A DNA stretch of 33,728 nt from a virus. The notes below the pieces were generated by a model. The model was not told where the DNA came from. It saw only the letters and a program-made list of their open reading frames with translations, and searched no databases. The DNA is taken from positions 1-33,728 of the IMG/VR virus record IMGVR_UViG_3300030389_001350; one strand, written 5' to 3'. The first letter of the stretch is position 1, and every line of letters starts with the position of its first letter. Shown here piece after piece: positions 1 to 33,728 of this stretch. The position numbers and the translations under genes were made by a program.

Positions 1-1
1 C

Positions 2-2485
2 TCTGCAACTGCCGCAGCAAATTCTGCAACGTCTGCATCAACATCTGCAACGACAGCAACGACACAAGCAACTAACGCATCTAATTCTGCAACAGCTGCT
101 GCAAACTCTGCAACTGCATCTGCTAATTCAGCTGCCGCTGCCGAAGCTACTTTTGATAATTTTGATGACAGTTATCTTGGAGCAAAATCTTCTAATCCAA
201 CAGTAGATAACGATGGTAATGCTTTACAAGATGGAGCATTGTATTTTAATACGACAGATAATGTCATGAAGGTTTATGACCTTGCAAGTACAACTTGGTT
301 ACAATTAACTCCTACAGTTACAAATCAAAATAATATAAATGCAGTAAATGCTAATAGCAGTAATATTAATGCAGTAGCTTCAAATTCAACAAACATTAAT
401 ACAGTTGCTTCTGATTTAGGTGGATCAAACAACACAGGAACTGTTGCTGGATCAATAACAAATGTTAATAATGTTGGTAATAATATTGCTTCAGTAAATA
501 CAGCAGCTAGTAATTTAGCTGATATTAATTCTTTTGCTAATATTTATCTTGGACCAAGTTCATCAGCTCCTACTCAAGACCCTGATGGAAGTGCCTTGGA
601 TTCAGGTGACCTTTACTTCGATACAACTAGCAATCAATTAAAAGTTTATGGTTCATCAGGTTGGCAAAGTGCAGGTTCTACAGTCAATGGAACATCAGCT
701 AGATTTACATACACAGCTACATCAAATCAAACTACATTTACAGGAACAGATAGTAATGGAAATACATTAGCTTATGACGCTGGTTTTGTTGATGTATATA
801 TGAACGGAGTTAAACTTGTTAATGGTACAGACGTAACTGTTACTTCAGGCACATCAGTAGTTTTAGCTAGTGGTGCAGCAACAGGAGATATTATAGATAT
901 TGTAGGATTTGGTACATTTAATGTAGCATCTATTGCAGCTTCATCTATTACATCAGGCACGTTAGCTGATGCAAGATTAAGTTCAAATGTTACTCAAAAT
1001 ACAGCTACACAAACTTTAACTAATAAAACTTTAACTGCTCCAACGATTAACGATGGAGTGATTACTGCGGCTTATGGTGGATTAACTGCTAAAGGTGATA
1101 ACGGAAGTAATGATGGCTATATACAATTAAATTGTAGAGTTAATTCACATGGTGTAAAAATAAAAAGTCCACCACACTCGGCAGCACAGTCTTATACTTT
1201 AACTCTACCATCAACATCACCATCTGCTGATAAATTTATTCAAACAGATGGATCAGGAAATTTATCTTTTGCAGATGTATCAGGTGGAATTTCTTGGCAA
1301 TCCTCTATTAAAACAGCTAATTTTACAGCAGTTAGTGGCGAGGGTTATTTTATAAATACAACTTCAGGAGAAATAACAATGACACTTCCATCTTCACCAT
1401 CAGTAGGAGATATTGTTTCATTTAAAGATTATGCAAATACTTTTGATAATAATGCTTTAATTGTTGGTAGAAATGGATCAAATATTAATGGATTAGCTAG
1501 AGATGGAAATGTTACTGAAGAAGGAATAGCTGTTACCATAGTTTATGCGGATGCAACAAAAGGTTGGCTAGTTACAGAATCAGGATTATCATCAGAGCTT
1601 CCACAATCATATGCAGCAAATTTTTTAGTTATAGGAGGAGGTGCATCAGGTGGAGGTGGAGGTAATTCAGAGCCAGGCGGTGGTGGGGGTGCTGGAGGTT
1701 ACAGAGCATCTTTTAATTCAGAAGCATCAGGTGGAGGTGGATCATCAGAAAATGCTTTAGCTTTTGAAAGTGGAACTGTTTATACAATTACAGTAGGAGC
1801 AGGTGGTGCGGCAACCGCAGGAGGTTCAAATCCATCAGATGGTAATAATGGTAATGATTCATCTATTTCAGGCACAGGTATTACAACTATAACCTCAACA
1901 GGAGGAGGTAAAGGTGCAGGTGGTTTTGCAGCTTCAAGATCAGCTACTGGAGGATCAGGTGGCGGTGGAAATGGTATTGGTTCAGGAGATTCAACACTTG
2001 GATCATCAGGAACTTCTAATCAAGGTTTTGCAGGTGGAAATGGTGTAGGCGCACCAAACTATTCAGGTGGTGGCGGTGGAGGAGCTAGTGAGGTTGGCAC
2101 TAATGGTTCTTCACAAACTGGAGGTCAAGGAGGCGATGGAGTAGCCTCAACAATTACTGGTTCATCTGTCACAAGAGCTGGAGGAGGATCAGGAGCTTCT
2201 TGGTCAGGAGGTTCAGCTGTTGCTGGTGGTGCTGGTGGCGGAGGTACTGGTGGTAAATTAGGTGGTACAACATCAGGTTCAGCAGGAACTACTAACACAG
2301 GTAGTGGAGGTGGCGGTGGAGTTCAGGCAGCTACTTCAGGTGCAGGAGGATCAGGAGTTGTTATTTTACGTATGGCAACAAGTAATTATTCAGGAACAAC
2401 AACTGGTTCACCGACAGTTGATCAATCTACTGTTTCAGGACAAACAATATTAATATATAACGCATCAGGGAGTTACACAGGATAA
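2..2485 (+). CDS. Tail fibre protein, glycine-rich (5' partial)
   Basis: The frame is open from the left edge, so the N-terminus lies outside the window and at least 827 residues are present. An internal TTG at 239 is not the real start. Seen in order: an Ala/Ser/Thr/Asn-rich repeat (nt 2-150), two copies of a YLG..S.PT.D.DG..L..G.LYF.T....KVY module (about nt 172-276 and 544-665) separated by NIN.VA-type repeats, the tail-fibre motif TQTLTNKTLTAP (about nt 1001-1040), then a long glycine-rich region (about nt 1630-2370) and a short C-terminal tail. Such Ala/Ser repeats and YLG modules are typical of the shaft of podovirus and other marine phage fibres. Gly-rich blocks of this kind can form polyglycine-II helix adhesins in some phage fibre tips. 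The role is host recognition at the tail. The gene overlaps the next by one base. Confidence 0.85.
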   Translation, partial: SATAAANSATSASTSATTATTQATNASNSATAAANSATASANSAAAAEATFDNFDDSYLGAKSSNPTVDNDGNALQDGALYFNTTDNVMKVYDLASTTWLQLTPTVTNQNNINAVNANSSNINAVASNSTNINTVASDLGGSNNTGTVAGSITNVNNVGNNIASVNTAASNLADINSFANIYLGPSSSAPTQDPDGSALDSGDLYFDTTSNQLKVYGSSGWQSAGSTVNGTSARFTYTATSNQTTFTGTDSNGNTLAYDAGFVDVYMNGVKLVNGTDVTVTSGTSVVLASGAATGDIIDIVGFGTFNVASIAASSITSGTLADARLSSNVTQNTATQTLTNKTLTAPTINDGVITAAYGGLTAKGDNGSNDGYIQLNCRVNSHGVKIKSPPHSAAQSYTLTLPSTSPSADKFIQTDGSGNLSFADVSGGISWQSSIKTANFTAVSGEGYFINTTSGEITMTLPSSPSVGDIVSFKDYANTFDNNALIVGRNGSNINGLARDGNVTEEGIAVTIVYADATKGWLVTESGLSSELPQSYAANFLVIGGGASGGGGGNSEPGGGGGAGGYRASFNSEASGGGGSSENALAFESGTVYTITVGAGGAATAGGSNPSDGNNGNDSSISGTGITTITSTGGGKGAGGFAASRSATGGSGGGGNGIGSGDSTLGSSGTSNQGFAGGNGVGAPNYSGGGGGGASEVGTNGSSQTGGQGGDGVASTITGSSVTRAGGGSGASWSGGSAVAGGAGGGGTGGKLGGTTSGSAGTTNTGSGGGGGVQAATSGAGGSGVVILRMATSNYSGTTTGSPTVDQSTVSGQTILIYNASGSYTG

Positions 2486-2838
2486 TGGCACATTTTGCAA
2501 AATTAGGAATTGGAAATATAGTTGAGAGAGTTGAAGTAGTATCTAATGATATAGCTACAAGTGAACAAGCTGGTGTAGATTTTTTAAATAATCTATATGG
2601 AACAAGAGATGCCTGGAAACAAACATCATACAATGGTAATATTAGAAAAAATTATGCAGGTATTGGTTTTACTTACGATCAAAAAAGAGATGCTTTCATT
2701 TCACCTAAACCTTATGAAAGTTGGGTTTTAAATGAAGATACTTGTCAATGGGAAGCACCAATTGCTTATCCAGCTGATAGCAAAAATTATAGATGGAATG
2801 AAACAACAAAGCAATGGGATGAGGTAGAAGATGACTAA
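2485..2838 (+). CDS. Conserved tail-associated protein of marine phages
   Basis: This is a 117-residue acidic protein with the pattern MAHFAKLG...VE.V, then KNYAGIGFTYD..RDAFI.PKP..SW.LNE.TC.WE.P. I recognise this from many cyanophage and other marine phage tail regions, where it sits beside fibre genes. Its molecular function is not established. The start ATG overlaps the stop of the fibre gene (TAATG), which implies translational coupling, and the 3' end overlaps the next gene by 8 nt. The sequence is rich in Trp, Tyr and Asn and shows no transmembrane segment or enzyme motif. A structural or chaperone role in fibre assembly is an inference from position only. Confidence 0.75.
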   Translation: MAHFAKLGIGNIVERVEVVSNDIATSEQAGVDFLNNLYGTRDAWKQTSYNGNIRKNYAGIGFTYDQKRDAFISPKPYESWVLNEDTCQWEAPIAYPADSKNYRWNETTKQWDEVEDD

Positions 2839-3679
2839 AGCAAGAGATTTCGCAGATATAGCAGGAGCAGTTAGTGGCGGTAAAATAGCTAGTACTGATG
2901 TTAATGTATCTTTTGAAAACATAAATGATACAGGAACAGAAGGAACTAAAGTTGCAGTTGGAACAACTGCTCAAAGAGGTTCTACTCAAGGTCAATTTAG
3001 ATATAATACAACAAGTGGAAAAGCAGAATATTATAATGGTAATCAATTTCTTAGTGTATCATCACCTCCTGAAGTAGCATCAGTTGATGTAACTGAAATA
3101 GATAGTCAGGCAGGTGGAAACCAAACAATCGTAATTACTGGTAGTAACTTTGATACTAGCGCAACAGCTTTATTTCTTGGATCATCAGGAACAAATATTA
3201 CACCAAGCACAGTAACTAGAAACAGTGCTACACAAATTACAACAGTAACTGCTAGAAGTTCTTTTTTAAATGCTCAAGAGCCTTATGATATTAAAGTTAC
3301 AAACGGATCAGGTCTATCAGGTATTTTAGCAGCACAAATTAATGTAGATACTGGTGTAGCTTGGACCACATCAGCGGGAAGTTTAGGTGATTTTGATAGT
3401 GCTAGTTCAGTAAGTACAACTGTTGCAGCAACAGATGTTGATGGCGATACTATTTCTTTTTCTTTAATTTCAGGTTCTTTACCGACTGGATTATCTTTAA
3501 ACTCAAGTACTGGAGTAATTAGTGGAACTGCACCAACAGTAACTTCGGCAACAACTTTTAATTTTACATTAAGAGCAACAGCAAACACTAAAACAGCAGA
3601 TAGAGCCTTTTCAATGCAGATTATTTTTGGTAATTACTATGGAGATGGTTCTGATGGAGCTTTAGATACAACACCTTAA
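2831..3679 (+). CDS. Tail/adhesin protein with Ig-like domains
   Basis: This 282-residue protein begins with a short fibre-type segment that includes QGQFRYNTTSGKAEYYNG (residues about 56-73), the pattern often found at the base of phage fibre proteins. It is followed by an IPT/TIG-like Ig domain (about 85-175, PPEVASVDVTEI...NQTIVITGSNF) and a He_PIG-type putative Ig domain (about 176-265, SLPTGLSLNSSTGVISGTAP). The final GNYYGDGSDGALDTTP runs up to a single TAA. The downstream gene is in the same reading frame only three codons later, so the two may once have been, or may still function as, one long fibre. The likely role is surface binding on the virion tail. It is not a shadow ORF: composition and domains are coherent. 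Confidence 0.8.
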   Translation: MTKARDFADIAGAVSGGKIASTDVNVSFENINDTGTEGTKVAVGTTAQRGSTQGQFRYNTTSGKAEYYNGNQFLSVSSPPEVASVDVTEIDSQAGGNQTIVITGSNFDTSATALFLGSSGTNITPSTVTRNSATQITTVTARSSFLNAQEPYDIKVTNGSGLSGILAAQINVDTGVAWTTSAGSLGDFDSASSVSTTVAATDVDGDTISFSLISGSLPTGLSLNSSTGVISGTAPTVTSATTFNFTLRATANTKTADRAFSMQIIFGNYYGDGSDGALDTTP

Positions 3680-3688
3680 GGAGTAGAA

Positions 3689-4723
3689 ATGGCAAATGTA
3701 ACTTTTACAGTACCTAATAAAAATGGATCATATGATGGCGATATGGTCGTTAAACAATATACATCTATGGCTATAGATGCTGGTGATACAGTAACTGTAG
3801 ATCAACCATGCAGAGGTTTAATGATTTTATGTCAAGGTGATTGCACAATTGATGGAACTTTATCTATGAAAGAAAGAGGTCCTAATGCTAATCCAAGTTC
3901 ATCAGGAGCTAATGATAGTAACACTGTATCAGGAAGTGGATTACAATTACCTTTTTTAACTTCAGGAGGATCAGATAGTTTAACTGCTGCTAATACTTTA
4001 ATGAATGGTTTTGGAACTGTTCCTAGAACTGTTGTTTCAAACTTTAAGACTATATCAAGTAATGGTGATATTCTTACTGTTGCTTTAAGTGGTGGCTCAG
4101 GAGGAGGCAGCACTGGAGGTGGTCAAGGAAATAACGGAGGCACTGCAACTAACGGAACTGGTGGCGGTGGAGGCGGAGCTGGTTTTCATGGAAGAACTGG
4201 TGGAGCTGGAGCAGCTGGAAATGTTTTTACTGGAGGTTCAGGTGGTGGAGGCGCACAGACTGGTAATGGTGGTACAGGTGGCTCTAACGGAGGAGCTGGA
4301 GGTAATGCTACTTCAGGCGCACATAACAACTGGTCAGGTGGTGGTGCTGGAAATCCAGGAGGATCAAACAGATACAATGGTAGTTATAGTGGTGGTTCAC
4401 CTACAACTGCTGGAGGTCTTGGTGGATTATTAATTTTAATTGTTAAAGGAAATCTAACTATAAATTCAGGCGGAACAATCACTGCACAAGGTGGTGGTGG
4501 AGCTGTACTTACTTCAACGTCAGCATCTTATGGTGGTGTTTATTCATCGGGTGGTGGCTCAGGTGGTGGTGGTAGAATTATTATCGCACACAGAGGTACT
4601 TATACAAATAACGGAACAGTAACAGCAGATGGTGGTCAAGCTAACAATGCTGTCAATGATGGTAACTCAGGTAGAGGTGGCTATGGTGGAAATGGAGTGG
4701 TAACAGTTAAACAAGTTCTTTAA
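3689..4723 (+). CDS. Glycine-rich tail fibre/adhesin protein
   Basis: This is a 344-residue protein. The N-terminal part (1-60) has the pattern SYDGDMVVKQYTSM.I.AGDTVTV.QPCRGLMI...GDCTIDGTLSM, which I know from marine phage tail proteins as a beta-helix or beta-roll-like start. Residues about 130-230 are dominated by Gly with Ser, Thr and Asn, consistent with a polyglycine-II type adhesin. A beta-rich segment (about 240-300) and a Gly-rich C-terminus follow. A strong ribosome binding site (AAGGAG, nt 3678-3683, 5 nt before ATG) lies directly on the stop codon of the upstream gene. The gene is in frame with that upstream gene. Its probable role is receptor binding. The TAATG junction couples it to the following oxygenase-like gene. 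Confidence 0.8.
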   Translation: MANVTFTVPNKNGSYDGDMVVKQYTSMAIDAGDTVTVDQPCRGLMILCQGDCTIDGTLSMKERGPNANPSSSGANDSNTVSGSGLQLPFLTSGGSDSLTAANTLMNGFGTVPRTVVSNFKTISSNGDILTVALSGGSGGGSTGGGQGNNGGTATNGTGGGGGGAGFHGRTGGAGAAGNVFTGGSGGGGAQTGNGGTGGSNGGAGGNATSGAHNNWSGGGAGNPGGSNRYNGSYSGGSPTTAGGLGGLLILIVKGNLTINSGGTITAQGGGGAVLTSTSASYGGVYSSGGGSGGGGRIIIAHRGTYTNNGTVTADGGQANNAVNDGNSGRGGYGGNGVVTVKQVL

Positions 4724-5241
4724 TGATAAAAATACAAAAAGAATTTTTGCAACAAGGACCTCTTTTAAATATTGTTAATTTAGTTGAGAACCCAAACTTT
4801 CCTCTTTATAAATCAGAGTCTATATCCACTAATAAAGAAGATTTCCATTTTTCACATATAATTTATGAAAATAATAAAGGTGTTATTAGCGATACATATC
4901 ATCACTTTCAACCAGTGTTTGAAGAATTAGATGTTCAAGTTCTCGTTAGAGCTAAAATAAATTTAACAATAAAAGAACCTACAAACAGAATTATTGGTGG
5001 TTATCATGTAGATTTATCTAAAACAGTAGATGATAAAAAAATACCAATAGATGAATTAAAAATAGCTATTCTTTATTTAAACACAACTAATGGTCAGACT
5101 TGGATTAAAAAAGATAATGAAATAGTTAAAGTAGATTGTATTAAAAATAGTGTAGTAACTTTTCCAAATAGTTTAGAACATACTGCAACATCGCATACAG
5201 ATACTAATTTTAGATACGTATTAAACATAAATTATATTTAA
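4723..5241 (+). CDS. 2OG-Fe(II) oxygenase-like protein
   Basis: This 172-residue protein has the facial-triad pattern of 2-oxoglutarate/Fe(II)-dependent dioxygenases: HxD at H95-V-D97 (GGYHVD), a distal His at H153 (SLEHTAT) and an Arg at R164 (NFRYVLN) that would bind 2-oxoglutarate. The HxD, distal His and Arg are about 58 and 11 residues apart, as is usual for this fold. Small phage enzymes of this class are frequent in marine phages beside tail genes; substrates are unknown, and protein hydroxylation is one suggestion. The gene starts on the TAATG of the fibre gene and is coupled to a paralogue immediately downstream. The catalytic motif is seen; activity and substrate are inferred. Confidence 0.75.
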   Translation: MIKIQKEFLQQGPLLNIVNLVENPNFPLYKSESISTNKEDFHFSHIIYENNKGVISDTYHHFQPVFEELDVQVLVRAKINLTIKEPTNRIIGGYHVDLSKTVDDKKIPIDELKIAILYLNTTNGQTWIKKDNEIVKVDCIKNSVVTFPNSLEHTATSHTDTNFRYVLNINYI

Positions 5242-5720
5242 TGGAAGTTATCAAAGATTTTTTAGAAGAAGAAACATTTAAAGTTTTACAAAAAGAAATT
5301 ACAGATTTTAATAAAATACCTTTTTATTTTAGACCTTATGTAGCAAGTGAAGAAGAGGTAGATAAACATTTTTATTTTACCCATACGATATATGAGGATC
5401 ATAGACCAAACAGTGATTTATTTACTTTATTAACACCATTACTTAAAAAATTAGAAGTAAAATCATTAGTGAGAATAAAATTAAATTTATATCCAAGAAC
5501 AGAAAAATTAATATATCATAATTCACACAAGGATTACGACTTTAAACATAAAGGATGTTTATATTCTTTAAATTCTTGCGATGGATTTACAGTTATAGGT
5601 GATAACAAAGTTCCATCTATACAAAATCAAGCTCTTATCTTTGATCCTAGCATGACTCATAACAGCACAACTTGCACAAATGAGAAGGTTAGAATGAATA
5701 TTAATTTTAATTATTTTTAA
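5241..5720 (+). CDS. 2OG-Fe(II) oxygenase-like protein, paralogue
   Basis: This is a 159-residue divergent paralogue of the preceding gene. Shared blocks are F.FTHTIYED (upstream copy FHFSHIIYEN), LVRIKLNL (upstream LVRAKINL) and the C-terminal N.R..NINFNYF/NFRYVLNINY. The facial triad would be H96-K-D98, H140 (SMTHNS) and R151. The start overlaps the upstream stop (TAATG). Tandem retention of both triads suggests two related substrates or a heteromeric enzyme, which is an inference. There is no signal peptide, so it should act in the host cytoplasm or in virion assembly. Confidence 0.72.
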   Translation: MEVIKDFLEEETFKVLQKEITDFNKIPFYFRPYVASEEEVDKHFYFTHTIYEDHRPNSDLFTLLTPLLKKLEVKSLVRIKLNLYPRTEKLIYHNSHKDYDFKHKGCLYSLNSCDGFTVIGDNKVPSIQNQALIFDPSMTHNSTTCTNEKVRMNINFNYF

Positions 5721-5739
5721 TATCTGATAATAAAATCAA

Positions 5740-5952
5740 ATGAAGTTTATTTTGATTTTAAACATTTGTTCTGCTGTACACCTTAATTGTTTACCACCTA
5801 TTGAGGATAATTTTGTCTTTAATTCGTGGCAAGAATGTGCTAATGCGGGTTATCTACGTGCTATTCAAGAAACGAATAACATAGATAGTGGTATTGTAAA
5901 TAGAAATCAAGTGGTTGTAAATTTTAAATGTCAATCAGTTGATGAAACATAG
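5740..5952 (+). CDS. Small exported-type protein with paired cysteines
   Basis: This is 70 residues with a short hydrophobic N-terminus (KFILILNICSAV) and then C17, WQECANAGYLRAI and a C-terminal VNFKC. I recognise this layout (hydrophobic start, EC..AGY.RA, later F.C) as a recurrent family of unnamed small proteins in pelagiphage-like genomes; no function is known. It precedes the lysis-type genes and a 9-nt gap separates it from the next small gene. Whether the N-terminus is a cleaved signal or a membrane anchor cannot be decided by eye. Confidence 0.6.
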   Translation: MKFILILNICSAVHLNCLPPIEDNFVFNSWQECANAGYLRAIQETNNIDSGIVNRNQVVVNFKCQSVDET

Positions 5953-5960
5953 GAGTAATC

Positions 5961-6074
5961 ATGGATAAATTTACTAAGATGTTATTAGAAGAAATAAAAA
6001 TATTTTGGAAAGAATTAAAAGATGGTTTCAAAAAGAAAACAGAAAAAATCTTCTGTAAGTGCAAAAGAGATTAA
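5961..6074 (+). CDS. Very small basic protein
   Basis: This 37-residue Lys-rich amphipathic protein (MDKFTKMLLEEIKIFWKEL...) ends in FCKCKRD. An AGGAG ribosome binding site (5951-5955) lies 5 nt before the ATG. It overlaps the next gene by 53 nt in another frame. The amphipathic helix could be membrane-active, which would fit the lysis context, but no family is recognised. The good ribosome binding site is the main support. Confidence 0.5.
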   Translation: MDKFTKMLLEEIKIFWKELKDGFKKKTEKIFCKCKRD

Positions 6075-6291
6075 AGAGTACGCAGAAAAAAATAACAGCA
6101 TAAGAATTTCTTATCATGAGAAAGTCTGTGCTGAACGTATGAAAACTTTGTTCAAAGCTATTGACGAAATGCGTAAAGATATAAAAGATTTACGTGCTGA
6201 TATGAACAAAGGCAAAGGTGCTGTTGCTTTCTTTATTGTTCTTGGCGGACTTGTAGCTGCAGTTCTTAGTTTCTTTAAGTGGAATGGCTAA
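6022..6291 (+). CDS. XhlA-like small membrane protein, possible holin accessory
   Basis: This 89-residue protein has a basic N-terminus, a coiled-coil-like central part (RMKTLFKAIDEMRKDIKDLR, about 40-60) and one C-terminal transmembrane segment (GAVAFFIVLGGLVAAVLSFF, about 66-85) ending in KWNG. This topology (helical cytoplasmic part plus a C-terminal anchor) matches haemolysin XhlA-type proteins found beside phage endolysins. It precedes an M15 peptidase and a 3TM-type holin candidate, which supports a role in lysis. The family assignment rests on topology, not on a diagnostic motif. Confidence 0.6.
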   Translation: MVSKRKQKKSSVSAKEIKEYAEKNNSIRISYHEKVCAERMKTLFKAIDEMRKDIKDLRADMNKGKGAVAFFIVLGGLVAAVLSFFKWNG

Positions 6292-6586
6292 GCGAAACAA
6301 AACAGCATCTGTAGGATTATATAATGAACTTATCGCACAAGCTAAATTTGCACAAGACCCTAATAAAATTGTATTCGTACCAGCTATGGGTATCGGTCCA
6401 ATAGATATGGTAGTCTTAGATATTAACACAGGTGAGTATCAAGCATACGATGTAAAGACTGCAAACTATAGAAAATCTGACTATATACCTAAAGATAAAT
6501 ATGTTAGAAAGGCAGGATCATTGATAAATAGAGGCTTGACAGAACTACAAAAAAAATTAAAGGTTAAGATATATTACAACAAATGA
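6284..6586 (+). CDS. Small PD-(D/E)XK nuclease-like protein
   Basis: This 100-residue protein resembles the PD-(D/E)XK endonuclease-like fold of resolvase/restriction type. E15 in LYNELIAQ could be the N-terminal acidic residue, D41 lies in GIGPIDMVVLD, and D56-V-K58 in YQAYDVKTA would be the DxK part of the active site. Proteins of this size and motif spacing occur in Holliday junction resolvase-like and PDDEXK_5-like families. The likely role is DNA processing (branch resolution or host DNA cutting), which is an inference. It is unusual to find it between lysis-type genes; it overlaps its neighbours by 8 and 4 nt. Confidence 0.6.
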   Translation: MAKRNKTASVGLYNELIAQAKFAQDPNKIVFVPAMGIGPIDMVVLDINTGEYQAYDVKTANYRKSDYIPKDKYVRKAGSLINRGLTELQKKLKVKIYYNK

Positions 6587-7053
6587 AACTTACAGCTAAC
6601 ATAACCCTTGATGAACTAACCAAGTCGCAAGTTGCAGAACGTAAGGGTATTAATAATAACCCTAATCCTCAACAGATTGAAAATTTAAAAGCATTAGCTG
6701 TTAATGTATTACAACCCATCAGATCACACTTTGATAAGCCTTTAATTATATCTAGTGGATTTAGATGTGCAGAACTTTGTGTGGCTATAGGTTCTTCAAT
6801 TAATTCACAACACGTTGCGGATGACAGTGCAGCAGCGGCAGATTTTGAAATACCAGGTGTGGATAATTTAGAATTAGCTAAATGGATTAAAAATAATTTA
6901 GATGTAGATCAAGGAATTTTAGAATTTTATAAAGAAGGCGAACCTACAAGCGGATGGATTCATTGTAGTTACGCTGGTGAGAACAACAGAAACCAATGGC
7001 TCAAAGCTAGAAGAGAGGATGGTAAGGTTAAGTACTTACCATGGTTAGGTTAA
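6583..7053 (+). CDS. M15 family peptidase, endolysin
   Basis: This is a 156-residue zinc peptidase of the M15_3 (D-Ala-D-Ala carboxypeptidase-like) type. Motifs seen: SSGFRCAELCVAIGSSINSQH (57-77), zinc ligands H77, D87 (AAAADFEI) and H127 (SGWIHCSY), and a likely catalytic Glu at E114 in DQGILEFY. It probably cleaves peptide cross-links in the host murein at lysis. There is no signal peptide or separate binding domain, so release would need a holin; a multi-helix membrane protein is encoded directly downstream. The start ATG overlaps the upstream stop (AAATGA). Confidence 0.88.
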   Translation: MKLTANITLDELTKSQVAERKGINNNPNPQQIENLKALAVNVLQPIRSHFDKPLIISSGFRCAELCVAIGSSINSQHVADDSAAAADFEIPGVDNLELAKWIKNNLDVDQGILEFYKEGEPTSGWIHCSYAGENNRNQWLKARREDGKVKYLPWLG

Positions 7054-7433
7054 TGTGGTTTAACGTATTAGGTATGGGAATTAAGACAGCTGCCAAGCTG
7101 TATTCTGATAAACAAAAAACAAAAGAAGCCTTGTCAGAAGCTAGACTACTTCATGCAGAGAAGATGAGGAGGGGTGAGATTGAATATAAAGGTAAAGTAT
7201 TTGAGCATCAGAAGGGAGACTGGAAAGATGAGTTCGTACTTATCGTACTCTCCACCCCCATCTTCATGTTAGCTTACTCTGTATTTGCAGACGATCCTGA
7301 AATAGAAAGAAAGATGGATATGTTTTTTGAAAAGCTACAAGCTATGCCTTGGTGGTTGGTTGGACTTTGGGTATCTGTTGTAGCTGCTATCTATGGTATC
7401 AAAGCTAGTGAAATAAAAAACTTTAGCAAATGA
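7053..7433 (+). CDS. Holin-like membrane protein (3TM/GTA holin type)
   Basis: The start is taken at 7053, on the stop of the peptidase gene (TAATG), giving 126 residues; an in-frame ATG also exists at 7041. An N-terminal amphipathic part with KTAAKLYSDKQKTKEALSEA is followed by WKDEFVLIVLSTPIFMLAYSV (about 66-85) and a second hydrophobic segment, WWLVGLWVSVVAAIYGIKA (about 101-119). The WKDE...PIF and C-terminal W...YGIKA layout resembles the 'holin of 3TMs' family known from gene transfer agents and alphaproteobacterial phages. Its position after the endolysin supports a role in membrane permeabilisation. Confidence 0.65.
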   Translation: MWFNVLGMGIKTAAKLYSDKQKTKEALSEARLLHAEKMRRGEIEYKGKVFEHQKGDWKDEFVLIVLSTPIFMLAYSVFADDPEIERKMDMFFEKLQAMPWWLVGLWVSVVAAIYGIKASEIKNFSK

Positions 7434-7564
7434 CCATTAAGAAATCGTTTGCACAACAATATTCACGTAAAGTAAAACTACTATCTCAACAAACAGGAAC
7501 GTATGGCAAGGGTAAAGTTCGATTTAAACAAACCAAAGCACGAAAGAATAGCAAAAAATACTAG
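7430..7564 (+). CDS. Very small basic protein
   Basis: This 44-residue protein is rich in Lys, Arg and Gln (MTIKKSFAQQYSRKVKLLSQ..., ending KARKNSKKY). The ATG overlaps the stop of the holin-like gene (ATGA). Its last 62 nt also encode the beginning of the next gene in another frame. No family is recognised. Tight coupling and basic composition match the other micro-proteins in this genome. Confidence 0.5.
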   Translation: MTIKKSFAQQYSRKVKLLSQQTGTYGKGKVRFKQTKARKNSKKY

Positions 7565-7646
7565 CATTGGTAGACGACCCAAGATGTCATCTATGAACAA
7601 ACATAAAAAACGTACATGGAAGCAATACAGAGGACAAGGTAGATGA
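7503..7646 (+). CDS. Small conserved basic protein (SMNK..KR.WK.YRGQGR type)
   Basis: This is 47 residues, strongly basic, with NTSIGRRPKMSSMNKHKKR and a terminal WKQYRGQGR. I recognise this C-terminal pattern as common to small proteins of marine phages, although no function is known. The start is inside the previous gene in a different frame, and the stop overlaps the next start (ATGA). The recognisable motif makes this frame more secure than its length would suggest. Nucleic acid binding is plausible from charge only. Confidence 0.6.
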   Translation: MARVKFDLNKPKHERIAKNTSIGRRPKMSSMNKHKKRTWKQYRGQGR

Positions 7647-7858
7647 AACCCATAATGATCACTCTATTGTATCTTACCTTTGGTGGTGATATTAAACATG
7701 AAAGGTTTGAAATATTTACAAGCTGTAGTAGTTGGTTTAATACTAACGTAGCGGTACATGAAAAGAGAAAAAAAACTTTTCTATCTAATCACTATTATCA
7801 TACCTACAAAGGTAAGAAAGTTATAGGTTATATTTGCGGAGGAGACGAACCACAATGA
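7643..7858 (+). CDS. Small exported-type protein with paired cysteines
   Basis: This 71-residue protein has a hydrophobic N-terminus (IMITLLYLTFGGD), then KHERFEIFTSCSSWFN, a basic middle and a terminal KVIGYICGGDEPQ. The pair C27 and C66 could form a disulphide if exported. I have seen similar KHERF...SC..WF...GY.C proteins in marine phages without a named function. It ends on the start of the next gene, and its 3' end (GCGGAGGAG) provides that gene's ribosome binding site. Confidence 0.6.
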   Translation: MKPIMITLLYLTFGGDIKHERFEIFTSCSSWFNTNVAVHEKRKKTFLSNHYYHTYKGKKVIGYICGGDEPQ

Positions 7859-8238
7859 AGATAAGCGATAACACATCAGTCAGTATGCCAATTCGTAATA
7901 TGGTTGCGATTGTGGTCGGTGTTGTTATGGGTGTGTGGGGTTACGCAGAATTGACTGCTAGACTTACATCTCTTGAGACAAGTCGTGAGCTTATGCAATC
8001 TGATTTACTCAAGGCATCCGATCAGAAGCCTGTGGATCAGGAACAATTTTTAATTATGGAATCAGCAATATCTGATCTTGAGAAAACAATAGTTCGTGTA
8101 GACGAGATGATGCACAATGGTGTAAACATACAGAGAATGATGAAAGACATTGACAGATTAAGAAATGATGTTGAAGATTTAAAAAATAAGGTAAGAGAAA
8201 ATGGAAATAGTTATAGCACTACTAATGTTTCTAAATAG
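7855..8238 (+). CDS. Membrane-anchored coiled-coil protein
   Basis: The start at 7855 is preferred because a GGAGGAGA ribosome binding site (7838-7845) lies 9 nt upstream. This gives 127 residues. A transmembrane segment (PIRNMVAIVVGVVMGVWGYAEL, about 12-33) is followed by a long helical, heptad-like part (about 35-115: ARLTSLETSRELMQSDLL..., DIDRLRNDVEDLKNKVRE). The GVWGY.EL.ERL..LE pattern recurs in marine phage genomes close to lysis genes; its role is unknown. A spanin-like or lysis-regulating role is possible but not shown. Confidence 0.65.
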   Translation: MKISDNTSVSMPIRNMVAIVVGVVMGVWGYAELTARLTSLETSRELMQSDLLKASDQKPVDQEQFLIMESAISDLEKTIVRVDEMMHNGVNIQRMMKDIDRLRNDVEDLKNKVRENGNSYSTTNVSK

Positions 8239-8407
8239 TAATGGCACACCAGTTCTCAAAGAACATTTACTGATGCCTTCAATGAGTGAGTGTTTAAAAA
8301 GAAAAAGAATTGCAATTAGAAGTTCAAACAATGCAGTGTATCAATGTATGAGAGTTAATGCTGTAGTAAAAGATGGTAAGATAATAAGTATATCAAAGAG
8401 TGATTAA
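8201..8407 (+). CDS. Small exported-type protein with paired cysteines
   Basis: This 68-residue protein has a short hydrophobic N-terminus (EIVIALLMFLNS), then MSECLKRKRIAIR and VYQCMRV. C31 and C49 are spaced for a possible disulphide. It resembles, in layout, the proteins at 5740 and 7643 (hydrophobic start, .EC...., later .C). It overlaps the previous gene by 38 nt and the halogenase-like gene by 8 nt, so it is probably translated in a coupled series. Confidence 0.55.
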   Translation: MEIVIALLMFLNSNGTPVLKEHLLMPSMSECLKRKRIAIRSSNNAVYQCMRVNAVVKDGKIISISKSD

Positions 8408-9890
8408 TAAAATATTAATTGTAGGGGGTGGCAGTGCTGGTTGGATGACAGCAGCTACATTACAATCTCAGTTTCCAAACTATAAAATATCATTAATAGA
8501 ATCTAAAAATATATCTACTGTAGGAGTAGGTGAAAGTACTCTCGCACAAATCACTGACTGGATGAGATTACTTAAAATTAAAGATAAAGATTTTATAAAA
8601 CACGTAGATGGTAGTTATAAATTAAGTATAAAATTTACAGACTTTTACAAAAAGGGAGAGGCTTTTCATTATCCTTTCGGACAACCAGTTACAGAGGGGA
8701 CAAGAGTAGATACAAATGACTGGTGGTTTAAAAAAATGTTATATCCAAAAACTCCTTATTCAGATTACGCTGACTGCACATATCCTTTACAGATGGCTTA
8801 TGTTAATCAGAACAAGTTTGATATAGATGAAGTTACAAGAGCATATCATTTTGATGCTACTAAGTTTGGCTTATGGTTAAAAAATAATTATTGTAAAAAA
8901 GTAAATCATATTATTGATGACGTAGTTTCTATTGAACAAAATAAAGATGGTATAAAATCTTTGAATAATAAATACACTGCTGATTTATATATTGACTGCA
9001 CTGGTTTTAAATCTTTACTGCTAGATAAAACTTTACAAGAACCTTTTGAGTCTTACTCTGATATGTTATCTAATGATTCTGCTTGGGTTACAAAGATACA
9101 ATATAAAAATAAAAAAAAAGAGTTAGTGCCTTATACAAATTGTACTGCCATTCAAAATGGTTGGGTATGGAACATACCTCTGTGGTCTAGGGTTGGCACT
9201 GGGTATGTTTATTCTAGTAAGTTTGTAGATGATAAAACAGCATTGAAAGAATTTAAAAAACATTTAGGTCAAGAGGATTTAGAATTTAAAAATATAAAAA
9301 TGAGAGTAGGTATTCACAATAGACTTTGGGTAAAAAATGTAGTTGCTATTGGATTGTCAGCAGGGTTTATAGAACCATTAGAAAGTAATGGTCTGTTTAC
9401 AGTTCATGAATTTTTAGTAAAGCTAGTTAAAAATTTACAAAGAGATAACGTATCTCAATGGGATAGAGATAATTTTAATTTTCAATGTAAACATATGTTC
9501 AGAGAATTTTCTGAATTTGTAGCTTTGCATTATGCTTTATCTCATAGAAATGATACAGAATACTGGAGGCATTATCTAAATAAATCTTGGGATAATAAAT
9601 TAATAAATTTAAAACCTTCTAGTCTTGGTGGTTTTTTAAATGCTGTATGGCAAAGAACATATAATTTTAAATTTAATAATATAGGTGGATTACATACTAT
9701 TGCTGCTGGTATGCACTGGAGTCCTACAGATAAAGTTTCTCTAGTTAAAGACGGAAGGCATACAGAGGATTCTCTTAAAAAAGAGTTTGATCCTTGTATA
9801 ACCAACTTAAATAAAAGAAAAGAATCTTGTAAACAAATGATAAAAAATAAACCAAGTTTATTTTTAGTATTAAAAAACGCACATAAATAA
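8400..9890 (+). CDS. Flavin-dependent tryptophan halogenase-like enzyme
   Basis: This 496-residue protein starts at a GTG, which is needed to keep the FAD motif at the N-terminus. Seen: dinucleotide-binding GGGSAGWMTA (9-18), VGVGEST (41-47), a Lys at K74 in GSYKLSIKF aligning with the catalytic Lys of PrnA-type halogenases, the WxWxIP motif W255-V-W-N-I-P260 that suppresses monooxygenase activity, and E328/S329 in FIEPLESNG, matching the conserved EPLES block. It would use reduced FAD and halide to halogenate an aromatic or other electron-rich substrate. Viral relatives are known from cyanophages (VirX1, which iodinates many substrates). No flavin reductase is visible nearby, so host FADH2 would be needed. 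The substrate is unknown. The GTG has only a weak ribosome binding site and overlaps the upstream stop. Confidence 0.9.
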   Translation: MINKILIVGGGSAGWMTAATLQSQFPNYKISLIESKNISTVGVGESTLAQITDWMRLLKIKDKDFIKHVDGSYKLSIKFTDFYKKGEAFHYPFGQPVTEGTRVDTNDWWFKKMLYPKTPYSDYADCTYPLQMAYVNQNKFDIDEVTRAYHFDATKFGLWLKNNYCKKVNHIIDDVVSIEQNKDGIKSLNNKYTADLYIDCTGFKSLLLDKTLQEPFESYSDMLSNDSAWVTKIQYKNKKKELVPYTNCTAIQNGWVWNIPLWSRVGTGYVYSSKFVDDKTALKEFKKHLGQEDLEFKNIKMRVGIHNRLWVKNVVAIGLSAGFIEPLESNGLFTVHEFLVKLVKNLQRDNVSQWDRDNFNFQCKHMFREFSEFVALHYALSHRNDTEYWRHYLNKSWDNKLINLKPSSLGGFLNAVWQRTYNFKFNNIGGLHTIAAGMHWSPTDKVSLVKDGRHTEDSLKKEFDPCITNLNKRKESCKQMIKNKPSLFLVLKNAHK

Positions 9891-9906
9891 GGTATAAAAT
9901 ATAATC

Positions 9907-10146
9907 ATGGCTATAGATAAATCAAAAATGAAATGTAATTCACCTAGACGACAAGTCCAGGGTGGTAAGAAGTTTGTAGTCAAAGCCTGTAAAGGTGGTA
10001 AAGAAAAAATTATTAGGTATGGGGATGCCAACATGAAGATACGTAAATCAAATCCCGCAGCAAGAAAGAGTTTCAGAGCTAGGCATAATTGTAAAACTGC
10101 AACAGATAAATTCACTGCTCGTTATTGGTCTTGCAAAAAATGGTAA
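9907..10146 (+). CDS. Small basic Cys-containing protein of marine viruses
   Basis: This 79-residue protein has about a third Lys/Arg residues by eye. The pattern MAIDKSKMKCNSPRR..., GGKEKIIRYGDANMKI and ARKSFRARHNC....DK..ARYWSCKKW is one I recognise as very frequent in marine and environmental viral sequences. Its function is unknown. C10, C29, C62 and C75 are potential metal ligands. It heads a run of seven overlapping basic genes. A TATA-rich stretch lies in the 16-nt gap before it. Confidence 0.7.
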   Translation: MAIDKSKMKCNSPRRQVQGGKKFVVKACKGGKEKIIRYGDANMKIRKSNPAARKSFRARHNCKTATDKFTARYWSCKKW

Positions 10147-10361
10147 AGAAAAAGACTTGGTCACGTAAGAATATAACTTTAGTCTGTGGGTATTGTTTAA
10201 TGTGCAAAAGACAACTCTTGAGTAATGAAGGAGGATGGATTATAAATGCAGAGAAGAAGTATTTTTGTCATCATTATAATCGTGGTGAAAGTTGCTTCGA
10301 TAAATATTGTAAACAAGGAGTAAACAATGTACGGAAAAAAAATGAAGAAGCCTACTGCTAA
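10140..10361 (+). CDS. Small Cys-rich, zinc-ribbon-like protein
   Basis: The start at 10140 is chosen because it overlaps the upstream stop; an ATG at 10125 is also in frame. The 73 residues contain C16-x2-C19-x2-C22 and later C43, C52 and C57, with basic termini. The spacing suggests zinc binding but fits no family I can name. The last 35 nt overlap the next gene in another frame. A DNA- or RNA-binding role is only an inference from charge and cysteines. Confidence 0.55.
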   Translation: MVKKKTWSRKNITLVCGYCLMCKRQLLSNEGGWIINAEKKYFCHHYNRGESCFDKYCKQGVNNVRKKNEEAYC

Positions 10362-10398
10362 AAAAGCTAAAGGCAAAAAAGGTAAGAAGAAAAAATAA
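10327..10398 (+). CDS. Lys-rich 23-residue micro-protein
   Basis: The frame encodes MYGKKMKKPTAKKAKGKKGK and three more Lys. It lies inside the end of the previous gene and ends exactly on the start of the next (TAATG). An AAGGAG ribosome binding site is at 10315-10320, 6 nt upstream. It resembles short Lys/Ala/Gly tails of histone-like or protamine-like proteins. The coupling and the ribosome binding site support translation, but length alone would not. Confidence 0.45.
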   Translation: MYGKKMKKPTAKKAKGKKGKKKK

Positions 10399-10526
10399 TG
10401 CCAAAGAAAAAAGGTAAAAAAAAATATACTGCAAAGCAGATGAAGATAGCTCGTGTAGCTTTTCCAAGAGATAAAATTACAAGAGCAGACTTTGCAGCTT
10501 TAAGAAAAGGTAGAAAAAAAACATGA
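10398..10526 (+). CDS. Small basic protein
   Basis: This is 42 residues: MPKKKGKKKYTAKQMKIARV, then AFPRDKITRADFAALRKG and a basic end. It is coupled at both ends (TAATG before, ATGA after). AFPRDKIT.ADF.ALRK looks like a small helical motif that I have seen in marine phage micro-proteins without assigned function. Charge suggests nucleic acid binding. Confidence 0.55.
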   Translation: MPKKKGKKKYTAKQMKIARVAFPRDKITRADFAALRKGRKKT

Positions 10527-10666
10527 CAACTAAATCAGTAAAAGCACCAAGAGGATTTCATTGGATGAAAAAAGGTAGTTCATTTAAATTAATGAAAGGT
10601 GCTTACAAACCACACAAAGGAGCTGTAAAGATGGCAAAGTTTACAGTACAGAAAAGACATGGCTAA
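10523..10666 (+). CDS. Small basic protein (APRGFHWM type)
   Basis: This 47-residue protein has KAPRGFHWMKKGSSFKLMKG and HKGAVKMAKFTVQKRHG. The P.GFHWM....SF.LM.G pattern recurs in small phage proteins, again with no function known. It overlaps its upstream neighbour by 4 nt and the downstream one by 8 nt. Confidence 0.55.
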   Translation: MTTKSVKAPRGFHWMKKGSSFKLMKGAYKPHKGAVKMAKFTVQKRHG

Positions 10667-10796
10667 ACTTTGTGCAAGAGGTAAAGCAGCAGCAAAACGT
10701 AAATTTAAAGTATACCCATCAGCGTATGCCAATATGTACGCTGCTGGTGTATGTAGTGGTAGGATAAAACCTAAAGCTAAGAAAAGAAAAAGATAA
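10659..10796 (+). CDS. Small basic protein (CARGKAAAKRKFKVYPSAYAN type)
   Basis: This 45-residue protein contains LCARGKAAAKRKFKVYPSAY, ANMYAAGVCSG and a Lys/Arg tail. This pattern is widespread in marine viral sequences and is often fused to, or beside, the KGGGFPKCGRS-type protein encoded next. C5 and C32 are conserved in the copies I remember. Function is unknown; structure-like regularity and charge suggest binding to nucleic acid or packaging with DNA. Confidence 0.65.
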   Translation: MAKLCARGKAAAKRKFKVYPSAYANMYAAGVCSGRIKPKAKKRKR

Positions 10797-11041
10797 TGTC
10801 AAAAGGTTTACGATCATGGGTCAGAGCCAACTGGGTAGATATTGCTAACCCAAAGAAAGGCGGTGGCTTTCCTAAGTGTGGTCGTAGCAAGGGTGAGAAA
10901 AGAAGAAACTATCCTAAGTGTGTACCCGCAGCGAAAGCTAGAGCCATGTCACCAAGTCAAAGACGAGCTGCTGTGTCAAGAAAACAATCTGCTGAAAGAA
11001 GAAGTCGTAAAGGTAAAAGACCTAACTACGCAAGGACTTAA
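10796..11041 (+). CDS. DUF5872/DUF6321-like basic protein
   Basis: This 81-residue protein has LRSWVRANWVDIANPKKGGG, FPKCGRSKGEKRRNYPKCVP and AAKARAMSPSQRRAAVSRKQ, with a very basic C-terminus. The KGGG(F/W)..CGR..GE.R..YP.C.P signature occurs in small proteins (DUF5872/6321-type) of many phages and large viruses. The paired CG...YPKC suggests metal binding. It is the last gene of the basic micro-protein operon. Its 3' end overlaps the end of the leftward DnaA-like gene by 20 nt (convergent). The overlapping plus-strand frame 10842-11045 is a shadow. Confidence 0.7.
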   Translation: MSKGLRSWVRANWVDIANPKKGGGFPKCGRSKGEKRRNYPKCVPAAKARAMSPSQRRAAVSRKQSAERRSRKGKRPNYART

Positions 11042-11564
11042 CTAATTCTTTTTTAATTTTTTCATAGTCTTGCCAAACTAATTCTAAAGGTTTCCATATA
11101 CCAACTTGTTTTACTTTTTGCCTTCTGTGATGGATGACAGTTGAGTGATCAAAATTAAAAAACATTCCTAGCTTTGGTGTTGATATATTAAAATGTTCCA
11201 AGCAATAATTTATAATAACACTTCTCGGCTTTACAATATAAGCTAACCTTCTTCTACTATAAACTTCTTGAGGACTAATACAAAAATGATTAGCAACAAC
11301 TCTAACAATATTACTAAATGTTTCATAGCCAACAGGATGTTTATCATCCACTCTTTTTTTAATCTGTTCACGATCATCTTTCATCTTCATTCTATCTGCT
11401 AGTTGTTGGCTTTTAAAAACAAGATGAGCTTCTGCCATACGATAACCATTTTTAAATCCTGTTCTGTATATCTGTAGCTCTCTTGGTGATAGTTCTCTAT
11501 ACATGATAGCTTTCATGCCTAGCTTAATTTGTTTTTTTTTCTTATCTATTATTTCAAAGTGCAT
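11022..11564 (-). CDS. Stand-alone DnaA domain IV-like DNA-binding protein
   Basis: This 180-residue protein has a C-terminal half (about 85-155) that matches the DnaA C-terminal DNA-binding domain: IVRVVANHFCISPQEVYS, RRRLAYIVKPRSVIINYCLE and the signature FDHSTVIHH (D139-H-S-T-V143). The N-terminal part is a basic helical region with no AAA+ ATPase motifs, so this cannot be a full initiator. DnaA domain IV recognises DnaA boxes through the DHSTV helix. The phage protein could recruit host DnaA/DnaB to a phage origin or interfere with host initiation. It is the last gene of the leftward recombination operon. AAGGGAAGC precedes the ATG as ribosome binding site. Confidence 0.78.
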   Translation of the reverse strand: MHFEIIDKKKKQIKLGMKAIMYRELSPRELQIYRTGFKNGYRMAEAHLVFKSQQLADRMKMKDDREQIKKRVDDKHPVGYETFSNIVRVVANHFCISPQEVYSRRRLAYIVKPRSVIINYCLEHFNISTPKLGMFFNFDHSTVIHHRRQKVKQVGIWKPLELVWQDYEKIKKELVKSLRS

Positions 11565-11574
11565 AGCTTCCCTT

Positions 11575-11600
11575 AGTTGTTCTCACAACTCTTTGTTGTT
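11575..11600 (+). terminator. Weak hairpin with T-rich tail
   Basis: AGTTGT-TCTC-ACAACT (6 bp, 4-nt loop) is followed on the plus strand by CTTTGTTGTTTTTTATTT. It could stop plus-strand transcripts that run past the basic micro-protein operon, although it lies more than 500 nt beyond that operon and antisense to the DnaA-like gene. The stem is AU-rich, so this is a weak call. Confidence 0.25.
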
Positions 11601-11616
11601 TTTTATTTAATAAGAG

Positions 11617-11778
11617 CTAGGCTCTCATTAGTTTGTCTGTAAGATCAGCAACTTTCAAATGAAGATTATAACTTTCAACCTTCAACTTGTTAGCTCTCTG
11701 CAAATGTCTGACATACAATTCACTTTTCTTTCTTTGTAAGTCCTTTGTCTTTTGCAGGTCTTTCTTGATCTCTACCAT
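11617..11778 (-). CDS. Small basic helical protein
   Basis: This is 53 residues: MVEIKKDLQKTKDLQRKKSE, then LYVRHLQRANKLKVESYN and LHLKVADLTDKLMRA. Heptad-like Leu spacing suggests a single coiled coil. It overlaps the previous leftward gene by 59 nt in another frame. It fills an otherwise empty gap in the operon and runs in the operon direction. No family is recognised. Confidence 0.5.
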   Translation of the reverse strand: MVEIKKDLQKTKDLQRKKSELYVRHLQRANKLKVESYNLHLKVADLTDKLMRA

Positions 11779-11968
11779 TTGGTTCTCGACCATTTTCCTC
11801 CTTCACTTTTGTAAAATCAAATTTTAAATTATTGATTTTCACTTCTACAAACTCACCTTTATTCTGTGGGTCAGCAGCCTTCTCAACGTCATCAAACTTT
11901 TCTATATAAGTAAAGTTTGCTTCGCCATTTCGGTATCTTATATATGTTTTTTCCGTTTTGTCAATCAT
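11720..11968 (-). CDS. Small hypothetical protein
   Basis: This 82-residue protein begins MIDKTEKTYIRYRNGEANFT and has FDDVEKAADPQNKGEFVEVK in the middle. The C-terminus is a charged, probably disordered stretch rich in Lys, Glu and Arg. The start overlaps the DUF3310 gene by 8 nt, so it is part of the leftward operon. I recognise no family. Confidence 0.5.
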   Translation of the reverse strand: MIDKTEKTYIRYRNGEANFTYIEKFDDVEKAADPQNKGEFVEVKINNLKFDFTKVKEENGREPNGRDQERPAKDKGLTKKEK

Positions 11969-12173
11969 AGTCTCTCTTGATTGCCATCTCTACATAATGA
12001 ATAGCTTTTAGCAAGTCTTGTTTTTGACCCTTAGCCTTGTGTCTGCATAAATATTTTATAGCATTACCTTCGGCAAACGGGATGTTATTCTTGTTGATAA
12101 ATTCACTTGCTTGGATAGGCATACTTGAGTAGTGATCACCGCCTATTTGTTTTTTATATACATCGTCAGTCAT
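11961..12173 (-). CDS. DUF3310-family phage protein
   Basis: This 70-residue protein has GGDHYSSMPIQASEFINKN, then FAEGNAIKYLCRHKAKGQ and DLLKAIHYVEMAI. This is the DHY....PIQ...FI....FCEGN.IKY..R...K....DL.KA..Y... signature of DUF3310, widespread in phage early regions and sometimes labelled nucleotide kinase-like without proof. It lies in the recombination/replication operon. No Shine-Dalgarno sequence is visible; instead a 14-bp RNA helix ends about 8 nt before the ATG. Confidence 0.8.
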   Translation of the reverse strand: MTDDVYKKQIGGDHYSSMPIQASEFINKNNIPFAEGNAIKYLCRHKAKGQKQDLLKAIHYVEMAIKRDYD

Positions 12174-12181
12174 AATTTAGA

Positions 12182-12247
12182 GCCACGAGACAGAGAAAAA
12201 CAACTCGAAAGGAAGCCAAGGGGATGGCTAAAACTCCGTCTCGTAGC
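12182..12247 (-). ncRNA. Structured RNA element in leftward operon
   Basis: Read on the minus strand, nt 12247-12234 (GCUACGAGACGGAG) pair with nt 12195-12182 (CUCUGUCUCGUGGC) as a 14-bp helix with two G-U wobbles. On the plus strand the same positions would be A-C mismatches, so the helix fits only a leftward transcript. Inside it, nt 12229-12225 and 12218-12214 form AGCCA/UGGCU with the loop UCCCCU. Just upstream, nt 12262-12252 form the near-palindrome GAGCUUAGCUC. The element fills the 91-nt gap between the stop at 12265 and the DUF3310 start at 12173. It could be a cis-regulatory leader, an RNase III processing site or a small RNA. It matches no class I know. Confidence 0.5.
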
Positions 12248-12264
12248 GATTGAGCTAAGCTCTT

Positions 12265-12582
12265 TTATCTTCTACCATAAGTTCCAGTTCTTTGAAAAGG
12301 TTTTTTATACCCACCAAATTGCTGTGGCTTACCCCCACTACCTGATTGTGGTGTACTACTATCGCTTGGTGTAAGTACAACATTCAATCCACCTGTAGGT
12401 GTTCCATCTTCTTGCGTATCATCAAACGCTGCTTGATTATACCAAGTGTTTCCTATCTTAGCTCCTATTCTCCAAGTCTTACCTGCTGGTGACTTAGGAT
12501 TAATAGGTGCAACAAAGCTAGGTCTGTTATCACCTGGCTGTTTGTCGTGATTAGGCATAAGTTTTATATATATCTTATCCAT
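12265..12582 (-). CDS. Hypothetical protein of the recombination operon
   Basis: This 105-residue protein has a folded-looking N-terminal part (MDKIYIKLMPNHDKQPGDNR, KTWRIGAKIGNTWYNQAAFD) and a low-complexity Gly/Gln/Ser/Pro-rich C-terminus. A beta-rich N-domain with a flexible Gly/Gln tail is reminiscent of single-stranded DNA-binding proteins, and its place next to the annealing protein would fit. However, no OB-fold motif can be confirmed, so this stays unnamed. AGGAG lies 8 nt before the ATG, which overlaps the upstream stop. Confidence 0.6.
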   Translation of the reverse strand: MDKIYIKLMPNHDKQPGDNRPSFVAPINPKSPAGKTWRIGAKIGNTWYNQAAFDDTQEDGTPTGGLNVVLTPSDSSTPQSGSGGKPQQFGGYKKPFQRTGTYGRR

Positions 12583-13190
12583 TATATTTTCTCCTGTTTA
12601 GTTATTAAGTTCATCCTAGATTTGAAAGCATTATCTAGCAATCTAAAATCTTTTGGATGATTTTTTTCTGTCTCTACAAACGTAGGTCTATACACATGAT
12701 AACGAAGATGATTTAATCTTGTTTCATGTGGAGCTTTCTTTAACTCCTCTACAATTTGTTTGACGGGTACACCTCTTGTATTTGAGGTGTCTTTAGCTTC
12801 CTTGGTGGTTGGTATACCTAAAGATTCTAACTCTTCGAGGGAGGTTATGTCTTTATCCAACACACCAAGAAAACTTAAAGCTCGTGAAATAGAGAAACTT
12901 TCTGCCATAGGCAAAGCACCTTGAATGTATGTGCCATTTCTCTTTTTAAATTGTTTATAATGTCCTGTAGCTAACACACGTTCAGGATCATAAGCTATGA
13001 TCTTACACTTGGCAATGTAATAATCTTCTTCTTCAAAAACTGATACATCAAACCCAAGTTGATCACCAAAGACTTGTCTAAAATATTTTATCTTGCTCCA
13101 CAAAGAAACAGTTGTCTGACCTGTTGTAAGGTTTTTATATACTCCGTCTCTTCTACATAACTCATTTACTCTATCTATTTTTTCTTTCAT
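12582..13190 (-). CDS. Putative single-strand annealing protein
   Basis: The start at 13190 has a GGGGA ribosome binding site at a good distance; ATG 13202 is also in frame. About 202 residues. A beta-rich middle (DVSVFEEEDYYIAKCKIIAY, VLATGHYKQF) is followed by PMAESFSISRALSFLGV, the (E)..A.SRAL.FLG pattern common to Erf/Rad52-like phage recombinases. The C-terminal half is helical and charged. It directly follows the PD-(D/E)XK exonuclease gene, so the pair is probably a lambda exo/beta-like recombination system. The annealing role is inferred from motif and context; it could instead belong to another phage DNA-metabolism family. Confidence 0.55.
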   Translation of the reverse strand: MKEKIDRVNELCRRDGVYKNLTTGQTTVSLWSKIKYFRQVFGDQLGFDVSVFEEEDYYIAKCKIIAYDPERVLATGHYKQFKKRNGTYIQGALPMAESFSISRALSFLGVLDKDITSLEELESLGIPTTKEAKDTSNTRGVPVKQIVEELKKAPHETRLNHLRYHVYRPTFVETEKNHPKDFRLLDNAFKSRMNLITKQEKI

Positions 13191-13192
13191 GT

Positions 13193-14137
13193 TTATCCCC
13201 ATAGTTGTTTTATTACTGCTAGTTGATCTGCACTAGCATCTTTCATAGTCCAATGTGATAGATCAGGTTTCTCTACAAGACCTGCCATCACCTTTGGATC
13301 GCCATTACTTACTTCAAGTAATCTCTGTATGGTCATAGCTTTCTGTACCATTTCGCTATAACAATATTCTAAATGATCATCCCATAATGCAGGATGATTG
13401 TTGTCAAAAATAATATAATCTTTTTCATTTACATAAAACAAGAAAGGTTGTTTCTCTGTTGCTAATCTATAAAAGGCTACTTGGTTTATGTTAATAGGAT
13501 CAGGTTCAGTTGGTAGTTTCTGTGTATAAATTTTTATATTATTTAAATCTAATCCTCTGACACTTGGAGGTTTTACTTTTTGTTCTGCAAATTCATGACT
13601 TGCTTCCCAATCTAATCTTCCTAAAATATCTATACCTAAATTTTGTGGAGACATTGATACATATCTTTCACACATCAAAGGTTTACTGCCAAATATTTCT
13701 TTAACTACTTTTAATACATTCTTTATGGTATCATGTAATTTATCAACAACCATTTCTTTAATCTTATCATCTCTTTGATCGTAACTTTCTTTTTTATAAA
13801 GATCGTACTCATAATTAAATATAGTATTGTAATCTCTATTTTTTATTTCTTCTCTCTCTGCACCTTTGAATACATACTTGCCAATCAATCTTTGTGCTAC
13901 GTTGCCTGATACTGATCCATAACCTAGCTTAAAGTTTTTCTTGTCAGCTCTTCTACGCTTTTGATCTCGGACAAAGTAATCTACAATCCACATACCAATA
14001 GGTTTTGTTTTTGAAAGCTGTGTAAAGCTAAAGTGATCTTGACCTAGACCACCATTTGTTTTTTCATAAAGTTGTTTTAAATTAAGTTGTTCTACTTTAT
14101 TACTACTTGGATAACCGCTATAAGTATAATCTGTCAT
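13193..14137 (-). CDS. PD-(D/E)XK exonuclease (Cas4/RecB-like)
   Basis: The start at 14137 gives 314 residues; the longer frame to 14230 would cross the control region and overlap the cro-side promoter. Motifs: GIDILGRLDWEASHEFAEQK with D176 and E185-x-K187 as the PD-(D/E)XK core, then the QxxxY motif at Q219-VAF-Y223 typical of RecB/Cas4-type nucleases. No Cas4 cysteines are seen. The enzyme probably resects DNA ends for the annealing protein encoded downstream. It is the first gene of the leftward early operon, with AGAAAG as a weak ribosome binding site. Confidence 0.8.
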   Translation of the reverse strand: MTDYTYSGYPSSNKVEQLNLKQLYEKTNGGLGQDHFSFTQLSKTKPIGMWIVDYFVRDQKRRRADKKNFKLGYGSVSGNVAQRLIGKYVFKGAEREEIKNRDYNTIFNYEYDLYKKESYDQRDDKIKEMVVDKLHDTIKNVLKVVKEIFGSKPLMCERYVSMSPQNLGIDILGRLDWEASHEFAEQKVKPPSVRGLDLNNIKIYTQKLPTEPDPININQVAFYRLATEKQPFLFYVNEKDYIIFDNNHPALWDDHLEYCYSEMVQKAMTIQRLLEVSNGDPKVMAGLVEKPDLSHWTMKDASADQLAVIKQLWG

Positions 14138-14242
14138 TGTTTTCTTTCTATATATACTTAGTTTTCCACTATGTCTATACCTAAATAACCCTTGATTGTG
14201 CATAACTTTTTTGGTAATACAGCCTATCAACAGAAAGGACTT
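14138..14242. promoter_or_regulatory. Divergent early control region
   Basis: This is a 105-bp AT-rich gap between the leftward exonuclease operon and the rightward Cro-like gene. Two near-repeats, CTATATATACTTAG (14149-14162) and CTATACCTAAAT (14176-14187), could be operator half sites. On the minus strand TAGACA (14177-14172), a 17-bp spacer and TATATA (14154-14149) form a possible leftward promoter, but it would leave almost no leader. The layout parallels the lambda control region. Confidence 0.45.
14192..14220 (+). promoter_or_regulatory. Sigma70-like promoter for the Cro-like operon
   Basis: TTGATT (14192-14197), a 17-bp spacer and TAATAC (14215-14220), with an extended -10 TG one base upstream (14212-14213). 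Transcription would begin near 14227, leaving a short leader that contains the GAAAGGA ribosome binding site of the regulator gene. Spacing and both boxes are close to the bacterial consensus. Confidence 0.5.
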
Positions 14243-14455
14243 ATGAAATTAAAAGACTACATGAAAAAGAATAAGCTCAGTTGCTCAGAGATGGCTAGGC
14301 AATGTGGCATACATAATATCAATCCAGCAACAAATGTATGGCGTTATTCCTGGGGTCAAAGAATACCACGTAAAGAAGAGATGAAGAAGATTTACTTTGG
14401 CACAAACAAACAAGTACAACCCAATGACTTCTATGACTTCGTTGAAAAAAATTAA
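14243..14455 (+). CDS. Cro/CI-type HTH regulator
   Basis: The start at 14243 is chosen because GAAAGGA (14233-14239) lies 3 nt upstream; the longer frame from 14192 would run through the promoter. The 70 residues have a helix-turn-helix near residues 1-45: MKLKDYMKKNKLSCSEMARQ, CGIHNINPATNVWRYSWGQR. The pattern (L.SC.EMA...GI....VWRY..G.R.P) is Cro-like. Being the first rightward gene opposite the recombination operon, it probably represses one or both early promoters. No second (CI-like) repressor is found. Confidence 0.7.
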   Translation: MKLKDYMKKNKLSCSEMARQCGIHNINPATNVWRYSWGQRIPRKEEMKKIYFGTNKQVQPNDFYDFVEKN

Positions 14456-14699
14456 ATACAAAAGAGTTCGTATCACTTGGTATGACATAACTGCTAGTGA
14501 TGAAACATGGATGCACGAAGATAATATAACTAAGACTAAGCTATCGGTCTGTGTTGATGAAGGTTATCTTTATAAGAAAGATAAGAAACACGTTTGGACT
14601 TTCTCAGGTTATTCTGTAACTGAGGATGGTAGCCTTGATGTATCAAACGTCAATGTATTTCCAAGATCAGTAGTCAAAAAAATTGAGGTAATAAAATGA
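14433..14699 (+). CDS. Small hypothetical beta-rich protein
   Basis: This 88-residue protein has KIKYKRVRITWYDITASDET, ITKTKLSVCVDEGYLYKKD and a terminal NVFPRSVVKKIEVIK. The KV.ITWYD....W......GYL......GYS..DG...FPRS.I..I pattern resembles small conserved phage early proteins that I cannot name. The start could be 14424 or 14433, both overlapping the regulator gene. The end overlaps the next start (ATGA). Confidence 0.6.
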   Translation: MTSLKKIKYKRVRITWYDITASDETWMHEDNITKTKLSVCVDEGYLYKKDKKHVWTFSGYSVTEDGSLDVSNVNVFPRSVVKKIEVIK

Positions 14700-14827
14700 A
14701 GATAATTTATATCATATTTACGGCAATGATACTTACCCATTGTAGTGCCATCGAAAAGAAAGTAGATAAATGGTACTGGGATCCAGTTAAGGGTATGTTT
14801 AGAATAACTTTTGGTCAGATAAAGTAA
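14696..14827 (+). CDS. Small lipoprotein-like or signal-anchored protein
   Basis: This 43-residue protein begins MKIIYIIFTAMILTHCSAIE: a basic start and hydrophobic core ending in a Cys at position 16, followed by a charged part, KKVDKWYWDPVKGMFRITFG. The Cys position suggests a lipoprotein, but His at -1 is not canonical for signal peptidase II. It lies in the early rightward operon, coupled to the flanking genes. A cell-envelope role such as superinfection exclusion is conceivable; nothing more can be said. Confidence 0.5.
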   Translation: MKIIYIIFTAMILTHCSAIEKKVDKWYWDPVKGMFRITFGQIK

Positions 14828-15006
14828 TGACCTATATTGGACTATTTGAAGAAGCTGATCTAAATCAAAAGGTAAAACAGTTGAAGAAACTTATTAAAGA
14901 AAAAAACGATTACATAAAATTACAAGATAAAGAAATAGATACACTGAAAGGACAGATTGATCTTAAAGATTTAGAGATTGAGATGTTGAAAAAGAAGAAT
15001 GGCTAG
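14827..15006 (+). CDS. Small coiled-coil protein
   Basis: This is 59 residues, almost wholly one predicted helix: KVKQLKKLIKEKNDYIKL, QDKEIDTLKGQIDLKDLE, IEMLKKKNG. Hydrophobic residues recur every 3-4 positions, as in a coiled coil. The ATG overlaps the upstream stop (TAATG) and the 3' end overlaps the next gene by 8 nt. Function unknown; dimerisation is likely. Confidence 0.55.
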   Translation: MTYIGLFEEADLNQKVKQLKKLIKEKNDYIKLQDKEIDTLKGQIDLKDLEIEMLKKKNG

Positions 15007-15391
15007 ATACTGGTACTCTAATTTAAAACAGAACGAGTACAGCAAATGGCATAGGCAATACGAAGGCATAGCCATGATTGATGTAGATGGTATTGAAGTT
15101 TGTCCTCAATGTTATGAACCACTAGCAATAAAAGAAACTTGTAAAGAAATGGGTCAAAAATACAAAGCTACAACGCTAGTAAAGACCCTCTCAGACCGCC
15201 TTAGAGTACCCGCATTTTTGATTTTCACCCAAGACATAGGTCAGGGTAGCCTAGCTTTCAGGATCAAGCGTCTGCACGTTCCTGGAGCTGATTTTGAATT
15301 GATGAATGAGGATGAATGGGTGCGTGAGCTATACGAATTACAAGAGGATCATAAGGACTGTTGCAAATATGCAACACCATACAACATATAG
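14999..15391 (+). CDS. Conserved phage early protein with CxxC motif
   Basis: This 130-residue protein has IAMIDVDGIEVCPQCYEPLA (24-43) with C35-x2-C38, then KATTLVKTLSDRLRVPAFLI, and a C-terminal CC near residues 123-124. The D.D.IE.C..C..PLA..E....G...KATT....LA.R..VPAFL layout is one I associate with phage early-region proteins near replication genes, with nuclease-like or metal-binding folds, but I cannot name a family with confidence. It is coupled to the coiled-coil gene upstream. Confidence 0.6.
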   Translation: MARYWYSNLKQNEYSKWHRQYEGIAMIDVDGIEVCPQCYEPLAIKETCKEMGQKYKATTLVKTLSDRLRVPAFLIFTQDIGQGSLAFRIKRLHVPGADFELMNEDEWVRELYELQEDHKDCCKYATPYNI

Positions 15392-15394
15392 TTT

Positions 15395-16108
15395 ATGGAA
15401 CGCAAGTACACACCACATATACGCTTACCCTTTTCCATCTTTGCCAATCCTAAATATAAACAAATTCCTGACACATTTAAGCCACATTGTTTAGTGCTGT
15501 TAGTATGCTTACTAAAGTTTGTTAATGCTAAAAATGGTAGGTGTTATCCTAGACGTGAGACTATATCTAGTATGTCAGGCTTATCCCATAGCACACTATA
15601 TAGAGCCACAATACATTTAAAAAAGGCTAAGATTATACAGATTAAGAGATTACCTTCAACACTTTTATACACAATAGACCCTGATTTTATCTATGGTGTT
15701 CGGTCTAATAGAAAAGTGTTCGGTCAGGGAGACGTATCTGTTCTGTCTGATGGATTGCTATATAATAGAACTAACACTATAGAACTATCTTATATAACTA
15801 AAATAGTAAAAAGAGTAGTAGAAGATGGAGGTGATCAATCTAAAATAATTAGTACTCTAGCTACCCTACCTGCCGATACTTTAAGAAAAGCCATTAAAGA
15901 GAAAGACAATATATTCTATGCGAAGTTGGCATTAGAAGAAAATTTAAGAATGAATACGAAGCTCGTGGATATACCTAAAACTATTGTTGATAACGTAAGA
16001 AAGAAAACTAATTACTTCTATAAAAAGAAGGTCTATGAAAATAAAGTAAAAGATGGTCGGAAAGCCAAGACAAAAAGTTTTCTGTCAAGGAATAACAAAG
16101 ACTCATAA
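15395..16108 (+). CDS. HTH replication-initiation-type protein
   Basis: This 237-residue protein has an N-terminal winged-helix domain (about 10-90): HIRLPFSIFANPKYKQIP, CYPRRETISSMSGLSHSTLY, RATIHLKKAKIIQIKR. This is the HTH_36-type pattern (cYPs...lA...g.s..Tv.r....L...gli...r) of phage replication proteins such as lambda O-like and DnaD-like initiators. The C-terminal half is helical and Lys-rich, ending in a basic tail. With no phage helicase or polymerase visible, it may load the host replisome at a phage origin, or act as a transcription factor. There is no clear ribosome binding site. Confidence 0.65.
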   Translation: MERKYTPHIRLPFSIFANPKYKQIPDTFKPHCLVLLVCLLKFVNAKNGRCYPRRETISSMSGLSHSTLYRATIHLKKAKIIQIKRLPSTLLYTIDPDFIYGVRSNRKVFGQGDVSVLSDGLLYNRTNTIELSYITKIVKRVVEDGGDQSKIISTLATLPADTLRKAIKEKDNIFYAKLALEENLRMNTKLVDIPKTIVDNVRKKTNYFYKKKVYENKVKDGRKAKTKSFLSRNNKDS

Positions 16109-16463
16109 ACGTCCTTGTCAGATGAAGGGTTATCCCCTTGCTAATGGAACATATAAGTGTAAGTATCATGGGTTCAATAATATATTAGGTTTTAGGAAAC
16201 CAAACTACAATGACGAAACAAGGATCAGACAGCTCAAAGGACTATACCAATTCAGAAACAAAACCCATGAAGAAGTCAGTCAATACTACTACAACAAAGT
16301 CAAACCAAGAATTAGAAATAATGAAAAGTCTAGGTACTATCGAAAGCAATCTTATCGAAGGCTTAACCTTAACAGAAATATTAAAGGACAAGAAGCTCAA
16401 CCCCTCACGTATCAGCTTGATGAAGTTCTACGCTATCTTAAAAAAAAATCCCGACTTAAATAG
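16053..16463 (+). CDS. Cys/His phage protein upstream of small terminase
   Basis: This 136-residue protein has C11, C22, C36 and H39-G in the arrangement C.....T...C...G.....Y.CKYHG, the pattern of small phage proteins near terminase genes (HGG-type, probably zinc-binding). It continues with KPNYNDETRIRQLKGLYQFR and a KVKPR..N.EKSRYYRKQSY block that I also associate with the family, so the frame appears real well into the overlap. It starts within the HTH gene (56 nt) and overlaps the small terminase frame by 254 nt. Confidence 0.65.
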   Translation: MVGKPRQKVFCQGITKTHKRPCQMKGYPLANGTYKCKYHGFNNILGFRKPNYNDETRIRQLKGLYQFRNKTHEEVSQYYYNKVKPRIRNNEKSRYYRKQSYRRLNLNRNIKGQEAQPLTYQLDEVLRYLKKKSRLK

Positions 16464-16743
16464 TAGGGTATCAGAAGCTAGAAAGATAGGTATTCAAACT
16501 TTGATTGATAAGCTACTCCAAGTCTTTAATCATCAAGAAGTAGAGAACCCAAATCAAATCTTATGGATAAGAGAAAAGACTAGGTTCATTCAGTATCTTG
16601 CTGGTAAGCTCACAGATTTATATTCAGATAACAAACCTATAAAACAGAATATAGATCAACGTATGACTATAACGTGGGAAGATACCCCTGATCTTATTGA
16701 TGTAGGAGCAACTGATGTTACCCCTACACCACCAAAGGATTAG
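16210..16743 (+). CDS. Putative terminase small subunit
   Basis: The longest frame gives 177 residues; other starts are 16267 and 16321. The coherent part begins at about residue 34 (ELEIMKSLGTIESNLIEGLT) and has an HTH-like section (LTEILKDKKLNPSRISLMKF), YAILKKNPDLNSRVSEARKIG and a helical C-terminal half with a disordered Thr/Pro tail. A helical DNA-binding part with the L...R..EARE.....L.D.. pattern is typical of small terminases that recognise packaging sites. The large subunit lies 2.8 kb away behind a leftward gene block, which is unusual. The stop overlaps that of the opposing gene. Confidence 0.65.
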   Translation: MTKQGSDSSKDYTNSETKPMKKSVNTTTTKSNQELEIMKSLGTIESNLIEGLTLTEILKDKKLNPSRISLMKFYAILKKNPDLNSRVSEARKIGIQTLIDKLLQVFNHQEVENPNQILWIREKTRFIQYLAGKLTDLYSDNKPIKQNIDQRMTITWEDTPDLIDVGATDVTPTPPKD

Positions 16744-16922
16744 GTTGATCTTTTAATCATAACATCAACACCAATGTTATGTAATAATTCGTCTTTAAAT
16801 TCCTTGATAGATTTTCTTAATTGTTTTTCATCTTTTATGTGATCCAATTCGTGAACACGATCAGCAACATAAAAAATACATATTCTATCGTCAGGCTTGT
16901 ATTCTTGTTTTTTCTTTTTCAT
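16740..16922 (-). CDS. Small hypothetical protein
   Basis: This is 60 residues: MKKKKQEYKPDDRICIFYVA, then DRVHELDHIKDEKQLRKSIK and DELLHNIGVDVMIKRST. It is the last gene of the leftward block, and its stop shares bases with the small terminase stop (convergent). It overlaps the previous gene by 32 nt. No family is recognised, though it looks like a compact alpha/beta protein. Confidence 0.45.
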   Translation of the reverse strand: MKKKKQEYKPDDRICIFYVADRVHELDHIKDEKQLRKSIKEFKDELLHNIGVDVMIKRST

Positions 16923-17061
16923 TTGCTTCCCTTCTTTTGTTTTTATAATGAGTATATATCACACCTTGTACACTCAATATATTTAGTATTGTTAGCTTAG
17001 CTAACTCTTCTAAATTCTTAGTCCCAACCTTTTGAACGTCTGTATTTTTTCCAATAGTCAT
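16891..17061 (-). CDS. Small basic hypothetical protein
   Basis: The start at 17061 gives 56 residues: MTIGKNTDVQKVGTKNLEEL, AKLTILNILSVQGVIYTHY and a charged Lys/Arg/Glu tail. The alternative start 17106 would overlap the membrane-protein gene almost completely. It is supported mainly by its place in the chain of overlapping leftward genes. Confidence 0.4.
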   Translation of the reverse strand: MTIGKNTDVQKVGTKNLEELAKLTILNILSVQGVIYTHYKNKRREANEKEKTRIQA

Positions 17062-17146
17062 TTTTCTTTTTATCCTTCCATAACTGCCAACCCATGACAA
17101 CAACAAAAGTAATTATTAATAATATTAATTGCTTCTCGCTACTCAT
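17018..17146 (-). CDS. Single-span small membrane protein
   Basis: This 42-residue protein begins MSSEKQ and has the transmembrane segment LILLIITFVVVMGWQLW (about 7-23), followed by the basic tail KDKKKNDYWKKYRRSKGWD. The positive-inside rule predicts a cytoplasmic C-terminus. It overlaps both neighbours (8 nt and 44 nt). A hydrophobic run followed by a basic tail is unlikely to arise by chance in this operon context. Function unknown. Confidence 0.5.
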   Translation of the reverse strand: MSSEKQLILLIITFVVVMGWQLWKDKKKNDYWKKYRRSKGWD

Positions 17147-17315
17147 CTAATACCTTAACCTTTCTATAAGCCACAACTTTAAAATCATAACCTATTGTAT
17201 CGTCATCTGATTGTAATTTTAATTTATCTTTCCAATCAATTAAAGGGTTACCTTTACAATCATAGTCTACACCAATAAAAGCAGGTTGTTTAAAGTTTAT
17301 CCATTTACTACTCAT
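17139..17315 (-). CDS. Small hypothetical protein
   Basis: The start at 17315 is selected from three adjacent ATGs because AGGAGG (17327-17322) lies 6 nt upstream. The 58 residues have MSSKWINFKQPAFIGVDYDC and DDTIGYDFKVVAYRKVKVLD, a beta-rich pattern. No family is recognised. The strong ribosome binding site supports expression. Confidence 0.5.
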   Translation of the reverse strand: MSSKWINFKQPAFIGVDYDCKGNPLIDWKDKLKLQSDDDTIGYDFKVVAYRKVKVLDE

Positions 17316-17478
17316 CATCATCCTCCTTAGGTTCCCACCAAAAAACAATTCCATCTTCAATGTCATGGTCAGCTTTATCTAAATCTTCTTTTTTATAAGT
17401 ATCTAAATAACCCCAATTAGTATGTCCGTAATACTCTAAACAATACTCATCTATTTTTTCTGATAAGTCTTGTGCCAT
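17308..17478 (-). CDS. Small acidic hypothetical protein
   Basis: This 56-residue acidic protein (MAQDLSEKIDEYCLEYYGHT, DKADHDIEDGIVFWWEPKED) is the only clearly acidic member among its mostly basic neighbours. The ATG overlaps the upstream stop (TAATG), and its end contains the strong ribosome binding site of the next gene. Its acidic, DNA-mimic-like composition is noteworthy, but no function can be assigned. Confidence 0.5.
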   Translation of the reverse strand: MAQDLSEKIDEYCLEYYGHTNWGYLDTYKKEDLDKADHDIEDGIVFWWEPKEDDDE

Positions 17479-17693
17479 TATTTTTCTCCTTTCTGTTTTT
17501 TATTATAATAATGTTCATACCCTTGATAATCTTCTATAATCTTACCAGTATCAACATCTTCTCTGTACACTTCCATATATTTACAATCAAAACATTCAAA
17601 GATTGACCCCTCTTCGCTGTCTTTAAATGTCTCATAACAAGCATTATTACTCTTACACTTATTACAATTCCAATCTTGTACAAAGCTACTCAT
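17478..17693 (-). CDS. Small zinc-ribbon-like protein
   Basis: This 71-residue protein has C10-x2-C13 and C34-x2-C37 (WNCNKCKSN... IFECFDCKYME), the spacing of a zinc ribbon, with a further C19. The C-terminal part is acidic then basic (DYQGYEHYYNKKQKGEK). It could bind RNA polymerase or nucleic acid as small phage zinc ribbons do, but that is inference. It is coupled to both neighbours (TAATG and ATGA). The opposite-strand frame 17627-17818 is a shadow. Confidence 0.55.
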   Translation of the reverse strand: MSSFVQDWNCNKCKSNNACYETFKDSEEGSIFECFDCKYMEVYREDVDTGKIIEDYQGYEHYYNKKQKGEK

Positions 17694-17866
17694 TTTTTAT
17701 TCTCCTCTATTTCAATCAAATATTTATTATCTACATCATACATTTGTTCAGCTATAAAAGTATGATCTCCGTCATATTCATAAAATCTTTGATTACCTTT
17801 TTTATCTTCTTTAAATAAGATAACTCTCCATATTTTAGTTTCTAACTTATCCCACTTATTATTCAT
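17690..17866 (-). CDS. Small hypothetical protein
   Basis: This is 58 residues: MNNKWDKLETKIWRVILFKE, DKKGNQRFYEYDGDHTFIAE, QMYDVDNKYLIEIEENKK. The regular alternation suggests a small beta-rich fold. Both ends overlap the neighbouring genes by 4 nt (ATGA), which strongly suggests it belongs to the operon. No family is recognised. Confidence 0.5.
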   Translation of the reverse strand: MNNKWDKLETKIWRVILFKEDKKGNQRFYEYDGDHTFIAEQMYDVDNKYLIEIEENKK

Positions 17867-18048
17867 TTGTCCCCCTTTTCTTTATTGTTTTTCTCATCTA
17901 TGAACTTCATAACGTGTGAACCTAGACGTATGCTGTACTTAAATGGATTCATAGCTGACCAATTATCTTGCGGGTCGTTGTTAGATAGATCAACTCCATT
18001 CTTCTTTTTAACGTAGTCAATGAACCATTGAGATAGTTTATTTTTCAT
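17863..18048 (-). CDS. Small hypothetical protein
   Basis: This 61-residue protein has KLSQWFIDYVKKKNGVDLS, NPFKYSIRLGSHVMKFIDE and a Lys-rich tail. A good ribosome binding site (AGGGGTAAG) is directly upstream. It overlaps its neighbours by 4 nt at each end. It appears helical. Function unknown. Confidence 0.5.
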   Translation of the reverse strand: MKNKLSQWFIDYVKKKNGVDLSNNDPQDNWSAMNPFKYSIRLGSHVMKFIDEKNNKEKGDK

Positions 18049-18350
18049 CTTACCCCTTTTTTTGTTGCTTGTTCATTAGGAAAAAGATAGTAATGTTTTT
18101 CTTTTGGATAAAACTTTTTTAAATAGCTATTAATTAATTTTTCCCAATGCTTGTTTAAATGCTCGTCTTCATCCTCGTATGGTATTTCACTTGCGAACTC
18201 AATCAACTCATAAAATAAATTTAAATCTATTTTTGTGTCTTTTCTTTTTACTGCTTGTTTTATTGCAGTTTCAACATCTCCATACATAAAATCAAGCGGA
18301 TATAAGCTCTCATCACCATATTCCTCATACATTTTAATTGCTTCTTTCAT
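18045..18350 (-). CDS. Small acidic hypothetical protein
   Basis: This 101-residue, mostly helical, acidic protein has MKEAIKMYEEYGDESLYPLD, FMYGDVETAIKQAVKRKD, LFYELIEFASEIPYEDEDEH and a basic end. A strong ribosome binding site (GGGGG, 5 nt before the ATG) supports the start. It is probably the first gene of the chain running to 16740, transcribed from the promoter-like sequence just upstream. Confidence 0.55.
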   Translation of the reverse strand: MKEAIKMYEEYGDESLYPLDFMYGDVETAIKQAVKRKDTKIDLNLFYELIEFASEIPYEDEDEHLNKHWEKLINSYLKKFYPKEKHYYLFPNEQATKKGVR

Positions 18351-18370
18351 TGTTTCCCCCTTGTTAAGTT

Positions 18371-18399
18371 TATATTAACCATTTTGGTGTTATAGTCAA
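18371..18399 (-). promoter_or_regulatory. Leftward promoter with embedded dyad
   Basis: On the minus strand TTGACT (18399-18394) is followed after 16-17 nt by TAATAT/AATATA (18377-18371). The dyad-like ACCAAAATGGT (plus-strand ACCATTTTGGT, 18378-18388) lies inside the spacer. A closely similar block occurs upstream of the next leftward gene at 18708-18738. A repressor bound there would block polymerase. The promoter is only moderately close to consensus. Confidence 0.4.
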
Positions 18400-18686
18400 T
18401 ACTCATATTTAGTTTCAGGTTTATTTAAATTAGCTAGGCTATATTCACCTGATCTAATTTTTTCCTCCGTTTTCTTTTTGTTTTCTTCTAAAAATATATT
18501 TCTATATTTTCCCGTAGTAACGCTATAATTCCAAAACTTTTGATCTAAAGTGATGTTATTAGCATTATCAATCTTAGCTATAACAGAGTTATAACTTTGG
18601 AAATATCTACTGCCATCATCATTATAAATGATAAATTGATTTGCAATTTTATTTCCCTTACTTGATGTCATGTTTGTTACTTTCAT
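18396..18686 (-). CDS. DUF8033-like conserved phage protein
   Basis: This 96-residue protein has MKVTNMTSSKGNKIANQFII, FQSYNSVIAKIDN, LDQKFWNYSVTTGKYRN and IRSGEYSLANLN. The VTNMTS..GN..ANQF.I......FQSYNS.IA......LD...W.YS.TT.KYRN.FL pattern is one I recognise from many phages and prophages (DUF8033-type). Its function is unknown. AAGGAA serves as ribosome binding site. It is the first gene after the dyad-bearing control region. Confidence 0.65.
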   Translation of the reverse strand: MKVTNMTSSKGNKIANQFIIYNDDGSRYFQSYNSVIAKIDNANNITLDQKFWNYSVTTGKYRNIFLEENKKKTEEKIRSGEYSLANLNKPETKYEY

Positions 18687-18707
18687 TGTTTTTTCCTTTG
18701 TTAGTTG

Positions 18708-18738
18708 TTTATGTATTTACCATAATGGTTATAGTATT
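18708..18738 (-). promoter_or_regulatory. Second leftward promoter/operator-like block
   Basis: The perfect 5-bp dyad ACCAT-A-ATGGT (18719-18729) is flanked on the -35 side (minus strand) by AATACT (18738-18733) and on the other side by TACATA (18715-18710). The arrangement copies that at 18371-18399, sharing ACTATA next to the dyad. The -35 and -10 boxes are poor, so this promoter may be weak or activated. Confidence 0.35.
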
Positions 18739-18783
18739 AGAAGTAAATATATACAGTGATCAAAATGGGTCAAGATATTAGTG

Positions 18784-18817
18784 TGATATAAATGCAACAC
18801 GTGGTATTTATGCAACA
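18784..18817 (+). promoter_or_regulatory. Extended -10 element with direct-repeat operator
   Basis: TG-A-TATAAA (18784-18792) is an extended -10 element; no -35 box is seen. The expected start of transcription, near 18799, lies between two direct copies of ATGCAACA (18792-18799 and 18810-18817), the second ending on the A of the ATG of the next gene. A third copy is inverted at 19174-19182. This looks like autoregulation by a protein binding the repeats. Confidence 0.4.
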
Positions 18818-19002
18818 TGAAGTTTATTTATAATATTAAAGATGAGCAAGGCAACCAAGAAACATTACAAGCCATGTCTTATAAAAAGTTATTGAAACAA
18901 TTAAACAACAAATACAAAGAAGGCGAAGTCATACAAGTTAAATACAAGAATAAAAAAAACCATGACTTGTTAAAGTATATTAAGATTGAGAAGGTTGAAT
19001 AG
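18817..19002 (+). CDS. Small basic hypothetical protein
   Basis: This is 61 residues, Lys-rich: MKFIYNIKDEQGNQETLQAM, SYKKLLKQLNNKYKEGEVIQ, VKYKNKKNHDLLKYIKIEKV. It looks like a small alpha/beta fold. The ATG follows directly after the ATGCAACA repeats, and no Shine-Dalgarno sequence is seen. It stands alone on the plus strand between the leftward block and the terminase region. No family is recognised; an autoregulatory role is an inference from the repeats. Confidence 0.5.
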   Translation: MKFIYNIKDEQGNQETLQAMSYKKLLKQLNNKYKEGEVIQVKYKNKKNHDLLKYIKIEKVE

Positions 19003-19231
19003 TTGCAATTCTTATCATCAGCGCCACGCCACAATCTTACGTGATATGAGCAACGGACACAATTAGAACACAATCTATCGCCATAGCGGTAGGGTGATAA
19101 TAAAGAATTATCAGATAGTTATTGATAGTCATTAATTATCGTTAGTAATATTGTCATAGTGTTGCCATATTTTATGTTGCATACCCCCCATATACCCAAC
19201 AATGTGACCGCATTATATTATATATATATAC
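19003..19231. other. Non-coding stretch with inverted repeats
   Basis: I see no convincing gene here. It holds CTATCGC-CATA-GCGGTAG (19075-19092, 7 bp with one G-U pair on the plus strand), then the perfect inverted repeat TGATAAT-AAAGA-ATTATCA (19095-19113), two near direct repeats GATAGTTATT/GATAGTCATT (19114-19133), an inverted copy of ATGCAACAT (19174-19182) and an alternating TA run ending just before 19231. It might serve as origin, packaging site or promoter region for the terminase operon. Confidence 0.5.
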
Positions 19232-19306
19232 ATGGGACTCGAGGACACCCTTACAGAGACAGCCACTTATTCACCTTGGCAGACCATCCTTTCATTATCA
19301 GAATAA
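19232..19306 (+). CDS. 24-residue micro-ORF, relatively GC-rich
   Basis: The frame starts MGLEDTLTETATYSPW and ends TILSLSE. The first 60 nt are about half G+C (32 of 60 by count), unlike the rest of the window. The composition is protein-like, with few rare patterns. There is no Shine-Dalgarno sequence; an alternating TA run lies directly upstream. It could be a genuine micro-protein or a relic fused in other phages to the next ORF, which lies in a different frame. Confidence 0.35.
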   Translation: MGLEDTLTETATYSPWQTILSLSE

Positions 19307-19325
19307 TTACTATATGTAGTATTAT

Positions 19326-19517
19326 ATGTGGAATTACATACAAGATGATTTAGACTCAATAGTTTACATTGATCCAAAGAAACACACTTTGGTCATAAAG
19401 ATATTTGGCTTTCATAATAACGAATCAGCTGAACTTTATGCTAATTATGCTATGAGCCTAATGAATTTTGAATATGGTAGCTTAGGTCAAGATATGCCTA
19501 GTAAACTAATCCACTAA
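19326..19517 (+). CDS. Small acidic protein upstream of large terminase
   Basis: This 63-residue protein has MWNYIQDDLDSIVYIDPKKH, TLVIKIFGFHNNESAELYAN and YAMSLMNFEYGSLGQ. The regular beta-beta-alpha-like pattern and the position 6 nt before the large terminase make it a credible gene. No Shine-Dalgarno sequence is seen before the ATG. I recall similar small proteins before marine phage terminases but cannot name the family. Confidence 0.55.
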   Translation: MWNYIQDDLDSIVYIDPKKHTLVIKIFGFHNNESAELYANYAMSLMNFEYGSLGQDMPSKLIH

Positions 19518-19523
19518 AAGATT

Positions 19524-20795
19524 ATGCAGATTAAAATACCCTATACGCCAAGAAAGCATCAGGCTTTTCTTCATAGAGAAATATCAAGGTTCAGATGGAA
19601 TGTATTAGTTTGCCATAGGAGGTTCGGCAAGACTGTGTGCATGATTAATCATCTGATACGTTCTGCCTTATTATCGAAACAAAAAAACCCAAGATTTGCC
19701 TACATTGCACCAACATTTAAACAAGCTAAGTCTATCGCTTGGGATTATATGAAACAGTTTACCGCCAAGATTCCGCACACCAAGTTCAACGAAACAGAGC
19801 TACGTGTAGATTTACCTAATGGCTCTCGTATTACTTTGCTAGGCTCAGAGAACTCAGATGGTTTGAGAGGGATATACCTTGATGGTTGTGTGATTGATGA
19901 GTATGCAAACGTAAACGAAAGATTATTTCCTGAGATTATACGACCAGCACTATCCGACAGAAAGGGGTACTGTGTTTTTATTGGGACTCCGCAAGGTATG
20001 AATAATAATTTTTATGAACTATACCAACACGCACAAGGAGCAGAGGATTGGTTTAACTATAAAGCTAAAGCATCAGAAACTAAAATTGTAGATGAAGAGG
20101 AGCTTACCAAAGCGAAAGAGGTTATGGGTGAGAAGAAGTATCTACAAGAGTTTGAATGTGATTGGATCGCAAACATAGAAGGTGCGATCTACGCAGATGT
20201 GTTGGCGGATTTAGAAAATAAAAAACAGATTGCACGTGTACCCTACGATCCTAGTTTACCCGTATCAACATCATGGGACTTAGGAGTCTCAGATCATAGT
20301 AGTATTATATTCTATCAACAGATAGGTAGAGCTATTAATATTATTGACTATCATGAAGAGAGAGGTCAAGGCTTACCGCATTATATTCAGATGATTAAAG
20401 ATAAGGATTATGTTTATAAGGATCACTATGCTCCGCATGACATAGAAGTTACTGATTTTAGTAATGGTAAGACAAGACGAGAGGTAGCTTATCAGCTAGG
20501 CATCAGGTTTAAGGTTGTACCTAAAATACCTTTAGAAGATGGTATACACGCAACAACAATGACTTTACCTCGATGTTGGATTGATACAGACCATTGCAAA
20601 AAACTAATAGATGCGTTAAGACATTATCATCGGAAGTATATAGATAAAAATCGTATGTTCCGAAGTAAACCTGTACACGATTGGTCGTCTCATGCGTGTG
20701 ATGCAATGAGATATTTAGCTGTAGGTTTACAAGAAATTAATACTAGACAAGCTGCACCACAAAGTGTAGCAGATAATGAATACAGGATTATTTAA
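19524..20795 (+). CDS. terL: Terminase large subunit
   Basis: This 423-residue DNA-packaging motor has an N-terminal ATPase and a C-terminal RNase H-like nuclease. Walker A is C30-HRRFGKT37, Walker B is VIDE at 123-126 after IYLDGC, and the coupling motif is FIGTP (152-156). Candidate nuclease acidic residues are D252 (STSWDLGVSD), D306 (APHDIEV) and D393 (SHACDAMRYL). Length and order are normal for P22/Sf6-like and other headful-type terminases. It drives packaging together with the small subunit, whose gene lies 2.8 kb upstream. It starts the rightward structural operon. Confidence 0.93.
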   Translation: MQIKIPYTPRKHQAFLHREISRFRWNVLVCHRRFGKTVCMINHLIRSALLSKQKNPRFAYIAPTFKQAKSIAWDYMKQFTAKIPHTKFNETELRVDLPNGSRITLLGSENSDGLRGIYLDGCVIDEYANVNERLFPEIIRPALSDRKGYCVFIGTPQGMNNNFYELYQHAQGAEDWFNYKAKASETKIVDEEELTKAKEVMGEKKYLQEFECDWIANIEGAIYADVLADLENKKQIARVPYDPSLPVSTSWDLGVSDHSSIIFYQQIGRAINIIDYHEERGQGLPHYIQMIKDKDYVYKDHYAPHDIEVTDFSNGKTRREVAYQLGIRFKVVPKIPLEDGIHATTMTLPRCWIDTDHCKKLIDALRHYHRKYIDKNRMFRSKPVHDWSSHACDAMRYLAVGLQEINTRQAAPQSVADNEYRII

Positions 20796-20797
20796 TT

Positions 20798-21019
20798 ATG
20801 AGTTCAATTTTTTCACCAAAAATGCCTTCACTACCACCAGTGCAACCATTACCAACCCCACCATCAACTGAACTATCAGCAGAAGAAAAAGATAGAATAG
20901 CAGCTGAACAAAGAGCTATGGAGAGAAAAAGAAAAGGTAGAAAATCAACAATCTTAACTGGACCGCTTGGAGATACCGAAGAAGCGGAAACAGAAAAGAA
21001 AACTTTATTAGGAGGATAA
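20798..21019 (+). CDS. Small Pro-rich protein with STILTGPLG motif
   Basis: This 73-residue protein has a Pro-rich N-terminus (MPSLPPVQPLPTPPSTELSA), a charged helix (EEKDRIAAEQRAMERKRKGR) and the motif KSTILTGPLGD, ending in KTLLGG. The R(K)S.TILTG..G......LG pattern recurs in small proteins between terminase and portal genes of podoviruses. It is a paralogue of the next gene. A head-assembly role is inferred from position. Confidence 0.65.
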   Translation: MSSIFSPKMPSLPPVQPLPTPPSTELSAEEKDRIAAEQRAMERKRKGRKSTILTGPLGDTEEAETEKKTLLGG

Positions 21020-21256
21020 ATGGGAGGTAGTCCAGCAAGAGCAGTAAAAAGAATTATTAGTCCACCTAAACCTCCTGCACCTCCAACTCCCGCACCAACA
21101 ACAGCGGAAGTTTCTCAAGTTACAGCAACTAGCATGGATGGATATGATGCAAGAAAAACAAAAGCAAAAGGAAGATCGATGACTATATTAACTGGACCAA
21201 GAGGTGTAGAAGATCAAACAGTAACATTAGGTAGACCAAGTATATTAGGAAAATAA
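21020..21256 (+). CDS. Small Pro-rich protein with MTILTGPRG motif, paralogue
   Basis: This 78-residue protein has an N-terminus rich in Pro and Ala (ISPPKPPAPPTPAPTTAEVS), then RKTKAKGRSMTILTGPRGVE and a terminal RPSILGK. It shares with its upstream neighbour the Pro-rich region, the KGR.S.TILTGP.G block and the .LG end, so the two are tandem duplicates. It begins immediately after the stop of the first copy, with GGAGG in the overlap as ribosome binding site. Confidence 0.65.
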   Translation: MGGSPARAVKRIISPPKPPAPPTPAPTTAEVSQVTATSMDGYDARKTKAKGRSMTILTGPRGVEDQTVTLGRPSILGK

Positions 21257-22885
21257 ATGGCAAGAACAGATTTAACAAAAACATTACTATCACGATTTGA
21301 AAGATTGTCAGGTCAAAGACAAAACTGGGAAACGCATTGGCAAGAAGTTGCAGATTATATGATGCCAAGAAAATCAGATGTCACTAAAAAAAGATCACGT
21401 GGCGATAAGAGAATGGAACTTATCTTTGATAGTTCTCCTTTACAAGCCTTAGAATTATTAGCAGCATCATTACATGGGATGCTTACTAATCCTTCAACAC
21501 CATGGTTTACATTAAGATTTAAAAATCAAGATGTTGATAACGAGGATGAAGCAAAGCTATGGTTAGAAGCGTCTACTGATGCAATGTACACAGCGTTTAA
21601 TAGATCAAACTTTCAACAAGAAATATTTGAATTGTATCATGATCTTATTACCTTTGGTACAGCTGCAATGTTTATTGAAGAAGATGATGAAGATTTTATA
21701 AAATTTTCTACAAGACATATTGATGAAGTTTACATTGCAGAAAATGACAAAGGTAGAATAGATACCATCTACAGAAGATTTAAATTATCAGCACGAGGTT
21801 TAGTACAAAAGTTTGGTGAAGCGGTATCGCAAGATATTGTAGCTATGGAAAAGAAAGACCCATACAAAGAAATAGAAATTATACACGCAGTTTATCCAAG
21901 ATCAGATTTTGATCCGACAAAAAGAGATACAAAGAATATGCCATTCGAATCAGTATACTTCGAATATAAAAATGGTAACGAACTATCTGTATCAGGATTC
22001 AAAGAGTTTCCGTTTGTCGTGCCAAGATATTTAAAAGCATCACATGAAATTTATGGAAGAAGTCCAGCAATGACAGCATTGCCTGATGTGAAGATGTTAA
22101 ATGAAATGGCAAAGACAACAATCAAAGCTGCACAGAAACAAGTAGACCCACCTTTACTTGTGCCTGATGATGGTTTCTTATTACCCGTAAGAACTGTGCC
22201 AGGTGGTTTAAATTTTTATAGATCAGGTACAAGAGATAGAATTGAACCCTTAAATATTGGTGCAAACAATCCATTAGGTTTAAACATGGAGCAGCAAAGA
22301 AGAGAAAGTATCAGAGCTGTGTTTTATGTAAACCAACTAATGTTGCAACAAGGACCACAAATGACAGCAACAGAAGTTATACAAAGAAACGAAGAGAAGA
22401 TGAGGTTACTTGGTCCTGTATTAGGTAGATTACAATCAGAATTATTAAAACCACTTATTGATAGAGTATTTAATATCTTACTTAGAAACAATCAATTACC
22501 ACCAGCACCTGAATTTTTATCAGGTCAAGATATAGAAATCGAATATGTATCACCATTAGCTAAAGCACAGAAATCCACAGAGTTACAATCAATCATGAGA
22601 GCTATTGAAATCATGGGAAGTTTAGCTAATGTAGCTCCTGTATTTGACTATGTTAATTTTGATAATCTTGTAAAACACTTAGCTGATATTGTAGGTGTTC
22701 CACAAAAGATTTTAAAATCACAAAGTCAAGTTAATGCAGAAAGAGAACAACAACAAGCACAACAACAGGAGCAAACGCAGTTGCAACAATTACAACAAGT
22801 AGCAAAAGCAGGAGGAGACATAGCACCACTAGCTAAAGCTTTACCTGAAGAAGCGAAAGCAGTTGCAAATGCTGATATAGAATAA
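21257..22885 (+). CDS. Head-to-tail connector (portal) protein
   Basis: This 542-residue protein has the T7 gp8-type portal family pattern: SRFERLSGQRQNWETHWQEV near the N-terminus, DSSPLQALELLAASLHGMLT, PSTPWFTLRF and MTATEVIQRNEEKMRLLGP in the C-terminal half. The C-terminus is a Gln-rich coiled coil. Its length is close to T7 gp8 (536). Twelve copies should form the vertex ring through which DNA is packaged and the tail attached. It is followed without a gap by the Bbp19-like gene. Confidence 0.92.
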   Translation: MARTDLTKTLLSRFERLSGQRQNWETHWQEVADYMMPRKSDVTKKRSRGDKRMELIFDSSPLQALELLAASLHGMLTNPSTPWFTLRFKNQDVDNEDEAKLWLEASTDAMYTAFNRSNFQQEIFELYHDLITFGTAAMFIEEDDEDFIKFSTRHIDEVYIAENDKGRIDTIYRRFKLSARGLVQKFGEAVSQDIVAMEKKDPYKEIEIIHAVYPRSDFDPTKRDTKNMPFESVYFEYKNGNELSVSGFKEFPFVVPRYLKASHEIYGRSPAMTALPDVKMLNEMAKTTIKAAQKQVDPPLLVPDDGFLLPVRTVPGGLNFYRSGTRDRIEPLNIGANNPLGLNMEQQRRESIRAVFYVNQLMLQQGPQMTATEVIQRNEEKMRLLGPVLGRLQSELLKPLIDRVFNILLRNNQLPPAPEFLSGQDIEIEYVSPLAKAQKSTELQSIMRAIEIMGSLANVAPVFDYVNFDNLVKHLADIVGVPQKILKSQSQVNAEREQQQAQQQEQTQLQQLQQVAKAGGDIAPLAKALPEEAKAVANADIE

Positions 22886-23133
22886 TGGGTGAAGCCAAAG
22901 AAAAACAAAAAAATTTTGAAAAGTATGTTCAAGATTTAAAAAAAAATTATCAATACATATTCAATACAGACGAAGGCAAAGCAGTCATGTCTGATTTAGA
23001 AAAGAGATGCCACTTCTTTACGACTACTAATATTAAAGGTGATAGTCATGAGAGTGCATATATGGAAGGACAACGTAGCATCCTTCTATTTTTAAAAGCA
23101 ATGCTACAAAACGATAACGAAAAAGGTAAGTAA
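22885..23133 (+). CDS. Bbp19-like small structural-module protein
   Basis: This 82-residue protein has NYQYIFNTDEGKAVMSDLEK, RCHFFTTTN, ESAYMEGQRSILLFLKAML. The F.T.EGK.V..DL...C..........A...EGQR.....I...L pattern matches the Bbp19-like phage family found between portal and scaffold genes. Its exact role is unknown; head assembly is likely. The ATG overlaps the portal stop (TAATG). Confidence 0.7.
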   Translation: MGEAKEKQKNFEKYVQDLKKNYQYIFNTDEGKAVMSDLEKRCHFFTTTNIKGDSHESAYMEGQRSILLFLKAMLQNDNEKGK

Positions 23134-23135
23134 CT

Positions 23136-24008
23136 ATGTCAAGCGAACAGATAACACAGGAAACTGTGCCTGTAGAAAAGACACAACCATCTACAGAAAC
23201 AGTTAAACCTACAACACAAGAAACAAAACAAGAAGCAACAACATCAACAACACAATCAACTTGGAAAGATTCTATTAGTGAAGAGTTTAGAAAAGACCCA
23301 AACATAGAAAAATTCACAGAGATTGATGCGTTAGCTAAAAGCTACATCAATGCTACAAGAATGATTGGTCAAGATAAAGTTGTTATACCTACAAATAATT
23401 CCACAGAAGAACAATGGAATGAAGTGTATGATAAACTAGGTAGACCTGAGTCTGCTGAAAAATATTCTTTAGATGCAAAATCTAAAGTTGTTTCTTTAGA
23501 TGATAATGCTGTAAAACAATTTGCAGAAACATCTCACAAACTTGGTTTGAATAATAAACAAGCTCAAGGTCTTTTGGAGTTTTATAAACAAAACATGGAA
23601 GGCACAGCTCAACAAGCTAAAATTGATACAGAAACTGCTCAAGCTCAAGCTGAACAAGAATTAAGATCAGAGTGGGGTAGAGAGTTTGATGCTAAAGTAA
23701 AACAGGCAAGTTCATTAGCTAAAGCTAATATTAAACCTGAAATACTTGATATGACTTTATCAAACGGAACTAGACTTGGAGATCATCCTGAGATCATAAA
23801 AGGATTTGCAAAGATTGCAGGTATGATGTCAGAAGATAAAATCGTTTCAACAGAAAGCGAAAGTGTACAATCTAATCAAAGTATACAAGATGAGATTGAT
23901 TCGATTATCAATGATAAAGCTAGTCCTTATTGGCATAAAAGTCATCCTAATCACGATAAACAAGTTCAACAAGTTTATACACTTAGGGAGATGTTAAGTG
24001 GCAAGTGA
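23136..24008 (+). CDS. Capsid assembly scaffold protein
   Basis: This 290-residue acidic, mostly helical protein has a Thr/Gln/Glu-rich disordered N-terminus (1-45), then TWKDSISEEFRKDPNIEKFT, LAKSYINATRMIGQDKVVIP, and a coiled-coil middle (QAQAEQELRSEWG). The ...S.P...KF....L..SY....K.IG..K...P..............GRP......Y pattern is typical of podovirus scaffolds encoded just before the capsid. It directs procapsid assembly and leaves before maturation. There is no protease domain. Confidence 0.82.
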   Translation: MSSEQITQETVPVEKTQPSTETVKPTTQETKQEATTSTTQSTWKDSISEEFRKDPNIEKFTEIDALAKSYINATRMIGQDKVVIPTNNSTEEQWNEVYDKLGRPESAEKYSLDAKSKVVSLDDNAVKQFAETSHKLGLNNKQAQGLLEFYKQNMEGTAQQAKIDTETAQAQAEQELRSEWGREFDAKVKQASSLAKANIKPEILDMTLSNGTRLGDHPEIIKGFAKIAGMMSEDKIVSTESESVQSNQSIQDEIDSIINDKASPYWHKSHPNHDKQVQQVYTLREMLSGK

Positions 24009-24171
24009 TAACCATTTAAACAAAGAAGAAATTAGATTAGAGGTACTCCGTATTGTTAAAGAAAATGGTACGGAGTATCAGAAAAAAAACCCCTTGCCAT
24101 TATGTGATTTATTGTATAAATGGGTAATTAGCGGGACAATTCGTAAGAACCCCACTGGCAAGAAGGAATAG
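23998..24171 (+). CDS. Small protein with GTG start
   Basis: This 57-residue frame begins at GTG with AGGGAG (23985-23990) 7 nt upstream, and overlaps the scaffold stop by 11 nt. Sequence: a helical part (NKEEIRLEVLRIVKENGTEY) then PLPLCDLLYKWVISGTIRK. It fills the gap between scaffold and capsid genes. The good ribosome binding site and helical pattern support it. No family is recognised. Confidence 0.55.
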   Translation: MASDNHLNKEEIRLEVLRIVKENGTEYQKKNPLPLCDLLYKWVISGTIRKNPTGKKE

Positions 24172-24266
24172 ACTCTAGTCTAAAAGACTTTAAATCCAAG
24201 AGATGCCTACCATTCGGTGGAGAACCTTTCTGATTATTTAATACTAACAATAATGGAGAGACAATT
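24172..24266 (+). other. Untranslated leader of the capsid gene
   Basis: This 95-nt gap has two small hairpins, AGTCT-AAA-AGACT (24177-24189) and CTACC-ATTC-GGTGG (from about 24206), and ends in GGAGAGA before the capsid ATG. It may be a leader that boosts capsid translation or stability, or a weak processing/termination site. No tRNA fold is present. Confidence 0.35.
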
Positions 24267-25130
24267 ATGTCATCACAAATAACTACAGCTTTTGTACAGC
24301 AGTACTCTGCTAACGTACAAATGCTATCTCAACAAATGGGATCGTTATTAAGAGACAGAGTAAGACTTGAAAGCATTACAGGTAAAAATGCTTTCTTCGA
24401 TCAAGTTGGCTCAGTAACTGCTGTTTTAAAAACTAGCAGACATTCAGACACTCCACAAATAGATACACCTCACGCTAGACGTAGAGTATCTCTTGCGGAC
24501 TATGAATTCGCTGATCTAATCGATCAACAAGACAAAGTAAGACTCTTAATAGACCCGACATCTTCTTATGCTCAAGCTGCTGCTATGGCAATGGGTAGAG
24601 CTATGGATGATGTAGTAATCAGTGCCGCTTTAGGAACTGCATTTACTGGCGAGACAGGAAGCACATCAACTTCATTACCAGCTGCACAAAAAATTGTGGA
24701 GTCAGGTACTGATGGTTTGACTATTGCAAAATTAAGAACTGCAAAAGAAAAGTTCGATTTAGCAAGTGTAGACCCGTCAATCGCTAGATTTATCGTGGTA
24801 TCACCTAGACAAATCACTGACCTATTAGGTACAACTGAAGTAACGAGTTCCGATTTTAACACTGTAAAAGCACTCGCAAATGGTGAAATCAATTCGTTCT
24901 TAGGTTTTAACTTTATAGTATCAAACAGACTATCTATCGCATCTTCTAAAAGAAAATGTATCGCCTTCGCACAAGATGGTATTACATTAGCGGTTGGTAA
25001 AGATGTTCAAGCTAGAATAGACGAAAGAGCAGACAAATCGTATGCTACTCAAGTTTACTACTGCATGAGCATTGGAGCTACACGTATGGAAGAAGAAAAA
25101 GTGGTAGAAGTTCAAGCACACGAAGCGTAA
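24267..25130 (+). CDS. Major capsid protein
   Basis: This 287-residue protein has TTAFVQQYSANVQMLSQQMG, NAFFDQVGSVTAVLKTSRHS, RRRVSLADYEFADLIDQQDK, YAQAAAMAMGRAMDDVVISA and the C-terminal VYYCMSIGATRMEEEKVVEV. The pattern belongs to the Phage_capsid_2-type podovirus capsids with an HK97-like fold; it is shorter than T7 gp10A (345). GGAGAGA gives a strong ribosome binding site. It is probably the most abundantly translated gene in the window. It is followed by a decoration-like protein and a terminator. Confidence 0.88.
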   Translation: MSSQITTAFVQQYSANVQMLSQQMGSLLRDRVRLESITGKNAFFDQVGSVTAVLKTSRHSDTPQIDTPHARRRVSLADYEFADLIDQQDKVRLLIDPTSSYAQAAAMAMGRAMDDVVISAALGTAFTGETGSTSTSLPAAQKIVESGTDGLTIAKLRTAKEKFDLASVDPSIARFIVVSPRQITDLLGTTEVTSSDFNTVKALANGEINSFLGFNFIVSNRLSIASSKRKCIAFAQDGITLAVGKDVQARIDERADKSYATQVYYCMSIGATRMEEEKVVEVQAHEA

Positions 25131-25149
25131 TAGAGGAGGATAAAATATT

Positions 25150-25599
25150 ATGGCAAATTCAATACAACAAGCGAAAATTGCTAGTACTCCTGCTCAAAAA
25201 GTAAAGACTAACGAACTTACAGGTAGAGTGAGAGTAGCCTTTGCTGAATACGAAGCAAGTGCAGAGCAATCAACTATACATATGTTTAGCATACCAAATG
25301 GTGCAAGACTTTTATCAGGAACAGTAGCTTATGATGCGTTAGGATCATCTACTACAATTTCTGTAGGTTATGCAGAACACACAAAAGCAGATGGTACAAC
25401 AGAGTCAGCTGACGTAGATCAATACAAAGCTGCTGCTGCTTCTACTTCTGCACAGAGTGTTGCGGTGTTAGACACAATAGCATTAGACAAAAATGCAGTA
25501 ACAGATGCGGACAAAGATGGTGTTCCAGTTACAGTTACATTAGCGGGAGCTAATGGTACTGGTACTATTCAGTTGCAAATGTTATATGTAATTGACTAA
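25150..25599 (+). CDS. Putative head decoration/structural protein
   Basis: This 149-residue protein is Ala/Thr/Ser-rich with beta-strand-like repeats (TGRVRVAFAEYEASAEQSTI, GTVAYDALGSSTTISVGYAE, VTVTLAGANGTGTIQLQMLY). It lies directly after the capsid gene and before a terminator, the usual place of decoration or head-stabilising proteins in marine podoviruses. AGAGGAGGA at 25132-25140 is its ribosome binding site. The structural role is inferred from position and composition. Confidence 0.65.
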   Translation: MANSIQQAKIASTPAQKVKTNELTGRVRVAFAEYEASAEQSTIHMFSIPNGARLLSGTVAYDALGSSTTISVGYAEHTKADGTTESADVDQYKAAAASTSAQSVAVLDTIALDKNAVTDADKDGVPVTVTLAGANGTGTIQLQMLYVID

Positions 25600-25611
25600 T
25601 AACTAGATTTA

Positions 25612-25643
25612 GGTGGGGGAGAAATCCCCCATCTTTCATTTCA
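25612..25643 (+). terminator. Intrinsic terminator with GAAA tetraloop
   Basis: GGTGGGGGA (25612-25620), GAAA loop (25621-25624) and TCCCCCATC (25625-25633) form a 9-bp stem with one G-U pair, followed by TTTCATTTC. This is the strongest GC stem in the window. It ends the capsid/decoration unit, and partial read-through would feed the tail genes. The next ATG lies directly behind it. Confidence 0.7.
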
Positions 25644-25867
25644 TGACAAGAGCTAGATTTGACCCAAGACTTATAGATATTTACAAAGAGCCTAGACTTT
25701 TGTTGCATTTTCAATGGGGAAACGATAATAAGATTTATAGATATGCTTTAGTTGAAAAAATTGATATAGGTAATATCAATGAAGTAACAAAGCAAAAGAA
25801 AGATGAACTAAATCTTTCTAACGAGGACATTTGGAAAAAATATGGCATCAATAGTAGACATCTGTAA
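25643..25867 (+). CDS. Small hypothetical protein before tail tube gene
   Basis: The ATG at 25643 is used; the longer GTG start at 25613 would lie in the terminator stem. The 74 residues include MTRARFDPRLIDIYKEPRLL, LHFQWGNDNKIYRYALVEKI and LSNEDIWKKYGINSRHL. No Shine-Dalgarno sequence is present, so translation may rely on the hairpin context. It overlaps the tail tube gene by 26 nt. A minor structural or adaptor role is possible from position only. Confidence 0.5.
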   Translation: MTRARFDPRLIDIYKEPRLLLHFQWGNDNKIYRYALVEKIDIGNINEVTKQKKDELNLSNEDIWKKYGINSRHL

Positions 25868-26423
25868 TGGAGCATTAAATCAACTAGGAGCAACTACTAT
25901 TCTTTCACTTACAGAAGATTCAAAGAACGCAAGACTTTGCAACGCAAGATATACACAGGTTAGAGACGCATTATTTAGATCACATCCTTGGAACTGTTTA
26001 CAGAAACGAATAGAACTTGCAGCAGACACAGACACACCAGCTTGGGGTTTTAGTTCACAATATACTTTACCATCTGATTGTATGAGATTACTTCGTATAT
26101 TAGATTTTGATTCTAACTACAAAGTAGAAGGTAGAAAGATACTAAGCAACGCATCAAGTATGAAAATTTTATACATTGCTAGAATTACTGATCCCAATGA
26201 GTATGATGAATTACTTAGAGAAACTATATCAGCTGCATTAGCAGCGGACATTGCATATGGAGTTACATCTTCAAATCCTGTAACTCAAAATATGTATCAA
26301 CTATTTCAAGATAAATTAAGAGACGCTAGATTTGTAGATGCAACCGAAGGTCAGAATACATCACCTGATCTTGGTATGACAGACGAAATAGAGTCAAGTA
26401 CATTTATAAACTCAAGGTATTAA
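25842..26423 (+). CDS. Tail tubular protein A (T7 gp11-like)
   Basis: This 193-residue protein has SIVDICNGALNQLGATTILS, EDSKNARLCNARYTQVRDAL, FRSHPWNCLQKRIELA and a Trp/Pro-rich LPSDCMRLLRILD. This is the I.NgAL..LGa..I.sl.e.s..A..cn..Y...rd.lLR.hPWnfA..R pattern of the gp11/gp4-like tail adaptor family. T7 gp11 has 196 residues. It joins the portal to the nozzle. Confidence 0.88.
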   Translation: MASIVDICNGALNQLGATTILSLTEDSKNARLCNARYTQVRDALFRSHPWNCLQKRIELAADTDTPAWGFSSQYTLPSDCMRLLRILDFDSNYKVEGRKILSNASSMKILYIARITDPNEYDELLRETISAALAADIAYGVTSSNPVTQNMYQLFQDKLRDARFVDATEGQNTSPDLGMTDEIESSTFINSRY

Positions 26424-26426
26424 CAC

Positions 26427-28451
26427 ATGGCTAGAGTTGCAGCACAGCTGACCAACTTTACAGGTGGAGAACTTTCACCACGTTTAGATGGTCGTAATGA
26501 TCTAACAAAGTATTCTTCAGGATGTAAGACGCTTGAAAATTTTATTGTATATCCACATGGTGCTGCCGCAAGACGACCAGGAACAAATTTTATTTCAGAA
26601 GTTAAAACAAGTGCAAAAAAAACAAGACTTATACCTTTTGAATTTTCTACAACACAAACTTATATCTTAGAATTTGGTGATCAATATATTAGAGTTTATA
26701 AAGATCAAGGACAAGTGCAGTCAGGTGGATCAGCTGTAGAAATTGCTACACCTTATTTAGAAGCTGAACTATTTGAATTAAAATTTGCACAGTCAGCAGA
26801 TGTTATGTACATCTGTCATCCTAATCATGAGGTAGAAAAATTATCAAGAACATCTCATACCTCTTGGACTTTATCAGATTGTAGTTTTACTAAAGGACCA
26901 ATGCAAGATGAAAACACAACTACAACAACTTTAAATCCTGGAGCTACAGCAGTCGGAACTGGTGTATCACTGGTAGCTTCTGCTACTACAGGAATAAATA
27001 GTGGTTCAGGATTTTTAACAACAGATATTGGTAGATTTGTTTTTCTTCATGGTGGTTATGCAAAAATTACTGGAGTTACAAATACAACAAATGCAACCAT
27101 TGAAATATTAACTACACTTTCTGCATCAACAGCAACTGAGGCTTGGAGACTTGGAGCATTTTCAGATACAACAGGACATCCTTCTTGTGTTACATTTTTT
27201 GAACAACGATTAGTTTTTGCGGGAACAACAAATCAACCACAAACAATATTCTTTTCAAAGTCAGGTGATTATGAAAATATGGATGCAAACATTGGTGGCA
27301 CTGTAGCTGATGATGATGCAATAATTTATACGATAGCATCTAACCAAGTTAATGCGATTAGGTTCATGACGGCTACAAGAACTTTAATTATTGGAACAGC
27401 AGGTGGTGAGTTTACTGTATCAGGAGGTGGTACAGATAGTGCTATTACACCAACAAATATATTAATTAAAAAACAATCTAATCATGGTGCAGCAAATGTT
27501 GATGCTATATCTGTTGGTAATGCAACATTATTTCTACAACGTGCAAAAAGAAAAATTAGAGAACTAGCATATAACTTTGATGTTGATGGTTATCTTGCAC
27601 CTGACATGACTATTCTTGCAGAACACGTTACTGAAGGTGGTATAACACAAATGGCTTATCAACAAGAACCTAACCAAATTATATATGCTGTTAGAGGTGA
27701 TGGTGAACTTGTAGGATTAACTTATCAAAGAGAACAACAAGTTACCGCATGGCATAGACATATCTTTGGCGGTGTATTTGGTTCAGGTAAAGCGGTATGT
27801 GAAAGTGTAGCTGTAATACCTACAGATGATACAGAGTATGAAGTTTATGTTATTATTAAAAGAACCATTAATGGTGCAACAAAAAGATATATAGAAGTTT
27901 TAAATAACTTTGATTTTACAGAAACTGATAATACTACATTTAATTTTTTAGATTCACAATTATCTTATAGCGGTGGTTCAACAACAACGCTTTCAGGTTT
28001 ATCACACCTTGAGGGACAAACAGTTTCAATATTAGCTGATGGTGCTACACATCCTGACAAGGTTGTAAGTAGCGGTGCAATAACTTTAGATCGTGCTGTA
28101 ACTAAAGCTAAAGTGGGTCTAAGTTATAGTTCAATATTACAAACAATGAGACTTGATGCTGGTTCACAAAATGGAACATCACAAGGTAAGACAAAAAGAA
28201 TATATGAAATTACAATAAGACTATTTGAGTCTGTAGGTGTAGAGGTTGGTGAATCACTTACTAACATGGAACGTATACCTTTTAGAACATCTGCTGATCC
28301 TATGGATCAAGGTATACCACCATTTACAGGTGATAAAGCTGTAGAATTTAGAGGTAACTACGATACTGATGGATTTATTTTTGTTAGACAAACACAACCT
28401 TTACCTTTAACAATATTATCATTATACCCTGAGTTACAAACGAATGACTAA
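26427..28451 (+). CDS. Tail tubular protein B / nozzle (T7 gp12-like)
   Basis: This 674-residue protein has an N-terminus typical of the family: NFTGGELSPRLDGRNDLTKY, GCKTLENFIVYPHGAAARRP, GTNFISEVK, then RLIPFEFS...YILEFGDQYIR and VTFFEQRLVFAGTTNQPQTI. The GELSP.L.GR.DL..Y..G...l.Nf...p.Gg..rRpGt..i signature identifies tail nozzle or stabilisation proteins of T7- and P22-like phages. It forms the distal tail tube to which fibres bind. The length is somewhat less than T7 gp12 (794). Confidence 0.88.
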   Translation: MARVAAQLTNFTGGELSPRLDGRNDLTKYSSGCKTLENFIVYPHGAAARRPGTNFISEVKTSAKKTRLIPFEFSTTQTYILEFGDQYIRVYKDQGQVQSGGSAVEIATPYLEAELFELKFAQSADVMYICHPNHEVEKLSRTSHTSWTLSDCSFTKGPMQDENTTTTTLNPGATAVGTGVSLVASATTGINSGSGFLTTDIGRFVFLHGGYAKITGVTNTTNATIEILTTLSASTATEAWRLGAFSDTTGHPSCVTFFEQRLVFAGTTNQPQTIFFSKSGDYENMDANIGGTVADDDAIIYTIASNQVNAIRFMTATRTLIIGTAGGEFTVSGGGTDSAITPTNILIKKQSNHGAANVDAISVGNATLFLQRAKRKIRELAYNFDVDGYLAPDMTILAEHVTEGGITQMAYQQEPNQIIYAVRGDGELVGLTYQREQQVTAWHRHIFGGVFGSGKAVCESVAVIPTDDTEYEVYVIIKRTINGATKRYIEVLNNFDFTETDNTTFNFLDSQLSYSGGSTTTLSGLSHLEGQTVSILADGATHPDKVVSSGAITLDRAVTKAKVGLSYSSILQTMRLDAGSQNGTSQGKTKRIYEITIRLFESVGVEVGESLTNMERIPFRTSADPMDQGIPPFTGDKAVEFRGNYDTDGFIFVRQTQPLPLTILSLYPELQTND

Positions 28452-28902
28452 AAATTTATTACAGATAGTTCCTTATATTTCTAAACATGGTAAGATTATA
28501 CTTGCAAATCAAATGAACCACGTCTTGATGGATCAAGATGCTAAGTTTGATGGCGATGCGATGGAACTAGAACAAAAAGGATTAGCTTACACGTGTATTA
28601 TAAACAATGAACCTATTGCTTCTGCGGGTATGAAGATTATATGGAATGGTGTAGCAGAGGGGTGGGTCTTAGCAACAAGTAAAGTTTGGGATCATCCGCT
28701 AGTTATTGCTAGAGCTATCAAGAAAAATTTTGCAAGACTAGCTAGAGAAAATAATATAAAAAGAGTACAAACAGCTGTAAGATCAGACTTTAGAATCGGT
28801 CTAAAGTTCGCTTCATGGCTTGGTTTACAAAACGAAGGATTGATGAAACATTATGGTTTTGATGGTTCAGATCACTTCAGATATGCGAGGATTTTTAAAT
28901 GA
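28444..28902 (+). CDS. Internal virion protein A-like, GNAT-type (gp13-like)
   Basis: This 152-residue protein has an acetyltransferase-like layout: ISKHGKIILANQMN, LAYTCIINNEPIASAGMKII, WNGVAEGWVLATSKVWDHPL, RAIKKNFARLARENNIKRVQ, WLGLQNEGLMKHYGFDGSDH. DUF2833-type proteins of this shape occupy the T7 gp13 position in many podoviruses. Whether it acetylates anything is unknown; the family is thought to be needed for internal core assembly. It overlaps the nozzle gene by 8 nt. Confidence 0.75.
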   Translation: MTKNLLQIVPYISKHGKIILANQMNHVLMDQDAKFDGDAMELEQKGLAYTCIINNEPIASAGMKIIWNGVAEGWVLATSKVWDHPLVIARAIKKNFARLARENNIKRVQTAVRSDFRIGLKFASWLGLQNEGLMKHYGFDGSDHFRYARIFK

Positions 28903-29417
28903 GTTGGGTTTCAGCAGCAGTATCAGTAGCAGCAGCACGACAAGCATCAGCGATTGGTAAATACAATCAAGCTGTACAAAATCGTAATGCACAAGTTGCT
29001 GAACAAGAAGCACAAGCTATAGAACAACAAAAAAATTTAGATATAGAAAGATTTGATAAACAATTTACAAAATTACAAGGTGAAACTAAAACTGCAATAT
29101 TAAAATCAGGAGTAACATTAGAAGGATCAGGTCTTAGAATATTAAGAGCTAATGCAGAAGAAGCAGAAGTAGAAAAAGATATTATGGAATATAACGCTAG
29201 TATAGGTAAATCAAGAGCATTTGAAAAAGCTAACTTTGCACGTATGCAAGGTAACTTAGAACGTATGAGAGCTAGACAAGCAGAACTTGGTTACTATGCT
29301 AAAGCAGCTGAATCTTTAAATAGTGCTTACGGAGGTGGAGGTTCAGGTTCTAGTTTATTAAGTGGACCAAGATCAATGGGATCAGCACAAGGTGGAGCTG
29401 GAGGGAGACCTTATTAA
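28899..29417 (+). CDS. Internal virion protein B (T7 gp14-like)
   Basis: This 172-residue protein has an N-terminal Ala-rich hydrophobic segment (SWVSAAVSVAAARQASAIGK), a long charged helix (NRNAQVAEQEAQAIEQQKNL, FDKQFTKLQGETKTAILKSG) and a Gly/Ser-rich C-terminus. Size, helix content and position between gp13- and gp15-like genes match T7 gp14, which is ejected and forms a pore in the outer membrane. It overlaps the upstream gene by 4 nt. Confidence 0.78.
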   Translation: MSWVSAAVSVAAARQASAIGKYNQAVQNRNAQVAEQEAQAIEQQKNLDIERFDKQFTKLQGETKTAILKSGVTLEGSGLRILRANAEEAEVEKDIMEYNASIGKSRAFEKANFARMQGNLERMRARQAELGYYAKAAESLNSAYGGGGSGSSLLSGPRSMGSAQGGAGGRPY

Positions 29418-29419
29418 TT

Positions 29420-31258
29420 ATGCCAAAGATACCAACTTTTACATCAAGAGGAAGAATAACAGCAGAAGGACCAAGTGTTGCTACTAATTTAAGAATATCT
29501 CCAACTGCTAGTACAGCAGCAGGATTATTACCAGCGGCTGATGCTATCACAGAATATCATATTAAACAAAGAGACAATAATGAAAAGTTAGAAGCAAGAA
29601 AAACTTTTTATGAAATGAAATCTGAGTCAGATAAAATTATAAAAAAATATGAAAATGAACCTGATGATTTTAAATCTGTTAATGGATATAATCAAGAGTT
29701 TGGTGTTTATAGAGATCAAACATTATCAAATATAAAAAACAAAAGAGTTAAAAAAAGATTAGAAGATTTGTTGGTCGCTGATCAAGCAGAGACAGTTTAC
29801 AAAATTAAAAAAAATTCATTCAAGGCTTTTGAGGTTATTGAAAACCAATCCTATAATGATGGTCAAAATATTTTAGCTAATGAATATGCTTTAGAAACTG
29901 ATGAAAAAGAAAAAGAAAAAATATTAAATAAACAAATTGAGTTAGCAAAAGAACATGGAGATATGCACCTAAAAGGTGAAGCATGGTTGAAAAAAGAAAC
30001 ACTTAAATTAAAATCGAATAGTATTTTATTTGATGTTGATCAAGCTATAGGATTAAAAGATTATAATACTGCTAAAACATTATTAATTAAAAATAAAAAT
30101 AATATTGATTCAGATGAATTTGAAAAAAAACTTTTAGAAATAAATAAACAATATGTAAATGTTTTATCAGATGAAAACTTAGATAACATTCTTTTTAATG
30201 AACAAGGTCCTGCTGTTGTTGGAGCTAACATTAAAAATATAGATGGCAAAGAAATAACAGAAAAAGATTTAGAAAAAGCAGCCAATAGATTTGCTTTAGA
30301 AAAAAATCCTGATGGTCAATTTAAATATTCTGCTGCACAAGTTATAGAAAAAACTGTTAAGAATAATGTCAAAGTTCCATATTATTTAGAAACATTAGAT
30401 GCTGGTGGCAACATAACTGATACATCAAATCCTCAAGCAACTCTTGCGGGACTAGAGCTTTATAGGACTTTTAAGAATCAAAATTCATTACAATCTTTAA
30501 CATCAATTTATAAATTAGGTAATGATGATTTAGCTACATATCAAAGATTAGACTTTTCTATGAATGTTATGAAACAAACTTTTGATCAAGCATATAAAAA
30601 TGAACTGATGTTTAAAAATAATCCTGACAAATATAAGTTATTAAAAGCAGATGGTAAAAAAATTACAGACACAGTTAATGAATTAGATTTTCCTGGTGTT
30701 AAATTATTTAGATTAGGTTTAGAGTTTGAAAATGAAGCCTACGCTGCACAAATAATAAAAAATGTTGCTAATAATGCAATGATTGCAACAGGTTCAGAAA
30801 AATCAGCTTTAGAATATGCTAAAGGATATGTTCAAGAAAACTATAAAGTTGATGATTTTGGTCAGCTCGTTCCAATTAACAATGCTTATCCTGAATATCA
30901 TGATGCAGCTATTAAACTTTACATAAAAGATTTATACGAAAGCGGTAGAATTAATAAAGAACAACACAAAGAAGAGGATATTATTCCTGTTTACTTTACT
31001 GTGGGTTCATTAACTAGCAATCAAGGTTTTGTATTAAGAGATAAAACAACAGGAGTGCCAATAACAATAGATGTTGTTACTGCTCAAGGTGATTTTGACG
31101 AAGCTAATTATGATGATGCTAGATTTACTTACAAAGAAATAGTTGAGAAGATATATCCTTTAATGAAAGACAAAAGATACGATGATTTTGTAAACAATTA
31201 CAATAGAATACAATTACAAAAACAAACATTTGATTCAATTTCAACAGAGACTCCTTAA
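29420..31258 (+). CDS. Internal virion protein C (T7 gp15-like)
   Basis: This 612-residue helical, charged protein has an N-terminal PKIPTFTSRGRITAEGPSVA followed by a long coiled-coil-rich body (EYHIKQRDNNEKLEARKTFY, KNKRVKKRLEDLLVADQAET). PTFTSRG......G is frequent at the start of gp15-type ejection proteins in marine podoviruses. It should form part of the internal core and the periplasmic conduit during DNA ejection. T7 gp15 has 747 residues. Its TAA overlaps the next ATG. Confidence 0.78.
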   Translation: MPKIPTFTSRGRITAEGPSVATNLRISPTASTAAGLLPAADAITEYHIKQRDNNEKLEARKTFYEMKSESDKIIKKYENEPDDFKSVNGYNQEFGVYRDQTLSNIKNKRVKKRLEDLLVADQAETVYKIKKNSFKAFEVIENQSYNDGQNILANEYALETDEKEKEKILNKQIELAKEHGDMHLKGEAWLKKETLKLKSNSILFDVDQAIGLKDYNTAKTLLIKNKNNIDSDEFEKKLLEINKQYVNVLSDENLDNILFNEQGPAVVGANIKNIDGKEITEKDLEKAANRFALEKNPDGQFKYSAAQVIEKTVKNNVKVPYYLETLDAGGNITDTSNPQATLAGLELYRTFKNQNSLQSLTSIYKLGNDDLATYQRLDFSMNVMKQTFDQAYKNELMFKNNPDKYKLLKADGKKITDTVNELDFPGVKLFRLGLEFENEAYAAQIIKNVANNAMIATGSEKSALEYAKGYVQENYKVDDFGQLVPINNAYPEYHDAAIKLYIKDLYESGRINKEQHKEEDIIPVYFTVGSLTSNQGFVLRDKTTGVPITIDVVTAQGDFDEANYDDARFTYKEIVEKIYPLMKDKRYDDFVNNYNRIQLQKQTFDSISTETP

Positions 31259-33728
31259 TGTCTAGCGAAAACTTAAACATAAATGTAAGTCCTTTAGAAG
31301 AAAAGTCTGACAAAATAGAATTTACTGTAGACAAGATGGGTTTATCTAACCCTGCTCGAACTATTCCTACAGATGTAGATTATTTTATAAGAAAACAAAA
31401 AGGTGAATTAGAATCTAAGTTTACTTGGAGTGAAGCATTAGCTAAATCTTTTGAAATAGATAACCTTGTAGGTTCTTTTATAAATAATTTTGGCAAAGAA
31501 GATGGTTACGATATTGATTTTGATTTTGTACCATCAAAAGAATTAGTTGATCGTATTGATAAATATCCTGAATATATAAGAGATGCTTTTTATGATGCAA
31601 AAAGCGAATCACATTTTTATGATATAGAAAAACAAGTTCAAGAAAGATTAGCAACTGAAGCAGAAATATCTAAACTTGGTTGGAAAGGATTTGGTGCAAG
31701 AATGGTTGCTGCTGTTGCCGATCCTGCCGCTATAGCTTTATCTGTAGCAACAATACCTTTTGGTGGTTATGGAGCTTACGCAACAATACCTAGTAAAATC
31801 ATGAGGATTAAAAGAGCATTGAAGTTTGGTGCTATAGTTGGTGGAGAAAATGCAATTATAGAAGCAGGTTTGGTTGGTATGGATAAATATAAAAATCCTA
31901 TTGATATTCAATATGCTGCACTTGCAGGATTTACTCTTGGTTCACCTGCTGGTTGGATAGGTAGAGTTAATGCTAAAACAAACGCAGTGCCAAAAGAAAT
32001 TGTTACATCATCTAAAAAATTAGATAACGCAGCAGAAAAATATAAACAAGCTCTTGAATTACAAGAGATACAAGAGTTTGCTACAAAAAATAATTTAGAA
32101 CTAAATCCTAATTTTGTAAAAAATAAAAGAATGATTTTAAGTAAAGAAGCTAACTCAATGAATCCAAAAGTTGTTGATGACCCTAGAAACGCACCTGGTG
32201 ATGGAAGTTATTGGGAAGAAAAATTTAAAAAAACACATTTAAGATTTGATATTTCATCTCAATTAAATAGATCACCTGATCCTATTGTGAGAAGATTTAG
32301 AGAAACATTTGTGAATGATCCTGTTGTTGGTAATACAAAAGGAGATACAGCTATTGATTGGAAAAATAGAACACAATATCAAACTATGTATGATTATATG
32401 AACTATAGAGAGATAGCTTTAAGATCATTTAAAAATGCTAATCGGGATGTATCATTTAAAAGTCAGTTTGATATAGAAGAAAAATTTGAAGCATTGATGT
32501 CAGATTTAAAAGAGTTTCCTGAAAGATTTGTAGGATCAAAAGAAATAACTCCTGAAATGAATAAATTATCTCAATTAGCTACAAAAGCATTTGATAACAC
32601 TTTAGATATTGTAGCACAAACAGGTAGAGAAGGTTGGGATGAAATAGCGGGTCGAAGAGTTCCTAATTATATTCCTCACGTTCATTCACCTAGTAAAGTT
32701 ATGAGAGCTATAGATGATTATGGTCAAGATCAGGTAGAGCAAGTTTTTGCACACGCACTAAGAGATATGAAAGCTGATCTTGGAGATAAAGTTTTTTCAA
32801 GAATGATAAAAAGAATTGTAGGTAAAATTAGTAACTCAAGATATTATGGTCAAGAGACAGATTTAGCTAGAGCTTTTCAAGGTTCTAATACTGCTGTTAT
32901 AAGAGAATTTTTAGAAGATTTAGATTTAACTGAAGAACAAGTACAAGCCATCTTAAATAAAATTCAAAAAGGATCAGGTAATACTTTAGACCCCAACGCA
33001 AGAACAAGATTACCTTTTCAATTAAATGAAAGAATAGATATTAAAAATAATAAAACAGGCACAATAGATTCTTTATCTGTAAAAGATTTGACAGACAGAA
33101 ACCTTACAAGATTATTAAAAAGATATAATCAACAGGTCTTAGGTGCAGCAGCTATGGCACGTTTTGGTAATTTTAAAAACAATAAAGAATATGTAGATTT
33201 TTTAAAAGAAGTTAAAGAAAGAGGCGAAGCTAATCCTAAATATAAAAACATTTATAGAGATGTAGAAAACATAGAAGTAATTGTTTCATCTCTTACAGGT
33301 AAACAATCACCATTAGAGAGAAATGGTGATCCTAATGGTTTTATGAGAAGAATGGCAAGACTAGCACAGGATTACAACTTTTTAAGATTGTTTGGTCAAG
33401 TTGGTTTTGCTCAGGGTGCAGAGCTTTATCAAGCAGTGTCTGAAGTAGGATTAAAAACATTTCTTGAAGCTAATCCAGGATTTAAAGATATTTTAAATAA
33501 ACTAAGAGCAGGTGAAGTAAAATTTAATGATGAGATTTTAGAAGAATTAAGATCACAAGGAGTACCAGTTGGCTTAGATAAATTTATGCACTCACCTGTA
33601 GGAAGATTAGATAACGAACTTGATATACCATTAGATTCTACAGGAAGCAGATTAGATGCTACAGAACTATATGCAGCAAAAGCTAAAAGATTTGTAGCTG
33701 ATATATCTTTTTTAAATCCTATGACAAT
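31258..33728 (+). CDS. Internal virion protein D (T7 gp16-like), 3' partial
   Basis: The gene starts on TAATG at 31258 and is still open at the right edge, so at least 823 codons are present. Seen: a charged N-terminus, a hydrophobic segment near residues 145-180 (MVAAVADPAAIALSVATIPF, GGYGAYATIP), then long helical stretches with RVPNYIPHVHSPSKVMRAID and FMRRMARLAQDYNFLRLFGQ. Position and size match the gp16-type ejection protein that crosses the inner membrane. T7 gp16 carries an N-terminal lytic transglycosylase; I see no such motif in the present N-terminus. The missing end probably joins the left edge of the window through the start of the tail fibre gene. Confidence 0.78.
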   Translation, partial: MSSENLNINVSPLEEKSDKIEFTVDKMGLSNPARTIPTDVDYFIRKQKGELESKFTWSEALAKSFEIDNLVGSFINNFGKEDGYDIDFDFVPSKELVDRIDKYPEYIRDAFYDAKSESHFYDIEKQVQERLATEAEISKLGWKGFGARMVAAVADPAAIALSVATIPFGGYGAYATIPSKIMRIKRALKFGAIVGGENAIIEAGLVGMDKYKNPIDIQYAALAGFTLGSPAGWIGRVNAKTNAVPKEIVTSSKKLDNAAEKYKQALELQEIQEFATKNNLELNPNFVKNKRMILSKEANSMNPKVVDDPRNAPGDGSYWEEKFKKTHLRFDISSQLNRSPDPIVRRFRETFVNDPVVGNTKGDTAIDWKNRTQYQTMYDYMNYREIALRSFKNANRDVSFKSQFDIEEKFEALMSDLKEFPERFVGSKEITPEMNKLSQLATKAFDNTLDIVAQTGREGWDEIAGRRVPNYIPHVHSPSKVMRAIDDYGQDQVEQVFAHALRDMKADLGDKVFSRMIKRIVGKISNSRYYGQETDLARAFQGSNTAVIREFLEDLDLTEEQVQAILNKIQKGSGNTLDPNARTRLPFQLNERIDIKNNKTGTIDSLSVKDLTDRNLTRLLKRYNQQVLGAAAMARFGNFKNNKEYVDFLKEVKERGEANPKYKNIYRDVENIEVIVSSLTGKQSPLERNGDPNGFMRRMARLAQDYNFLRLFGQVGFAQGAELYQAVSEVGLKTFLEANPGFKDILNKLRAGEVKFNDEILEELRSQGVPVGLDKFMHSPVGRLDNELDIPLDSTGSRLDATELYAAKAKRFVADISFLNPMT

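Follow-up and report, generated by a model that had tools for sequence, protein, structure and literature searches.

A conserved hairpin RNA family on the sense strand of the early recombination/replication operon in HTVC010P-type pelagiphages

Two genes of a leftward phage operon, p105 and a DUF3310 gene, are separated by a gap of 91 nt (12174-12264) in the window, the whole 33,728-nt stretch of viral DNA analysed here. Does the RNA of this gap fold into a structure that relatives have kept, and what might such a structure do?

The hairpin and its operon

The window is an HTVC010P-type pelagiphage, and HTVC010P and HTVC034P are the best annotated relatives of the region. Pelagiphages infect SAR11 bacteria, and HTVC010P-type phages are among the most abundant marine viruses. 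In the isolates the genes follow the order nuclease, single-strand annealing protein, p105, hairpin element, at least one small gene and a DnaA-like gene. The window has the same order, its last gene encoding a DnaA C-terminal domain. The HTVC100P ortholog of the annealing protein is Erf-like (phrog_155, E 1e-14). Relatives of p105 were found in 19 phage records, pelagiphages without exception, and none was found in bacterial genome contigs. The features of the region are as follows.

12582..13202, minus strand: single-strand annealing protein gene; orthologs are annotated SSAP
12265..12582, minus strand: p105, a small beta-rich protein of 105 aa, always the 5' neighbour of the element
12252..12262, minus strand: P0, a small hairpin (GAGC-UUA-GCUC) past the p105 stop, found in many types but not all
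12182..12247, minus strand: whole structured RNA element; fold z -5.3; covariance-model match of 73.3 bits at 12248-12182
12234..12247, minus strand: P1 5' arm, GCUACGAGACGGAG, forming a 14-bp helix with 12182-12195; all 13 anchored pairs are compensated in relatives
12230..12233, minus strand: 5' U-tract UUUU; four U in the window type, 6-8 in other types
12225..12229, minus strand: P2 5' arm AGCCA, pairing with 12214-12218; C-G to U-A covariation
12219..12224, minus strand: apical loop UCCCCU, containing the conserved CCC(U)U motif; CCCTT in 49/49 distinct stems
12214..12218, minus strand: P2 3' arm UGGCU; C-G to U-A covariation with the P2 5' arm
12196..12205, minus strand: 3' segment AGUUGUUUUU, with conserved GUUUU immediately 5' of the P1 3' arm
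12182..12195, minus strand: P1 3' arm, CUCUGUCUCGUGGC, partner of 12234-12247 on the same basis
11961..12173, minus strand: DUF3310 gene (Pfam PF11753, E 5e-9), an exchangeable downstream neighbour that is replaced in relatives
11022..11564, minus strand: DnaA C-terminal-domain protein (PF08299, E 3e-15), last gene of the operon

The minus strand from 12247 to 12182 folds as GCUACGAGACGGAG-UUUU-AGCCA-UCCCCU-UGGCU-UCCUUUCG-AGUUGUUUUU-CUCUGUCUCGUGGC, with a minimum free energy of -29 kcal/mol, and none of 200 shuffles folded as well. The fold, a 14-bp helix enclosing a 5-bp inner hairpin, agrees with an earlier, sequence-only reading of the locus, which had described a 14-bp helix with two G-U pairs on the minus strand and an inner hairpin whose UCCCCU loop resembles an anti-Shine-Dalgarno sequence. 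That reading had also let the element fill the whole gap before the DUF3310 gene. It occupies most of it, but the gap also holds P0 and, next to the start codon, a spacer of 8 nt. The DUF3310 gene starts at 12173 behind ...CUCUAAAUUAUG and indeed lacks a Shine-Dalgarno sequence. The claim that the element was undescribed also stands: Rfam 15 gave no match at the gathering threshold in the window and none at E<=1 in five relatives, and the genome paper of Skadi-1, another HTVC010P-type member, found no terminators, tRNA, tmRNA or riboswitches (PMC10504331).

Several familiar identities were considered and rejected. ARAGORN returned no tRNA or tmRNA match in the window. The tRNA-like look of the 5' flank (TAGTTCAATGG, TTAGCTCAATC) is not common to the other types and was judged to be chance. 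An intrinsic terminator would have a short loop and a U-run behind the stem; here the loop measures 19-70 nt and the stem is followed by A-rich or mixed sequence (AAAUUAUG, AAAACAAUAUG, AAAAAAGG), and a terminator scan did not list the element.

Conservation of the stem and the loop

Loci were collected from viral contigs, in four scans based on p105 and two based on a DNA pattern. The hairpin core was readable in 375 loci, overlapping fetches of one contig being counted more than once. A long GC-rich stem lies directly 3' of p105 in 117 of 118 distinct regions and in all 41 HTVC100P-type regions, so that the same hairpin follows p105 in 158 of 159 distinct downstream regions; it does so in ten isolate genomes as well. 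The sole exception, L097, keeps the stem and has a loop without the CCCUU-type motif. A search with the loop sequence only, which is independent of p105, again gave matches right 3' of p105 wherever the contig was long enough.

For the check by covariation across homologous intergenic regions that the sequence-only reading had proposed, 50 distinct stems were aligned with a constant linker in place of their loops. Both sides had changed at all 13 pairs, with 219 compensated cells against 71±7 in shuffles. The covariation score was 0.97 (0.26±0.02 in shuffles), and 95.8% of the cells were paired, compared with 48-66% after sliding. The natural alignment of 13 window-type sequences contained 34 compensated cells versus 12±3, with 94.9% paired versus 39-49% when slid. 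Compensatory changes thus exceed both the shuffled and the slid controls, which identifies a conserved structured RNA. Pairing is also strand-specific, as had been proposed, and fits an RNA made in the operon direction. Among the inner 12 pairs of 49 distinct stems (588 cells) there were 74 G-U, 1 A-C and 12 other mismatches, a 74:1 ratio that is somewhat biased in that the helix finder gave credit for G-U pairs and none for A-C, with the register fixed by the flanking U-tracts. A symmetric, unanchored count gave 125 G-U to 62 A-C, because the helix ends then lengthen by chance.

A covariance model (R1) built from the 13 window-type sequences alone recovered the element at the syntenic position in most isolates, with E values from 4e-5 to 7e-3, and missed HTVC010P itself. 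Each genome carries one copy: over whole records R1 detected no second copy above noise, a weak extra match occurring in HTVC034P (E 0.025), and a search for second copies within the phage genome returned weak matches only. Run on 100 genomes from the family (unconfirmed as Pelagibacteraceae) to which a marine alphaproteobacterial single-cell genome belongs, R1 gave no match, which proves little.

Four forms of the hairpin occur among the relatives. In the simplest (HTVC100P, HTVC024P, Greip), a stem of 12-13 bp closes the loop U6-8-CCCUUUC-n-CGUUUU, and P2 is absent from this type. Skadi and HTVC203P have the loop U6-CUUUCUAGUUCCCUUUCGGUAGUUUU. The window type and the HTVC010P type possess the extra inner hairpin P2, which presents CCCUU in its loop. 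The common layout is U4-8, then CCCUU, then GUUUU ahead of the 3' arm. In the first set of distinct stems, CCCUU is present in 49 of 49 loops, the loop starts with TTTT (U4 or more) in 47 of 49, and it ends on GTTT(T) plus 0-2 bases in all 49; some loci have CCTTT instead of CCCTT. HTVC010P-type relatives contain 16 different P2 stem sequences, and at least 5 bp form in all 33 distinct loops, a length often reached by chance. The mean P2 score is the better measure, and it was 15.2 compared with 12.3 for swapped and 11.2 for shuffled sequences. HTVC100P-type isolates (L294-L299) also have a second hairpin of about 10 bp, UAUACCUUUUAA...AAAGGGUAUC, over the p105 stop codon and abutting P1.

Taken across these loci, the comparisons establish a family of conserved hairpin RNAs, encoded on the sense strand of the early operon for recombination and replication in HTVC010P-type pelagiphages. 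As judged from the alignments, the stem is retained solely for pairing and the pyrimidine-rich loop for its sequence. With stem pairing kept under sequence change and the loop nearly constant, the hairpin is almost certainly functional.

Downstream genes and a candidate partner of the loop

The sequence-only reading had proposed a specific role in DUF3310 translation. This did not survive the comparison: the element always follows p105, and about half of the loci have another gene downstream. The downstream families are MazG/DUF6378-like (168 loci), DUF3310 (162 loci), two methyltransferase-like groups, a MazG-like gene and a SET-like gene, all names except DUF3310 having been assigned by reading the sequences. 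DUF3310-specific control is therefore unlikely, the downstream gene being exchangeable while p105 is constant. A general role in translation start for any downstream gene keeps some plausibility, since the start codon lies 6-17 nt 3' of the stem in 341 of 345 loci; in a few loci the distance exceeds 30 nt. Except in the HTVC100P clade and Lederberg, a Shine-Dalgarno sequence is missing from most of the downstream genes examined. The slot 3' of the hairpin (12174-12181, minus strand, in the window, and its counterpart in relatives) is an exchange hot spot for genes.

The stem varies freely in sequence and the loop does not, so that recognition, by RNA or by protein, probably targets the loop. 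Two stretches of the operon are candidate RNA partners.

11570..11581, minus strand: AACAACU-AAGGG in the DnaA-like leader, candidate partner of 12196-12205 and 12219-12224 by antiparallel complementarity
13195..13211, minus strand: AAAACAACU-AU-GGGGAU at the annealing-protein start, second candidate partner with 9+6 complementary bases

The best mechanism that we can offer is a hairpin acting in cis on the operon mRNA, whose pyrimidine loop would pair with the Shine-Dalgarno sequence of the DnaA-like gene; from the sequence comparisons we put its probability at about 0.3. The stem would present CCCUU and GUUUU as single strands, and these would pair, roughly 600 nt further downstream, with the A-rich stretch and the GGGG-type Shine-Dalgarno sequence that precede the DnaA-like gene, with possible further pairing to the GGGG site at the annealing-protein start. 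Such pairing would restrain translation of the replication initiator, and opening of the hairpin, whether by ribosomes, by an RNA-binding protein or by the SSB-like p105, would end the restraint. A broader reading, in which the loop coevolves with the DnaA-like leader and times its translation as an RNA-based control of replication initiation, with p105 perhaps acting as the sensor, is doubtful.

CCCUU is the complement of AAGGG. In every clade examined the DnaA-like leader has an A-rich stretch followed by AGGG(G), antiparallel in order to CCCUU...GUUUU. Furthermore, the base before GUUUU covaries with the leader: the loop and leader sequences are CGUUUU and AAAACG in the HTVC100P type, AGUUUU and AAAACU in Skadi, UUUGUUUU and AAAACAAA in HTVC010P, and AGUUGUU and AACAACU in the window. 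The pairing within each clade was the best in every row (one tie), and its total was the lowest, rank 1 of 24 clade permutations, a single permutation with p at best about 0.04 for a target chosen post hoc, after the sequences had been seen. Shine-Dalgarno sites of the GGGG kind are uncommon among these phages outside the window type, where AAGGA is dominant. By a bipartite score the DnaA-like leader falls in the top 1-11% of gene leaders (median 4.5%), not first. In a whole-loop duplex search it was the best site in only 1 of 13 genomes, the top sites being mostly chance. A swap test across all leaders was initially significant, driven by leaders that are antisense to the element itself; after removal of these, own-loop pairing was not significantly better (p = 0.13). 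In the window type, moreover, ACAACU of the leader can pair locally with AGUUGU, a point against loop-leader pairing. Nested mRNA folding cannot represent the loop-leader contact while P1 is formed.

The DnaA-like leader (window 11565-11616, minus strand) is strongly conserved across clades, with an A-rich stretch, AGGGG and ATG, and in the window type it carries a local hairpin AGUUGU-GNRA-ACAACU ahead of AAGGG. The second candidate partner overlaps the end of the nuclease coding sequence (LWG-stop), as does ATGGGGATAA. The start of the annealing protein (window 13190-13202, minus strand) may be the second ATG (MKEKIDRVNEL), in which case GGGGAU would be its Shine-Dalgarno sequence. In several relatives, the GAAAGGGAA leaders of early rightward genes are perfectly complementary, over 12-16 nt, to the hairpin loop of the same genome (near 2056 in L386, 1875 in L388, 4907 in L393 and 1901 in L396).

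Competing explanations and meaning for the phages

The main rival, which we consider unlikely though not negligible, makes the hairpin an operator for p105: an SSB-like p105 would bind the U/C-rich loop 3' of its own gene and regulate its own operon. The constant companion of the element is p105, not the downstream gene, even when loci are found by the p105-independent DNA pattern, and the place of p105 in the order exonuclease, annealing protein, SSB suits an SSB. Position and weak fold similarity hint that p105 may be SSB-like. Its AlphaFold model (mean pLDDT 74) weakly resembles the folds of a phage SSB and of a DUF736 protein (matches at ranks 12-13), and its C-termini in the HTVC100P clade, EYTF or EYNF, may correspond to SSB tails. 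Nevertheless, p105 is a putative SSB, as it has no Pfam or PHROG match and no PDB match at E<=0.001. The hairpin also lies 3' of the p105 gene and not within its leader, and a sequence-specific CCCUU exceeds the need of a general SSB. A precedent is gp32, the SSB of T4, which autoregulates through a folded RNA and an unstructured stretch in its own mRNA, and two diverged operators are recognised in T4 and RB69 (PMC535899). Both systems combine structured and unstructured parts in a phage mRNA element beside a presumed SSB gene of a replication/recombination module. The T4 operator is located 5' of gene 32 and consists of a pseudoknot and UUAAA repeats (PMC535899), whereas here a 13-14 bp hairpin with a C/U-rich loop stands 3' of p105, and p105 is a putative SSB. 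Similarly questionable is a boundary hairpin between cistrons, governing how the mRNA is processed or stabilised at the junction of p105 with its follower, or forming a structured start site for any gene that comes next, by the logic of T7 RNase III sites or standby sites and with DUF3310 control as one case. The position directly behind the p105 stop, the distance of 6-17 nt to the start codon in 341 of 345 loci despite differing genes, and the lack of Shine-Dalgarno sequences noted above all suit it. Cleavage or stabilisation, however, requires a structure and not a conserved loop, and the loop is the most conserved part here; a few starts lie beyond 30 nt, and short spacers are expected anyway in compact phage genomes. 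T7 early mRNA carries intercistronic RNase III processing hairpins with an internal loop, and the present hairpin resembles them in form and in its place in an early operon; it differs in its conserved loop sequence and single site per genome, and its cleavage would be hypothetical.

A trans-acting small RNA, excised from the operon mRNA so that its loop pairs with the Shine-Dalgarno sequences of several early phage or host genes as a mimic of the 16S tail (CCUCCUUUCU versus UUCCCUUUCU), appears improbable. Perfect leader complements of 16 nt in HTVC204P, 13 nt in HTVC100P and Lederberg and 12 nt in Skadi-1, the last taking in the Skadi-specific loop flank, would fit it, as would the tail sequence GGATCACCTCCTTTCT in 11 of 20 relatives of the marine alphaproteobacterial single-cell genome. 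These complements nonetheless fall on unrelated genes and are missing from other genomes, the element has neither a terminator nor a promoter of its own above chance, and the swap test bears on this idea as well, own loops being no better than swapped ones. Staphylococcus sRNAs with UCCC loops and alphaproteobacterial CCUCC sRNAs expose an unpaired C/U-rich loop complementary to the Shine-Dalgarno sequence. The hairpin shares such a loop, but has no own promoter or terminator and no Rfam match, and is a single copy within an operon. That the element works as single-stranded DNA instead of RNA, for instance as a signal for replication or packaging carried by the displaced strand, we regard as very improbable. 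The site in a recombination/replication module would suit such a role, and covariation alone cannot separate RNA from single-stranded DNA because G-T is also a mild mismatch; against it, the element is on the coding (mRNA) strand inside an operon, and G-U pairs are frequent (74/588), which is typical of RNA helices.

Pairing of the loop with the DnaA-like leader, the reading that we prefer, also has known counterparts. In the MS2 long-distance interaction and in plasmid copA-copT, RNA pairing hides the start of a replication gene, and the logic proposed here is likewise one of masking. The phage hairpin differs in being encoded in the sense direction, far upstream, as a dedicated hairpin, and its pairing is predicted. 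ENE and related poly(A)-binding elements with U-rich internal loops come from eukaryotes and their viruses. U-tracts flank a GC stem on both sides in these elements as in ours, which has no Rfam match and whose conserved CCCUU has no ENE counterpart.

Structured regulatory elements in phage operons are a known general class, to which the hairpin belongs as a new RNA family with an unusual association and loop. It adds an RNA of about 50-100 nt, at some 375 partly overlapping viral loci, that genome annotation had overlooked, in a phage group whose consulted literature reports no structured RNA. The SAR11 infection transcriptomes of 2025 cover HTVC022P and HTVC027P, which are of other types than HTVC010P (PMC12753301). 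Since Skadi-1 has no RNA polymerase or DNA polymerase of its own (PMC10504331), gene timing in HTVC010P-type phages is a question, and a conserved RNA in their recombination/replication operon offers a concrete, testable handle on it. Loop-leader pairing, if true, would predict exact compensatory mutations.
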